Part shown: one piece after another, positions 1 through 53,530 of the stretch
Position numbering within the stretch: the first letter of the stretch is position 1
How the letters are laid out: every line of letters begins with the position of its first letter
From: an uncultured Bacteroidota bacterium
Lineage (GTDB): Bacteria; Bacteroidota; Rhodothermia; Rhodothermales; UBA10348
NCBI GenBank assembly: GCA_937876355.1
Contig: CALFHN010000016.1
Location: 1 to 53,530, forward strand
Direction: 5' to 3'
DNA: 53,530 nt
Position numbers and translations under genes: made by a program
Notes under the pieces: model-generated
Told to the model about the DNA's origin: nothing
Databases searched by the model: none
Seen by the model: only the letters and a program-made list of their open reading frames with translations

Positions 1-308
1 TAGTGTAAACCGGAAACAGTGTCTACAACTATTTCAGAGCCGAAATCTTCTTCTGCCTTTTCTGTCGTGAGTCTAAACATGGATTGCGACATTCCATGCT
101 CTTGGTAACCTTGATACTCATCTTCATGGCAATCAAAACAGGTTACGTCACCCACAAAAGTGGCATTTTCTACTATATTTCGAAAGACAGGCTGATGGGG
201 TTGGGCCTCCGTTGTGGGGCCATTGCCACCAGATTGACCACAACCAATAAAGATAGCCACGAGGCTAGTAAAAACTGCGGTATATAAGATTAAGTATCGC
301 ATAAGCAT
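1..308 (-). CDS. Lipoprotein c-type cytochrome, N-terminal part (cut by window edge)
   Basis: The minus-strand frame is open from an ATG at 308 (or the in-frame ATG at 302) to the left edge, giving about 102 visible residues. The first 22 residues are hydrophobic and end in FIGC, a plausible lipoprotein signal with Cys23 as the lipidated residue. A clear haem c attachment motif, C57-F-D-C60-H61, follows, so the protein probably carries covalent haem on the outside of the inner membrane or in the outer membrane. The rest of the protein, and any further CxxCH motifs, lies outside the window. The start codon sits directly at the end of the U-tract of a strong terminator, so expression may depend on read-through or on an internal promoter. 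It follows the PorV-like gene on the same strand. The cytochrome family is not identifiable from this fragment. Confidence 0.75.
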   Translation of the reverse strand, partial: MLMRYLILYTAVFTSLVAIFIGCGQSGGNGPTTEAQPHQPVFRNIVENATFVGDVTCFDCHEDEYQGYQEHGMSQSMFRLTTEKAEEDFGSEIVVDTVSGLH

Positions 309-312
309 AAAA

Positions 313-349
313 AAAGCGGGTCGAATCACAACGTGATTCGACCCGCTTT
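313..349 (-). terminator. Rho-independent terminator after the PorV-like gene
   Basis: A perfect 17-bp inverted repeat (313-329 with 333-349, three-base loop) is followed on the minus strand by a run of seven T (315-309). It sits 24 bases past the stop of the PorV-like gene. Its U-tract runs into the start of the downstream cytochrome gene at 308. Confidence 0.85.
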
Positions 350-372
350 CGTTTCAATCGAACGTAGCAAAA

Positions 373-1416
373 TTACAGAGAGATAGCCGCTGTAATCATG
401 TTAACATTGTCGAAATAGTTCGTCGAACGAAGCGCATAGTCGATCTGTAGGCGTGTGCCACTAAGATCGAGGTCAAGGCCAGCACCAAAGTTGGTACCGT
501 CGAAGAACGATAGGTCATTGTCTGAAACGATGTCCAATCCACCACGAAGGTAGAGAACATCAAACAGACCTAACTCAACACCACCTGAATACTGATCCTG
601 ATCGAATGAATTCGAGCGGAAGTTTCCAAGTACTGTTACAACAGCTCCTGCACCCATTTCACGGGTATAAGAAACGCCAAAGTTTAGTAGTGAAGGAAGT
701 TCAACTCCTTCATTTTCCAACTGCAATGCGTTTGCAGAAGCAGAAGTTGCTTGGTCTCTTAACTGCACGCGGCGAGTAAGACCAACACCACCATACTGCA
801 TCTGTGTACCAATATTTTTGAGTGCAACACCCAAACGGAGACCGGATTCACCCACTACGTAGGTCATACCAGCATCGATTGCTATAGCAGAAGCTGTAAC
901 ATCGTCTATGGACTCATTGACTAATTTCAATGTAGCGCCAGCTGAAATACGATCCGTAAAAGTACGGGCGTAAGTCAAACCAACGGTCATAAACGTTGAA
1001 GTGAAAGTAACTGAGCTGATTTCAGGAGCACTTTCCGTTTGCAACGGAATGTCTCCAAAATCCCAAGTAGTTACAGTAAAAGCCAAGTTGTTGTTACCAA
1101 AGTTTTGGCCAATGCCAAAAAAGCTAACACCAATGTCGGCTACATAGTTCATGCGGCTAAAAATAGCCGATGTACCTGTATTGACGGCAAGTCCAGCTGG
1201 ATTTGAATAGATTGCTTCCAATCCGTTCATGCCAGCCAAGCCACCTGTGGTAGAAGCGCCTAGCGAAGCGTTGCGTGCCGTTACTGGCACTAACAACTGA
1301 GATGCACCCGCCGTACCACGGCGTTTGTCATCTCCTGCATTCGCGTCCAGCACACTCATGCCCAACAGGGCAATCACTACAAGTGCGTTCAGAATATTTC
1401 TGGACAGCTTGTTCAT
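373..1416 (-). CDS. PorV/PorQ family outer membrane beta-barrel protein
   Basis: A 347-residue protein with a signal peptide (residues 1 to about 27, ending ANA) and a body made of alternating beta strands. The segment around residues 45-80 (TARNASLGAS...YSNPAGLA) is the hallmark of the PorV/PorQ branch of the FadL-like barrels. In type IX secretion, PorV shuttles substrates from the translocon to the attachment complex; other family members are of unknown role. It follows the T9SS-sorted secreted protein and the TonB receptor on the same strand, with a 105-base gap to the former, and ends at a strong terminator. The context suggests a dedicated partner for the secreted neighbour. Whether this is the general PorV of the cell or a paralogue cannot be told from here. 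Confidence 0.8.
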   Translation of the reverse strand: MNKLSRNILNALVVIALLGMSVLDANAGDDKRRGTAGASQLLVPVTARNASLGASTTGGLAGMNGLEAIYSNPAGLAVNTGTSAIFSRMNYVADIGVSFFGIGQNFGNNNLAFTVTTWDFGDIPLQTESAPEISSVTFTSTFMTVGLTYARTFTDRISAGATLKLVNESIDDVTASAIAIDAGMTYVVGESGLRLGVALKNIGTQMQYGGVGLTRRVQLRDQATSASANALQLENEGVELPSLLNFGVSYTREMGAGAVVTVLGNFRSNSFDQDQYSGGVELGLFDVLYLRGGLDIVSDNDLSFFDGTNFGAGLDLDLSGTRLQIDYALRSTNYFDNVNMITAAISL

Positions 1417-1478
1417 ATTTAAGTCCTCTTTTTGATAGTCAGTTTCGTCATCAAACGTCTACTGAATTTGGAGGCTCT

Positions 1479-1504
1479 ACTGTCGGCCCCAAAGGACCGA
1501 CAGT
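1479..1504 (-). other. Intercistronic hairpin
   Basis: An 8-bp perfect inverted repeat (ACTGTCGG / CCGACAGT) with a 10-base loop lies between the T9SS-sorted gene and the PorV-like gene, both on the minus strand. No T-tract follows it, so it looks more like an RNA processing or stability hairpin than a terminator. Confidence 0.4.
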
Positions 1505-1521
1505 CTGCCACCAAATTTCAA

Positions 1522-4500
1522 CTAGAAAGCGTTGAGCTGTACACGTTTCTTGATAACACCAAATTTCAGCACTTTCTCGCCCACATTTGGTACGTCAATG
1601 TGAATGATATACATACCACTCGCGAGCGGCAGTCCATCAGTTGTGGAGAGATCCCATGGGAACATGGCACCCGCGCTATTTTTCTCAAGCGTACGAACAA
1701 GTGTTCCAGCTAGAGTAAAGACGCGAATGGTTGCCTGATTTGGCATGTTTGTGAAACGAACCTGATCAACGAGCGCTGTAACTTCGTATGAAGAAGCACC
1801 TTTGTATGGGTTCGGAACGATTCCAATGTTGTCCAGAGCAGCTTTTTGTTCTGCATCGTCACGGCCGCGAGCGCCGAGACCATCTGTTGACATTGAAAAG
1901 CTATCACCAGGTTGGTTTGGTTTCGTTGTGCTAATGCGGAAAACGCTACCAGCTTCTGGCATATCTGAGTTATATGGTCCTGGAGGGCTTCCACCATTCC
2001 AGTTCATAAACACGATACGGCCAATGACTTCGCCACCATGAGCATACGGATCTCCCGTATTGATCAGGTTGCTTAGCCATGCCAAATAACCTGACTCTCC
2101 TGGAGCCATATCAGAAGGAAGGTACCAGTAGGTCCAGTCCGTCTGAGGGTCATTGGATCCTCCTGAAGCAGGGTGATCGTCACCTGTTACTCCCCAAACT
2201 CCGTCGCCGTTTATATCCAGACCCGCTGGAACTAAACGAACATCGTCTGCAGGATTATCAGGAGTGCTGATACCTGTTCTCCATACTTCAAACGGTAGAT
2301 ACATAATGGCGTTACCGTCATCCGTAAGTGCGCTGAAGCGATCATAACCGTAACATCCTGTTGGCGAAGGAGTAGCTGCAATAGCTTCCCCAGCGTCAAA
2401 CGCAGCACGCCATCCATCATAACAGGCTTGCGTGAAACGGACTTCGAAATCATACGGCATGATATTGCCCCATCCACCGCGACCGAGGATAGTACGATTC
2501 AAGAATTCAGCATAACCGGCGTTTTGGCCTGCGCCTCTACCAGTGTGAATTCCCCACTGTCCGCCATTCGTAACCTGTTGAGCACCGTCTGGCCGACCTT
2601 CCACAGGAAAACCTTGGAAGTCAAAAGCAGCCGCTTGGTCAATAGCGCCGCCGCCATTTGCAACCATGCGGAAACTTAAAAAGCCGTCAGGAGCTCCTGC
2701 TACGTCTAATGACAAACCGTCGAACTGAAGAACATCAACTCCTTCAGGTCCGGCAATACCAGCACTTGCGGCGACCTGAGCCCCGTCAAATACTTTGGCA
2801 CCAGTGTTAACATCTGTAACGTCATAAGTAACAACAGTTGAAACACCCGATTTATTAGCGTTCAGCATGTCAGGGAAAGAAGCGTCGTTATCTACATCTC
2901 TCGAATCATTAGATCCGACAAATGAAACATTGCCCTTTCCTGCCACTTCAGCGGTGAAAAATTCAACTTTGTAAGCGTGACCCGTAATAGCGGCCGCATT
3001 TACAACGTGAATAGTGGTTCCACCATTACCAATGTTGCCTTCTGCACCTACGCCATCAATTCCAGTTCCTGCTGATGCCGCCGCAACGGCTTCAGGAGAA
3101 ATCACAAGAGAGGTTTTCTGCGGAATGGCAGTTACACGTGCGATAGGGCCGTGATACGCTTTTGGATACGAATCGAAGTTGTAAGCATAAGCTTGCAATC
3201 CAAACTGGTAATCACTGTAGTTCGTCAAGCCTGATACCAACATCGAGTGTGCAACACCTGAGTCTGTACCATTGGCAGTAACGATGAGAAGATCTCCACC
3301 GTCTGTGTCAATGACTTTAGTCACGCCGTTGGCGCGATCAAAGGTGGCAATCACAACGCCATCTTGATCAGTTGAGTTAGCATACTGATATACTTTGTAG
3401 CCTTCAAATGCATAGTCACAATCTGTTTCAGAACAGAATGGATCTTCCACATTGTAAGAATCAAGGTAATTATTATCAGTTGCGCGATATCCCCACTCTA
3501 GCAAAATTGATCCATCTGAGCTGGTCGTAGTTACGCGAGGCGCATTTGGAGGGGAAGGCACAACAAAATTGATGTCAAAGGCTGCCTGAGCAACCGTGTC
3601 ATCAGCTTTCATTTTGCGAACAGAGTCAATGTTATCCGCTCCAAAACTTGTTACGATACCAAAAATGATCGTTTGTTCATCTTTTGGTTTAACCGTAAAT
3701 GGTCCTGTTGACAATACGAAACGACGGTCAGCTGCAGGAATTGCTGATCCATTATTGTCGGAGTTGTACTCTGACCAATAATTTGGAGGCATGCCTGGAA
3801 ACATGAACTTTGTTTCGATGGTCGAAAAACCTAAACCGTTACCACCAAGTGTAAACGGTTGTCCGTCTTTCCAACGACCGCGCATGTAGTTATACATATC
3901 AGCGCCGTTACCAGGATCACCCTGAATACCGCCACCATTGCTATAGAAAGCAAACGAAGTCATTTTTAGACGTTCGCCTGGTTCGTCAACGGTACCGTCG
4001 CGGTTGTCATCTTTGTTGTTGTCATCTACAAGAGGACCTTGAAAGAAGTCATAACCAGCTGCAGGCGGAGCCGCACCATAGTTACCATCATCATCATTGT
4101 CAGCATTGTAAATGTAACCCATACCAAGGGTAGAGTCGGATCCTACATAATCATCAAATGCAGCACCAAGGTCAGGATCCGAGAAAACACCCATATAGGT
4201 ATTCTCTAGCGGAACCGAGCCTTTGTACTGAATGCGATATTTGTAGAATGTCGTATTGCCAAGTGCACCAGCGGTGTTAAAAGCAAAAGCAGAACCGTGA
4301 ACTTCCACGCCCATAGGAGGGGTTGAAGACCGATTATGTTGATTGCCTTTATCATTCATGATCCACCATAACATCTGATCGCCTAGGATAGCCGGACGTT
4401 CTCCAGCAGCTAGGTTGATCTTGCGATCAACACGACTGGCTAATGGTTGGCTAGTTAGATCAATCGATTCGCCGTTTGCATCTAGAGTCGGGGCACCGAG

Positions 4501-4953
4501 TCCGGTTGGCCAATCCAAAAGGTCTGGAGCAGCTGAACCACCGCCTACTAGTTCGTTGATATCATCTTTGGAAATTTTCCAAACACGATCCCATGGCAAA
4601 CAATTTGCTGGTGAAGATCCATCATCATTTAGAGGACCTGACCAGAATTCGTACGGGCCGTAAGTGGTACCAGCTAGTCTAAGCTGACCAGCAACTTGAC
4701 CACCCATCCAAATACCCGAAGCAAAAATGGCTTTTAGACCACTTCCTTTAGGCACTTCGTACACATCTGGTGAACCTCTATAGAACAACTCACCGTTATT
4801 GGGAATACGAGCGCGCACATTGTTAATGTCGAGATAAGCCTCGCCAATGGACGGTTCGCAGTTGCCAACGCTCTGGGCTCGAACGCTTGGAGCGCTCAAG
4901 AACCCTATCGCAAGCGCGGCAAAGAGTAAACTTATTTTTCTAATGTTGTGCAT
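1522..4953 (-). CDS. Large secreted protein with FN3-like domain and T9SS type A sorting domain
   Basis: A 1143-residue protein with a signal peptide (residues 1 to about 26, ending VRAQ). The middle (roughly 480-610) resembles a fibronectin type III domain with an Ala-Pro-Arg start and a YKVYQ strand. Several acidic Asp/Asn-rich loops (for example NADNDDDG, DDNNKDDNRDG and DINGDG) look like calcium-binding or thrombospondin type 3-like turns. The last about 90 residues start VPNPYKG, continue through a G-x-LVRTL strand and a W-DLSTTDG turn, and end with an LASGMYIIH strand and a basic tail: the type A sorting domain of type IX secretion. It should be exported by Sec and then passed through the T9SS to the surface. 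It lies between the TonB receptor and the PorV-like barrel on one strand. The substrate or function of the N-terminal half is not recognised. Confidence 0.8.
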   Translation of the reverse strand: MHNIRKISLLFAALAIGFLSAPSVRAQSVGNCEPSIGEAYLDINNVRARIPNNGELFYRGSPDVYEVPKGSGLKAIFASGIWMGGQVAGQLRLAGTTYGPYEFWSGPLNDDGSSPANCLPWDRVWKISKDDINELVGGGSAAPDLLDWPTGLGAPTLDANGESIDLTSQPLASRVDRKINLAAGERPAILGDQMLWWIMNDKGNQHNRSSTPPMGVEVHGSAFAFNTAGALGNTTFYKYRIQYKGSVPLENTYMGVFSDPDLGAAFDDYVGSDSTLGMGYIYNADNDDDGNYGAAPPAAGYDFFQGPLVDDNNKDDNRDGTVDEPGERLKMTSFAFYSNGGGIQGDPGNGADMYNYMRGRWKDGQPFTLGGNGLGFSTIETKFMFPGMPPNYWSEYNSDNNGSAIPAADRRFVLSTGPFTVKPKDEQTIIFGIVTSFGADNIDSVRKMKADDTVAQAAFDINFVVPSPPNAPRVTTTSSDGSILLEWGYRATDNNYLDSYNVEDPFCSETDCDYAFEGYKVYQYANSTDQDGVVIATFDRANGVTKVIDTDGGDLLIVTANGTDSGVAHSMLVSGLTNYSDYQFGLQAYAYNFDSYPKAYHGPIARVTAIPQKTSLVISPEAVAAASAGTGIDGVGAEGNIGNGGTTIHVVNAAAITGHAYKVEFFTAEVAGKGNVSFVGSNDSRDVDNDASFPDMLNANKSGVSTVVTYDVTDVNTGAKVFDGAQVAASAGIAGPEGVDVLQFDGLSLDVAGAPDGFLSFRMVANGGGAIDQAAAFDFQGFPVEGRPDGAQQVTNGGQWGIHTGRGAGQNAGYAEFLNRTILGRGGWGNIMPYDFEVRFTQACYDGWRAAFDAGEAIAATPSPTGCYGYDRFSALTDDGNAIMYLPFEVWRTGISTPDNPADDVRLVPAGLDINGDGVWGVTGDDHPASGGSNDPQTDWTYWYLPSDMAPGESGYLAWLSNLINTGDPYAHGGEVIGRIVFMNWNGGSPPGPYNSDMPEAGSVFRISTTKPNQPGDSFSMSTDGLGARGRDDAEQKAALDNIGIVPNPYKGASSYEVTALVDQVRFTNMPNQATIRVFTLAGTLVRTLEKNSAGAMFPWDLSTTDGLPLASGMYIIHIDVPNVGEKVLKFGVIKKRVQLNAF

Positions 4954-5013
4954 AATTATCCGTGCATTTCGGTCTATAATATCTGCTTAAATCCTAATCA
5001 ACACACTGAAAGC

Positions 5014-5041
5014 CTAGTGCGGGCCAATTGGCCCGCACTAG
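5014..5041 (-). terminator. Perfect 28-base palindrome between TonB receptor and T9SS-sorted gene
   Basis: The sequence 5014-5041 is its own reverse complement over 28 bases, with GC-rich arms around a CCAATTGG centre. It lies 17 bases past the TonB receptor stop. Only a weak T-rich stretch follows on the minus strand, so it may be a partial terminator or an intercistronic processing hairpin that sets the ratio of receptor to downstream messages. Confidence 0.55.
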
Positions 5042-5058
5042 CACCAACAGCATTTCAC

Positions 5059-8000
5059 TTAGAAGTCAAGACGAACACCAATGCGCGTTAAGCGCGGAAT
5101 ACCGTAGTTACCAAGACTACGAGTACGGTGTAGATACATGGTTTCGGTAACTGGATCAGCACCACCTAAGAACTGTTGACCACCTGCTGTCGACAAAAAG
5201 CCGTCATCATTAGGTAGTCCAGTTGCACGCCATACTCCATTGATGTTTTGTCCGTCCAGAAGATTCTGAACCCAAACAAAAGCAGAAAGAGTAGTACGTG
5301 GGCCAACAGAAAACTTGCGATCAACACGAATGTCAATACGATTTTTCCACGGCATGCGTGCTGTGTTGATGCCACCATCCGGAATTGGAGCTTTCGATTC
5401 AATTCTGCTAAATGGCTCAAGCTGACCAGTGTATGGTTTACCAGAGGAAGCAGTTGCCAATACGTTCACACCGAAGTTTTCAAACAACTTCATTCCACCA
5501 ACAGTTGGGCCTTCACCGGCTCCGAGACGGTAGTCAAGGGATACGTTAAAGGTGTGGCGTACGTCGAAGTCCAATGGGCTGATGAAGTTTGGTGGTGTTT
5601 CATCAATCCAAGCGATGGTGCCTGTGGTATTTGAGGCTGAACCGGTACCCTGAGCAAACGATAACGTGTAGTTAACGTTTGCAGAGACATTGTTTGTCCG
5701 ACGAAGGTCGAAATCAAACTCCATGCCCTTAATGGTTCCAAAGTCCGTATTCCGATAGGAAGTAACTCCGTTCGGATAAGCATCACGTCGGTCATCAATC
5801 TGGATCAGGTCTTCAATCTGACGGAAAAATCCGGAGATTGTAATTGCTGAACGAGCAGATAGACGTTGACGGAAACCTAGTTCATACTCAGTTGTGCGTT
5901 CAGGAGCAAGATCGTTGTTAGATCCGCCGCTGCTCGAGCCTGACATGCCTTCCAAAGACTGGAATGCATTGGTCGAAGGACGCTGAGCGACACTACCATA
6001 ACGAGCAAAGAATAATGCCTGGTCAGTAACAGGGAAAGAAACCCCGATACGAGGCATTACTGTAACTCTAGGCTTGTAGTCATCGAACGATTCGTCAGTA
6101 ACCACACCGTTTGTTTTACGTGGGCTAGCACCTGAAAGAAGTACGTTTCCAGCTATAGTAGGCTGCCCTGAGGCATCAAACCATTTACCTTCGCGACTAC
6201 GGAAGCCTTCGACATTATTACCTAGGTAGTACACAGCGTAGTCATCGCCAATTAGACCTGTTGCAAGACCAGCTGTGCCTGCGCGCTCGACTGGAAGTGC
6301 AGAATAACGGTCATAATAGGTACGGACGTTGTTATCAAAAACATCTACGCGAAGTCCCATATTCAAGACGATATCGCGGAATTCGATTTTGTCTTGAATG
6401 TAACCACCATAATAAATAGGCTGGTGAGGAGCAACATTGTATGCTGACAACTCGGTGCTATTTAAGGCAAGAGGATTACCGAATTCATCAAGGTCATTTA
6501 CGTATCTATTTAGATCTTCAGAATCAACTTCTGTGTCTCCATAAGCGTTATAACCTACGTAGCTCGTGGCGCCTTCTAGCTGCGCCCAAGTTAGTCCGTA
6601 AAAGTCGGATACTTCTTCTCCACTACCCGCCGTAACGCTTTCAGCGCCTGGAGAGTAAAGAGCGTCAGCATCGTCAAAATAGCGGCCAATGGTTCTGCCA
6701 CTCAAGCTATATGAACGGTTGGTTGCCTGTTCAAATTCTCCACCAAACTCAATCTGGTGTAAACCAATCTGAGTAGCAGCCATCGCGTTAAAACGAAGCT
6801 GGGTGTTGTGGAATTGAAAGTATCCAGCAGGACCCGTGCTTCCCGGAGGAGCTACAAGTTTACCGATCGTTTCGCTGTTGTTAAACTTACCATCTTCCCA
6901 GCGATACGTGTATTGCGGCTGATTTGCCATAATAGGTGTATCGTCAGCAGGATCGGCGTTGCCATGATCGTCAACACCAACTTGAACTGAAACGAATTCA
7001 ACGTTTTTGTAACCACGGTTGGTTGCATAAACGTCATTATCAAAGTCGCCCCATCCAAGTACGTCTGCGCGAGATGTTAGCCCAAAACGTGGGTCGTAAT
7101 TTTTACCTGACCGATCGCTGAAATCAACCTGAAGTTGATAAAAGGTCGAATTAGACAGATAATGAGTCCAGGTCGTAAAGAACTGAGCATCATTACGATC
7201 GGATATTCCACCATTTTCTGGCGAGAATACGTTTAACGTAGACAGACCTTCATCTTCTGAAGTAACGTAACGTCCACCTACGCGCATGCGTACGTTTTCC
7301 ATAACGTTAAAATTCAGATTACCGCTCAAGGCCAATCTGTTATAGCCGTTGCCGCGTTTTTTCTTTTCGACCGTAAAGTCGTCTGCTGAAAGTCCGTTTG
7401 CGCTTTCAACGAAGTTGAAATTAACAGAAGCAGCATCAACACCAGCGGGAACGTTAATAACCGTGCCATCGCCAGCAATGATCTGATCGTTTGCAATCAC
7501 GACGTGACCAGCAGCATCAACAGGCAAAAACGTTTCGCCCATAGAAGCAGGTACTGGGATCAAAACCGAGTTACCATCTGCATCCAAACCTTTCAATGAG
7601 GTTGGGAATTCACGTAACTGGTTAAGTAAGGCGTCACTTGCTCTCACCTGACCTATTGCGCGAGGATTGCTATCCCCTTGGTCTAGATATTCAGCTGCGA
7701 AGAAAAAGTTGACCTTTTCGCCCATAACAGGACCACCAAGTGCTACCGAGGCCAAGTTGTATCCGAAATCATCTAGTGCTTCTGAGGTAACGCCCTCAAA
7801 TGAACCAAAAAATTTCGAAGAACCTGATTTCGTAGTAATGTTGATGATACCAGACATTGCGTCGCCATAACGAGCTGAGATGTTACCAATAATCATCTCC
7901 TGCTCTTGAATAGCGGATTGTGGAAGCGCGGTAGTACCGACAACTTTCACACCATCAATGTAGTACGTTACCTCAGCGCCGCGACCACCGCGTACGTTGA

Positions 8001-8490
8001 GTGTACCAGAACCTTCATCACTAACCACACCAGCCTGGATGGCAGCAACAGCTGCTGCACCACGGACTGGTAAGTTTACGATCTGCTCTGCAGAAACGAT
8101 CTTCGGAACACCAACGGCATCCTTCTGAATCAGTGGACGCTCGTATTCGACGACGATTTCTCCAAGATTAACACCTTCTGCGAGTGCAAAGTTAATTTCC
8201 TGGGTATACCCAGTAGAAACTTGCACACCAGAAACTGTTGATTCTTGGTATCCGACGAATCGAGCTTGGACATTATATGCACCAACCGGAACACCGATGA
8301 CGAAATAATTTCCGTCGACGTCCGTTATAGTACCTAGCGTTGTGCCAACTAATATGACTTGCGCGCCTGGAAGTGGATCTCCAGTTCCCGCGTCAGTCAC
8401 AACACCCGCAATTTTACCCGTATTCTGGGCAAATGCGAGGGCCGGCGCAGCTAGTAGCATGAGTACAAGCATGCCCCATTTACGTAACAT
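5059..8490 (-). CDS. TonB-dependent outer membrane receptor with carboxypeptidase-regulatory-like domain
   Basis: A 1143-residue protein with a signal peptide (1 to about 21, ending AFAQ). Residues 24-105 are a carboxypeptidase-regulatory-like beta-sandwich (G-x-V-T-D-x-x-T-G-D-P-L-P-G, then DVDGNYFVIGVP). A TonB plug follows at about 110-220, with TLNVRGGR, YYIDGV and ISARYGDAMSGIINI. The rest is a 22-strand-type barrel ending in an aromatic residue (RLDF). It should move a large ligand across the outer membrane using TonB energy; the ligand is unknown. The start at 8490 is supported by a strong AGGAGG at 8497-8502. It is the first gene of a minus-strand set with a T9SS-sorted protein and a PorV-like barrel. 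No SusD-like lipoprotein is beside it, so it is not a standard SusCD glycan pair. Confidence 0.9.
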   Translation of the reverse strand: MLRKWGMLVLMLLAAPALAFAQNTGKIAGVVTDAGTGDPLPGAQVILVGTTLGTITDVDGNYFVIGVPVGAYNVQARFVGYQESTVSGVQVSTGYTQEINFALAEGVNLGEIVVEYERPLIQKDAVGVPKIVSAEQIVNLPVRGAAAVAAIQAGVVSDEGSGTLNVRGGRGAEVTYYIDGVKVVGTTALPQSAIQEQEMIIGNISARYGDAMSGIINITTKSGSSKFFGSFEGVTSEALDDFGYNLASVALGGPVMGEKVNFFFAAEYLDQGDSNPRAIGQVRASDALLNQLREFPTSLKGLDADGNSVLIPVPASMGETFLPVDAAGHVVIANDQIIAGDGTVINVPAGVDAASVNFNFVESANGLSADDFTVEKKKRGNGYNRLALSGNLNFNVMENVRMRVGGRYVTSEDEGLSTLNVFSPENGGISDRNDAQFFTTWTHYLSNSTFYQLQVDFSDRSGKNYDPRFGLTSRADVLGWGDFDNDVYATNRGYKNVEFVSVQVGVDDHGNADPADDTPIMANQPQYTYRWEDGKFNNSETIGKLVAPPGSTGPAGYFQFHNTQLRFNAMAATQIGLHQIEFGGEFEQATNRSYSLSGRTIGRYFDDADALYSPGAESVTAGSGEEVSDFYGLTWAQLEGATSYVGYNAYGDTEVDSEDLNRYVNDLDEFGNPLALNSTELSAYNVAPHQPIYYGGYIQDKIEFRDIVLNMGLRVDVFDNNVRTYYDRYSALPVERAGTAGLATGLIGDDYAVYYLGNNVEGFRSREGKWFDASGQPTIAGNVLLSGASPRKTNGVVTDESFDDYKPRVTVMPRIGVSFPVTDQALFFARYGSVAQRPSTNAFQSLEGMSGSSSGGSNNDLAPERTTEYELGFRQRLSARSAITISGFFRQIEDLIQIDDRRDAYPNGVTSYRNTDFGTIKGMEFDFDLRRTNNVSANVNYTLSFAQGTGSASNTTGTIAWIDETPPNFISPLDFDVRHTFNVSLDYRLGAGEGPTVGGMKLFENFGVNVLATASSGKPYTGQLEPFSRIESKAPIPDGGINTARMPWKNRIDIRVDRKFSVGPRTTLSAFVWVQNLLDGQNINGVWRATGLPNDDGFLSTAGGQQFLGGADPVTETMYLHRTRSLGNYGIPRLTRIGVRLDF

Positions 8491-8496
8491 AAGCTA

Positions 8497-8502
8497 CCTC
8501 CT
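8497..8502 (-). promoter_or_regulatory. Strong Shine-Dalgarno site of the TonB receptor
   Basis: The minus strand reads AGGAGG six bases before the ATG at 8490. This is notable because most starts in this window show no clear Shine-Dalgarno sequence, as is common in the Bacteroidota. It fixes the receptor start. Confidence 0.75.
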
Positions 8503-8529
8503 AGTGAAATGATGTGTGGCTTAAAGTGC

Positions 8530-8560
8530 TGCAACTCATTCCCACATCGGAATGAGTGCA
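8530..8560 (-). promoter_or_regulatory. Leader hairpin upstream of the TonB receptor
   Basis: A 12-bp stem with a single bulged base (TGCA-A-CTCATTCC against GGAATGAGTGCA) and a short loop sits about 40 bases upstream of the receptor start. It is not followed by a T-tract. It could be an mRNA-stabilising 5' structure or a regulator binding site. Confidence 0.4.
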
Positions 8561-9096
8561 ATATCTATCGTGCAAAACACTTGTAGAGAGTTTCTTGTCC
8601 AAATTGAACATGGAACTCAACACAGGTGTCGTTTGCGATTTCCGTGCAATGCACGAATTTGTTTGATGAACGGAAACGTTCAGAAATGAGAATGGCCTTA
8701 TTTGGAATCCAAAATCCGGATCGAAACCCGTAACCTGTTTTGAAGCAGGGTCCTGTATCATGGCGGAATCTTTCTGCAAACAGTCATTCGACCATTTGAC
8801 TTTCAGCACAGCTCCAACAGGCGATGTCGCGTAAGCATAGCTATCGCAACTAAGTTCAGGTTTCGCTTGAAAGGTGGGGGTTGAAATGCTGTATCGAAAA
8901 TCCAACGGCAATCCTTATTTCGTTAATCGTTTCCTAACATCAGAATCGGTTTCCAAATATAGAGGGGCTTTCCTCGTTTGTCAAGAGAATATGAACGCCG
9001 AGTTGGCGGGTATTTCTTTTTGACAAAAACGGGTGAAACGTCCCTTCTCCATTCAAAACCTTCCTAGTACTATAATAATACGCATTATAAATGAAT

Positions 9097-10692
9097 TCAA
9101 GGCATGAATTCGAGCATGCACACCCGATTGACTCCTTCAATGTTAGCAACTTGTACCAGTATTTCGTCCGAAATAACCTGATCTACCGTGATTGCAGTCA
9201 AGGCTTCTTCACCGGGTCTTGACCGTCCGAGAGACAAAGATCCAATATTTATCTCATTCGAGGCCAAAATTTGCCCCACTTTTGCCAACATGCCGGGCTT
9301 ATCAGTATTTCTGTATAACAGGGATTGACCTTGTGTTTTTATTTCGACGTCGTATTCGTCAACTGAAGTTATTCGTCCATCTTCACCAGAAAAAATCGTC
9401 CCTGACACGGACATCGAATGGCCCTGTCCCTGAAGGCGCAACTCAATAAGATTTGAAAAGGAATGCTCCGATTGGAATGTTTCAACGTCAACAACCAGCC
9501 CAGATTCGTGGGCAATGACTTCTGCGTTGACGAGATTGACGGGTTCTTTCCAGTTGGCAGCGAGGAGTCCCTTCAAGGCAACTACCTTGAGAACATCTTT
9601 ATAGCGCCGAGGAACGTCTCCGTGACATCGTATGAGGAGTCGATCTACCGGATGCTGGAATATTTGGTGCGCCGCCGAACCCAGCCGCTCTGCTAGCAAT
9701 AGAAAGGGCTTAACCTCTGGCTGTGCAGACATCCTAACGGCCAAAGCATTTACTGCAGTTAAAACCACTTCTCCGCTCAATGCGTTGATAACTTGTTCGG
9801 TTACCTGTATTGCGACGTTTTCTTGAGCCTCTTCAGTCGAGGCAGCTATGTGGGGAGTCGCAACCACATTTGGATGACGAATTAGGCGAAACAGGGCTTC
9901 GGTCGGGGGCTCGGTGGAGTACACATCTAAGGCGGCGGCGCCAACATGGCCTGATTCTAACGCTCGCAGCAATGCATCTTCATCTACTATCCCTCCCCTG
10001 GCACAATTAATAATCCCAACTCCAACTTTACATTTGGCGATCGTTTCGTCATTCAAAAGGCCGGTGGTTGCTGGAATGAGGGGAGTATGGACGGTGATGA
10101 AATCTGAGCGGCGATACATTTCGTCCAATTCAACCAACTCAACTCCCATTTTGGAAGCCGCTTCCAACGTTAGCATTGGATCATATCCAATTACAGTCAT
10201 GCTAAACGCTTGACATCGCTCGGCCACAGCCTTTCCAATTTTTCCAATTCCCGCAATCCCGATGGTCTTTCCATAAAGCTCCCCTCCGGTGAATGGTTTT
10301 CTATCCCATTTACCAGAAAGTAAAGAAGCGGCAGCCGGGGGGATTTTTCGAGTCATGGCCAGCAGCATTGCCACAGTATGCTCAGCGGTAGAAATGGTAT
10401 TCCCTTCAGGAGCATTTAGAACTAGGACACCTTTTTTTGTAGCCGTAGGTATATCCACGTTGTCGACGCCTACTCCTGCTCGTCCAATTGCGACCAACGA
10501 TTTCGCCGCATTCAAAAATTCCGCGTCAATGGTCGTTCCGCTTCGAATGATCCAGCCCTGAACTTCGGGGCAACTCTTTAAGATTTCAGCGCGCGTCCAT
10601 TTGGAGCCATCTACTACGGCAAATCCCGCGTCGGCCAACATCTCGAAACAAATGGGGTGCAGCGAATCAGTAATCAGCACTTGAACGGACAT
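9097..10692 (-). CDS. serA: D-3-phosphoglycerate dehydrogenase
   Basis: A 531-residue enzyme of the long (type I) form. It oxidises 3-phosphoglycerate to 3-phosphohydroxypyruvate, the first step of serine synthesis, with NAD. The split substrate-binding domain surrounds a Rossmann fold with GIAGIGKIG (about residues 146-154). The catalytic Arg is in NCARGGIVDE and the catalytic His in TPHIAAST. An intervening (ASB-like) domain follows, and a C-terminal ACT domain starts near RNTDKPGMLAKVG, which in relatives binds serine for feedback control. It lies 13 bases after engB on the same strand, so sucD-engB-serA probably form one transcript. The length fits the family. Confidence 0.95.
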   Translation of the reverse strand: MSVQVLITDSLHPICFEMLADAGFAVVDGSKWTRAEILKSCPEVQGWIIRSGTTIDAEFLNAAKSLVAIGRAGVGVDNVDIPTATKKGVLVLNAPEGNTISTAEHTVAMLLAMTRKIPPAAASLLSGKWDRKPFTGGELYGKTIGIAGIGKIGKAVAERCQAFSMTVIGYDPMLTLEAASKMGVELVELDEMYRRSDFITVHTPLIPATTGLLNDETIAKCKVGVGIINCARGGIVDEDALLRALESGHVGAAALDVYSTEPPTEALFRLIRHPNVVATPHIAASTEEAQENVAIQVTEQVINALSGEVVLTAVNALAVRMSAQPEVKPFLLLAERLGSAAHQIFQHPVDRLLIRCHGDVPRRYKDVLKVVALKGLLAANWKEPVNLVNAEVIAHESGLVVDVETFQSEHSFSNLIELRLQGQGHSMSVSGTIFSGEDGRITSVDEYDVEIKTQGQSLLYRNTDKPGMLAKVGQILASNEINIGSLSLGRSRPGEEALTAITVDQVISDEILVQVANIEGVNRVCMLEFMP

Positions 10693-10705
10693 TTTTAATC
10701 GCTCC

Positions 10706-11344
10706 TTATATTAAAGGTGTAACTTGTGGGTCTTGTGGGTCTGATTTCGACTCGGGCTGCTTCAAATAGGTATCGATCCATTCCAAAATGGAATCCCGGC
10801 CCCTGCCGTCATTGGCGCTAGTGAGGACTACCGGACGTTCCTTGCCGAGCTCCAGAAGAGACGCATGGACCCGTGCAATGGCCTTAGACCTTTCATTGCC
10901 AGAAAGTTTGTCGGACTTGGTTAGGAGAATTACGTGATCGGCTTTCGATTCAGCCATCAACAACACCACTTCGCGGTCCAGTTCAGTCGGGGGGTGTCTC
11001 GAATCCATCAATTGAAACACAACTTGAAGCTGCTCTCTTCCCATGAGATACGTGGCGATGGTTCGTTTCCACTTGGCCCGCTGTGACTTCGAAACTCGCG
11101 CATAACCAAAACCCGGCAAATCGACCACATGAAAGGAGTCATTTACGAGGTAAAAATTGATCTCTTGGGTTTTACCCGGAGTACCACTTGTTCGCGCCAA
11201 ACTTCTGCGCTGCAACAGTTTATTGATGAGTGAGCTCTTCCCAACATTCGAGCGCCCAATAAATGCCACCTCAGGGCGGGGCTCCTGGGGCATGTTCTTT
11301 AGAGAAGTCGAACCCTGTGCAAAAACGACCTGGTCAATCTTCAT
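10706..11344 (-). CDS. engB: Ribosome biogenesis GTP-binding protein YihA/EngB
   Basis: A 212-residue small GTPase that acts in large ribosomal subunit assembly. The G motifs are intact: G1 GRSNVGKS (residues 30-37), G2 threonine region around RTSGTPGKT, G3 DLPG (75-78), G4 TKSD (142-145) and G5 TSAN (175-178). The length is normal for the family, with a short charged C-terminal tail. It lies 29 bases after sucD and 13 before serA on the same strand. Confidence 0.95.
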   Translation of the reverse strand: MKIDQVVFAQGSTSLKNMPQEPRPEVAFIGRSNVGKSSLINKLLQRRSLARTSGTPGKTQEINFYLVNDSFHVVDLPGFGYARVSKSQRAKWKRTIATYLMGREQLQVVFQLMDSRHPPTELDREVVLLMAESKADHVILLTKSDKLSGNERSKAIARVHASLLELGKERPVVLTSANDGRGRDSILEWIDTYLKQPESKSDPQDPQVTPLI

Positions 11345-11373
11345 TCGACTATTTACCGGGGATCGAAGTTAAA

Positions 11374-12249
11374 TCAGGCAATCGAAAAATGAGCCGCAAC
11401 GGCGGCTCCGATGGCTGCTGGATTTAATACAATAGTGGCACCGGCTTCTTCCAGAGCGGCGAATTTGTCCTCCGCTGTGCCCTTTCCGCCTGAAATTATG
11501 GCTCCAGCGTGACCCATTCTGCGACCTGGAGGTGCCGTCCGGCCTGCAATAAACACAAATACGGGCTTGTTCATGTGGTCCCGAATGTACTGGGCCGCTT
11601 CTTCTTCAGCAGTTCCTCCGATTTCACCGATCATTACAACCGCTTCAGTGGCATCGTCCGCCTGAAATAATTTCATAATGTCTAGGAAGCGAGATCCGAT
11701 GATAGGGTCTCCTCCGATCCCAACGGCTGTGCTCTGACCAAGTCCCTGCCGGGTTAGTTGATCTACCGCTTCGTACGTCAACGTCCCGCTTCTTGAGACG
11801 ACACCGATATTTCCTTCTGAGAAGATCATGGACGGCATAATTCCGACTTTAGCCTGACCAGGAGTAAAAACGCCCGGACAATTCGGCCCAATTAGCGCGG
11901 CACCTTTACTTTTAACATAATGGTAGACCGGAATCATGTCGTTGACCGGAATTCCCTCGGTTATACAAACAATGGTTTTAATTCCAGCATTTGCAGCTTC
12001 AAGAATCGCATCAGCGGCAAAGGGTGGTGGGACAAAAATGACCGAAGTGTTTGCGCCTTCTGCTGCAACTGCATCTGAAACCGTATTAAACACGGGTTTA
12101 CCGAGATGAGTGCCTCCCCCTTTTCCCGGTGTAACGCCGCCAACTAGAGGAGTGCCGTATTCAATCATCTGCTCGGAATGAAAACTCCCTTCCTTTCCAG
12201 TGAAGCCTTGAACTACGAGTCGAGTATTTTTATCAACCAGGATTGCCAT
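11374..12249 (-). CDS. sucD: Succinate-CoA ligase, alpha subunit
   Basis: A 291-residue subunit of the TCA-cycle enzyme that interconverts succinyl-CoA and succinate with formation of ATP or GTP. The CoA-binding fold starts with [10 protein letters not shown] and the phosphohistidine is in RRMGHAGAI near residue 246. A GPNCPG loop near 125 and SRSGTLTYE near 155 are typical. The beta subunit gene (sucC) is not next to it, as is common in this phylum. It heads a tight minus-strand group with engB and serA. A terminator separates it from the upstream tatA gene, so it likely has its own promoter within about 12250-12399. Confidence 0.95.
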
Positions 12250-12399
12250 GGTTTGTATTCTTGCTTGATTTAGGTATTCAGATCCTTAGCACGGCTCGAT
12301 GAAGCGAACCTAAACAGTAGTTTAGCGCCCGCACATCGAAACCTCAATTTTTTATTGTAAACCTCTAACGAAATCGAACAGCTAGAAGAATGCAAAATA

Positions 12400-12428
12400 T
12401 TAGGCCGCTCGCAAAGCGAGCGGCCTAA
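12400..12428 (-). terminator. Terminator after tatA
   Basis: A perfect 13-bp inverted repeat (TTAGGCCGCTCGC, AAA loop, and its complement) lies 22 bases past the tatA stop. A T-rich run (ATATTTTGC) follows on the minus strand. Confidence 0.75.
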
Positions 12429-12450
12429 GTAATTTTCTTTAGAGCGATGA

Positions 12451-12735
12451 TTAAGCAGGATTATTGGACTGGCCCGTTCCTCCTGCCGTTTCCTGTCGTG
12501 CAGACTCACTCGAATCTGTACGCGGAGCGGAGGCTCCTTGAGTTGGAGGAGTTGGATGAATCCTGTTCGCAGGTTCATTCACATTCAACTCTCTCGATAT
12601 TTCGCTTGTAGCAGATTTGAACTCCTTAATTCCCTTTCCTAGCCCGCGAGCAATTTCTGGAATCCGTTTGGCTCCAAAAATTAGCAAAATGGCTAGAAAA
12701 ATTAATACAAGTTCAAATGGTCCGAGGCTTCCCAT
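12451..12735 (-). CDS. tatA: Twin-arginine translocase subunit TatA/TatE family
   Basis: A 94-residue protein with one N-terminal membrane helix (about residues 5-21, beginning with the family's FELVLIF segment). The FGAKRIPE hinge and an amphipathic helix (IARGLGKGIKEFK) follow, then a Pro/Ser/Thr-rich polar tail. TatA subunits assemble the pore through which folded proteins with twin-arginine signals cross the inner membrane. No tatC is in the window, and the gene stands alone with its own terminator. TatA and TatB cannot be fully told apart by sequence alone; the FGxxR-like motif and short length favour TatA/E. Confidence 0.9.
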   Translation of the reverse strand: MGSLGPFELVLIFLAILLIFGAKRIPEIARGLGKGIKEFKSATSEISRELNVNEPANRIHPTPPTQGASAPRTDSSESARQETAGGTGQSNNPA

Positions 12736-12939
12736 AACTCCTCATTCGATAGATGTGGGTGAGTGCAAACGTACGACGAAATGTCTATATCTAATATTGC
12801 ACAAGATCCAGTAAAATAGACAGAAATCCTTTGAGAAACGCGGGCTTTACTCTCCAGTTTTGCTGAGCTTTACGAATCGCTCAAAACTGAGTTCCAAATT
12901 CCAGTTGTGGCTGTTCCAGACCTTTTGCTATTTTACCTT

Positions 12940-13992
12940 ATGTCTAAAGCAAATCCAGAAATTCTCACGCTCGCTCAGATTAAAGCTTGGCCAAAGGCCG
13001 AGTTACACTCGCATCTTGATGGTGCCATGCGCCTAGCAACTATGCTAGATCTGGCTGAAGAGCAAAACAAAATGGACCTGCTCCCAGCAAAAACGAGCGA
13101 AGGTTTGCACCTTGAACTGGCCAAGGTGGACGATTCATCCGATTTATATGAGTATCTGGCGTGGTTTAAATACACGATTGGATTAATGCAGAGCGAGTCG
13201 GCATTAGAACGTGTAGCCTTCGAAATGGCTGAAGATTTCGCAATGGAGCAGGTAAAATATGTTGAAGTGAGGTTCGGCCCCATTTTGCATACAGGAGAAG
13301 GTCTGAACTTAAATCAAGTCATGGATTCGGTGATTCGGGGCCTTAACAAAGCCAAAAAAAAGTATGATATCGAGTGGGGCATTATTGTCTGCGCCCTTAG
13401 GGATCGATTTGTTGAGGCATCTCTTGAGCAGGCACAACTCGCCGTCTCCTACATGGAACGTGGCGTGGTAGCATTTGATTTGGCCGGTGCTGAAGCCGGA
13501 AATCCTGCAAAACAGCACTTGGAAGCGTTTTATTATGCCCGAAACCACATGTTAAATCTAACGGTTCATGCTGGTGAATCGTGGGGTCCGGAATCCATCC
13601 GTCAGGCCTTGTTTTTTTGTGGCGCACATCGCATCGGGCATGGTATTACTCTGGTCCACGATGATGCCTTGTTGGCATTTGTCAGGGATCACCAAATTCC
13701 GTTAGAAATCTGTCCAACTAGTAATATCCAAACCAACGTGGTTTCTTCCTACGAAGAGCACCCAATCAAAGAACTCCTTGAAAAAAATGTGCCGGTTACC
13801 GTTAACACCGACAGTCGACTTTTCAGCCACACTAATTCCTCTGGTGAACTGTACCTGGCTCACACCAAATGTGGTTTAACGGCCGATCAAACCAGAATGG
13901 TTGCGTTAAATGGCTTTAGATATGCGTTTTTGCCGCTCAAAGCGAGAGAAAACATGTTGAAAAACGCCGAAAAGATCATTTGGGGCAGTTAG
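12940..13992 (+). CDS. add: Adenosine deaminase
   Basis: About 350 residues. It deaminates adenosine (and probably deoxyadenosine) to inosine in purine salvage. The zinc ligands and catalytic residues of the family are present: H-x-H in ELHSHLDG, VHAGE with the catalytic Glu, RIGHG, and the Asp in NTDSR. The frame can be extended to a GTG at 12907, but the ATG at 12940 (MSKANPEIL) starts closer to the usual family start, so it is preferred. The upstream 200 bases separate it from the divergent tatA and should hold both promoters. The stop is followed within seven bases by the aroA start, so the two are probably co-transcribed. An adenine deaminase or related activity cannot be excluded. Confidence 0.88.
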   Translation: MSKANPEILTLAQIKAWPKAELHSHLDGAMRLATMLDLAEEQNKMDLLPAKTSEGLHLELAKVDDSSDLYEYLAWFKYTIGLMQSESALERVAFEMAEDFAMEQVKYVEVRFGPILHTGEGLNLNQVMDSVIRGLNKAKKKYDIEWGIIVCALRDRFVEASLEQAQLAVSYMERGVVAFDLAGAEAGNPAKQHLEAFYYARNHMLNLTVHAGESWGPESIRQALFFCGAHRIGHGITLVHDDALLAFVRDHQIPLEICPTSNIQTNVVSSYEEHPIKELLEKNVPVTVNTDSRLFSHTNSSGELYLAHTKCGLTADQTRMVALNGFRYAFLPLKARENMLKNAEKIIWGS

Positions 13993-13998
13993 TTGACC

Positions 13999-15291
13999 AT
14001 GTCTGATTCATTAGAAAACGTTCGTATTCTGCGAAAGAGCAGAGGTTTGGTGGGAACTGTGCTTCTTCCGGCCGACAAATCAATTGCTCACCGCGCGGCC
14101 CTATTTTCAGCACTAAGTATCGGCACTAGCCATATCGTTGGATACCCAACCTCAGAGGATCCGAAAAGCACTCTATCATGCCTTCGTCAACTTGGAATTC
14201 AAATTGCATCGGATGAAGTTGGGCTTTCCGTTGTTGGAAAGGGATTAGATGGCCTGGTTACACCTGAAAATGCCCTTGATTGTGGCAATTCAGGGACAAC
14301 AATGCGGTTATTGTCTGGGATACTGGCTGGACAATCCTTCTCCAGCGTTTTGACAGGCGATTCCTCCCTTTCGGCCCGGCCAATGGGTCGAATAATTGAC
14401 CCACTCCGGATGATGGGAGCCTTAATCCAATCCAATGGAGGCCGGGCGCCACTGCGCATTGAAGGATCTCAGAATCTTCGTGCTGTGGAGTACGAACTTC
14501 CTGTAGCTTCAGCTCAGGTAAAGTCCTGTGTCTTATTAGCAGGTCTTTTTTCCGAAGGTATTACTACCGTTATCGAAAACACACCGACTAGGGATCATAC
14601 TGAACGTATGCTTGGGCTTTCAAGTGTTACGATTGGCTCCAAAAAATATATCTCCGTACAGGGAGGGCAGCAAAAAACGGCACAAATGTGGTCTATTCCT
14701 GGTGATTTTTCTGCAGCCGCATTTTTTCTTGTAGCCGGATCAATTGTGCCCAATTCGGCACTTCATCTGCCGAGAGTTGGATTAAACCCTACACGCACGG
14801 GACTGATTGATATTCTGAGGGCGATGGGAGCTGATATTTCAATTCGGAATGAACGAATTGTTGCTGGTGAACCGATCGCAGATCTTGATGTACGGTCGTC
14901 AGAATTAACCGGAATCACAGTTGGAGGTGAAATCATTGCCAATATAATCGATGAAATCCCAATTTTGGCTGTAGCAGCCTCCGTTGCAGAAGGAGAAACC
15001 ATTATACAAGACGCTGCTGAATTGAGGTTTAAAGAAACGGACCGCATATCAGCTATGATGAATGGCCTTACTACTCTTGGTGCCCGCATAGAAGAGCGAG
15101 AGGATGGTTTGGTGATCGCGGGTGGTAGTAGCCTAACCGGCGGAACGGTGGAAAGCTTTAACGATCACCGAATTGCGATGGCAATGGGCGTGGCTGGACT
15201 AATGGCTTCTGGCGACGTGCGTGTAGAGGGCGCCAACGCCGCGGCTGTTTCTTTTCCTACGTTTTGGGACGTTTTGCAGGAGTTAGGATAA
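13999..15291 (+). CDS. aroA: 3-phosphoshikimate 1-carboxyvinyltransferase (EPSP synthase)
   Basis: About 430 residues. It joins shikimate-3-phosphate and phosphoenolpyruvate, the sixth step of the shikimate pathway, giving the chorismate precursor that the men operon in this window also uses. Motifs include PADKSIAHRAALFSAL near the start, DCGNSGTTMRLLSG, SAQVKSC, the GDFSAAAFF turn, ETDRI and NDHRIAMA. Both halves of the two-domain fold are complete. The ATG at 13999 is chosen over an in-frame TTG at 13993 next to the ada stop. Gene order ada-aroA is probably only positional, since the pathways are unrelated. Confidence 0.95.
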   Translation: MSDSLENVRILRKSRGLVGTVLLPADKSIAHRAALFSALSIGTSHIVGYPTSEDPKSTLSCLRQLGIQIASDEVGLSVVGKGLDGLVTPENALDCGNSGTTMRLLSGILAGQSFSSVLTGDSSLSARPMGRIIDPLRMMGALIQSNGGRAPLRIEGSQNLRAVEYELPVASAQVKSCVLLAGLFSEGITTVIENTPTRDHTERMLGLSSVTIGSKKYISVQGGQQKTAQMWSIPGDFSAAAFFLVAGSIVPNSALHLPRVGLNPTRTGLIDILRAMGADISIRNERIVAGEPIADLDVRSSELTGITVGGEIIANIIDEIPILAVAASVAEGETIIQDAAELRFKETDRISAMMNGLTTLGARIEEREDGLVIAGGSSLTGGTVESFNDHRIAMAMGVAGLMASGDVRVEGANAAAVSFPTFWDVLQELG

Positions 15292-15350
15292 ATTCAATAG
15301 TGCCCAGCCCAGAGGATTGAACTGTCCCAAGCCATCCGTTTGGAGATGAA

Positions 15351-15707
15351 TTACTTGGTTTCGCCGCCGGGAATCCAGAGGTGCTTTTTGATATCTAAGA
15401 TACCTTCCTCTATAAATTCTATACCCTCGCTGCGAAGTATATCTTCCATAACGTAGGGTCCTCCAAAACTAGATTGGCCACTCAATCCACCATATCGATT
15501 GACGACTCGATGGCAGGGAAGTCCGGATCCTTTTGCGGCCCTCAACGCCCATCCCACGGTTCGTGCAGCACTCTTGGAGCCTAGAAACTCGGCGATATGG
15601 CCATAAGTAGTCACTTTCCCTAACGGAATTTCCGAGACCACCTTCCACACTCGATCAAAAAAATCACTGCGAGCAGGCATACTCGTGGGGTTTTTTGTCA
15701 AATCCAC
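15351..15707 (-). CDS. MGMT-family (alkyltransferase-like) DNA-binding protein
   Basis: A 118-residue protein that matches only the C-terminal DNA-binding and active-site domain of O6-alkylguanine-DNA alkyltransferases. The helix-turn-helix segment IPLGKVTTYGHIAEFLG is followed by the arginine-finger region SARTVGWAL and by LPCHRVVNRYGGLSG, with the acceptor Cys65 in place. Alkyltransferase-like proteins that only flag lesions have Trp in place of this Cys, so here real alkyl transfer is possible. It is much shorter than Ogt/Ada because the N-terminal domain is absent; such short forms are common. The terminator at 15730-15759 separates it from the upstream SPFH gene. It converges with aroA. 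Confidence 0.85.
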   Translation of the reverse strand: MDLTKNPTSMPARSDFFDRVWKVVSEIPLGKVTTYGHIAEFLGSKSAARTVGWALRAAKGSGLPCHRVVNRYGGLSGQSSFGGPYVMEDILRSEGIEFIEEGILDIKKHLWIPGGETK

Positions 15708-15729
15708 CTTCTTACCTAGATCTGAAATT

Positions 15730-15759
15730 GCGGGGGCAGGGCCATTGCCCTGCCCCCGC
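15730..15759 (-). terminator. GC-rich hairpin after the SPFH protein gene
   Basis: A perfect 13-bp, almost all G/C stem (15730-15742 with 15747-15759) and a CATT loop lie 28 bases past the SPFH gene stop. The following T-tract is short (CAATTTC), so termination may be partial and let the MGMT-like gene be read through. Confidence 0.6.
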
Positions 15760-15787
15760 CCAATCTCTTTTTCCGAGCAGTCAAAGA

Positions 15788-16621
15788 CTACTGATTGCCT
15801 AAAATGATCGGAAGCCCATCTGCTCCACCAATGATCACGGTTTTTGCGTTAGGGGAATTTGCCAGGGCCTGTGTGGCTTCAATTCCTTTGTATTTCAGAA
15901 ACTGGGCCGAAAGACTTTGAGTAATAATTCGTTGGTATTCAGCCTGACCTGTGGCCTCAATTTCCTTACGCTGAGCTTCCAATGCTTCTTTCTGCAACGT
16001 GAACTCGTAACGTTCTGCCTCCTGCTCTTCTTTCAACTTATTTTCAATAGCTGTCCGAATCTGGTCTGGAAGCGCAATATTGCGAATTAAAACTGCGTCT
16101 ACTGTAATATTTTGATTAGAAACGGCATCGCGAACCTGCTCAAAAATGGTTTCTTGTAGTTCCTGCCTACGAGAAGAGTATAGTTCTTCGGGGGTATACT
16201 GACCCACGATTTGGCGAACAGCACTTCGAAGCTCTGGTTGGACCAACTTGCGGTAATAATCCTGACCGTAGGTCACATGAATATTGGCCAACTCGGTCGA
16301 AACTGGGCGCCAGCGGATCGAGGCATCCATTCCAATAGACAAACCGTTGGAGGACAAGGCGTCAATATCTTCGAGTTGCTCTTGAACCCGTACGTCATAC
16401 CGTATTAGATTCACCCATGGTGCATGGATCTGAAGCCCTTCACCGTATAGTTTGGAAAGGTCTGTCCCCCCAAAAACACTAAACTTAACGGCACTTTCGC
16501 CCGACCCAATATTGGTCGTCATACAGCCGCCTCCAAGCGTGATAAGAAGTAAAAAAATAAATCCAAAAATTCCTGCTCGAACTGCGAGCCGAGAAACATT
16601 GGGAAATTGATTGTCAGGCAT
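15788..16621 (-). CDS. SPFH/band 7 (prohibitin-like) membrane protein
   Basis: A 277-residue protein with one N-terminal membrane segment (about residues 15-33) ending near GGGC, which is a weak lipobox. A prohibitin-like SPFH domain (about 35-200) contains GLQIHAPW, VRVQEQLEDI and a region like that of prohibitins around RSAVRQIVGQYTPEELYS. An Ala/Glu-rich coiled coil (about 205-250) precedes a short C-terminal hydrophobic strand. Prohibitin-type proteins form large rings at the inner membrane and modulate membrane proteases such as FtsH. Its partner is not visible here. It is transcribed divergently from murB. Confidence 0.85.
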   Translation of the reverse strand: MPDNQFPNVSRLAVRAGIFGFIFLLLITLGGGCMTTNIGSGESAVKFSVFGGTDLSKLYGEGLQIHAPWVNLIRYDVRVQEQLEDIDALSSNGLSIGMDASIRWRPVSTELANIHVTYGQDYYRKLVQPELRSAVRQIVGQYTPEELYSSRRQELQETIFEQVRDAVSNQNITVDAVLIRNIALPDQIRTAIENKLKEEQEAERYEFTLQKEALEAQRKEIEATGQAEYQRIITQSLSAQFLKYKGIEATQALANSPNAKTVIIGGADGLPIILGNQ

Positions 16622-16727
16622 GATAAATTCCGATAGTCTTCGATGAAGGAAAAAATTATTCCATTATTGGTGCAACGGACTTGACGTTGGGTAGTTGCCT
16701 AGATCACGTTTTCACCAGAAGAATTTT

Positions 16728-17684
16728 ATGTCATTTAGCAGCCTTGCGCCTAGCATAATCGAAGAACTGAACCGGCAACTGGGGGCCGATCGGGTCTTGG
16801 AAAACCACCCAATAGGTCCGTACACCACCTTCAAAATTGGCGGTCCGGCCGATGCGTTTTTTGAAGCGACATCCGCGAACGAGCTCTCTAGTGCGGTCAA
16901 AGTGGCTCGCAAACTTCACATCCCATTTTTTGTATTAGGATTGGGCGCCAATATTTTAGTTGGCGATCAGGGATTTCGAGGACTGGTAATTCGAAATACG
17001 GCAAAAGATCTTTCGATTTCCGCGGAAGGCGTATTGACGGTGGAAAGTGGCGCGATAGTCTGGCCCAATGTTATCGATTTTACGGTACAAAGCGGTTATT
17101 CGGGACTAGAACATTACGCTGGCATTCCCTCCACTATAGGCGGCGCCCTCTGGCAAAACCTGCATTTCCTTTCTCCTGCTCCCGAACGTGAACGCACTAT
17201 GTTCATTGACGAAGTTTTTTTGGACGCCGTAATCCTTGACCCAGACAATAACAGGCGGGAGGTATCCCATGATTATTTCCATTTTGGATACGACGAATCC
17301 GTTCTTCACCATTCTGGAGATATCGTCTTATATGCCCGTTTTCAACTTCAGAAGGCAGATTCTGCCAGCCTCAGGAAAATCATAATCGAAAATTTGTCAT
17401 GGAGGGCAGACAGGCATCCGCCCCTCGAGACGGAACCAAGTGCTGGTTCGATTTTTAAAAAAATTGACGGCATTGGAGCCGGTCGATTGATAGATGAGGC
17501 TGGGCTAAAGGGCGAACGCGTAGGCGACATAGAAATAACGATGCGACATGCCAACATCATGATTAATCGTGGATCCGGCCGGGCAGCGGATGTTATGGCC
17601 CTCATAGAGAGAGTCAAAACGGTCGTGAAAGAAAAAACAGGCTATCTGTTGGAGCCTGAAATTGCATTTGTTGGCGAATTTTAG
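16728..17684 (+). CDS. murB: UDP-N-acetylenolpyruvoylglucosamine reductase
   Basis: About 318 residues. This FAD enzyme reduces enolpyruvyl-UDP-GlcNAc to UDP-MurNAc, the second committed step of peptidoglycan synthesis. FAD-binding features are TFKIGGPAD near the start and LGLGANILVGD. The substrate domain carries PSAGSIFKK, whose Ser is the proton donor, and the C-terminal LEPEI with the catalytic Glu. The usual N-A-G-A-Y-G loop after the AGIPSTIGGAL motif is replaced by QNLHFLSP, a variant form. An in-frame TTG at 16695 would extend it by 11 residues, but the ATG at 16728 is preferred. It lies divergent from the SPFH gene and 97 bases before ccmB. Confidence 0.93.
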   Translation: MSFSSLAPSIIEELNRQLGADRVLENHPIGPYTTFKIGGPADAFFEATSANELSSAVKVARKLHIPFFVLGLGANILVGDQGFRGLVIRNTAKDLSISAEGVLTVESGAIVWPNVIDFTVQSGYSGLEHYAGIPSTIGGALWQNLHFLSPAPERERTMFIDEVFLDAVILDPDNNRREVSHDYFHFGYDESVLHHSGDIVLYARFQLQKADSASLRKIIIENLSWRADRHPPLETEPSAGSIFKKIDGIGAGRLIDEAGLKGERVGDIEITMRHANIMINRGSGRAADVMALIERVKTVVKEKTGYLLEPEIAFVGEF

Positions 17685-17781
17685 CCAACGCTGCTTCGAT
17701 CTATGTGAGCATGGGGGTAAAACACCGCTGAAAATCTTACCTTTACACCCCAGACGCAGTCATTAATAGAGTGGATTCGAA

Positions 17782-18453
17782 TTGAATTGGTTTTGGGGAA
17801 GTTGGGCAGTTTTGGAAAAGGACGTTCGATTGGAATGGCGGAATCGGTACGCCCTGAACATGTTGCTCATGTTCGTCATGTCGTCGCTGTTCTTAATTGC
17901 ACTTGCAATTGGGCAGGATCCAATAAGCGAGCACATGAAATCGGCTCTTTTATGGGTGGTCATCATGTTTTCGGCCGCTATTGGCCTTGGAAGATCATTT
18001 GTGGCTGAAGAAGAACGCGGCACCGTCCTTCTATTGCAATTAAACGTACGCGGAAGTCAAGTATTAGCCGGAAAGCTGGTCTTCAACTTCATTCTCCTTT
18101 TGGCTGTGGATCTAGTTGGTTTGGGAATGTTCACTTTTTTATTGAGCATGCAGGTCGAAAATTTACCTTTGATGCTTACCGTTTTAACGCTCGGATCGGT
18201 CGGAATAGCTGGTGCAACGACTCTGCTTTCCGCGATTATAGCCCGAGCTTCCAATAAAGGCCCCCTTCTGCCCGTATTATTGTTTCCTATGCTCATCCCA
18301 TTGTTACTCTCTGTGGTTCGAGGGGCTTCTCAGGCGCTAGAAGGAGGACTGGGTTGGAGCGGAGCAGAAATTGAACTGACCACGATGGCTGCATTTGCCG
18401 GTGTTGTGCTTTCTGCCTCCTTTTTATTGTTTGAATATGTTTGGACAGACTAA
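17782..18453 (+). CDS. ccmB: Haem exporter membrane subunit CcmB
   Basis: A 223-residue protein with about six membrane helices. The N-terminus (VLEKDVRLEWRNRYALNMLLMF) and FVAEEERGTVLLL in the first loop are typical of CcmB. It is the ABC membrane subunit that, with CcmA and CcmC, delivers haem to CcmE for c-type cytochrome maturation in the inner membrane. The start appears to be TTG at 17782. It opens a ccmB-ccmC-ccmD-like-ccmE cluster. The ATPase gene ccmA is not next to it or elsewhere in the window, which is unusual but seen when ccm genes are split. A cytochrome c-type lipoprotein at the left edge is a possible client. Confidence 0.9.
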   Translation: MNWFWGSWAVLEKDVRLEWRNRYALNMLLMFVMSSLFLIALAIGQDPISEHMKSALLWVVIMFSAAIGLGRSFVAEEERGTVLLLQLNVRGSQVLAGKLVFNFILLLAVDLVGLGMFTFLLSMQVENLPLMLTVLTLGSVGIAGATTLLSAIIARASNKGPLLPVLLFPMLIPLLLSVVRGASQALEGGLGWSGAEIELTTMAAFAGVVLSASFLLFEYVWTD

Positions 18454-18468
18454 CCCCCCTCCTCGTTC

Positions 18469-18516
18469 TCGAACAAGTGCCTTGTCGAACAATTGCCTTC
18501 TTGAACAATTGACTTG
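18469..18516. repeat. Three tandem 16-bp repeats between ccmB and ccmC
   Basis: Three adjacent units (TCGAACAAGTGCCTTG, TCGAACAATTGCCTTC, TTGAACAATTGACTTG) fill part of the 125-base gap between ccmB and ccmC. The first unit contains the inverted repeat ACAAG-TGC-CTTGT. They could be repeated operator half-sites or simple slippage copies; nothing here is coding. Confidence 0.7.
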
Positions 18517-18587
18517 CGGGCCGTGTTTGCCGTGCGTAAGATTCAATGATGGGGCTTTCACGCGCAAGTAACTGGTGATTGAAGCAA

Positions 18588-19283
18588 ATGATGGTAAACG
18601 TTAAAAGATATACGCTGGTCCGCAACCTCGTTTTTGGGTGGATAACCGTTGTTCTTCTGGCAGGATTTCTGCTCAATTTTCCGAAGATCAATATCCTCGA
18701 ACAGACTGCCAGAAATCTCTATTTCCACGTGCCCATGTGGTTTTCCATGATGGCAGCGGCATTTGTTTCGGGGTACCATTCGCTAAAAGTGCTACAAACC
18801 GCTGATCCGCTGCGTGATATTCGAGCATTGCAAGCGGCCCGCATTGGAACATTTTTCGGACTTCTTGGGCTAACTACCGGAATTGTGTGGTCTAGATTTA
18901 CCTGGTACGTAGGTACGGACGTTTGGTGGAATTTTGATCCTCGCCAAATTATGGTCACCATCCAATTGCTCATTTATGGCGGTTATTTTGTGCTTCGTTC
19001 CGCTTTTGACGAACCTTTAAAAAGAGCCAAAATTAGTGCTGTCTTTAACCTTTTTGCGATGACTGCCCTGCCCTTTTTGCTTTACGTGATCCCTCGACAA
19101 ATGCAAAGTTTACATCCAGGCGCTGAGGGAAATCCAGCCTTTAGTCAAATTACCCACCCCGTAATGCGGTTAGTGTTTTACCCCGCTATTATTGGCTTTA
19201 TTGGTCTTTTTTGGGTGTTGTACACGCAGCGGGTCCGGGTAGCATGGTTAAAATATCGAGTAACTCAAGATTCTGAAATGTGA
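18588..19283 (+). CDS. ccmC: Haem handling protein CcmC
   Basis: About 231 residues with six membrane helices. It is a haem-handling protein that loads periplasmic haem onto CcmE. The periplasmic tryptophan-rich segment is present as VGTDVWWNFDPRQ (about residues 106-120), close to the W-x-W-D-P-R motif of the family. The two haem-ligand histidines are in YFHVPMW and in SLHPGAEG. An in-frame TTG at 18579 is possible, but the ATG at 18588 is preferred. Its stop overlaps the start of the next small gene (GTG at 19280 or ATG at 19283), so the two are translationally coupled. Confidence 0.93.
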   Translation: MMVNVKRYTLVRNLVFGWITVVLLAGFLLNFPKINILEQTARNLYFHVPMWFSMMAAAFVSGYHSLKVLQTADPLRDIRALQAARIGTFFGLLGLTTGIVWSRFTWYVGTDVWWNFDPRQIMVTIQLLIYGGYFVLRSAFDEPLKRAKISAVFNLFAMTALPFLLYVIPRQMQSLHPGAEGNPAFSQITHPVMRLVFYPAIIGFIGLFWVLYTQRVRVAWLKYRVTQDSEM

Positions 19284-19585
19284 TGATAACACCTCTTCTG
19301 ACGCTCATACAGGATGCCGCGCAATCGGTGATTCAAGATTCGACTGCCTTGCAATCGGTTTCCACCGCTTATGACAGCCTTTGGAGTGGCGCAGACATTC
19401 CTACCCAAGCGCCTACGGCCCTCGAGCAGGTAATGCTTTCTGACGAGAAAATATTTGTCGTGTTGGCGGTCGTGCTGATCATCTGGTTTGGAGTTGCAAT
19501 TCTCATATTACGCACGGATAAGCACCTCGAACGGGTGGAACGATCTGTTTCCGAGAACATTCCACTCAAAGACGATGATTTGTAA
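19280..19585 (+). CDS. CcmD-like small membrane protein
   Basis: A 101-residue protein starting at GTG 19280 (or ATG 19283), overlapping the ccmC stop. An N-terminal polar half of about 55 residues is rich in Gln, Ser and Ala. One membrane helix follows (about 58-77, IFVVLAVVLIIWFGVAILIL), then a charged tail (RTDKHLERVERSV). Position between ccmC and ccmE, a single helix and an RxDxxLxxxE-like tail match CcmD, which in other bacteria ties CcmC to CcmE. CcmD is normally shorter, so the long N-terminal part is atypical. The call rests mainly on position and topology. Confidence 0.65.
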   Translation: MMITPLLTLIQDAAQSVIQDSTALQSVSTAYDSLWSGADIPTQAPTALEQVMLSDEKIFVVLAVVLIIWFGVAILILRTDKHLERVERSVSENIPLKDDDL

Positions 19586-19621
19586 ATCTCTTTTCAATAT
19601 GAACTCTATCTAGGTACCAGT

Positions 19622-20023
19622 ATGAAGCCGAAAACAATTATCGGACTCATTTTAATCGTCGGATTTTCTTCCATGTTGTTCCTGAACTTTGGGCAACAGG
19701 TTGGAGGGTACATGAACTTTGAGGAAGCTCAATCTACAGGGCAAAAGGCCCATGTTGTTGGAATGTGGGTCGACAAAGAATCCTTCACCTATAACGCCAC
19801 CTCCAACGTATTTACGTTCCATATGCAGGACGATGCCGGCAACGTAAGAGAAATTCGATATCTCAATCCTAAGCCAGCAAACTTTGAAGATGCCGAAAAA
19901 TTAGTGATTGAGGGCGTTTCTGAAGGAGACCACTTTGTGGCACATAACATTTTGGTCAAATGCCCTTCTAAATACAACGATGCTCGAGGCTTGCAGGAAT
20001 ACGAAGTCCCAGTAGAAGGTTAA
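19622..20023 (+). CDS. ccmE: Haem chaperone CcmE (cysteine-type)
   Basis: A 133-residue protein with an N-terminal membrane anchor (about residues 5-21) and a periplasmic OB-fold domain. CcmE carries haem covalently on its way to apocytochromes. The classical haem-binding His in an H-x-x-x-Y motif is replaced here by Cys114 in KCPSKY, that is C-x-x-x-Y, the variant known from Desulfovibrio and archaea and also familiar in this phylum. The tyrosine (Tyr118) is kept. It closes the ccm cluster, 36 bases after the ccmD-like gene, and converges on mgtE. Confidence 0.93.
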   Translation: MKPKTIIGLILIVGFSSMLFLNFGQQVGGYMNFEEAQSTGQKAHVVGMWVDKESFTYNATSNVFTFHMQDDAGNVREIRYLNPKPANFEDAEKLVIEGVSEGDHFVAHNILVKCPSKYNDARGLQEYEVPVEG

Positions 20024-20044
20024 GCCTAAAATGAACGTAGCCGG

Positions 20045-21451
20045 CTAAAGATATAGCCAGTTGGCAAGCAGGAAAAACACGAGAATCCCGAGAATATCGT
20101 TACTCGTGGTGATAAAGGGCCCCGTAGCTAAAGCCGGATCGACGCCTACTTTGTCTAACAGTAGAGGTATTGTTGCGCCAAGCGTGGTAGCCAACACGAT
20201 CACAAAAAGCAGTGCCAAGGAAGCGGTATAGGCCAATTCCAGTGGCCCCTTGAGTCCCGTGACAGCTCCATAGACCATTATGGCGATGCCTAAAATAGAG
20301 GCGGCCACTGTTCCGTTTACAAGGGCAACAAGAACTTCTTTGGTTAATCGTTTTCGAATATCGGTAGCCCAAATGTCCCCAGAAGCCAATCCCTGAACCG
20401 CGATGGCAGAGCTTTGAATCCCAGCATTTCCAGCCGTAGCCATTACAATGGGGATGAAACTAGCCAAGATGGCTGCGGCGGCTAAGGAATCTTCGAACAA
20501 CAAAATGACCGTGGCGGCCATCGTGGCACCAGCCAAGCCCATTAATAACCATGGTAGGCGTCCTCGCACAATTTGTAACACAGAGTCGGTGTGTTCCTCG
20601 CCGCCGGCGACCCCTGACATGCGTTGATAATCCTCTTCAGCCTCTTCCCTCATGACGTCCACCACGTCATCAATCGTAATTCGCCCTACCAAACATCCAC
20701 GTTCATCCGTTACGGCTAGGGCAAACAAATCGTAACGTTCCATTAAACGGGCAACATCCTCCTGATCAACATCTGTTGTGACCGACACGACATCGGTTGT
20801 CATAATGTCCCTGATTTTCACGTTTGCCGGGGACAGCAGCAAGTTCTTCATGTTTACGATTCCGACAAGTCGTTCCAACTCATCCACCACGAAGAGCATA
20901 AAAATATGTTCGACTTGGTCGGAATGACGCCGAACCTCTTCGGTCGCGTCCGCAACCGTGAATTCCGTTCCAACCGCAATATATTCTGCGGCCATTAGAC
21001 CACCTGCAGTATCCTCGCGGAAAGACAGGAGCTCCTTAACGTCAATATGATCCTCCAATTCAGGCAGGATCTGTTGGGCCATCTCATCGGGCAGATCGGC
21101 AAGAACGTCCGCAGCATCATCAGAATCGAGCTCATCGATCATCGCCGTTAGGCGCTCCTGAGACATTGTGTCGACCAAATTGGCGCGGAAATCGTCATCC
21201 AATTCGGCAAGAATCTCGGCCGCGCTTTCAACGGGCAACCACTCCAAGACTTTTTGAGCTTCTTCCTTGCTCAAGTGGGTCACAACACTGGCTAAATCTG
21301 CGGGATGCAGATCAGTCAGAATATTCAATACCATTCCCTTCTGATTGGAATCGATCAAATCAGAAATATCATCTACAAGCTGAGCATCTATTTCTAGAAC
21401 CCCGCTAGTACGATCTTTTTCGTCCGGCGATATGTTTGGGAAAACTTCCAT
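20045..21451 (-). CDS. mgtE: Magnesium transporter MgtE
   Basis: A 468-residue channel of normal length. The cytosolic N domain is a superhelix of repeated acidic helices (about 25-145; LPVESAAEILAELD and DELDSDDAADVLADL). Two CBS domains follow (about 150-275), and five membrane helices (about 300-468) end with the pore-lining TTSNDILG whose Asp binds magnesium. The cytosolic domains close the channel when magnesium is high. It lies 8 bases after rsmA on the same strand. Confidence 0.95.
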   Translation of the reverse strand: MEVFPNISPDEKDRTSGVLEIDAQLVDDISDLIDSNQKGMVLNILTDLHPADLASVVTHLSKEEAQKVLEWLPVESAAEILAELDDDFRANLVDTMSQERLTAMIDELDSDDAADVLADLPDEMAQQILPELEDHIDVKELLSFREDTAGGLMAAEYIAVGTEFTVADATEEVRRHSDQVEHIFMLFVVDELERLVGIVNMKNLLLSPANVKIRDIMTTDVVSVTTDVDQEDVARLMERYDLFALAVTDERGCLVGRITIDDVVDVMREEAEEDYQRMSGVAGGEEHTDSVLQIVRGRLPWLLMGLAGATMAATVILLFEDSLAAAAILASFIPIVMATAGNAGIQSSAIAVQGLASGDIWATDIRKRLTKEVLVALVNGTVAASILGIAIMVYGAVTGLKGPLELAYTASLALLFVIVLATTLGATIPLLLDKVGVDPALATGPFITTSNDILGILVFFLLANWLYL

Positions 21452-21459
21452 TTTGAGCT

Positions 21460-22272
21460 TTATATAGTCTCTTGAAGATAGAGTGTTAGCTCGACAAAGT
21501 CCTGAGGCGAGAGCTCCTCAGCGCGTTTGGATTCAAGTCCATCCGGCAAATTTTTACCAAATTCGCCTAAAACTGAAGACAAACTATTTCGAAGCGTTTT
21601 GCGTCGTTGGTTGAACGCGGTTCGGATAACACGCCGAAGCAATTTAGAATCAACCTGTGTTGCTGGAGTCCCTGCTTCAGGAGCCCGCGGCATGGATTCG
21701 GGTTGGGGCTGGAATTCCAGCCTCACTATGGCGCTACGGACGTCTGGTTTGGGATAGAAAACATTTTTAGAAACGGGAAAAAGTAGTTTAGGCGTGCACG
21801 CCAATTGGACCGCCACAGACAGTATCCCATATTCTTTCGTGCGGGGTCGGGCAACGAGCCGCGCCGCTACCTCATACTGCATCATTATAACGGCTTCTTG
21901 AATGTGCGGCGCGGCGTCCAACAGTCCAAACAGAATTTGAGAAGTGATGTAATAAGGCAAGTTGCCAATAACTGAAATGCGACCACCGGAGGCACCTTCT
22001 GCCATTTCAGGCCAATTAATCTTGAGCACATCTCCCAAAACAACCCGCACATTGGGCATCTGGGTAGAAAGATATTCAACCGCCCGCTCATCGACCTCTA
22101 TAGCTGAAAAATCCTCAAAACGTTCAGCGAGTAAACCAGTAAGTGCGCCGGTTCCGGGCCCAATTTCAATTACTCGATCTCCGGCGGAAGCTTCAAGTGA
22201 ATCGACAATTTTCCGAATTGTATTTGGGTCCCTTAGGAAATTCTGCCCAAGCCGTTTGATGGGTTGAATCAT
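21460..22272 (-). CDS. rsmA: 16S rRNA (adenine1518-N6/adenine1519-N6)-dimethyltransferase
   Basis: A 270-residue methyltransferase that dimethylates two adjacent adenines near the 3' end of 16S rRNA, a late step in small-subunit assembly. The SAM-binding motif GPGTGALTGLL, the acidic loop EVDERAVEYL, and the catalytic NLPYYITS motif are all present, followed by the usual helical C-terminal domain (AFNQRRKTLRNSL). Its start overlaps the stop of the upstream TPR gene by four bases (ATGA), so the two are coupled. Confidence 0.95.
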   Translation of the reverse strand: MIQPIKRLGQNFLRDPNTIRKIVDSLEASAGDRVIEIGPGTGALTGLLAERFEDFSAIEVDERAVEYLSTQMPNVRVVLGDVLKINWPEMAEGASGGRISVIGNLPYYITSQILFGLLDAAPHIQEAVIMMQYEVAARLVARPRTKEYGILSVAVQLACTPKLLFPVSKNVFYPKPDVRSAIVRLEFQPQPESMPRAPEAGTPATQVDSKLLRRVIRTAFNQRRKTLRNSLSSVLGEFGKNLPDGLESKRAEELSPQDFVELTLYLQETI

Positions 22273-23651
22273 GGTGAATCGTTCCCAAACGGCGCTTTTA
22301 AGAATTTACGTGCTCTTTCCCTTGAATTTGCGTGGTCCTTCTGTTTGATTACTTTTTTATAATAAAAAACAGCTTCTTTCCTTTTCCCCAACCGGTCACT
22401 TGCCATTCCTGCCCTGAGCGTTGCATTGGCCCTGAAAAATGAATCGTACTTGAATGACTCTTCTAGCTTTATAACTTCGAGAAACTTAGCCAATGCAGCG
22501 CGATCTTGTCCATCCAACATATCTTGCCTTCCGAGGTAATAAGTAGCCTGAGACGCGATTGGTTTTATATAACCAGGTAAATTGTTCGAATAATTCGAGA
22601 CTACCTCTTTAAAAACGGCTGTGGCCAATTCCCACTTTCCCCATCGAAAATACACTCGGCCTTGGAGTACATGAAAGAGTGCATTTTGCGGGAATCTATC
22701 CCTCAATAAGGAAATGTATTCGATGCTCTTGGCGTAATTTGGCTGAAACGAGGTATAAATTTGGAGAAGGAAGTAGGCGGCTTCAGCGGACACAAACCGC
22801 CCATGCTTGGCTGCCAGTTCAAGCTGCGCCAATCCCCGTTCTTTATTTCCGTCGGGGAAAAAAAACATGAGTGGTCTAACCAAAGGAATTTGTTCGGGAA
22901 TAGCTTCAGCAAAATACTCGTATACGCCAACTCCAAATAACAAATCGGCATTTAGAGGATCGGTTTCCGCCAATTCAAATACGTAATCTAGGGCTGCTTT
23001 TCCATCTTGAGCCGCCTTGAGCCAGCTTTCTCTGTCAGAAAGTAACCTTCCCCTAAATCCGAGCGCCGCCGTTTTAAAAAATGCTGCGTCAAAAACTAAT
23101 TCCTTACGCTTCAACATTTGATCACTGCGATCAATGACCCTTGCCATTTCCGCCATGAACGCTTTGTCAAGTGATACGTCGTGCACTGTAAGGGTGGGAA
23201 GAATTCTCCACCACAACGTCAGAGACTTAAGGAAAGGCCCTATAGGGTGATTCGGATATCGCGCTTCAATTTGATTAAAAATCGAATCTGCACGCTCAAA
23301 ACGCATATTATATAGGTGCAACAGCGCTTCATCGGATTGAGCCAAAAGGATCGAATCACTCAAAATAGACCCTGCAATCGGCCTACTCCAGGCCTCGGGA
23401 AATGACCGTGTATCAACCGACTGGGTAGTTCGGCTCGGAATTGGCTGTGAAATGGCTAAATTGGCACAAACGGGCAGCATACAGCAGCAAACAGCAAGCG
23501 AAGCAATTGGCCGGTTTAAGCCAAAAAACACGCCTGTTCGAAGACGAAATCCAAATTCAATGGCTTTTTTTAATAATTGACGCCCTTGAAGAGGAAACCA
23601 CCATCCGGACAGGATGGGACTGAGCTTTGATATGAATGTTGTCCTGTTCAC
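22269..23651 (-). CDS. TPR-containing exported protein
   Basis: Up to 460 residues. The called start is GTG at 23651, inside a hairpin, so the true start may be further in; a signal-like hydrophobic stretch lies at about residues 43-70 (GLNRPIASLAVCCCMLPVC). Four or more TPR-like helical pairs run from about 105 to the end, including RADSIFNQIEARYPNHP, LFHVLQGRVYFRWGKWELA and KRKEAVFYYKKVIK. The pattern recalls exported TPR proteins of unknown role common in this phylum. It overlaps rsmA by four bases. No function can be given. Confidence 0.7.
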   Translation of the reverse strand: MNRTTFISKLSPILSGWWFPLQGRQLLKKAIEFGFRLRTGVFFGLNRPIASLAVCCCMLPVCANLAISQPIPSRTTQSVDTRSFPEAWSRPIAGSILSDSILLAQSDEALLHLYNMRFERADSIFNQIEARYPNHPIGPFLKSLTLWWRILPTLTVHDVSLDKAFMAEMARVIDRSDQMLKRKELVFDAAFFKTAALGFRGRLLSDRESWLKAAQDGKAALDYVFELAETDPLNADLLFGVGVYEYFAEAIPEQIPLVRPLMFFFPDGNKERGLAQLELAAKHGRFVSAEAAYFLLQIYTSFQPNYAKSIEYISLLRDRFPQNALFHVLQGRVYFRWGKWELATAVFKEVVSNYSNNLPGYIKPIASQATYYLGRQDMLDGQDRAALAKFLEVIKLEESFKYDSFFRANATLRAGMASDRLGKRKEAVFYYKKVIKQKDHANSRERARKFLKAPFGNDSP

Positions 23652-23665
23652 CTATCGTGAACAGG
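23643..23665 (-). other. Hairpin between bioY and the TPR gene
   Basis: A perfect 9-bp inverted repeat (CCTGTTCAC / GTGAACAGG, five-base loop) lies 28 bases past the bioY stop and includes the GTG called as start of the next gene. There is no T-tract. It argues either for a translation-control structure or for a later start of the TPR protein. Confidence 0.45.
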
Positions 23666-23692
23666 TTGCCAACCCGCTCAGTTCCTAAAACT

Positions 23693-24349
23693 TTAGTCCT
23701 TCTTAGTTAAGCTTCGCGTCCCTTGGTAAATCAGAGTTACCAGAAGGATCTTGGCTAAATCAACAGGAATGAAGCGCAGCCATCCTTTGTCCATCGATTC
23801 AAACCACGTCGCATGATCTGCGGCAAAATGTAACCACGTAATACCTGCAGAAAACAATACCAAAGAGCCCACAATCATGGCGACAACGCTACCAGTGGCT
23901 CCGTTAAATCGTTTGGAAACAAATCCAACAGCTGCCGAAGAAAGCGGATATCCCAAAAGGTAACCAGCTGTAACCGCACCAAACAAATATGCGGGACCTG
24001 AACCTTCGCCTGCAAAGACCGGAAGGAACAGCCCAACGGCTAGGTAAAGAAGCTGCGACAGCAACCCATTCCGCCAGCCGAGGTAGAGACCACTTCCGTA
24101 CACGGATAGGGTCTGCAGCGTGAAGGGTACTTCCCAAATGTAAAGTCTGAATTGCGCAAAAAATGCCGTCAGCGCGGCAAACCAAAGAATAGCAACAACT
24201 TGCGTAAGCGTAGTTGCAGATTCGCTTCTAAGCGAGTCAATGCTAGATACTTGAGAGGAATGCAATTTTAATGTCAGACTCATCGATGTTCTGGTCTTCT
24301 GGTCGAATTCTGTTGATGGGAAAGGCGCAAGATAGTGCAAGCTATGCAA
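23693..24349 (-). CDS. bioY: Biotin transporter BioY
   Basis: Up to 218 residues with about six membrane helices. The family signatures VPFTLQTLSVYGSGLYLGWRNG and a GPAYLFGAVTAGYLLGYPLS segment mark the biotin-binding (S) component of an ECF transporter, which also can act alone. The first ATG is at 24349, five bases past the metH stop; a second ATG at 24283 gives a more usual N-terminus. No bioM/bioN (EcfA/T) genes are next to it. Confidence 0.92.
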   Translation of the reverse strand: MHSLHYLAPFPSTEFDQKTRTSMSLTLKLHSSQVSSIDSLRSESATTLTQVVAILWFAALTAFFAQFRLYIWEVPFTLQTLSVYGSGLYLGWRNGLLSQLLYLAVGLFLPVFAGEGSGPAYLFGAVTAGYLLGYPLSSAAVGFVSKRFNGATGSVVAMIVGSLVLFSAGITWLHFAADHATWFESMDKGWLRFIPVDLAKILLVTLIYQGTRSLTKKD

Positions 24350-24354
24350 TATTC

Positions 24355-27300
24355 TTACCGATCGTATGCAAGCCTAGAACCAAGCCAGCGCTCCACCTCG
24401 GCTACCGGCATGTTTTTTCGCAATGCGTACGATTCAACTTGGTCTCGCGGAATGGAACCAACATTAAAGTAATCTGCCTCAGGGTGGGCAAAAATAAGTC
24501 CGCAAACGGATGAAGCTGGAGACATGGCGAGGTGTTCAGTTAGTTCAATCCCGGTTTTCTTGAATACGTCTAACGTCTTCCAAATGGTTCGTTTTTCGGT
24601 ATGATCTGGTTGGGCAGGATAACCGGGAGCAGGGCGAATACCAACATATTTCTCTGCGATTAATTCGTCATTTGCCCATTTTTGACTTTTTTCAAATCCC
24701 CAGATTTCCCGCCGAACATGTTCATGCAAATATTCTGTAAAGGCTTCAGCCAGTCGATCCGCCAATGACTTCAACAAAATGGCTTTATAATCGTCATGAT
24801 CGGCTTCATACGCTTGAACCAATTTTGCGACTCCGTGACCAGCGGTCACAGCGAACATTCCGATGTGGTCTTGTACGGTGTCGCTGAACGGTGCGATAAA
24901 ATCAGAAAGGGCTCGGTTGGGTTTTCCTTCTCCTTTTTGGCTCTGCTGACGTAACATATGAAGCCGCTCTTTGGTACCACCCGGCAATTCAAAGACTACA
25001 TCGTCTCCCTCAGAATAGGCGGGAAACAGCGCCGCAACACCATTGAGCGTGATTCCATCGGTTGATTCTAGTTCATCAAGCATTGCGATGGCGTCAGAAA
25101 ACAGTTTTGTAGCCACTTCGCCTTTTTCAGGATCTTTCAAAATGGAAGGGTACTTTCCCTTCATCTCCCAAGCTTGGAAAAACGGAGTCCAGTCGATAAA
25201 AGGACGGACATCGGCAATCGGAACACGTTGAAAATCAAAAATTCCCGTTTCTACCGGCACGGGCACCGTTTGTGGGTCAAAATCGAGACGAAGGGAATTT
25301 GATCTGGCCGCTTCCAAAGTCAAAAACACAGATTTCTGATGCCTTCTAGCATGCCGTTCTCGAAGCAAATCGTACTTTTCCTGCGTTTTCTGAAGGAAAG
25401 CCGGGCGATCCAAGTCGGACAATAAACTGTTCATGACCGTCACGCTTCGCGACGCATCCAAAACGTGGATGACTGCACCCTTTCTGGCAGGATCAATTTT
25501 GACTGCAGTGTGCATTTCTGAGGTTGTGGCCCCTCCAATGAGTAACGGGTGTGTCAAATTGCGCCGTTCCATTTCAGACGCTAGGTGCACCATTTCATCC
25601 AGCGATGGAGTTATCAGGCCGCTAAGTCCAATCACATCGACTTCTTGTTTGATGGCCTCATCCAAAATGCGATCTGCGGTTACCATTACTCCGAGATCAA
25701 TGATATCGTAATTGTTACATCCCAGCACAACACCAACGATGTTCTTACCGATGTCGTGCACATCTCCCTTAACAGTGGCCAATAAAATTCGGGGAGCTCG
25801 TTTTGAGTCTTCGCCTTCAATTTTTTCGGCTTCAATAAACGGAATGAGCCAGGCAACCGCCTTTTTCATGACTCGAGCGCTCTTCACTACCTGAGGCAAA
25901 AACATTTTTCCTGCACCAAACAAGTCCCCAACTCGGTTCATCCCCTCCATTAAAGGGCCTTCAATCACTTCAATGGCACGCGCACAGTTGAGTCTCGCCT
26001 CCTCGGTATCCACATCGATAAACTCGACAATACCCTTGACCAACGAATGGCTTAAGCGTTCTTCAACGGGAGCAGAACGCCACTCATCAATGACCTGGGT
26101 TAAGCCAGAATCTTTTTGAACAACCCGCTCTGCCAAATCGACTAATCGTTCGGTTGCATCGGGGCGGCGGTCGAACAATACATCTTCGACGGCCGTCAAC
26201 AGTTCAGGCTCAATGTCGTCGTAGACATCTATCTGACCCGCGTTGACGATTCCCATGTCCATTCCAGCCGCGATGGCGTGATACAAGAAGGCCGTATTCA
26301 TTGCCCCGCGGACCATTTCATTTCCGCGGAAGGAAAATGACAGGTTTGAAACTCCGCCTGAAACCCGGGCTTCCGGAAACTCAGATTTAATCCATTTCGT
26401 GACTTCGATAAAGTCGATAGCGTACCGATTATGAGCAGGAATTCCCGTGGCAATTGCAAAAATATTGGGGTCGAAAATGATGTCTTCTGCCGGAAAACCT
26501 ACTTCTTGGGTCAAGATGGAGTGCGCCCGCGAAATAATCTCTTTGCGACGCTGCAACGTCTCTGCTTGTCCGTCCTCATCAAACGCCATCACAATTACAG
26601 CTGCCCCATACATTCGGGCGCGCTTTGCCTGGCTTACAAATGGTTCTTTCCCCTCTTTCAAAGAGATGGAGTTGACAATTGCCTTGCCCTGCACACACTG
26701 GAGCCCTGCTTCAATTACCTCCCATTTGGACGAATCCAACATGAATGGCACGCGCGACACATCTGGTTCTCCGGCGAGCATATTGAGGAACCGAACCATT
26801 GCGGCCTTTGAATCCAACATGCCTTCATCCATGTTGATATCAATGAGCTGCGCTCCGGCCTCGACCTGCTGCAAGGCAACGGAAATAGCTTCTTCGTACT
26901 GTTCATCAATAATGAGTCGCGCAAAACGTTTGGATCCCGTTACGTTTGTTCGCTCTCCAACGTTAACAAAATTTAGGCCTTCCCGAAACTCAAAAGGCTC
27001 CAAACCACTGGTTCTGAGCATCTTGACCGGTTTCGACACTTGCCGCGGCGAATATTTTGCTGCAGCTCCGACCATTGCGCGAATATGTTTGGGAGTTGTC
27101 CCACAGCACCCGCCAACGATATTTAGAAACCCTCGGCTAGCATAGTCATCAATTTGACGAGCCATAAATTCCGGGCTTTCGTCGTATTCGCCAAACTCAT
27201 TTGGCAGGCCAGCATTCGGGTACAGGCTGGTTAGGACGGGAGCTAGATTAGACAGCGTTTCGATATACGGACGCATTTGGGCAGATCCCAAAGCACAGTT

Positions 27301-28038
27301 TAATCCTATCGACAATAAATCCGGGGTGTGGGCCACAGAAATCCAAAACGCCTCGGTCGTCTGACCAGACAAAGTTCTTCCGCTTTGATCAACGATGGTG
27401 CCCGAGACCATGACGGGAAGAGACGTCTGCAAACGATCAAATTCTTGATGGATCGCAAAAATGGCTGCTTTGGCATTGAGCGTATCAAAAATGGTCTCGA
27501 TCAGCAGAATGTCTGAACCACCTTCAATAAGTCCTGACACCTGTTCGGCATAAGCCTCGGCCAATTGGACAAAAGAAACGGGTCGAAATCCGGGATCGTT
27601 TACGTCTGGCGACATCGATAATGCCACATTCGTCGGTCCGATTGCTCCGGCAACAAATCTGGGTTTGTCAGGAGTTAATGCCGTGTATTTATCGGCTGCC
27701 TTTCTGGCAACCACTGCCGATTGAAAAGCAATTTCGCGTGCCGACTCTTGCAGTCCATAATCTGCCTGAGCAATTCGAGTTGCTGTAAAGGAGTTGGTTT
27801 CGATAATGTCTGATCCAACTTCCAGATACAGTTCATGAAGCTCTTGAATCAAATCTGGTTGGGTTAACGATAACAGATCGTTATTCCCTTTGAGGGGGCT
27901 GGGGTGATCCTGAAACACCTCTCCTCGAAAATCGGCTTCAGTGAGATTCCTGCCTTGAATGAGGGTACCCATGGCACCGTCCAACACCAATATTCGGTTG
28001 GCCAGGGCATGCTCTAATAGTTTTCTTCTTTCAGTCAT
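24355..28038 (-). CDS. metH: Cobalamin-dependent methionine synthase
   Basis: About 1227 residues, full length. It transfers a methyl group from 5-methyltetrahydrofolate via cobalamin to homocysteine. Domains in order: homocysteine domain (about 1-330) with the zinc cysteines in VGGCCGTTP and a Cys in LNCALGS; pterin domain (about 350-610) with [13 protein letters not shown]12 domain (about 640-880) with DVHDIGKN, whose His binds cobalt; and the reactivation domain (about 890-1227) with the SAM-binding RPAPGYPAQ. The ATG at 28038 gives the family start ([12 protein letters not shown]); a TTG at 28059 would add seven residues. No B12 or SAM riboswitch is visible in the 84 bases upstream. The upstream alpha/beta hydrolase is on the same strand. 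Confidence 0.96.
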
Positions 28039-28122
28039 AAATCTAAATAATCGCTTCAAATCACATTATGCCGCATCACATCACTAGCGGCTAGATACCA
28101 CAATACCTGATTCCAGCCCTAA

Positions 28123-28884
28123 TCATCGCAAAAATTTCAAACATATTTCCGCGAATGCGTCGGGAGTTTCCGCGTGAAGCCAATGGGTTGCGTTTGGAAT
28201 GGTCTCCATGACAGCAAAAGGAAAAAGTGCGCGAATATCTAAAAAGTCCGAATCCAGCACGTAATTGGACTTTTCTCCTCGAATAAATAGCGCATCTCCC
28301 TCAAAAACTTCCCAAGCTTCGATTACCGAGCCCAGTTCTTCGTAATTATGCTCAATTGAAGGCAGATTAACGGCCCACTTAAATTTATTTCCCCGCCGAA
28401 CCAAGTTCTTGAGTAGAAACTGCCGGATGCCTTGGTTGGGTATAGTCAGCTTCATCACCTCATCGACCTCCTCCCGGCTAGTCATTTGAGGCAAGTCAAC
28501 ACTTTTAAATGCCTTGAAAATAGTGTCATGGGAACGAGGATAGGCCCTTGGAGCAATATCTGCGACAATCAATTTATCTACTTTCGACGGATGTTCGAGC
28601 GCAAGGTGCATGGCTAGTTTTCCACCCATCGAGTGACCCAAAATATGGGCGTGTTCTAGGCCTTCGTCCTCCATTAACTCGAGCACATCTTCTGCCATAT
28701 CAGCATACGTCCCATCCAAGGAATGGGGCGATTTGCCGTGGTTGCGCAGATCGATGGTGTACGTCTTGAAGTAGAGGCCAAATTTCTTTTTGGCCAACGT
28801 ATGCCAATTTCCACTTGCACCGAACAGTCCGTGGATCACAATGAGGGGATCGCCCTCGCCAAATGTTTGTCGAAATAACTTCAT
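28123..28884 (-). CDS. Alpha/beta hydrolase (YbfF-like esterase)
   Basis: A 253-residue alpha/beta fold hydrolase. The oxyanion segment VIHGLFGASGNW, the nucleophile elbow GHSMGGK (Ser about residue 95), and the catalytic His in NATHWLHAETP are all present; an Asp is available in the region near RNHGKSPHS and before the C-terminus. The sequence matches the YbfF type of short-chain esterase. Its position between men genes and metH gives no clear substrate. A MenH-like second role cannot be excluded, but MenH itself is present upstream. Confidence 0.8.
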   Translation of the reverse strand: MKLFRQTFGEGDPLIVIHGLFGASGNWHTLAKKKFGLYFKTYTIDLRNHGKSPHSLDGTYADMAEDVLELMEDEGLEHAHILGHSMGGKLAMHLALEHPSKVDKLIVADIAPRAYPRSHDTIFKAFKSVDLPQMTSREEVDEVMKLTIPNQGIRQFLLKNLVRRGNKFKWAVNLPSIEHNYEELGSVIEAWEVFEGDALFIRGEKSNYVLDSDFLDIRALFPFAVMETIPNATHWLHAETPDAFAEICLKFLR

Positions 28885-28937
28885 TCGAACAAACTACGGC
28901 ACTAGCTCTAAAATCGATTGGGCGATTACCAGCTATT

Positions 28938-29165
28938 CTAATCTTTTGTAGAATCTTCAGATTCGTCCCGATTGCCACAACCAAATCCATTTCGGCAACC
29001 TTTTCCAAGGATACACCAAAGCGCCAACGCGATAAACATTATGGAAAACCAGGACATTGAACCGTGTCCTAAGCTAAAAAGATTGAAGCTCCAGCCACTA
29101 CCAGAAATGGCTACCGTAAGGGCGACAATTGCAATTGCGAGGAGCCAACGCGATGAATCTTTCAT
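28938..29165 (-). CDS. Small membrane protein, two helices
   Basis: A 75-residue protein with two hydrophobic segments (about 7-24 and 37-54), a Gly/Cys-containing loop (KGCRNGFGCGN) and an acidic tail. It lies 26 bases after menE on the same strand and 53 bases before the hydrolase. No family is recognised. Confidence 0.55.
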   Translation of the reverse strand: MKDSSRWLLAIAIVALTVAISGSGWSFNLFSLGHGSMSWFSIMFIALALWCILGKGCRNGFGCGNRDESEDSTKD

Positions 29166-29191
29166 CTTTCCGTTTTTAATTGAAGCCTTGC

Positions 29192-30670
29192 TTACGGCAG
29201 CTTCAATTCAAGAGTTGCGATTTGTTGGAGTTGAACACGGGTAATTTTTAATGCCCCATCAGGCAGGTTAGGCATTGCCAATATGTAATCTGGACGTGCA
29301 TAGCTGGGAAGTTTGTCCGCCAAAAATGACATTAATAACCGATGCTCATCAGCATTGATCGACGATTTTTGCTGTGAGGTGTCTTCTACAAGCCTAACAA
29401 AGGCAACGGGGCGCATTCCAAAGCGCGGATGTTCTACGCCAACGGTTGTACACGCATAGACCAATGGATGCAGCATCAATGTGTTCTCGACCAAAACCAA
29501 GCTGATGTTTTCGCCTCCAGATATAATGATATCATCTGTCCTCGAAAGAATACAAATCTCGCCTGAGGTCAAAACGCTCGCGTGGTCCTGCGTTTCATAC
29601 ATCGCGGTCTTTCCTGGCGTAATCGTTCTCGGTACGAACACACCTCTGAAGAACTCGCCAACACTAACCGACTCAGACTGAACACTAAGTCGACCGCCTG
29701 ATCCAATTTCGAGGGTATTACCCTCGAGAGGTAGTCCAGCATGAAGCTCGCCAGAAAAAGCCACCCATCTGTTTGATAAAGTAACCATGGACGACGTTTC
29801 GGTAGACCCATACGTTGTTCGAATGGGGTAGCCCAATTTTAAACCTGCCTTAAGCAAGGATGGCGATAATGGTGCGCCGCCCACAATCACATCTTGTAGC
29901 ACAACCGGGCATTTGAGTTTCGCCTCGACTAAATCATTTAACTGCGTTGGCACCAACGACACTATTGTGGGCGGCGCACTTTTCAACTGATTGACCAACG
30001 ATGTTTGATGCGGCATCATTCGAACCGCCGCTCCGGCCGTAAAACATCTCCATAAAATGGCTAGTCCACCGACATGAAAACTGGGAAGACTCCACAACCA
30101 ATCCGATCCAGGGCCAATTTCGAGTCTTTCGGCGCATGCTTTGGCTGAGGCAAGGTGATTGGCGATAGAATGAACAATCAATTTGGGTTCCCCGGAACTG
30201 CCAGAGGTAAGCATTGCCGTGGCTAACGCTTGAGGATTGATCTGAGGCAAATCAGGGCGTTTTTTTCCCGGTGGAATAGAATCAATTTGCCGGCCCTCTG
30301 TCATGCCAATACGTAGTTCTTTTGTAACGCTAATCGGTTGGGCCCCAACAGAATCAGCAATTTTTAAAACGGTTGAATCCGGAAGTTTGGGATTAAATAA
30401 AACCACAAAACTACCTACCCTCCATGCCGCAAACAGTGTCACGATGAGCGACGCGGAATTCCATTCGGAGAGTGCGACTATTTTCTTAGGCGCACTCTGC
30501 CACCGAATCACCTCAGAGCAGATGAGATCATTCAGTTGCCCGTACGTCCAAATATTGCTATCCGAGATCACCGCCGGAGATTCAGCATGACGTGACGCTT
30601 GTACCGCAATTGGGCAGAAAACGCCTGATTTCGTGCGGGGTAGGCCGATTTCCGAAGGGAGATTATCCAT
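29192..30670 (-). CDS. menE: O-succinylbenzoate-CoA ligase
   Basis: A 492-residue member of the AMP-forming acyl-CoA ligase family. It activates o-succinylbenzoate to its CoA ester for menaquinone synthesis. Motifs: the phosphate-binding TSGSSGEPK (about residue 173), the YGSTETSS loop, and the C-terminal segment DGALKITR, which holds the catalytic Lys. The substrate is inferred from the operon; alone it could be any acyl-CoA ligase. It is two bases downstream of menC. Confidence 0.92.
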   Translation of the reverse strand: MDNLPSEIGLPRTKSGVFCPIAVQASRHAESPAVISDSNIWTYGQLNDLICSEVIRWQSAPKKIVALSEWNSASLIVTLFAAWRVGSFVVLFNPKLPDSTVLKIADSVGAQPISVTKELRIGMTEGRQIDSIPPGKKRPDLPQINPQALATAMLTSGSSGEPKLIVHSIANHLASAKACAERLEIGPGSDWLWSLPSFHVGGLAILWRCFTAGAAVRMMPHQTSLVNQLKSAPPTIVSLVPTQLNDLVEAKLKCPVVLQDVIVGGAPLSPSLLKAGLKLGYPIRTTYGSTETSSMVTLSNRWVAFSGELHAGLPLEGNTLEIGSGGRLSVQSESVSVGEFFRGVFVPRTITPGKTAMYETQDHASVLTSGEICILSRTDDIIISGGENISLVLVENTLMLHPLVYACTTVGVEHPRFGMRPVAFVRLVEDTSQQKSSINADEHRLLMSFLADKLPSYARPDYILAMPNLPDGALKITRVQLQQIATLELKLP

Positions 30671-30672
30671 TA

Positions 30673-31749
30673 CTAAATGCCGACCTCCTTCAAATTTGCC
30701 GCGTTCACACTGCTTCCAGGTAGTACAAGCACGTTACTTACCGCGATCCGCGATTGATTAAGCCAAGCATAAGACGAATCTGAAGCGGAATATGGATCGG
30801 TAGCAAGATATCGATACGTGCCGAATCCTTCCGCACCTCCCTCAAACGTGCTGGCCAGTGCAACCAAAGCGCTCATTCCAAGCCCTGTTTCGAAGGCCGA
30901 TGATACGACCAATCGTTTTCCTGCCTGTTTCACCATCATTTTGGCGTCCAAAAACTCTCCAATAGACCCAAAAAGTGCTGGCTTTATGAGTATGACATCT
31001 GCTAGAAGCCACGATTCCGTGTTCAACGTAAAATTTTCGTCGATCCCAACAGGAAGTGGGAATCCTCCCAATGAATCAGAGTCGAAACAACCTTGCCAAG
31101 GCTCCTCAATGAATTCAATTTTTTTAACCTGTTCGCTTCCATAAGAGTGTAAACGATCTGCAAACTCAAAGGCCTGTTTTTTGGCCCAAATGCCATTTGC
31201 GTCCAATCGAAGACGTCCGTTTTCAGGAAGGGATTCCAATAGGCCCAAAACTCTTTGAAGGTCATCTTCTACGCTTACGCCGCCCACTTTTGATTTGAGA
31301 AACCGGGGATGCACTGCTTTATGATTTCCTGATTTGGCGTCTTTTGCGCCGCTGGCATTCCCCGAAACGGGCGAAGGCCTGGTTTCAGGCCCAACTAACA
31401 TAGCGCTATCAACGATATCCCGAACGGGCGGCCCAATCGTATCCCGAAACGAAATCCCTTGTCGTTTTGCCTGAATTTCACGCCTCGCGCAGTCTAGCCC
31501 AAATCGAAGGGAAGGCGAAAATCTGGACTCGGCCCCTCTGATCAGATCCGCCACTTCTTTGTACGTATCGGGACCATATCCATCAAGTGGCGAAACCTCT
31601 CCCCATCCAGTTACACCATCGCTATCTGTGGCTTGAAGGTAAATGCCTCTTCGTTCTGATTGGATGGCTAGGCCAATCCGAATAGGATGAATGAACGGCA
31701 CACGGTATTCAAAATATCGAATAATCAACCAAGGGCACCCATTATCCAA
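30673..31749 (-). CDS. menC: O-succinylbenzoate synthase
   Basis: Up to 358 residues of the enolase superfamily. It dehydrates SHCHC to o-succinylbenzoate. The barrel carries the KxK motif (KSKVGG), metal ligands in RLDANG, EFIEEP and GIDEN, and a C-terminal Lys in LIKPALFG. The gene overlaps the end of menA by 25 bases. A polar loop of about 30 residues rich in Ser, Gly, Pro and Lys sits just before the KxK strand, where other MenC proteins are shorter. Confidence 0.92.
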   Translation of the reverse strand: MDNGCPWLIIRYFEYRVPFIHPIRIGLAIQSERRGIYLQATDSDGVTGWGEVSPLDGYGPDTYKEVADLIRGAESRFSPSLRFGLDCARREIQAKRQGISFRDTIGPPVRDIVDSAMLVGPETRPSPVSGNASGAKDAKSGNHKAVHPRFLKSKVGGVSVEDDLQRVLGLLESLPENGRLRLDANGIWAKKQAFEFADRLHSYGSEQVKKIEFIEEPWQGCFDSDSLGGFPLPVGIDENFTLNTESWLLADVILIKPALFGSIGEFLDAKMMVKQAGKRLVVSSAFETGLGMSALVALASTFEGGAEGFGTYRYLATDPYSASDSSYAWLNQSRIAVSNVLVLPGSSVNAANLKEVGI

Positions 31750-32624
31750 CCTATCGAAAACAGCACGGAAAAGAATAACAGGTTTCGAGCTGTCATAGCC
31801 AAAACTGGATTCATACGGGAACTCTCTTCATCCGGAATAGACTGTAGTAGGCGAAACGTTTTAAACATCAAGGGTAGCGTTAAAAGCGATAACAGGATCC
31901 AAACAGGAGCGCCAAAGACCTGCCATAATATAATTGATGTTGAACATGCGCCCAGGATACACAAACCATATAAAACTTGTGCAAAAGGCCTTCCCATTCG
32001 AACCACTACCGTTTTTTTGCCTGCAACCTGATCTTGCTCTCGATCTCGAATATTGTTTACCAGCAAAATTGCAACGGCTAATAGGCCCGGAGCCATTCCT
32101 GCAAACCAGACCATGGGTGACCACGATAATGTTTGCACGAAATACGTACCGGCAACGGCAACCGGACCAAAAAATATCAAAACAAATCCATCAGCTATGC
32201 CGAGATAGGCCAAGGAATACCGTCCGCCTGTATATGCCAGGCCAAATAAAATCGAACTAAAACCGATTCCGACAATCGGCCAGCCGCCGCGCATCACCAA
32301 ATAAATTCCTGAAATAATGGCTAATCCAAACGCCAAATAGGTAGCCATCCGCATGCCAGATTCTGTAACCAAACCAGCCTGTACCATTCTCCGAGGGCCT
32401 TTTCTTTCCCCTGTATCGGCTCCTTTTTGAAAGTCAGCCAAATCATTGAAATAATTGGTGCCGATTTGTATAAAAATGGCCCCCAAAAGCGCCAAAGATG
32501 CCGACAGTACGTGTAGCCCACCCGAATAAATGGCCAGCGCTATTCCAATAAAAACAGGACTTACCGCCGCCCAAAGTGTCTTTGGCCGTGCCGCTTCCCA
32601 CCAAATTAGTGCGCTGCTCGCCAT
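31725..32624 (-). CDS. menA: 1,4-dihydroxy-2-naphthoate polyprenyltransferase
   Basis: A 299-residue UbiA-type prenyltransferase with about eight or nine membrane helices. It attaches the isoprenoid tail to DHNA. The two Asp-rich motifs are present: NYFNDLADFQKGADT and NNIRDREQDQVAGKKT, which bind the prenyl diphosphate through magnesium. It lies three bases after menB and overlaps menC. Confidence 0.95.
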   Translation of the reverse strand: MASSALIWWEAARPKTLWAAVSPVFIGIALAIYSGGLHVLSASLALLGAIFIQIGTNYFNDLADFQKGADTGERKGPRRMVQAGLVTESGMRMATYLAFGLAIISGIYLVMRGGWPIVGIGFSSILFGLAYTGGRYSLAYLGIADGFVLIFFGPVAVAGTYFVQTLSWSPMVWFAGMAPGLLAVAILLVNNIRDREQDQVAGKKTVVVRMGRPFAQVLYGLCILGACSTSIILWQVFGAPVWILLSLLTLPLMFKTFRLLQSIPDEESSRMNPVLAMTARNLLFFSVLFSIGWIMGALG

Positions 32625-32627
32625 GAT

Positions 32628-33452
32628 TTACGGTCGATATGGAAACTGACCGAAGTCTGGTTTTCGCTTTTCATTGTAGGCATTCCTGCCCTCTTGACCT
32701 TCTTCGCTCATGTAAAAAAGAAGCGTGGCATTGCCGGCAAGCTCCTGAAGGCCAGCCTGACCGTCGCAGTCTGCATTGAGCGACGCTTTGAGGCATCGAA
32801 TGGCCATCTGCGAATTGGCGAGAATCTCGCGGCACCACTGCACTGTTTCAGATTCCAATTGATCCAATGGGACTACCGTATTTACCAAGCCCATGTCTAG
32901 GGCTTGTTGTGCATTGTATGGACGGCATAAAAACCAGATCTCTCGGGCTTTTTTCTGTCCCACGATGCGCGCCAAGTAACTGGCACCATACCCACCGTCG
33001 AACGAACCGACTCTGGGTCCCGTTTGCATAAACTGGGCGTTTTCAGCCGCAATAGTGAGATCACACATCACGTGCAGAACATGGCCCCCGCCTACAGCCC
33101 AACCGGCTACCATAGCGATAATGGGCTTAGGACAAGTCCGAATGTCCCGTTGAAAATCGAGCACGTTTAGGCGCATTACGCCAGTTCCTTCTTCCTTGTA
33201 ACCAGCATCACCGCGGATTCGTTGATCCCCACCGGAGCAAAATGCATCGGGCCCCTCGCCCGTCAGTATAATTACCCCAATGTGCTGATCATCTCTTGCA
33301 TCCCCAAGCGCGGACCGCATTTCGTTGACCGTCAAAGGCCGGAACGCATTTCGAACTTCCGGACGGTTAATGGTTATTTTTGCAATTCCTTCGGCTTTTT
33401 CATAGCGAATATCTACGAATTCCCCGGCAAGCTTCCAATCTACTATTGACAT
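32628..33452 (-). CDS. menB: 1,4-dihydroxy-2-naphthoyl-CoA synthase
   Basis: A 274-residue crotonase-fold enzyme that closes the second ring of the naphthoquinone. Motifs include [11 protein letters not shown] (oxyanion hole), [21 protein letters not shown] and AREIWFLCR. From memory the C-terminal half is strikingly close to E. coli MenB (for example [19 protein letters not shown]), pointing to the type I, bicarbonate-dependent class. It lies four bases after menH and three before menA. Confidence 0.96.
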
Positions 33453-33456
33453 GAAT

Positions 33457-34284
33457 TTAAGAGAGGTCCAGTTCCAAAAAACGAGCGATTGCAGAAAGAT
33501 ACGCCTTGGGCTGCTCTAGATGGACATTGTGCCCCGCTTGTTTGATTACACATGGGGTAATTTGAGGAAATTTTTGGCCCAACTCATGACCAATACGTTC
33601 GTATTTGGAGTCTTGTTCACCCGCAATGAATAGCGTTTTATGCTCAAATGGCCCATTTTGCGGCTGTCTACCTAAAGAAAATCCTGTAATAGCTGCCGCT
33701 AATTTTTGAGGATTGTTGACTTGTGCAGATGCGATTTTCACAGCAGTTTCGAGCGCCAAATTTTTCTGAAGCGATTTAAAAACAGGCTGCTTATACCATT
33801 CGCTGAGTACGTTTGGCCAGTCCGTCTGAATCAATTCTGCCCATTGGGCATCACTTTTTTCCCTCTGGGACCGTTCTAGGTTGGAAACGAGGCCTGGATG
33901 GCTGGATTCCAATATCACTTTCCGAACGCGAGAAGGAAATTTCTGGGTGAAGTGCATGGCGACCCTGCCGCCCATCGAATAACCGACAACATCTACTACA
34001 GGCACATCCAATTCCGAAAGGGTTTTGTCCAATAGGACACTGGTTTCTTCAAACCAAGGCTCTTCGGAGGCAAGGGAGGACGATCCTCCATGACCCGGCA
34101 GATCTATTCCAAGCGTCGGAGCGGCTAGCCCCCTCGCGATGGGGGCCCATTGCGAGGCGTATCCCATAAAACCGTGCAAAAACAAAACCGGTATGTGCCC
34201 TCCTCGACTGGTTTGATCCAAGCGGCGATCGATAAACCAGGTAACAGATAACTCACTGTCTGAACTCATAAGGCGTAAACTCAT
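33457..34284 (-). CDS. menH: SHCHC synthase-like alpha/beta hydrolase
   Basis: A 275-residue alpha/beta hydrolase with [13 protein letters not shown], the nucleophile elbow [12 protein letters not shown] and the catalytic His in [10 protein letters not shown]. The motif pattern and position (menD to menB) fit MenH, which removes pyruvate from SEPHCHC to give SHCHC. Its start overlaps the stop of the preceding 142-residue gene by four bases (ATGA). Alone it could be another esterase; the operon makes MenH likely. Confidence 0.88.
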
Positions 34285-34709
34285 ATCGTTCCGATTTTTT
34301 GAATCTCGGCGTTCATGTTTTTAGGCCTTCCAAAAATGGCCTTTCCCTCTTTCGAATGAGCACACGGATAGTCTTTTTCAACGATCACCGTGAGAACCCG
34401 GCCCGTTACGGGTTGAAAATCGAATTCAAAACCAACTAAATCATTTGAATCCCATCCATTGGTCCACGACCGCGGAATTTCCAACTTGGTGTGTCCTTCG
34501 GTTAATTTGGCAACAGGTCTCCCCGTTTTTGGAGTCAGAGTCGTTGATTTTCCTAAAGGTTGATCGCCCCGAATTAAATGGAGAGAGAACCCAATTTCCG
34601 AAGTTCCGATTTGTATCCGAGACGATATTGTACCGTTTTGAATGAGCTCAGACACTTCCTCTTGAGCCAAACGAAGGCGAAGCAACTGCTCGTGAATTCG
34701 AATTTTCAT
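34281..34709 (-). CDS. Conserved-looking protein of unknown function in the men operon
   Basis: A 142-residue soluble protein starting MKIRIHEQLLRLRLAQEEV. Beta strands dominate after an N-terminal helix; a KDYPCAHSKEGKA segment near the C-terminus has a Cys-x-His pair that could bind metal. I half-recognise it as the DUF7009 family of this phylum, without certainty. It sits between menD (14 bases downstream of its stop-to-start gap) and menH (four-base overlap), so it is made with the pathway. A catalytic role, such as the missing DHNA-CoA thioesterase, is not indicated by its sequence. Confidence 0.75.
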   Translation of the reverse strand: MKIRIHEQLLRLRLAQEEVSELIQNGTISSRIQIGTSEIGFSLHLIRGDQPLGKSTTLTPKTGRPVAKLTEGHTKLEIPRSWTNGWDSNDLVGFEFDFQPVTGRVLTVIVEKDYPCAHSKEGKAIFGRPKNMNAEIQKIGTI

Positions 34710-34723
34710 GAAACTGAATTGGG

Positions 34724-36553
34724 CTAAAGCGTTCCTGGCTTCGAACTTGAGGATAAACGCTGATGTAGTGCCGCATTTAAGCGTCTCGCTTCGTTCACGT
34801 TTTTGTCTCTATCTGTTACGATTTCAATTATGATGGAGCGGCTCTTGGATACGGCCCGCAATAAATCGGCCTCAAAATCAGACGTTGACCGCGGATTAGC
34901 ATAATCCAACCCAAACATTTTTGCAGCTGATTCAAATCCAAGCCCATGGGGAGTTCCGAAGAGCGGTTCAAACGAAGCCGTGTATTGTTGTACGGGCAAA
35001 TACGAAAAAATGCCACCTCCGTTATTGTTGATGACGACAACTATGGCTCCAACCGATGCGCACAATGCCAACGAATTGACATCGTATAACAAAGCGAGAT
35101 CTCCCAAAAAAACGATTGGGCGTTTTTGCAATCCTGATGCAAACCCAACGGCCGATGCAATAGTGCCGTCTATGCCGCTGGCCCCTCGATTTGTTAATAC
35201 AGGGACCGAATTCCCATCCAATACTCCGAAAGAATCCATGTGGCGCACTGAGTTACTGGATCCAAGCGTAAGGGCCCCATTTGGCGGAAGATGTCGGCTC
35301 AGGATCGTTGCCGCCGCTTGTTCGGTAAGCTGAGTGCTCAAAACATCACTATTTAGCCATGCATGAGCTTTCGCGCTAAACCCCTTCCAGACCTTCTGCC
35401 AGGCTCGCCTATCGGCGATGAGCGAAGCTTCCTTCGGCCCTGTGCTCGCGTCTGCCCAGTAGTCAAATACTGCGACTGGGTCGGCTTCCAAGCGGTTGGT
35501 GGCGATGTGGGATGGGTCTACGCGCCGCTCACGATGATCCACCACGACATATGAGGCGGGTTGAAAATCACTGAGAAGCCTCAATAATTTTTTAGAAAGG
35601 GGCGACGCTCCAAATTGGACCACACAATCAGGGCGAAATTCTCGGACTTTTTCGCTGGCAAGGAGAATATCAATATGGGCTATTCCACATCCAGGTGAAC
35701 TACTATTTGACTCCATCCCAAGTCGGGCTTGGGAACTAATATCAGCCACAAAAACGGCTCCGATTCGCTGGCATAAGGCCTCTGCTGCTCGAGCGATCAG
35801 ACCTCCTTCCCCGCTCAGTCTGCCAAGGATAATCATGGGTCGATGTGAGGCAGCCATCGCCGACTCCAAAACGGAAACCAATTCCTTCACCTCTAATCCG
35901 GCTGAGTCTTTCGAAAAAGCCAAAGAACCAGGCGAATACGCTGTAAATGGAGTTTTTTTAGATTCCCAATCCAAAAATCTTGCAGATTGAATTGGAACGT
36001 ACTCTTCGTGCGAAGGAGCAAGCGGTTCGCGAAACATGCAGTTCAGGTGGACGGGTCCGTCCTTTGAACGAAAAATGGCCTGATCTACGGTCGTGAGTAC
36101 AAAAGTTGGGTCAATGACATCTGTAGGCGCTGGCAAGTCAAAAAACCAACGGACAGATCGTCCAAAAATGTGGTCCTGTCGAATTGCTTGATTGGCATCA
36201 GCATCTCGAAGTTCAGGGGGCCTGTCTGCAGTTAATAGAATCATGGGCGTGGATTCTAAATCCGCTTCAATAACCGCTGGATGTCCGTTAGCCACGGCTG
36301 TACCAGATGTTGTTATCCAAACAGCAGGACGCTGGGTTGCCTTTCCGTAGCCCAACGCCAAAAACGCAGATCCGCGCTCATCAAAATGCATGGTCAGACC
36401 GCACTCGGGATGATCGTAAACGGCCATAACCAGTGGGGTTGATCGTGAACCAGGCGATGCGAAAAAGGTCGTTACTCCATTGCGCACCAACTCCTCGACT
36501 ATTAAGTCGGCCCAGAATCGATTCCTATTTGGTGCTTTTAAGTGCAAGTCCAA
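34724..36553 (-). CDS. menD: SEPHCHC synthase
   Basis: A 609-residue thiamine diphosphate enzyme that joins isochorismate and 2-oxoglutarate. The activating Glu is in HFDERGSAFLALGYGK, followed by TSGTAVANGHPAVIEAD and, in the C-terminal domain, the cofactor-binding region around FLGDLALLYDVNSL and NNNGGGIFSYLP. It overlaps the end of menF by 29 bases, so translation is coupled. The start at 36553 gives the usual N-terminus (NRFWADLIVEELVRNGV). Confidence 0.95.
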   Translation of the reverse strand: MDLHLKAPNRNRFWADLIVEELVRNGVTTFFASPGSRSTPLVMAVYDHPECGLTMHFDERGSAFLALGYGKATQRPAVWITTSGTAVANGHPAVIEADLESTPMILLTADRPPELRDADANQAIRQDHIFGRSVRWFFDLPAPTDVIDPTFVLTTVDQAIFRSKDGPVHLNCMFREPLAPSHEEYVPIQSARFLDWESKKTPFTAYSPGSLAFSKDSAGLEVKELVSVLESAMAASHRPMIILGRLSGEGGLIARAAEALCQRIGAVFVADISSQARLGMESNSSSPGCGIAHIDILLASEKVREFRPDCVVQFGASPLSKKLLRLLSDFQPASYVVVDHRERRVDPSHIATNRLEADPVAVFDYWADASTGPKEASLIADRRAWQKVWKGFSAKAHAWLNSDVLSTQLTEQAAATILSRHLPPNGALTLGSSNSVRHMDSFGVLDGNSVPVLTNRGASGIDGTIASAVGFASGLQKRPIVFLGDLALLYDVNSLALCASVGAIVVVINNNGGGIFSYLPVQQYTASFEPLFGTPHGLGFESAAKMFGLDYANPRSTSDFEADLLRAVSKSRSIIIEIVTDRDKNVNEARRLNAALHQRLSSSSKPGTL

Positions 36554-37850
36554 GGATTTTCGTGAAATCAGTAATTTTTTGTTCTATTTCCAACCATTCT
36601 GATCCAGGATCGGATCCGTTGACCAGTCCCGCGCCCGAAAACAGAGAAAGTGTCTTTTTGTGCAACACACCACATCGAAGGGCCACCGCAAATTCTGCAG
36701 AATCCCTACCCAGCCATCCGACGGGCCCAGCATACCAGCCACGGTCAAAATCTTCCAAAGAATTAATGGCGTGAAGCGCAACATCAGTTGGCTCTCCACA
36801 AACGGCCGGAGTAGGATGAAGAAGCTTCAACAGATGTAGGTCAGTAATGCCTTTTTCTAGCGTGCCGGAAAGTCGAGAATATAAGTGTCTCCCTTGCGCT
36901 AGCCTCATTTCAGATGCAACCTCATCCACTTCCACCGTCCGACATACCTCCTGAAGGACATTTCGAATCCGATTACGGACAAAAGCATGCTCTCGTTGAT
37001 CTTTTTCGCTGGCTAGAAGGGATTCACAGTATGCCTGATCGTCGTCTTTTGTATCTCCCCGAGGGCGCGTACCGGCAACTGCTTCGCTTATAACTTCCCG
37101 CCCTCGCCGGAAAAACAATCGCTCTGGAGAGGCCCCTAAGAAAGCACCTTCTTCAGACTCAAAAAGGAAATGGAAACAATTCGGAGTTGCTTCCTGGAGC
37201 ACATTCAGTAATTCAACCGGCTCTGGTTCCTCGGCAAAGGAAAAGTCAACTCGCCGTGCCAAAACGACTTTCTGGAGAACTTCCCTCTTGAAGGCATCGA
37301 TGGACCATCCTACTTGGGATTTCCAGCCCTCAAAACTTGGAATTTCTACTCTGGCCGTTGGGATTGGAACAGTATTAGGTGAGAATTGATGGGGAAACAC
37401 GAGTTCATCTGCCTGGTCCAAAATGATTTGGGCGAGCCCCTGATCTTCTGGAAAGACTAGATTACAACATAATTGTGTCCTTTCACCTCTGCAATGTAAT
37501 TCAAACCTGGGCAAGACAAATCTCCAGGCTGGAAATCCGAACCAGTCCCTATCCGTATCATGGCTTAAATCGAATCGCATACCCCCGTACAGCCTAAAAT
37601 CTGCTCCGGGACGTTCTAGAAAGTCGTCAATTTCCTTCTCCAACAGGACATAGTCGGGGCGGGTATCTCCCGACAGAACTTTTGCGATTCCGCACATGGC
37701 CACTCGTTCGTCAGCGTGCCTTCCTCTCCAATACAATCGTTCAAGATGTTTCTGAGCGTTGAGCCATCGTAGCGGATCGACGTACGGAATAGGGATTTCA
37801 ATCCGCACCAACCTAGCTACTCCCGGTTCAAGCAACCCAAAATGATGCAT
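36525..37850 (-). CDS. menF: Isochorismate synthase
   Basis: About 441 residues of the chorismate-binding family. It turns chorismate into isochorismate, the entry to menaquinone. Motifs: ASPERLFFRRG, ISEAVAGTRPRG, the Glu-rich KDQREHAFV helix, LHPTPAVCGEP and the C-terminal GWYAGPVGWLG. The ATG at 37850 (MHHFGLLEPG) is preferred to a TTG at 37865. It is the first men gene, so the operon promoter should lie in 37866-38019; no clear consensus was found there. A siderophore-type isochorismate synthase is unlikely in this context. Confidence 0.92.
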   Translation of the reverse strand: MHHFGLLEPGVARLVRIEIPIPYVDPLRWLNAQKHLERLYWRGRHADERVAMCGIAKVLSGDTRPDYVLLEKEIDDFLERPGADFRLYGGMRFDLSHDTDRDWFGFPAWRFVLPRFELHCRGERTQLCCNLVFPEDQGLAQIILDQADELVFPHQFSPNTVPIPTARVEIPSFEGWKSQVGWSIDAFKREVLQKVVLARRVDFSFAEEPEPVELLNVLQEATPNCFHFLFESEEGAFLGASPERLFFRRGREVISEAVAGTRPRGDTKDDDQAYCESLLASEKDQREHAFVRNRIRNVLQEVCRTVEVDEVASEMRLAQGRHLYSRLSGTLEKGITDLHLLKLLHPTPAVCGEPTDVALHAINSLEDFDRGWYAGPVGWLGRDSAEFAVALRCGVLHKKTLSLFSGAGLVNGSDPGSEWLEIEQKITDFTKILGLALKSTK

Positions 37851-38019
37851 CAAAGCTGAGCGCAATCGGCTCTTCGGATTTGTGTTTAAGTCAGAGATGA
37901 TGATATGATCTTCGCGAGGTGTTTGGATAATATCCGACCAAATGAGAAGGAAGGCGATTAGTTATGCTGCAGGTGGGAGAATATACCCAATCTAAAACAA
38001 TGGAATGACCGAGAAAGTC

Positions 38020-38652
38020 CTACTTTTTTTGTCGTCTATAGGTCATGATTTCTATTATTCTTTTTTCCATACGGTCCAATTCGGGAAGAGGTGCACCGTA
38101 TTTCTGAGAAGCACTGACCAACACGTTTCTTAGAATTTGATCATGAGTAGGAATTTGAGAGATGGAACGGCTAAGAATTCGAACGAAATAGGACGTTAGC
38201 GCCTTAATTACTTGCCACCTCAAAAACACAAACCCAATCAATCCAATTCCGAGGGCATCAAATTGCCCGGAACTGGCAAAAAAACTAAGCACCATCACGT
38301 AAAGAAGCCCCTGGACCACTACGTGATTCATGAACCTGATTATGGGAATTAACCAAAATATGACTACTGATGGAGAAAGAACAGCCATTATCAGGTAAAT
38401 CAATACCGAGCCAACAGCCGATTCCCAAGGTTCAGCGATCAACATTAGACAGGGCAATGTCCAAATCGTAATGGTCACTGGGATTCGGCTCCAATCACCG
38501 GCTTTTTGAAACAATGTTTCTAAGCCAATCTTGTCGATGATTTTCGGGGCAAATTCTAGAAGGTCTTTAACAGACGTGTGGTACCAAATGCCATCCGAAG
38601 TAAAAATGCCACTTGGCATTTCTACATACGTGAGCTTCGACGTTTTAGTCAT
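38020..38652 (-). CDS. Unknown membrane protein of the BMC-YbbR operon
   Basis: A 210-residue protein with about four membrane helices (about 57-75, 80-103, 107-128 and 132-150), flanked by a soluble N-terminal segment of about 55 residues and a charged C-terminus (RMEKRIIEIMTYRRQKK). Its start overlaps the YbbR-like gene stop by eight bases, so it is the last gene of the shell protein operon. No family is recognised. A role at the membrane with the YbbR-like protein is an inference from overlap alone. Confidence 0.75.
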   Translation of the reverse strand: MTKTSKLTYVEMPSGIFTSDGIWYHTSVKDLLEFAPKIIDKIGLETLFQKAGDWSRIPVTITIWTLPCLMLIAEPWESAVGSVLIYLIMAVLSPSVVIFWLIPIIRFMNHVVVQGLLYVMVLSFFASSGQFDALGIGLIGFVFLRWQVIKALTSYFVRILSRSISQIPTHDQILRNVLVSASQKYGAPLPELDRMEKRIIEIMTYRRQKK

Positions 38653-39625
38653 TGCGAATATCGTAGTATTTCAATCCTACCGGATCAATCCTAGCTTCGC
38701 GAACGGCCAGCCCATTGGGCAAGTGTATCATTGGGTAAACTAGCCCTTGTTCATCCCTGCGCGTATCTGAATAGGGTACAAAAACGTAAAAGTCTTCGGC
38801 CGCTAAGGAAGAGTCATACTGCGACAACGGAATTAAATAAGTAACGTCCACAGTTGACGGCACGAAAGAGACTTGTTCAGTTTCACCTAGACCAATTGCC
38901 CGAACTTCAATGGTCCGTGTCGCTTCAGTAAATTCTGTAATATTGGCTCTCACGGTTACTTCTGAGACATCAAACCCAACTAGGCCTTCAAGAGAATCTG
39001 AAATAGCAATCGTGGCGAAGAGGGAGTCTGCGAGCTGTCCCAATTGTCGCTTTTGAGTATGCCACATCGTGATTCCACTAATAATCGAAGCGGCTCCAGA
39101 AATTGTTATAGAATCGGGCGAAATCGAAACTTGTCCGATCATGCCAAAACCTGGAGAAAAATCTAATTCTATGACGGGTACTATCGGTACTTTTCGGTAA
39201 TCTCGATTTTCGATTGAAATTTGTGTGGTACGTGGAGTAACCGTTTGTAGGCTGACATTATTGACCACCTCAGAAGCTACAAGTAACAAATCTACCTCGC
39301 CCGCCTCAGCATTAATCGGGACTACAGGTGGATTATAATAAAGCCGTAAAACTTGAACTCCTTCTCCTTCCACTTGGATTCTAATGGACGAAGGAGGAAG
39401 AGCAGAAAGTGCTTTATCACTAGGTAAATTTCGAATTTCAGTCTGGAAATCTATGATTTGCGTGTACGTTTCCTGCATAGAAAAGGCAAACCATAGTATA
39501 AAAGCAGCCAGAACACACATGGAAATGACAAATCCCTTGTTCTCGGGTTCACGGGAATCAAATTTTGAGCCCTGACGAATCGGCGAAAACAACGACCTGA
39601 TTCTATCGGTAAAGGACATGGTCAT
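38645..39625 (-). CDS. YbbR-like domain protein
   Basis: A 326-residue protein with one N-terminal membrane helix (about 30-50) and an outward-facing region of beta-rich YbbR-like repeats (about 55-325; segments such as VPIVPVIELDFSPGF and DSITISGAASII). In Firmicutes, YbbR (CdaR) anchors and regulates the diadenylate cyclase CdaA; in Bacteroidota similar proteins occur without it. No cyclase is next to it here. It lies 23 bases after the longer BMC gene. Confidence 0.82.
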   Translation of the reverse strand: MTMSFTDRIRSLFSPIRQGSKFDSREPENKGFVISMCVLAAFILWFAFSMQETYTQIIDFQTEIRNLPSDKALSALPPSSIRIQVEGEGVQVLRLYYNPPVVPINAEAGEVDLLLVASEVVNNVSLQTVTPRTTQISIENRDYRKVPIVPVIELDFSPGFGMIGQVSISPDSITISGAASIISGITMWHTQKRQLGQLADSLFATIAISDSLEGLVGFDVSEVTVRANITEFTEATRTIEVRAIGLGETEQVSFVPSTVDVTYLIPLSQYDSSLAAEDFYVFVPYSDTRRDEQGLVYPMIHLPNGLAVREARIDPVGLKYYDIRND

Positions 39626-39648
39626 GATATCTCCTCGCCGCTTTGTGC

Positions 39649-40098
39649 TTATTTGCGATCGCGCAGAGCATCTAGCAACTGATTCTTATTGGCTCTAGCA
39701 ATTTCACGGCCTTGAAGGGACAGGTTATCCAAAGTCCGAGCCAAAGTCCGAAGTTCTCGAACCGTCATTTCCTCATACGTAGATGACGTGTGGGCTGTTT
39801 TCGCCACCGTTTTCTGAGGTTGTGATTGCATGGCTCGCACATCGTCAGAAGGCCGTGCGATTACATGAGAGGACAATACCTCTCCAATTCGTCTCGCAGC
39901 ATGCGTGCCCGCTTCGACAGCCGCTTGAACCGCTGCCGTTTCACCGGTTATCTGAACGGTCATCATGGCTGCGTCAGTCCGTTCCAAGGCAACCAATGAA
40001 ACCTGAGCAGTTTTCAGCATGGCGTCCGCAGCCTCTAGGGCGGCGATCAATCCTCGGGTTTCAATGAAACCCATCGCTTCATATACGGCTTGGGCCAT
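39649..40098 (-). CDS. BMC-H shell protein with Rho_N/SAP-like tail
   Basis: A 149-residue protein. Residues 4-88 are a complete BMC (hexamer) domain: GFIETRGLIAALEAADAMLK, with the conserved edge Lys29, and IGEVLSSHVIARP at the end. The pore loop, where most shell hexamers carry a Gly-rich motif, reads ERTDAAMM (39-46), so the pore should be larger-sided or closed and acidic/hydrophobic. After a Gln/Thr linker (89-107) comes a tail (108-149) with the MTVRELRTLAR...GREI...NKNQLLDALR pattern of helix-extended-helix Rho_N/SAP modules, which can bind nucleic acid or proteins. It lies 43 bases after the other BMC-H gene. No pentamer or cargo enzyme is in the window. Confidence 0.88.
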   Translation of the reverse strand: MAQAVYEAMGFIETRGLIAALEAADAMLKTAQVSLVALERTDAAMMTVQITGETAAVQAAVEAGTHAARRIGEVLSSHVIARPSDDVRAMQSQPQKTVAKTAHTSSTYEEMTVRELRTLARTLDNLSLQGREIARANKNQLLDALRDRK

Positions 40099-40141
40099 AC
40101 TGATTCACGTTGTAAAAATGGAGACTTAGGGTCCGAATGGA

Positions 40142-40435
40142 TTAGCTATCCAATCCGGAAGGCAAAATGGACTCCACGTCGGAGTGCGGACGAGGGATAA
40201 CGTGAACAGAAACCAATTCTCCCACGCGTTCGGCCGCTGCTGCGCCCGCATCGGTAGCCGCTTTAACCGCACCGACATCTCCTCTAACCATCACAGTTAC
40301 ATATCCTCCACCAATTTTTTCCTTTCCAATGAGGTGGACTTTTGCTGCTTTGACCATAGCATCGGCGGCTTCAATGGCACCAACCAATCCTTTAGTCTCG
40401 ATCATCCCAAGAGCGATTCCGTAATCTTCTGACAT
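40142..40435 (-). CDS. Canonical BMC-H shell protein
   Basis: A 97-residue single-domain shell hexamer of the PduA/EutM/CsoS1/CcmK type. Hallmarks are [23 protein letters not shown] with edge Lys29, a Gly-rich pore KIGGG (40-44), and the PRPH edge motif (81-84). Such hexamers tile into the flat faces of bacterial microcompartments. It is the first gene of an operon with the longer BMC-H, a YbbR-like protein and a membrane protein. No carboxysome, Pdu, Eut or glycyl-radical enzyme gene is near it, so it is an orphan or satellite shell locus. Confidence 0.95.
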
Positions 40436-40603
40436 TTCGAGTTCGTGTATAGTCGAGATGAGTTTCCGAACCAGATGCCTTCACCCGAAGACCTCTGTTA
40501 GGGAGCACCCAGCCTTCGCCGGAGCACGCCATTCGGTTAAGCCTTGAATATAGACCTACTTCTACCCGTTTGTCAAAGATTCAGGTGTCCGATCTCATAT
40601 GAA

Positions 40604-40629
40604 TTGAGTATACTCCCGCAATAATTTTG
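40604..40629 (+). promoter_or_regulatory. Candidate Bacteroidota-type promoter of the first 2-epimerase gene
   Basis: TAATTTTG at 40622-40629 matches the TAnnTTTG minus-7 element of this phylum, with TTG at 40604-40606 upstream, 24 bases before the ATG at 40653. The spacing is shorter than typical, so this is a weak call. The 217-base divergent gap also has a direct repeat GGAGCAC (40502-40508 and 40521-40527) and a small minus-strand reading frame (40392-40532) that overlaps the start of the BMC-H gene. Confidence 0.35.
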
Positions 40630-40652
40630 TTTTTCTCTACGCATTCTTCCCC

Positions 40653-41756
40653 ATGATCAAAGCTGCCCTTATTGCCGGTGCTCGGCCCAATTTCATTAAA
40701 ATTGCTGCTTTAGAAAAGGCCTTTTCAGATTCAGGTCAATTTTTAAACACGCTTATTCATACCGGGCAGCACTATGATGCTAAAATGAGTGACATTTTTT
40801 TTCGGCAACTTGGGATGCCCGAGCCCGAATTATTTCTGGGGATTGGGTCTGGTTCTCACGCCGCTCAAACCGCTGCTGTGATGGTGGAAACGGAAAAAGT
40901 TTTCTTGGCAAATAGGCCTGATGTGGTTGTGGTGGTGGGCGATGTGAATTCTACGGTGGCTACAGCCCTAACGGCAAAAAAGATGTGTATTCCCGTGGCC
41001 CACGTAGAAGCGGGCCTTCGTTCCTTCGATCCGGGGATGCCTGAAGAAATAAATCGAATTGTGACCGATGCCATCTCCGACCTGTTGTATGTGAGCGAGC
41101 CATCTGGATTGATGCATTTGAAAAACGAAGGTGTCCCGGACCATAAGGTGGTGTTTGCGGGCAATGTCATGATTGATTCGCTTCGTCGGTTCGAAGACAA
41201 AGCGAGAGCAACAAATTACTCGGAATCAATTGGGTTGAACGCGGGACGCTATTTTCTCATCACGGCTCATCGACCCGCCATGGTGGACAACGACGTACAT
41301 CTAGGGACTTTTGCCCGCTCGCTCCTCGGTTTGGCAGAAATGGGAGATGTTGTATTTCCGATCCACCCGCGGACTTCGAAACGACTAGAATCTATTGGAC
41401 TCGCAGCTTCCCTGGCCTCAAATCCGCGTATTCGCCTTACCGAGCCTATCGGCTATTTGGAGTTTATGAATTTAATGATGCACTCGGGTTTGATTGTAAC
41501 AGACAGCGGCGGAATCCAAGAGGAGTCAACGGCCCTTTCTGTGCCATGCGCTACGGTTCGACCCAATACAGAAAGGCCAGTTACGATTGAAGAAGGCACC
41601 AATGTGCTCATGAATCTCGACGTGGGTGAAATTACTGCTGCAGGAGAGAAGGCACTGTCAGGAAACTGGAAAAAAGGTCGTATTCCAGCTTTGTGGGACG
41701 GTAAAGCAGCCAACAGAATTGCTGAACACTTGGCGAATACGCTTTCGACGCTCTAA
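40653..41756 (+). CDS. wecB: UDP-N-acetylglucosamine 2-epimerase (non-hydrolysing), WecB-like
   Basis: A 367-residue enzyme of the two-Rossmann, GT-B-like epimerase family. It should convert UDP-GlcNAc to UDP-ManNAc for surface polysaccharide. Motifs: AGARPNFIK, HTGQHYD, VGDVNST, HVEAGLRS, PEEINR, HPRT, DSGGIQEE and the TERP loop typical of the GlcNAc form. The usual HRxEN motif is altered to HRPAM, keeping the catalytic His but losing the Glu and Asn. Its stop overlaps the stop of the next, convergent gene by four bases. Confidence 0.85.
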   Translation: MIKAALIAGARPNFIKIAALEKAFSDSGQFLNTLIHTGQHYDAKMSDIFFRQLGMPEPELFLGIGSGSHAAQTAAVMVETEKVFLANRPDVVVVVGDVNSTVATALTAKKMCIPVAHVEAGLRSFDPGMPEEINRIVTDAISDLLYVSEPSGLMHLKNEGVPDHKVVFAGNVMIDSLRRFEDKARATNYSESIGLNAGRYFLITAHRPAMVDNDVHLGTFARSLLGLAEMGDVVFPIHPRTSKRLESIGLAASLASNPRIRLTEPIGYLEFMNLMMHSGLIVTDSGGIQEESTALSVPCATVRPNTERPVTIEEGTNVLMNLDVGEITAAGEKALSGNWKKGRIPALWDGKAANRIAEHLANTLSTL

Positions 41757-42946
41757 GAGCCAATAAGCGAGCGATATGCGCTGACAAGCCCCCCGGAGGT
41801 TGCGTTCCAATTGTATCGGTCTTTTACAGCCGCTGCTCCAGCGACGCCCATTTTTTTTCGCATTTCGGAGCTATCAATTAGGGTAATTGCATGTTTTGCC
41901 AATTCCTCCGGTTTACCAGAAGTATAGACCAAGCCAGCGTTCGTTTCCTCAACAATACGTTTCAGCGGCTTACAATCGGACACGACGCACGGAAGCTCCA
42001 TGTACATGTAGTGGAAGAGTTTATGCGGAATCGTGTGGTCTGTATGCACCGTCTTTTTGTGAGGAATTATTCCAATATCGCACGCAGCCATATAACTTTT
42101 AACCCGCTGTTGATCTTGCCAACCGGTGAACACCACGTGCTCGTTCATACCGAGCGAAGTCACAAGGGCGCGCAAGTCCGGTTGGACCGCCCCGTCGCCA
42201 ACTAGAACGAGTTCAACACTAGGATGACGCTTCGCGATAGTGGGCATTGCGAGAATCACATCCTCGAGACCTCGGTGCCCATCCATTCCGCCAGTATAGA
42301 TGAGGCGAGGACGGAGTTCATCGAAACCACCAAGGTGCTGAAGAGGCCAAGACTTGAAATCATCTAGGTGGATGGTATTTGGAACGGTTGTAATGTGTTT
42401 TGCTGGAAGGCCGTTACTGGAAAGTCGCTCCGCCATTTCTTCGATGACCACAATCAAATGATCAACTTCCCTAGTCCATTTGTCCTCTAGTTGTTGCCAT
42501 TTGTCCAAATCGACAACCCATTTGCCAGGAATGCTCGTGCTCCATTTGTAGTGCCGCAAAGCCTCGACCCAGTTTTCGTGCATATCGCCCACAACTGGGA
42601 CTCCCAACCGCTTACCTGCCTTTATACAAGCACCAAATAGGTACAAATCATGAGCGTGAACGGCATCAAAGGGCAACTCGCGGTTCAAACGGGTCAAAAG
42701 GAACCCCACATACCAATCTAAAAACGGAAAACTGCCCGATAGGCCCCTCATTTTGTTGCGAAACTGGGCAGGAATCCGAGCCCGAATAATGCGTGCATAT
42801 CCAGAATGTTCATTGGCAGGCCGAATGTCGGGACCAATAGCTAAAACGGTGACTTCATACCCCGCTGAAACGAGCGTCCTAACCTCGTTTTCTACCCGCA
42901 AATCTGGCGGATACGAATGATCCAAAACCATTACGATGTGCTTCAT
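41753..42946 (-). CDS. Glycosyltransferase, family 4-like
   Basis: A 397-residue GT-B glycosyltransferase. The N-terminal acceptor domain has the DHSYPPDLRVENEV start and a HAHDLYLFG loop; the C-terminal donor domain has IYTGGMDGHRGLEDV, LVGDGAVQPDL and the IPHKLFHYMYMELPCVVSD region, with the family's E-x7-E replaced by a related pattern. It should add a sugar to a surface glycan. It is the last gene of a minus-strand polysaccharide group, 64 bases after the second epimerase. Donor and acceptor are not known. Confidence 0.88.
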   Translation of the reverse strand: MKHIVMVLDHSYPPDLRVENEVRTLVSAGYEVTVLAIGPDIRPANEHSGYARIIRARIPAQFRNKMRGLSGSFPFLDWYVGFLLTRLNRELPFDAVHAHDLYLFGACIKAGKRLGVPVVGDMHENWVEALRHYKWSTSIPGKWVVDLDKWQQLEDKWTREVDHLIVVIEEMAERLSSNGLPAKHITTVPNTIHLDDFKSWPLQHLGGFDELRPRLIYTGGMDGHRGLEDVILAMPTIAKRHPSVELVLVGDGAVQPDLRALVTSLGMNEHVVFTGWQDQQRVKSYMAACDIGIIPHKKTVHTDHTIPHKLFHYMYMELPCVVSDCKPLKRIVEETNAGLVYTSGKPEELAKHAITLIDSSEMRKKMGVAGAAAVKDRYNWNATSGGLVSAYRSLIGS

Positions 42947-43010
42947 GATTGTTGGGTTACGGGCCTTTCTAAGAGTGCTTCTTTAGTTGTTGTCGCATTA
43001 GGCTAACGTC

Positions 43011-44063
43011 TTAATTTGCCAAGAGCCTACAAATATGAGAGGACGCGCTGCCGCCGGCGACGGCGCCAAACATGGGTGCTGGCCCGTGAGGGTCGAGGGT
43101 GGTTGCTTTCACTATGGCCGTTGTATCCGCACCGACAATTCTGTTCCATCCTCCTTCAAGAGTTTCGGTCCATTCCGTTTCATCCCTCATCGTTATGCAA
43201 GGCGTGCCCAGCCAAACAGCTTCTTTTTGAAGGCCCCCAGAATCGGTAAGAACCTTGGTAGAATGGGTGATAAGGGTTAGCATCGCTAGGTAAGAAACGG
43301 GTTCAATGATGACTACGTTTTTGGAAACATCAAAGCGTTCCAACAGATTGCGTGTTCGTGGATGAACCGGCCAAACAATAGTTTCTGAGATCTGCCTAAA
43401 AGCATCTAGAATGGCCGAGAGTCGATTGGGGTCGTTCGTGTTTTCAGCACGATGCACAGTTGCTAAGAAAAATGTTGATATTTCTGGCCCAAGTATCTCG
43501 TGTAATGGACGGCTCTCCTGGGCTTTTTGTGCAAAGTACTTCGTCGCATCTAACATGACATCCCCAGTGAGGTGAACTCCTTTTGTCATTCCTTCCGTTT
43601 TGAGATGATCGACAGCCGTCTGAGTGGGACAAAAGAGGAGATCCGATAATCTATCGGTTACGATTCGGTTGATCTCTTCTGGCATGCGCATATTGAACGA
43701 CCGCAATCCAGCCTCTACATGCGCAACCGGAATCCCCAACTTGGCACCTACCATTGAAGAAGCAAGGGTGCTGTTGGTATCGCCGTAAACCACTAACCAA
43801 TCGGGTGGCCTTTTTTCAAGATATTTTTCGAGTTTGATCATCATGGCGCCTGTTTGGGCTCCGTGACTCCCTGAGCCAACATCAAGATTGATTTCTGGGG
43901 ACGGTATGCCTAATTCAGAAAAAAATATATCGCTCATTCCAGGATCATAGTGCTGTCCTGTGTGCACGATTCGTTCTTGAAATCCAGCTTTTTGAAACGC
44001 GTGACTAACAACTGCGGCTTTTATGAATTGGGGCCTAGCACCGACTACTGTTACGATATCCAT
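43011..44063 (-). CDS. UDP-sugar 2-epimerase, WbpI-like
   Basis: A 350-residue non-hydrolysing 2-epimerase with VGARPQFIKAAVV, HTGQHYDPGMSD, YGDTNST, HVEAGLRSFN, the intact HRAEN motif and DSGGLQKEA. The late loop reads RDETEWTETLEGGWN, as in the WbpI group that acts on UDP-2,3-diacetamido-glucuronate, unlike the TERP loop of the first epimerase in this window. So the two are different branches and probably make different sugars. It is three bases after the upstream glycosyltransferase gene. Confidence 0.85.
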   Translation of the reverse strand: MDIVTVVGARPQFIKAAVVSHAFQKAGFQERIVHTGQHYDPGMSDIFFSELGIPSPEINLDVGSGSHGAQTGAMMIKLEKYLEKRPPDWLVVYGDTNSTLASSMVGAKLGIPVAHVEAGLRSFNMRMPEEINRIVTDRLSDLLFCPTQTAVDHLKTEGMTKGVHLTGDVMLDATKYFAQKAQESRPLHEILGPEISTFFLATVHRAENTNDPNRLSAILDAFRQISETIVWPVHPRTRNLLERFDVSKNVVIIEPVSYLAMLTLITHSTKVLTDSGGLQKEAVWLGTPCITMRDETEWTETLEGGWNRIVGADTTAIVKATTLDPHGPAPMFGAVAGGSASSHICRLLAN

Positions 44064-44066
44064 TAT

Positions 44067-45371
44067 TTATGATTTGGAAATAGAGTTGAGGAGCGTGGCT
44101 AACTGATCCGTTTGCGAGCGGCGGCTGTACGCCGCCGCTCGCTGCTGGTTTGCCCCTAGAAGGGGCAAACCAGCCAGCCACGCAGCATAGTGCCGGTCGA
44201 TAAACGCTCCAATTTCTTCAGTATCCTCGTACGAAAACATAACTCCAGCGCCTGTTTCCTTTAGAATGTTTGCCGCTTCTCCTGAAGGATCGCCCAGGCC
44301 TAAAATGGGCCGTCCTGAAGCTATATACTCGTAGATCTTACCCGTCACGATTCCGGCAGCGTCATTGACCCGATTTATGGGCAGTAACAAAAGGGAAGCA
44401 CTTTGAGTGTAAGAAAGCGCTTCAGCATGAGGCACATAACTAACAATCTCAAACCGATCCTCTGCTCCTGCGCGATTGGCATCAGTTAGAATAGTCGAGT
44501 CCACGTTTCCAATACATTGAATGCGTAGGGCAGGCCACCTTTCGGAAGAGGACATATCTGAAAGCAAGGTCCAAATCGGCTCTGGGTTTCTAGCCGGAGA
44601 CATATTTCCAGTATGTACTAACGTGAAATTGTCGTTTTTTTTCGGTATAAGTCCGTCAAAATCGGCCGGATCGAAGCCATTTCGTATCAGTGAAAACGGC
44701 CGTCCTACAGCCTTTTGCATTGAATTCCGAAGGTCTTCAGTTACCGCAACGCAGGCAGTAGCTTGCTTCAGAGTGCGGTCGCGAATCCTGAGATCTCTTT
44801 TACGAGCCATTGAACTGGTCGGCAACATACTGGCATAAGCCACGTCTGGCCAAGCATCTCGGATATCAGCTAACCAAGGAGTATTGCTTTTTTTTGCCAA
44901 AAAAGCTGCTATTAAATGACTAGAATGGGGCGGACCTGTAGAAACAATGGCATCAAAGGAATGCATAACCATGGCATCTAAACCAGCCTTTCTAGCATGT
45001 TTTACCCATCCAACTCGTGCATCAGGCAAAAATAAATTTGCCCGAATCCATCTAGCAATTTTTTCTTTAAACGACGCATGATCTGCCCCCAAAAAGCCAA
45101 CCCCAACGGCATCTGATTTCTTCTTACCCGTCCACCTGGCGTACGCCGAGTATGGGTCCCATGAGCGCGTCTTAATAACGATTGTATCTGGTCCAATTTC
45201 TGCTTCTTGCAATACGTCTAGATCGGGATATGAAGCAAAAGCCGGGTCTACCGTCAACACGGTAACCTTCCATCCGAATTCCGGAAGGTATTTTACGAAC
45301 TTGAGAGGTCGCTGTACCCCAGAACCACCTGATGGCGGAAAATAATACGTGATAAATAATACGTGCTTCAA
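44067..45371 (-). CDS. Glycosyltransferase, family 4-like
   Basis: A 434-residue GT-B enzyme. It starts LFITYYFPPSGGSGVQRPLKF, typical of a group that works on exported glycans, then STGPPHSSHL, LADIRDAWP and, in the donor domain, LVHTGNMSPARNP, and TGKIYEYIASGRPILGLGDP with the conserved Glu residues. The last about 30 residues are encoded by DNA that holds two perfect hairpins (44114-44174). It lies 50 bases after the methyltransferase and three before the WbpI-like epimerase. Confidence 0.88.
   Translation of the reverse strand: MKHVLFITYYFPPSGGSGVQRPLKFVKYLPEFGWKVTVLTVDPAFASYPDLDVLQEAEIGPDTIVIKTRSWDPYSAYARWTGKKKSDAVGVGFLGADHASFKEKIARWIRANLFLPDARVGWVKHARKAGLDAMVMHSFDAIVSTGPPHSSHLIAAFLAKKSNTPWLADIRDAWPDVAYASMLPTSSMARKRDLRIRDRTLKQATACVAVTEDLRNSMQKAVGRPFSLIRNGFDPADFDGLIPKKNDNFTLVHTGNMSPARNPEPIWTLLSDMSSSERWPALRIQCIGNVDSTILTDANRAGAEDRFEIVSYVPHAEALSYTQSASLLLLPINRVNDAAGIVTGKIYEYIASGRPILGLGDPSGEAANILKETGAGVMFSYEDTEEIGAFIDRHYAAWLAGLPLLGANQQRAAAYSRRSQTDQLATLLNSISKS
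44114..44174. repeat. Two adjacent perfect inverted repeats inside a glycosyltransferase gene
   Basis: The first has 12-bp GC-rich arms (44114-44125 and 44131-44142, loop TGTAC). The second has 14-bp arms (44144-44157 and 44161-44174, loop AGA). They are separated by one base and lie within the coding frame, which stays open. They look like an inserted palindromic element of the REP/BIME kind, or a pair of hairpins reducing read-through to downstream genes. Confidence 0.8.
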
Positions 45372-45421
45372 AGATTTTGCCTCACAACCTAGGACTCGAA
45401 CTCATCAAGTTAATGTACTTA

Positions 45422-45964
45422 TCAAATCTTACGTTCAGCACAAACGGCGTAATAGCGCGGTGTGAATTGCCTTAACAAAGGCCGAAACCCAATCCAGCCT
45501 GTTGGGCTTGTCCACTTTTCCCTATGAGTGATACTCCAACCCGCCCTTTCCAATAACCAATCGAATTGCCAATCTTCGAATTCGTGGTAATGACAATTCC
45601 ACAGGTCAGACTTACTCCGGTACGCAGGTGCAAACCATAACCGTAGAGGTACCGTTGCAATCAGCTTAGGGGCCGTGATCGCCTGAAGCAACGGCAGGGG
45701 AGAAACCAAGTGTTCTAATACTTCAAAAGCGGTAACCGCGTCTGCCGAAGTGGAAGCTAGCTCGGGATGCGCATCCAAGTCGCCCTCCGTGTTCAAGACA
45801 GAATATCCAAGCGTTTGTAAATGCTTTCCCAATGGATTGGGCATTCCTATATCCAATATGTTAGCAGGGGCTGGCAATACCCGTGACAACAATGAGCAGG
45901 TATTTTTGTAGCGATGCTTAAGCACGGGGTTGAGAGCCGGATCGTATGGTGCTCTTGACGTCAT
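45422..45964 (-). CDS. SAM-dependent methyltransferase (class I)
   Basis: A 180-residue methyltransferase of the type 11 pattern. The SAM-binding strand reads ANILDIGMPNPLG (the Gly-rich loop is partly altered), an acidic residue follows in NTEGDLDA, and the TAFEVLEHL motif is clear. A Trp-rich C-terminus (YHEFEDWQFDWLLERAGW) is normal for the family. The start overlaps the YfhO-like gene stop by four bases. It probably modifies a glycan or a lipid carrier in this locus; the substrate is unknown. Confidence 0.8.
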   Translation of the reverse strand: MTSRAPYDPALNPVLKHRYKNTCSLLSRVLPAPANILDIGMPNPLGKHLQTLGYSVLNTEGDLDAHPELASTSADAVTAFEVLEHLVSPLPLLQAITAPKLIATVPLRLWFAPAYRSKSDLWNCHYHEFEDWQFDWLLERAGWSITHREKWTSPTGWIGFRPLLRQFTPRYYAVCAERKI

Positions 45965-48504
45965 AGAAGCTGCTCCGTCCGAGTCCGTTTCCAGGTCATC
46001 GCTCCAAAAAACAAAAGCAAACCATACGTTATTAGAACTCCAATCCCTGAAATAATTCGCCCTTGTTGAAAAGACGGCGGCGCAAAAGTTAGGGTGACCT
46101 TGTTATTGCCGGCCGGCACAGGGATACCTCTTAAGAATTGATCTACTTCTATAATTTCAGCCACTTTATCGCCAACCATCGCTTTCCAACCCGGTTTATA
46201 ATACACTTCGCTCACAACAAGCAGGCGTTCACGATCTGATTCGACTTCAAAAACCATATTTTGAGCCGAGTATTGAACCGCTCTTACATGCGTTAATCCC
46301 GTTGAATCAGATGCTCCCGAAACCCGGGCGATTAATTCAGGGTCACCTCCCAAAACAATGGCTTCGACAGCTGGATCAAATTCCGAAGATTGAAGAATTG
46401 CCCATCCTTCTTCTCTTGTGGCCACCGAGGAGAGGCGATCTACTAAAAACGCGCGCGGAAGTACAAATGGATTTCTCGATACGATCATTTTCGTTTGTTC
46501 GTCCGTGAACACAGGCTCAAAACCCGGGAATCCCTGTTCTGCAACAACATACTTAATATTGGCCAAATTCAAAGCAGCGGGATTAATGCCGATCCCCGAT
46601 TGGCTAAGCAATATATGATCGAAGAAATCTTGATAATTCCGCAGTTTTGCGGCTGAATAACCCCCCATTGATTCATAATGAAACGACGGACGGGCATTTG
46701 TTGACGGTTCCCTTCCAAATTCAAGAGATAATACCCGAAACGTGCCATCTCCGCCCGCTTCTTCACGTTTTTGCTTCAAAAATGTGTCGAATTGATATTC
46801 CGGGACTTTTTCTTCAACCGACTTTTCCATTGAGAGCACTTCATCAGTTAAATATCGATGTCCAACCCCGTTCAAATCGACTACTACCAAGACAAAAAGC
46901 CCGGCCGCGGCAACTGAATAGGGTATGGTCCCCCGCACTAACAAAACAACCAATGAGAGGGCCAAAAACAGAAATAAGGCTACTCTTTTGGCGTCTGAAT
47001 CAAATGCTTCAATGCGAGCCGTTTTTCGAGTAGTAATCTCCTGATTGATTACGGAAACAACTTGTGGGTCAGAAGGAGAAATGGTTGGATATTGGCGCTG
47101 TATTTGAGCAAGGATTTGCTCCCTTTCAAAGGGCTTTTCAAATGATAGAACAGAATTACCGAATACGATCAACATCAAAACCACGCCAAATAACCCTGCA
47201 AAAACCCGAATGGACGGCTCAGCCCAAAGATTCCTAGTCTTGAAGGAAGCCAATCTCAGCGATGCAATCCCCCTGGAAGCCATCAACGCGGCCAACAAAG
47301 CGGCTATACTGAGCCAGGTCTCGGGAACCCTAAATGCTGAAAACATCGGGAATAAATTGAACATGACCCGATTGACTACGGCCAGATTTTCCCCCAACGA
47401 AAATGCGATAAATACTACAATGCCGATAAGAAGAGAAAGTGTTATTCGGTCTCGAAGTTTCCACCCCGCCAAAATTCCTAATGCAATAACAATTCCGCCA
47501 AAATGATGGGGTCCGCCAGTAAATGTTTTTGGTCCCCAATACGTTGGCCCTGCTCCTCCAAAAGTGTTAGATACAAGTAATGTGAGCAGCTCTCCAATTC
47601 CTTGACTCCAAGCCATGGCATACGCCCACGTCATGCCTGCTGCAGCGCCTCCGGTGGCGGACCCCCTCGTCGTAAATGGAGCCAATTCGGCATGCAATAA
47701 ATAGGGTTCTGCTACCATCATCAAGCCTAGTACAGATCCCAAGACCAATATACCGGTGGCTTTAATAAATGACTTCTGATCGCCGCTTTTGGTGGCATTT
47801 ATACCTTCCACCAACCACCAAATTCCCGCTGCAAGAGTTACGTAATACGTTATTTGGACGTGTCCAGCTCTGAGATTTGCCGCAAGCGCCACGGCGAACA
47901 GTAGGCCAGACATCAACGTGTGTTTTCGTAAAGCATGTATGAATGCTACCAACATCCACGGTGCCCAGGCTAGGGCAATAAACTTGGAATTGTGCCCTGC
48001 AATCAAGATTACAGGCATATAAGTCGACAATCCGTACGCCACGGCTCCTACTATGGACGCAAGGCTGTCCCTGGTTACGTACCACGCCAGCACGTACATC
48101 CCAAATAACATCAGCAATAAATTCGACGTAGGCCAACCCCATTTACGGAGTTCACGAATCAGTATATCGACTTGAGGCACCGTCAATTCCGGAGATATCA
48201 TATAGCCGGGCATCCCGGCAAATGTTCGGCCCGCCCAAAGTGCGACATCGCCGGTCTCCTCTTCGTATTCGATCATGGACTGAGCCATTCCCCGCCAATT
48301 CACTGTATCGCCAGCGATAATCTGCTTTTCCGAAAAAATAATCGGAGCATAAAAAACGACGGCCACAAGCACCAAAATTAAAAAGGCTATAACATGTTGG
48401 CGCACATTAGATTGACGAAACCAAGCATCATGCCAGGAGGGCGTATTTTGGTCTGCTGCTCGCGGGGAGGCGACACGCGCCGTTCTTGAAGGTTTTTTAC
48501 TCAT
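45961..48504 (-). CDS. YfhO-like polytopic membrane protein
   Basis: An 847-residue protein with about 12 membrane helices: one near 37-55, several between about 110 and 420, and a last one near 815-838. A soluble, probably periplasmic domain lies between about 580 and 800. The NWRGMAQSM loop after the first helix and the GYSAAKLRNYQDF segment are typical of YfhO (GT-C-like) proteins, which in Gram-positives help glycosylate lipoteichoic acid. In this phylum related proteins occur in envelope glycan loci, of unproven function. It is followed at once by the methyltransferase. Confidence 0.85.
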   Translation of the reverse strand: MSKKPSRTARVASPRAADQNTPSWHDAWFRQSNVRQHVIAFLILVLVAVVFYAPIIFSEKQIIAGDTVNWRGMAQSMIEYEEETGDVALWAGRTFAGMPGYMISPELTVPQVDILIRELRKWGWPTSNLLLMLFGMYVLAWYVTRDSLASIVGAVAYGLSTYMPVILIAGHNSKFIALAWAPWMLVAFIHALRKHTLMSGLLFAVALAANLRAGHVQITYYVTLAAGIWWLVEGINATKSGDQKSFIKATGILVLGSVLGLMMVAEPYLLHAELAPFTTRGSATGGAAAGMTWAYAMAWSQGIGELLTLLVSNTFGGAGPTYWGPKTFTGGPHHFGGIVIALGILAGWKLRDRITLSLLIGIVVFIAFSLGENLAVVNRVMFNLFPMFSAFRVPETWLSIAALLAALMASRGIASLRLASFKTRNLWAEPSIRVFAGLFGVVLMLIVFGNSVLSFEKPFEREQILAQIQRQYPTISPSDPQVVSVINQEITTRKTARIEAFDSDAKRVALFLFLALSLVVLLVRGTIPYSVAAAGLFVLVVVDLNGVGHRYLTDEVLSMEKSVEEKVPEYQFDTFLKQKREEAGGDGTFRVLSLEFGREPSTNARPSFHYESMGGYSAAKLRNYQDFFDHILLSQSGIGINPAALNLANIKYVVAEQGFPGFEPVFTDEQTKMIVSRNPFVLPRAFLVDRLSSVATREEGWAILQSSEFDPAVEAIVLGGDPELIARVSGASDSTGLTHVRAVQYSAQNMVFEVESDRERLLVVSEVYYKPGWKAMVGDKVAEIIEVDQFLRGIPVPAGNNKVTLTFAPPSFQQGRIISGIGVLITYGLLLFFGAMTWKRTRTEQLL

Positions 48505-48549
48505 TCGTCTGCTCGTAGCAGATTGAGGTGGGTATAAATAGCGAATACG

Positions 48550-49413
48550 CTACGGTAGTGCGTTTGGGCGGTTCCAAGAATCTAGTTCACCCTGCATAAC
48601 GTCTCGTACTAAGCCCATGAGTCTTGGAATATCTTTTCGAGTCCAACCATCAATATTAATGGGCTTGCCAATAACAATATGCATCGTGCCGGGCCGTGCC
48701 AAGCGCGTCTTTTCGTTGAAAAGTTCAAGAGCATTCAAAATCGTCACGGGAACCACCGGGACGCCCGCTGCAATAGCCAGTATGAACGCGCCCCGTTTGA
48801 ATTCTTGAATTTGTGTGCTGTGAGACCGCGAACCCTCAGGAAAAATGGCAACTGAGAGGCCTTTTTGGATTCTTTCACCAGCAATCTGCATCGATTCAAC
48901 AGATTTTTTGGGGTGAGACCTATCGATAAAAACAGAAGGGGAGTTTTTAATCGAAGCACCCAAAAACGGGACCTTAGCCAATTCAGATTTGGCCACCCAT
49001 CCAAATGGGCACGGAATACCTATTCCTACCGCTGGAATATCTAACGCCACCTGGTGATTTATGGCAAATACGTATGCTTTCGAGAGGTCCAATGGTACTC
49101 GTTGAACGGTTTTAACACGAATTGCCATGCCCATGGTCATGGAACGTCCCCAAATTCTTGACCATAATCGAAAAACTCGGATATCCTTCGACAAAAGATT
49201 ATGTGTTACGGATCCAGTGGCGGAAAAAATGGTCGAAACAATAGCCCAAAAAGCTGCCCAATAAAAAAATATCCGCCGAAAAACAGACGGCGTAAGAGGT
49301 TTTGAAACAGAATTTGTAAGATGCGTTGGCAAAAAGAAACCGTTATAATTCAGTAAGCCGATATAACTCAGTGAGCCAATATAATTCAGTGAGATAGCGC
49401 TGTGAATTCCCAC
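48550..49413 (-). CDS. PlsC-like 1-acylglycerol-3-phosphate acyltransferase
   Basis: Up to 287 residues. The acyltransferase motifs are NHQVALD (H-x4-D), KNSPSVFIDR, FPEGSRS and VPVVPVTI. It should acylate lysophosphatidate or a similar lipid at the inner membrane. The apparent start is GTG at 49413, which makes the N-terminus include three copies of a (S/L)L(N/S)Y(I/N)G hexapeptide from a tandem 18-bp repeat; the true start may lie downstream, and no ATG is available nearby. It opens the minus-strand glycan group. Confidence 0.85.
   Translation of the reverse strand: MGIHSAISLNYIGSLSYIGLLNYNGFFLPTHLTNSVSKPLTPSVFRRIFFYWAAFWAIVSTIFSATGSVTHNLLSKDIRVFRLWSRIWGRSMTMGMAIRVKTVQRVPLDLSKAYVFAINHQVALDIPAVGIGIPCPFGWVAKSELAKVPFLGASIKNSPSVFIDRSHPKKSVESMQIAGERIQKGLSVAIFPEGSRSHSTQIQEFKRGAFILAIAAGVPVVPVTILNALELFNEKTRLARPGTMHIVIGKPINIDGWTRKDIPRLMGLVRDVMQGELDSWNRPNALP
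49345..49398. repeat. Three tandem 18-bp repeats at the start of the PlsC-like gene
   Basis: Units ATAATTCAGTAAGCCGAT, ATAACTCAGTGAGCCAAT and a third that diverges after ATAATTCAGTGAGATA lie head to tail. On the minus strand they code for a repeated hexapeptide if the GTG at 49413 is the real start. Copies are very similar at the DNA level, so the duplication looks recent. Confidence 0.75.
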
Positions 49414-49539
49414 ACGTAAAATCTAGCCATCAGGGACACACCGGACAACCAGTAATACCAGGAATACACGGATCCGTAAATACCTTTTCAAGAAATCGAC
49501 TTACAGTTAACTTAACTCAGAATATTAAATACCGTTGTT

Positions 49540-50178
49540 ATGTATCGACATTTGTTTTCGAAATCTTTTTTTGGCTTGCTTGTGATTGTGATCTGCACTT
49601 TCACCTTGGCCGATCCAGCTGTTGCTCAGTTCAAGGCTGCCATTCATTTGGGAATGACGGGCTCTTCGTTTAGAGGTGGAAACCTCCAAAACAGCTCGCC
49701 AATTGTTCGATTCGGAGGTGGAGCAGCTCTGCGATATGAGTACCCAAGCGGATTCGAATTCGAGACAGGTTTGTTTTACGTGACGAAAGGTTCAGACCTC
49801 GAAGGCACGTACTCTCAAATTCCGATTGAGGGCACTTCGGAGATAACCTACATTGAATTACCGGCTTTGATTGGCTATCGTTTTAAAAGAGAGAGTCGAT
49901 TTAGCCCAAGAATTTATGCTGGCCCGGCCATGGCGTTCAAAACCGACGCACAAATCAAGTTTAATGCAAAAGGGAGCTCAATTGTTCAACAAGAGGAAGA
50001 CCTTACGGTTGAAGACAAAGACCTTGGCATCATGATTGGAGCGGATGTAAATATGGGATGGGGGTCCGAAATACTTAATTTCGGCATTCGTTCAACACTT
50101 GGGTATTCCAATGCGCGCTCAGAGAAACCTGAAATTTACAATACGTCTATTGCGCTCATGATTGGCATTGTTTTTTAG
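49540..50178 (+). CDS. PorT-like outer membrane beta-barrel protein
   Basis: A 212-residue protein with a signal peptide (1 to about 29, ending AVAQ) and an eight-strand-like barrel rich in Gly and aromatic residues: FGGGAALRYEYPSGFEFETGLFYVTKGS, SEITYIELPALIGYRF and a C-terminal strand ending in Phe (LMIGIVF). It fits the PorT/OmpW-like small barrel group. In T9SS bacteria PorT helps secretion, but many paralogues have no known role. The gene stands alone on the plus strand and converges on the M28-like lipoprotein gene with a four-base overlap of their ends. Confidence 0.8.
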   Translation: MYRHLFSKSFFGLLVIVICTFTLADPAVAQFKAAIHLGMTGSSFRGGNLQNSSPIVRFGGGAALRYEYPSGFEFETGLFYVTKGSDLEGTYSQIPIEGTSEITYIELPALIGYRFKRESRFSPRIYAGPAMAFKTDAQIKFNAKGSSIVQQEEDLTVEDKDLGIMIGADVNMGWGSEILNFGIRSTLGYSNARSEKPEIYNTSIALMIGIVF

Positions 50179-51215
50179 TGGCTCATCACTAGTTCTAGCG
50201 ACTTTTGAGCCAGCATAGCAGCGTCTTGAACTAAATATGGTATTCCGATGAGGGGTATCAATTTTTCGCGCCTTACAAGCGGATAAAACATCATTGATGC
50301 GTCTTTGTCCGTCGCTGCTTTGGATGCAGTCAAAATGGTAATCGGCGCGCTAATTCCCTGCTCGAGTAACATTTTGTCCCATTCGCAGGAAGCAATTTTT
50401 GAGTCTTCGAGGACGATCACCCGGACTACATTACTTTTTTTCCATTGAAGGGACCGAAGCACAGAGTCTGGTCCTTGACAGTCTTCGAGGGTCCCTGAAA
50501 CAAAACTGACGAGGATTGTTGGTCCAAGAACGGACCATGTGTCTTGCATCCTTGATATCCGGCGCACCGTTTCCAAGAGCGCGGCCGATGCAACCCCAAG
50601 ATCAGAGCCATCCGTGTACGATGAAACCCCTTGCCGACCTTGACCATCTAGCGCGGCCAAAATTAAAATAAGAGAATCTCGTCTGACCGGAAGCCTTCCT
50701 GGGATAAACCCCGAAATGTGTACTGTAGACGTTGTTACTGTTTCTGTCGACACGACATTTGGCCTCACCAAATACCCGCGATTAGTAACCAAATCTGTTA
50801 CTCTCGGAGAATAAAGGATTTCAGCCACCCCATCTTTGTGACCGACTAGATAATCATCGCCTTGAACCAATCGAAGGGAATCACGGCCAATGAGATTGAT
50901 GACCGCTGGAGCCAAGACCATGATGCGCGAAGCATATTGATGCCGATACGATTTGCCTTGAATGGGCTGAAGGCCAACTTTTTCTAGTTCGGACGATACA
51001 TACGTCGCAGCGCGTAAAAACCCTCGAGTTCCAGTCTCGCGTCCTTCCATTTCAACCGAATTGAATTGAACAATATGGGTTGTTAGGTTATCCGAATTCC
51101 ATTGATTTTCTGGATCAGATGCCTCTTGCACGCTGGTAGCGTTCGGTGCTATGCACCCGCCCATCGCAGAAACGAAACAACCAACGGCAATAAGGCGAAA
51201 TAAAAAACCCATCAA
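50175..51215 (-). CDS. M28 peptidase-like lipoprotein lacking metal ligands
   Basis: A 346-residue protein with a lipoprotein-like signal (Cys21 after AMGG). The opening (HIVQFNSVEMEGRETGTRGFL, then AATYVSSELEKVGLQP) closely follows M28 zinc aminopeptidases. Where active enzymes have the H-x-D zinc motif, this protein has LAALD (186-190), and the Glu-Glu of the active site is replaced around GTLED (241-245). The Asp in TDGSDLGVAS (201-210) remains. It therefore looks like a catalytically dead member, perhaps a binding protein, or a new metal arrangement. Confidence 0.7.
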   Translation of the reverse strand: MMGFLFRLIAVGCFVSAMGGCIAPNATSVQEASDPENQWNSDNLTTHIVQFNSVEMEGRETGTRGFLRAATYVSSELEKVGLQPIQGKSYRHQYASRIMVLAPAVINLIGRDSLRLVQGDDYLVGHKDGVAEILYSPRVTDLVTNRGYLVRPNVVSTETVTTSTVHISGFIPGRLPVRRDSLILILAALDGQGRQGVSSYTDGSDLGVASAALLETVRRISRMQDTWSVLGPTILVSFVSGTLEDCQGPDSVLRSLQWKKSNVVRVIVLEDSKIASCEWDKMLLEQGISAPITILTASKAATDKDASMMFYPLVRREKLIPLIGIPYLVQDAAMLAQKSLELVMSH

Positions 51216-51250
51216 TAGTCAGATATTGGCAACATCGTTACCATACAAGA

Positions 51251-51529
51251 CTACTTTTTGCCTGTTCCTTTGAACTCAGCTGGTTTTTTGGTTTTGTTGG
51301 CAACCTCGCTATTGAACACTTCGAGAGCACGTTGTACCGCATCTCGTTTTTGCTGAAGCATATTCTCAGGCATTTTTAATGCAAATCGGTCTCTAATTGG
51401 ATCTACGATTCTTGCCTGAATGGCTATAACTAATTCCTTTTGAGTTGATTGTTTTTGGGTTCTGCCAAAAATGTAGCGTAAACCAAAAAACCACCCTGGG
51501 TGTATCGGTTGATATATTCTGGACTTAAA
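51251..51529 (-). pseudogene. Secretin-like gene remnant
   Basis: An open minus-strand stretch of 92 codons with no usable start codon until Met near its end. Its sequence is protein-like: WFFGLRYIFGR and STQKELVIAIQARIVD resemble the C-terminal end of the secretin (GspD/PilQ) domain, followed by a helical, basic tail. An in-frame TGA sits at 51530-51532, preceded by ATG-AAA-TCT-ATT-TTA. The rest of the gene is absent; the S8 peptidase gene ends only 76 bases upstream. This looks like a truncated fragment. The secretin match is by eye only. Confidence 0.4.
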
Positions 51530-51604
51530 TCATAAAATAGATTTCATAAAAAAAGGGGCATTTCGTTTGAAATGAACTGGCTCTAACCAACCCTAAAAAA
51601 TATT

Positions 51605-52972
51605 TTAATTCTTTGAACGCGCAATGGATGTCATACCTACCCATACCGAGCTACTATTGGTACCCGATGGTACTTTTTTAGCGCTTTTACTACCACTAGA
51701 TGCGTTCATCACAGCCTTTCTAACGTCATCAGGAGTCGCTGAAGGGAACTGAGCCAAATACAAAGCTGCGGCTCCAGTCACGTGCGATGCGGACATGGAG
51801 GTACCACTCATGGTAGAATAAGCGTATCCAGGAGCTAGCGAAAAAACATCTTCACCTGGCGCAAGAAGATCTACAGACGAGCCGAAATTTGAAAACCATG
51901 AAAACTTTCCGTTTTTCCCGTATGACCCAACGGTAAGTGCATCTTCCACGTGTGCAGGAGTCACAAGTCCTGAGTCTGTGGATTTATTTCCAGCAGCAAC
52001 AACCACCGTAATTCCAGCATCAATGACTGCCTGAACGGCATCGTCTAGTGCTGTGCTTCCAGCCCCGACTTCAACGCCAAGGCTTAGATTTACTACCGCA
52101 GGACTGCCAGGATTATTTTGCTTCCACCTGAGAACATCTTCCAGAGCAGCTACTACGTAAGTATCGTCACTTATTCCATCGTCGTTAAATACCCGATAAT
52201 TGTGGATTCGAGCCCCTGGAGCAATGCCTACAACTCCCCTATCGTCGTCAATCCCACCTATGATTCCTGCAATATTGGTTCCATGACCATCTGCGTCATA
52301 GGCATTCCCTGAGCCGGAGTAGTCACGAGACTCAACAACATTTACGTCGGGGCTGGACACGCCTGTATCAATCAGGAAAACATCCACATCAACAGAACCT
52401 TGCCCGTCTCCAGAAATTGCCCAACTCTTGGTACCTCCAACATCCGAAACGGACCATGGAATTACCTGACGAGATGATGTCTTTTTCATTTGACCTGGAT
52501 TCATTGAGATCGGAAACACAGGTTCAACCCAGTCGATGGTCTCGTCATTTGCCATTTCAGCCAAAAACTCGTCTAGGTGGTCGGTAGCAACCCAAACGGA
52601 GTATCCATAAAATGTATCAGTGAATTCATAACGATCCACAATTTTGTAACGATCAACAATCTTGTATCGGTCTACAATCTTGTATCGATCCACAATTTTG
52701 TATCTATCGACGATTTTATAGCGATCCACAATCTTATACGGATTGATAGCAAATACAACAGCCGTTAAATCGCCGTCCTTTCCTGCAGCCCTTACTGCAC
52801 TAGCGACTAGGTGCTGATTTCGAATTTTCGAAGTTGAGGTCAAAATTTCTGTGGCGGTGAGATCGCTTTGAGTATCAACCATTTGGTCCATACATCCTGA
52901 AAACGTTAGGAAAACGAACGCAACAACCGAATACCTCAAAAGAGGTCCAATTCCGAATTTAAATACCGACAT
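51605..52972 (-). CDS. Subtilisin-like (S8) serine protease lipoprotein with hexapeptide repeats
   Basis: About 455 residues from the ATG at 52972 (a GTG at 53005 would add 11; residue numbers here count from it). A lipoprotein-like signal ends at Cys38. An I9-type inhibitor pro-region (about 80-165) is interrupted by six copies of YKIVDR (90-125) and resumes with FYGYSVWVATDHLDEFLAEM and IDWVEPVFP. The catalytic domain has Asp213 (FLIDTGV), His241 (DGHGTN), the oxyanion Asn in VAAGN and Ser403 (GTSMSASH). It should be an active, surface or periplasmic protease, released from its pro-region after folding. There is no T9SS tail. What the repeat does is unknown. Confidence 0.92.
   Translation of the reverse strand: MSVFKFGIGPLLRYSVVAFVFLTFSGCMDQMVDTQSDLTATEILTSTSKIRNQHLVASAVRAAGKDGDLTAVVFAINPYKIVDRYKIVDRYKIVDRYKIVDRYKIVDRYKIVDRYEFTDTFYGYSVWVATDHLDEFLAEMANDETIDWVEPVFPISMNPGQMKKTSSRQVIPWSVSDVGGTKSWAISGDGQGSVDVDVFLIDTGVSSPDVNVVESRDYSGSGNAYDADGHGTNIAGIIGGIDDDRGVVGIAPGARIHNYRVFNDDGISDDTYVVAALEDVLRWKQNNPGSPAVVNLSLGVEVGAGSTALDDAVQAVIDAGITVVVAAGNKSTDSGLVTPAHVEDALTVGSYGKNGKFSWFSNFGSSVDLLAPGEDVFSLAPGYAYSTMSGTSMSASHVTGAAALYLAQFPSATPDDVRKAVMNASSGSKSAKKVPSGTNSSSVWVGMTSIARSKN
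52631..52738. repeat. Six 18-bp units coding for YKIVDR in the S8 protease pro-region
   Basis: Six in-frame units give exactly the same hexapeptide. At the DNA level they differ at most third positions: Val uses GTG, GTC, GTA and GTT, Arg uses CGC, AGA, CGA and CGT, and Tyr, Lys, Ile and Asp also vary. So the repeat is old and held constant as protein. Confidence 0.92.
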
Positions 52973-53104
52973 AAATTCCACCGAGGGATAGTGACTGAAA
53001 TACACCCTACCGATCTGAGAAAAAGGTAGGGTTTCAGTGCGAGTATCGGCGAAAACGAATCAAACATTAAGTTCATATTTACAATGACTTAAATAAAAGA
53101 AAAA

Positions 53105-53138
53105 CGCCCTTCCGCCAATACATAGAGGCGGAAGGGCG
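53105..53138 (-). terminator. Terminator after the right-edge gene
   Basis: A perfect 12-bp GC-rich stem (CGCCCTTCCGCC and its complement, ten-base loop) is followed on the minus strand by TTTTTCTTTTATTT. It lies 29 bases past the stop at 53168 and supports a real gene ending there. Confidence 0.85.
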
Positions 53139-53167
53139 CTTAAACGCAACCTGAAAACTTGGTCGAC

Positions 53168-53443
53168 TTATCTCTTGATTGCGACTCCTTCTTCCAACTT
53201 TGCGGTGGTTTCTCCAACCGTGCAGACAGCAAAACCATTTTCTTCCATTTCGATCTGAGCAAGCAGGTTTTTAATTGGTCGAACCGTTGCCGAGCTGTAT
53301 TTGATAGATCCGAAATCACTCATTGAAAACGTGATTGGATATCCTTCTTCTATGTAAACATCATTTTCGCAACTTCCCAATGAATCGCCGTGGTCATATC
53401 GATGACTTCCATCCGTTCCAGAACAACTGCGTTGGCCATGAGC
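53168..53443 (-). CDS. Unrecognised gene, C-terminal part, possibly frameshifted
   Basis: A minus-strand frame open from after a TGA at 53444-53446 down to 53168; only a TTG at 53380 could start it (70 residues). The content is protein-like (VYIEEGYPITFSMSDFG, then a mixed charged C-terminus), and a good terminator follows. A second frame from the window edge (stop at 53350) overlaps its start. Either the real gene was split by a frameshift near 53350-53440 or this is a short independent gene with a non-ATG start. No family is recognised. Confidence 0.45.
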   Translation of the reverse strand, partial: AHGQRSCSGTDGSHRYDHGDSLGSCENDVYIEEGYPITFSMSDFGSIKYSSATVRPIKNLLAQIEMEENGFAVCTVGETTAKLEEGVAIKR

Positions 53444-53530
53444 TCATACTCAGCCCTGACCATTTCGTCATAGGTCGGCATCTGAGCTGTCATCTGATTG
53501 AAAGCAGCTAAGGCTGCAATCATCATTGTT
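53350..53530 (-). CDS. Unrecognised partial reading frame at the right edge
   Basis: A minus-strand frame enters from the right edge (ATG at 53526 or 53523, or a start beyond the window) and stops at 53350. The 59 or so visible residues are helical and Met/Ala/Glu-rich (AAFNQMTAQMPTYDEMVRAEY). It overlaps the next frame in a different phase by about 90 bases. It may be the upstream half of one frameshifted gene. Confidence 0.4.
   Translation of the reverse strand, partial: TMMIAALAAFNQMTAQMPTYDEMVRAEYELMANAVVLERMEVIDMTTAIHWEVAKMMFT

What the first reader, a model, noticed from the sequence alone, without database searches (positions are those of the whole stretch)
38020..40435. Orphan microcompartment shell operon linked to YbbR and an unknown membrane protein
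Two BMC-H genes, a YbbR-like gene and a four-helix membrane protein follow each other with gaps of 43 and 23 bases and an 8-base overlap. Standard BMC loci also hold BMC-P pentamers, BMC-T trimers and signature enzymes; none is in this 53-kb window. Coupling of shell hexamers to membrane proteins suggests either a satellite locus feeding a distant BMC or a non-compartment use, such as a membrane-associated hexamer sheet.
Basis: partly seen in the sequence, partly recalled or inferred. Interest (0 to 1): 0.8.

Follow-up and report, generated by a model that had tools for sequence, protein, structure and literature searches.

The report
Scattered DNA-sugar microcompartment genes in Rhodothermales
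The two shell genes are the face tiles of a bacterial protein organelle whose other parts lie in four other places of the same genome, and its enzymes suggest that it breaks down the deoxyribose of DNA while holding back the toxic acetaldehyde that this makes.

Summary
They are not an orphan operon or a membrane-bound hexamer sheet. The genome (a Rhodothermales MAG) has exactly two BMC-H genes, both here, and three BMC-P genes in two other places. In the order, BMC-H and BMC-P occur or are absent together (38 of 39 genomes). YbbR and the membrane protein persist side by side in genomes without any shell gene, so they are backbone neighbours. Two dispersed enzymes track the shell: a deoxyribose-phosphate aldolase (DeoC) with a conserved N-terminal helix and linker typical of encapsulation peptides, and a CoA-acylating acetaldehyde dehydrogenase with conserved C-terminal helices (20 of 21 shell-bearing genomes, 0 of 21 without). 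In other phyla the parts are joined: phosphopentomutase (DeoB)–BMC-P–BMC-P, BMC-P–DeoC, and BMC-H–BMC-H–AldDh. Best reading: a fragmented (FRAG-type) microcompartment, a class left without function in the 2021 catalogue, that converts deoxyribose-5-phosphate to glyceraldehyde-3-phosphate and acetyl-CoA. The parts list and linkages are shown; assembly, encapsulation and activity are inferred. PduL is absent. The BMC-H–YbbR adjacency also occurs in Ignavibacteria and stays unexplained.

The parts
40142..40435 (-). BMC-H1, 97 aa, EutM-like shell hexamer
   Evidence: Pfam BMC 2.9e-30; NCBIfam EutM model 138.9 bits over its cut-off of 133; about 86-99% identical across the order
39649..40098 (-). 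BMC-H2, 149 aa, shell hexamer with a C-terminal extension
   Evidence: Pfam BMC 2.1e-25; adjacent to BMC-H1 in all shell-bearing relatives with enough contig; alignment A3
39652..39771 (-). conserved SAP-like tail of BMC-H2 (TVRELRTLAR...GREIARANKNQLLDAL), joined by a variable linker
   Evidence: residues V113, L116, R117, A120, R121, G130, R131, A136, L141 invariant in 19 sequences; Pfam gives only a weak FANC_SAP match, E 0.036
40547..40576 (-). probable promoter of the BMC-H operon: TTGACA-N18-TATATT
   Evidence: 11 of 12 consensus matches; conserved in aligned upstream regions of 11 genomes of the family; not found before the other four loci
40606..40615 (.). palindrome GAGTATACTC upstream of the promoter, possible operator
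   Evidence: single copy in the window; core GTATAC kept in most of the aligned upstream regions; function not tested
38645..39625 (-). YbbR-like (CdaR-like) gene, backbone neighbour, probably co-transcribed but not a shell part
   Evidence: Pfam YbbR; present in all tested genomes without BMC
38020..38652 (-). 210-aa membrane protein of an unnamed conserved family, backbone neighbour
   Evidence: alignment A2; present in genomes without BMC; model pLDDT 88.7, no fold match at E<=0.001

Best explanation
The two BMC-H genes encode the facet hexamers of one bacterial microcompartment whose genes are dispersed over five places in the genome: BMC-H1+BMC-H2 (this window), DeoB+BMC-P1+BMC-P2, BMC-P3, DeoC, and an acylating acetaldehyde dehydrogenase. 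DeoB makes deoxyribose-5-phosphate from the deoxyribose-1-phosphate of nucleoside salvage. [quoted passage not shown] The dehydrogenase, drawn in by its C-terminal helices, turns the acetaldehyde into acetyl-CoA inside the shell, so that the aldehyde does not leak. The hexamers have their own strong promoter, which could set the excess of facet tiles over pentamers. Shown: gene content, co-occurrence, conserved tails, linkages in other phyla. Inferred: assembly, encapsulation, flux, and the reason for separate promoters.
For: Two BMC-H and three BMC-P per genome, together or absent together, in 38 of 39 genomes. AldDh ortholog (>=63% identity) in 20 of 21 shell-bearing and 0 of 21 shell-less genomes; at family level 6/6 against 0/8, Fisher p 3e-4. 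Best NCBIfam of AldDh is acetylating acetaldehyde dehydrogenase (549 bits, below the cut-off of 620); DeoC and DeoB are over their cut-offs. DeoC has an N-terminal helix+linker in all shell-bearing Rhodothermales read, and none in the two shell-less genomes with the same DeoC class; also in 15 of the 16 other DeoC-bearing genomes, the 16th being unresolved; model: helix 3-23, low-confidence linker, then the aldolase barrel. AldDh has two conserved C-terminal helices in variable linkers. Linkages elsewhere: DeoB-BMC-P pair in 10 of 18 further genomes, BMC-P beside DeoC in 3, BMC-H1-BMC-H2-AldDh in two Gemmatimonadota. Distances of shell and cargo proteins follow YbbR (rho 0.56-0.69).
Against: No PduL phosphotransacylase in 31 genomes, so CoA recycling inside the shell is unexplained. 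No shared promoter motif joins the five loci. DeoB is not beside the BMC-P pair in every lineage. Hydrophobic moments are high for the terminal AldDh helix and moderate for DeoC, but not for the inner AldDh helix. RpiB, alcohol dehydrogenase and other cargo were not searched. The genome is a 92%-complete MAG, so a missed main locus is possible, though relatives with closed or near-closed chromosomes show the same pattern (G036, G017).
Confidence: 0.78

Rival explanations
1. A dispersed compartment of the same parts, but with another main substrate: the AldDh serves a different aldehyde and DeoC is a minor or occasional cargo.
For: The AldDh scores below the equivalog cut-off for acetaldehyde dehydrogenase; close homologues sit in EUT-type loci with ethanolamine enzymes (L265); the catalogue leaves FRAG AldDhs uncharacterised (PMC8217296).
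Against: DeoC with the terminal extension and DeoB linked to BMC-P are found across several phyla, and acetaldehyde is the product of DeoC and the expected substrate of this AldDh class.
Confidence: 0.13
2. The hexamers work with YbbR and c-di-AMP signalling at the membrane, as sheets or tethered shells.
For: BMC-H1-BMC-H2-YbbR is kept in Rhodothermales and Ignavibacteria with different outer flanks; the BMC-P pair lies beside cdaA in many Rhodothermales.
Against: YbbR and the membrane protein occur without BMC genes; Gemmatimonadota, a Neomarinimicrobiota and other genomes have the same BMC-H pair without YbbR; pentamers accompany the hexamers, which points to closed shells.
Confidence: 0.06
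3. Relict genes: shell and cargo genes left over from a broken BMC locus that no longer form a compartment.
For: Dispersal over five places; no PduL.
Against: All shell genes are intact, strongly conserved and lost together, over many families and phyla; decay would not keep this set whole.
Confidence: 0.03

Closest known systems
FRAG-type BMCs (Sutter et al. 2021, PMC8217296)
   Same: Shell genes in several genomic places, three BMC-P genes, mostly remote from enzyme genes, hosts in Ignavibacteriae and related phyla and Gemmatimonadetes.
   Different: The catalogue gives FRAG no function and names no signature enzyme; here DeoC, DeoB and one AldDh are linked to the shell. The exact FRAG subtype could not be tested.
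SPU (sugar phosphate utilization) BMCs (Axen et al. 2014, PMC4207490; Sutter et al. 2021)
   Same: DeoC-type aldolase plus aldehyde dehydrogenase, proposed use of DNA-derived deoxyribose.
   Different: SPU genes form one locus with RpiB and, in most, PduL; here the parts are dispersed, PduL is absent and RpiB was not tested.
HO-type BMC (Haliangium ochraceum)
   Same: BMC-P triplet and, in some genomes, an unlinked DeoC with an EP-like N-terminal extension.
   Different: HO has a main locus with BMC-T proteins; here there is neither.
CdaA-CdaR(YbbR) c-di-AMP module
   Same: YbbR-like gene beside BMC-H; cdaA beside the BMC-P pair.
   Different: The two genes are on different contigs here, and YbbR occurs without any BMC gene.

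Membership tests
Bacterial microcompartment (general) | BMC-H (pfam00936) hexamers | tested here: met
Bacterial microcompartment (general) | BMC-P (pfam03319) pentamers in the same genome | tested here: met
   three BMC-P; co-occurrence
Bacterial microcompartment (general) | cargo enzymes with encapsulation-peptide-like termini | tested here: met
   sequence and model only: DeoC N-terminus, AldDh C-terminus
Bacterial microcompartment (general) | assembly into closed shells | not testable with these tools
   needs expression or microscopy
FRAG BMC | no BMC-H+BMC-P main locus; shell genes in several genomic locations | tested here: met
   three shell loci
FRAG BMC | BMC-P triplet | tested here: met
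   three BMC-P genes per genome; their clade membership (gray/orange/other) not tested
FRAG BMC | shell genes mostly remote from known enzyme genes | tested here: met
   only DeoB is adjacent in many genomes
FRAG BMC | FRAG-specific shell protein colour classes | not testable with these tools
   the authors' HMMs are not held
SPU BMC | DeoC-type pfam01791 aldolase | tested here: met
   TIGR00126 over cut-off, but unlinked to shell genes in this genome
SPU BMC | RpiB-type pfam02502 isomerase | not tested
SPU BMC | genes clustered in one locus | tested here: not met
   five places
SPU BMC | PduL phosphotransacylase (most members) | tested here: not met
   0 of 31 genomes

The most novel reading that the evidence does not exclude
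FRAG-type microcompartments of Rhodothermota, Ignavibacteriota, Gemmatimonadota and related phyla, so far without function, are one widespread deoxyribose-5-phosphate metabolosome whose genes are regulated and inherited apart, with a SAP-tailed hexamer (BMC-H2) that may bind nucleic acid, and with an unexplained old link of the hexamer genes to ybbR.
Probability: 0.5. Interest if true: 0.78.

Novelty: new variant of a known kind. Interest (0 to 1): 0.6.

Why it matters
The 2021 catalogue lists FRAG compartments as enigmatic, with no signature enzyme. The evidence here gives a specific, testable pathway (DeoB, DeoC with a targeting peptide, acylating AldDh) and shows a rare case in which all parts of an organelle stay together over long evolution without being clustered. 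If true, it adds a large group of environmental bacteria to those that use DNA sugar through a compartment.

Tried and rejected
(1) PF01791 hits near the third BMC-P were first taken for DeoC; they are class I fructose-bisphosphate aldolases (FbaB), and FbaB–AAA ATPase–amidohydrolases keep their order in shell-less genomes without the BMC-P, so they are background. (2) Membrane coupling through YbbR and the 210-aa protein: rejected as general, since both occur without BMC genes. (3) Riboswitch in the BMC-H leader: no Rfam match. (4) Shared promoter motif over the five loci: none seen. (5) Fold match for the membrane protein: none. (6) PduL: absent in 31 genomes.

Full report
Observation. In the whole assembly (2.9 Mb, 181 contigs, 92% complete) pfam00936 occurs only here, so there is no BMC-T and no other hexamer. 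Pfam03319 occurs three times elsewhere: a pair on C145 and a single copy on C109.

Co-occurrence. Of 60 relatives 38 have BMC-H, nearly always as one adjacent pair. Of 39 genomes tested for both, 26 have both and 12 have neither; one (G003, 89% complete) has BMC-P only. The usual BMC-P count is three, one pair and one single. A scan of named genomes shows that the order is Rhodothermales and that the same BMC-H pair occurs in Ignavibacteria, a Chlorobiales MAG, Neomarinimicrobiota, Gemmatimonadota and Delongbacteria, close to the host list of the FRAG class (PMC8217296). All 18 such genomes tested have BMC-P.

Neighbours. BMC-H1–BMC-H2–YbbR is followed by the membrane protein, menF and menD in most shell-bearing Rhodothermales. 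In shell-less genomes the same run exists without the BMC-H pair; in G032 the order epimerase–glycosyltransferase–YbbR–EamA–membrane protein–menF–menD is complete. Likewise the single BMC-P sits in an FbaB–AAA–amidohydrolase–MazG run whose FbaB–AAA–amidohydrolase part shell-less genomes keep without it. The shell genes are thus present or absent at fixed places of a conserved backbone. In Ignavibacteria the BMC-H pair is again followed by YbbR, but between YqgF and thymidylate kinase. That adjacency is older than the Rhodothermales backbone; it may be an inherited operon or a real link.

Cargo. A CoA-acylating AldDh (G000 C160:4110-5744) is the aldehyde dehydrogenase that tracks the shell. Its best NCBIfam model is acetylating acetaldehyde dehydrogenase. 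Past the catalytic domain it has two conserved helices, PWMEEIEARLRxRAGN and a terminal hxxLIxxFRK, in variable linkers. DeoC (G000 C65, 296 aa; TIGR00126 over cut-off) has an N-terminal helix, a variable linker and then the barrel in every shell-bearing Rhodothermales genome read, whereas the same DeoC class in shell-less G028 and G040 lacks this extension. In Ignavibacteria the N-termini (MDKQTILRLIEQVLNE, MNESKIDRIVNQVLTE) have the usual form of encapsulation peptides. The AlphaFold model of the own DeoC gives a helix at 3-23, a low-confidence linker and a confident barrel. [quoted passage not shown]

Linkage elsewhere. In this genome a GGDEF-like gene, deoB, BMC-P1 and BMC-P2 form one run. 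deoB lies upstream of the BMC-P pair, within about 1 kb, in 10 of the 18 genomes from the named scan, including Ignavibacteria and Gemmatimonadota. A BMC-P lies beside DeoC in three genomes, Gemmatimonadota and Neomarinimicrobiota among them. In two Gemmatimonadota, BMC-H1–BMC-H2 is followed at once by an AldDh 52% identical to ours, and a PduL-like sequence follows in L271 (PduL read by eye). So each dispersed part is joined to another somewhere. A rough estimate puts chance adjacency of one given pair within 1 kb on the same strand at about 3e-4 per genome.

Mechanism. I infer a shell of two kinds of hexamer and three kinds of pentamer around DeoC and AldDh, fed by DeoB from nucleoside salvage, which keeps acetaldehyde inside and releases glyceraldehyde-3-phosphate and acetyl-CoA. 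The BMC-H operon has a promoter (TTGACA-N18-TATATT) conserved in the upstream regions of 11 genomes of the family and not shared by the other loci; separate promoters may set tile numbers, but this is inference. CoA and NAD recycling are open: PduL is absent.

BMC-H2 tail. BMC-H2 ends in a conserved domain of about 40 residues with SAP-like sequence; Pfam support is weak, and solved structures match almost only the BMC domain. Nucleic-acid binding is a guess.

Membership. It meets the FRAG features that could be tested and works like an SPU compartment, but it fails two SPU features (clustering, PduL), so I do not file it as SPU. Distances between genomes for BMC-H2, AldDh and DeoC follow those of YbbR, which favours mostly vertical inheritance with loss in the lineages without shells.

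Noticed in passing
window 40653-41756 and 43011-44063: Two UDP-GlcNAc 2-epimerase genes on opposite strands flank a glycosyltransferase next to the BMC-H genes; the first is divergent from BMC-H1 and shares its upstream region.
   Followed up: partly
window 38645-39625 and L059:7761-8564: YbbR (CdaR-like) lies beside the hexamer genes and CdaA beside the pentamer pair in many Rhodothermales; both halves of the c-di-AMP module border shell genes, which is unexplained.
   Followed up: partly
L059:11082-12464: A 460-aa protein with N-terminal membrane segments and a degenerate GGDEF-like end overlaps deoB upstream of the BMC-P pair; a similar gene end precedes deoB in Ignavibacteria (L331).
   Followed up: partly
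L265:3378-8997: A contig labelled Endozoicomonas holds an ethanolamine-type BMC locus whose BMC-H has the same kind of C-terminal tail and lies next to a related AldDh with a C-terminal helix.
   Followed up: no
window 33457-37865: Menaquinone genes (MenF, MenD, a 142-aa ORF between MenD and MenH, MenH) downstream of the membrane protein, in conserved order in relatives.
   Followed up: partly
window 40436-40546: A leader of roughly 110 bases precedes BMC-H1; it varies between relatives and matches no Rfam family.
   Followed up: partly

Follow-up and report, generated by a model that had tools for sequence, protein, structure and literature searches.

Pro-domains of the I9 type, which ordinarily act as chaperone and inhibitor of their protease and are found in pro-subtilisin E (3whi) and pro-Tk-subtilisin, combine a beta-alpha-beta-beta-alpha-beta fold with an S8 catalytic domain. 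The same architecture is predicted for a lipoprotein encoded in the stretch of DNA analysed here (the window; 53,530 nucleotides, contig CALFHN010000016.1, from an uncultured Rhodothermales bacterium). In contrast to the known I9 pro-domains, however, the family to which this protein belongs has helix alpha1 replaced or extended by two to seven near-identical hexads. A subtilase pro-domain has also gained a lineage-specific addition in Plasmodium Sub1, where it has a regulatory role: an extra pro-domain subunit, the belt, drives dimerisation and autoinhibition (PMC10936178). Unlike the Rhodothermales addition, which sits within the I9 domain and whose effect is putative, the belt forms its own N-terminal subunit and has no hexad array.

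Polyubiquitin genes encode identical tandem protein units that show strong synonymous divergence and undergo birth-and-death turnover under purifying selection. The hexad array likewise consists of identical units over synonymous divergence, but polyubiquitin units are released as folded domains, whereas those of Rhodothermales are hexapeptides within a pro-domain. Units conserved between orthologues, as seen here, are also a feature of the fast horizontal and slow vertical repeat evolution described by Persi, Wolf, and Koonin in 2016 (PMC5120217). Unlike in that pattern, the units here are also identical within the protein at synonymous saturation.

Among structural repeats, the left-handed beta-helix has the hexapeptide consensus [LIV]-[GAED]-x2-[STAV]-x. 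By inspection, no register of YKIVDR, the unit in the window, fits this consensus, and there is no hexapeptide-repeat Pfam match. A six-residue period is nevertheless common to the array, the left-handed beta-helix, and the alpha/beta coiled coils, and the authors of the latter note that no natural coiled coil made solely of hexads has been reported (PMC4786415). The alpha/beta coiled coil is a trimer with beta-layers at six- or nine-residue spacing, whereas the window array is known from its sequence and from single-chain models. A literature search found no publication or experiment on this repeat, and the array is apparently undescribed as a pro-domain element.

The gene and its array

The array is carried by the gene for an S8 lipoprotein, a putative surface protease, on the minus strand. 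The listed open reading frame (51605-53005) opens with a GTG at 53005 and encodes 466 residues; judged from the sequence, the ATG at codon 12 (52972), which precedes the lipobox, is the likelier start and would give 455 residues. The features of the gene, from N terminus to C terminus, are as follows.

51605-52972, minus strand: S8 (subtilase) lipoprotein gene (open reading frame; PF00082, E=2.6e-40; lipobox after the ATG)
52892-52894, minus strand: lipobox cysteine (FLTFSGC-MDQ), predicted lipid anchor (from sequence; the C-x-D motif recurs in relatives)
52520-52774, minus strand: predicted I9-like pro-domain core (AlphaFold2 DSSP; best Foldseek match 3whi)
52745-52774, minus strand: predicted strand beta1 (AlphaFold2 DSSP)
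52631-52738, minus strand: array of six YKIVDR units at the predicted position of I9 helix alpha1, entering strand beta2 with its last unit (sequence, AlphaFold2, and paralogue comparison)
52622-52639, minus strand: predicted strand beta2 (AlphaFold2 DSSP)
52586-52606, minus strand: predicted strand beta3 (AlphaFold2 DSSP)
52547-52585, minus strand: predicted helix alpha2 (AlphaFold2 DSSP)
52520-52537, minus strand: predicted strand beta4 (AlphaFold2 DSSP)
52466-52471, minus strand: predicted maturation junction near SSR / QVIPW (aligned to the mature subtilisin N terminus)
52367-52369, minus strand: catalytic Asp, just upstream of the Peptidase_S8 match
51698-52342, minus strand: Peptidase_S8 catalytic domain match (PF00082)
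52283-52285, minus strand: catalytic His, within the Peptidase_S8 match
51797-51799, minus strand: catalytic Ser, within the Peptidase_S8 match

The PF00082 domain with its Asp, His, and Ser motifs (DTG, GHGT, and GTSM) places the protein in peptidase family S8. The region profile matches mature subtilisins from their N terminus, beginning at residue 2 in the case of mature M-protease.

The original prediction of six consecutive identical YKIVDR units at 52631-52738, which are residues 90-125 of the 466-residue protein, proved exact to the base, as did the codon mix that it described. Val is encoded by four codons (GTG, GTC, GTA, and GTT) and Arg by four (CGC, AGA, CGA, and CGT), with two codons each for Tyr, Lys, Ile, and Asp. 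Any two units differ at between one and six of 18 nucleotides, and every one of these differences is synonymous. Tandem Repeats Finder picks up the array independently (score 125-145); the 54-bp period that it reports has no clear support in the distances between units. The mean codon difference per unit pair is 3.67 nucleotides, against 3.83 expected for independent draws from the gene's own usage, and because the two values match, no trace of a recent duplication is left. A search of the same genome for further arrays found this one only.

Arrays that have been recently amplified do occur elsewhere in the family (L041, L048, and L105), and recent slippage or an assembly error could be invoked for the window array as well. 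Its codon divergence lies at the independent expectation, however, and the same six units are found in four independent genomes, since three further species, each known from a separate metagenome-assembled genome (MAG), have exactly six. This refutes such an origin for the genus and leaves it a negligible probability. The tandem repetition in the pro-region of this S8 lipoprotein is genuine at the protein level, and Rhodothermales S8 proteases contain many such arrays, each specific to its lineage.

Other observations in the window concern neighbouring and more distant genes. Adjoining the S8 gene is a lipoprotein gene (50175-51215) whose product has an N-terminal part (NSVEMEGRETGTRG) that is M28 peptidase-like by eye and has no Pfam match. 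An 18-bp tandem repeat of 2.8 copies (49344-49393), encoding NYIGSLSYIGLLNY, is located at the start of an acyltransferase open reading frame (48550-49413), the listed start of which is probably too far upstream. A 16-bp tandem repeat (TCGAACAATTGCCTTG, three copies) is situated between two open reading frames at 18469-18516. The adjacent open reading frames 1522-4953 and 5059-8490 are equal in length (1143 aa) but unrelated: the latter encodes a TonB-dependent receptor, while the former has only a weak C-terminal match to a FlgD Ig-like domain.

Predicted fold of the pro-domain

Supplied with 28 family sequences, AlphaFold2 confidently models the single chain as a pro-subtilisin (pTM 0.89). 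A beta-alpha-beta-beta-alpha-beta fold is predicted directly N-terminal to the S8 domain, with its C-terminal end running on to the maturation site, and Foldseek returned unprocessed pro-subtilisin E (3whi) as the best PDB match both for this model and for that of L045, a family member with imperfect units. The location of the repeat in an I9-like pro-domain, originally proposed from the sequence, is thus borne out by the predicted fold and its structural match. Pfam I9 (PF05922) has no match in the window protein; it matches five of 28 relatives at E values of up to 0.5 (best 3.8e-4), and three paralogues with one or two copies of the motif reach 14.6-17.9 bits, under the cut-off of 21.2.

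In the model, the array lies between beta1 (model residues 19-28) and beta2 (64-69) and is predicted to fill the position of alpha1. Residues 36-56 are mostly at pLDDT <50, and at this level the array of the window protein could be flexible. The L045 model shares this fold; its array forms two short helices, and its final unit falls in beta2.

These models also bear on the suggestion that the units stack in register as a beta-solenoid or amyloid-like polymer, through which pro-domains would polymerise on the cell surface. The homogeneity of the units, their concerted switches at residues 2 and 3, as in residue ladders, and their beta-branched content are all in keeping with such a structure. 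AlphaFold2 is inclined to predict beta-solenoids with confidence when repeats are perfect (PMC11795689) and, although it is not decisive for repeats of this kind, predicts none here despite that bias: the array is at pLDDT <50 in the window protein and helical in the imperfect L045. Moreover, array sizes do not follow multiples of two or three, and a beta-solenoid or amyloid-like polymer is considered improbable.

Selection within the genus

Each of the three other species of the genus, in which the protein is 81, 75, and 71% identical, has six YKIVDR units. Across the four species, all 36 array residues are invariant; the proportion is lower, at 49 of 69, in the pro-domain outside the array (Fisher p = 1.2e-4) and, at 224 of 354, in the remainder of the aligned protein (p = 2.8e-7). 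Synonymous differences between species amount to 0.63-1.0 per site in the array, at or near saturation, while amino-acid changes are zero, the single 'non-synonymous' counts being path effects of AGA versus CGN. Strong purifying selection therefore acts on the protein sequence of the array in the genus. Homogenisation by conversion is excluded at this level because the codons would have been homogenised too. When units were compared by position across species, those at matching positions were not significantly more alike than others (p = 0.12), which is expected since synonymous sites are saturated. No array was found in the same-genus genomes G003 and G004; as such genomes are mostly MAGs, this absence means little.

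Arrays across Rhodothermales

Related S8 proteins contain 41 arrays of two to seven units, nearly all in Rhodothermales, a count that depends on the regular expression used (a relaxed hexad pattern). They were drawn from 148 related genomes, named genome contigs, an array search in the order, and fetched paralogues; L065 (YKFFRR x3), from a Bacteroidetes MAG, is of doubtful placement in Rhodothermales. Units follow the pattern [Y/F]-x-[I/V/L]-[L/V]-[D/E]-R and are mostly uniform within a protein but different between lineages. Because the search pattern required Arg at position 6, this residue provides no evidence of conservation in the 41-array set; three unit arginines are, however, invariant in an independent alignment of 27 sequences. 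Outside S8 genes, no array was confirmed in 114 genomes of the order or in a 396-genome sample of the phylum. Weak non-S8 matches (E>=0.004) were confined to two genomes of family f27, and one of these stems from a single unit that matches a MotA/ExbB-like protein by chance.

YKIVDR occurs six times in clade g1 and three times, with one variant, in L040 and L042. The sister clade g9 (joint support 100/98) has YEVVDR x5-6, g3 has YKVLDR x4 plus one variant (five units), and L043 has YRILER x6 plus one variant. Further unit types are YKILDR, YRILDR, YKVLER/YKVIER, and FKVLER, and some arrays drift, as in L018 (YGVVER FSVLER YKVLER YHVVER) and L051 (YAIVQR YAIFER YALLQR). Position 2 is Lys in every unit of g1 and Glu in every unit of g9, giving a net charge per unit of +1 and -1, respectively; this reversal between sister clades makes simple charge-based binding unlikely to be the conserved function. 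Unit number moves in single steps (2, 3, 4, 5, 6, and 7).

Long selection on the exact peptide, as first proposed, thus holds within the genus, where residues are invariant over saturated synonymous sites, but finds no support as a general rule for peptide, number, and phase, since a sister genus has YEVVDR, another YKVLDR, and others drift. Beyond the genus, what is conserved is the hydrophobic/acidic/Arg pattern rather than the precise peptide, its copy number, or its net charge.

Synonymous divergence between units is low in some arrays, at 0.33 (L041), 0.38 (L048), and 0.32 (L105) of expectation. The contrast that had been drawn between the window array and the products of slippage was therefore overstated: the g1 array is indeed old, but these cases indicate that duplication-type turnover both builds and rebuilds arrays and goes on in the family. 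Turnover followed by long stasis accounts for units that are homogeneous yet differ by lineage, and whole arrays appear to have been replaced together between lineages (e.g., YKIVDR versus YEVVDR).

A constant unit number (six in g1 and five in g3) would suit an extended spacer or stalk, in which array length sets the distance or orientation of the anchor and I9 domain relative to the protease or a partner. The array, however, is enclosed by two strands of a single sheet within the I9 domain, and a longer array would not move anchor and domain apart; nor would a spacer require identical residues, and this role seems quite improbable.

Origin from helix alpha1

Single-copy paralogues (the second genes of L105 and L058, L120, and L060) have [K/R]VLERY or a similar motif at alpha1, and for this reason the unit is best read as an amplified alpha1. 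The array very probably arose when the alpha1 segment of the I9 domain ([K/R]-[V/I]-[L/V]-[E/D]-R-[Y/F]) was amplified in tandem. The first copy would extend alpha1, the last would enter beta2, and the middle copies would occupy the beta1-beta2 crossover, which would correspond to the sheet face pointing away from the protease in known pro-subtilisins. Unit duplication and loss would then turn arrays over, such that all units switch together between lineages, after which purifying selection would fix each unit as its codons diverge.

The same site has also been amplified with other periods: approximately 10 residues (GVTRRVLEEY) in the first gene of L058 and in L062, and 14 residues (DPYRIIERYGEI...) in L030, and also in L032 and L110. 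These periods, the free variation of unit number in single steps, and the low AlphaFold2 confidence of the array would all be expected of tolerated filler, that is, of a permissive alpha1-beta2 crossover that gathers unit duplications and has no role other than not disturbing the I9 fold. Filler leaves full conservation unexplained: residue identity is 100% at synonymous saturation, above that of the rest of the pro-domain and of the aligned protein, and the Arg and acidic pattern is conserved across the order. Mere tolerance is thus rather unlikely.

A multi-copy peptide precursor, from which proteolysis at Arg-Tyr would free copies of a hexapeptide signal in the manner of pheromone or RiPP precursors, would fit the identical units, the lineage-specific sequences, the Arg-[Y/F] boundary, and a pro-domain that is expected to be cleaved off. 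All units differ in L018, L045, and L051, however, so identical cores are not a property of the family, and paralogues already possess the motif once, as helix alpha1. The two window neighbours that were tested (the peptidase-like 50175-51215 and an OMP, 49540-50178) were, in addition, not found within 3 kb of array genes in relatives. A precursor function is very improbable.

Several further observations concern the paralogues. L058:446-2008 and L062:2391-3500 are S8 paralogues with pro-region repeats of approximately 10 residues (GVTRRVLEEY and variants), and the L058 gene has a weak match, below the cut-off, to PF25296 'Decapeptide repeat region' (E=0.0015). Hexad-like stretches (e.g., ILERYGLLERFALMERF) lie just before the catalytic GHGT His in L058:3028-4275 (the second gene), L060:2899-3864, and L059:2998-4215, all three of which have only one alpha1 motif in the pro-domain. 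KVLERY is also found ahead of strand beta1 in some paralogues (L105, L117, and L120).

A proposed role in the pro-domain

The best explanation, to which we assign a probability of roughly 0.45, is that the alpha1 segment of the I9 domain was amplified and that protein-level selection has maintained the resulting array as a repeated structural or contact element, through which folding, self-contact, or inhibition by the pro-domain is tuned. Because the units are equally constrained and any whole number of them is tolerated, they probably repeat one contact, either unit to unit in one pro-domain or between neighbouring lipid-anchored pro-domains. An elongated repetitive array would stabilise or cluster the pro-domain, and would thereby determine for how long the enzyme is chaperoned and inhibited by its tethered I9 domain.

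A bolder version, and a long shot, is that the hexad array is a hitherto undescribed self-associating fold unit (e.g., a hexad-only alpha/beta coil or a stack of short helices) that clusters lipid-anchored I9 pro-domains and locks the S8 proteases, having been amplified repeatedly with different periods in Rhodothermales, with short hexad inserts also present beside the catalytic His in paralogues.

With regard to the amplified alpha1 segment, arrays of one to seven units, in several unit sequences on one scaffold, constitute a compact natural series for measuring directly how the number of repeats affects the folding, inhibition, and self-association of a protease pro-domain. Among bacteria, they are also a clear example in which, for very short repeats, birth-and-death turnover can be told apart from purifying selection: a single piece of a subtilase pro-domain has been amplified into homogeneous arrays across an order, with units that are frozen within the genus and replaced wholesale between genera.
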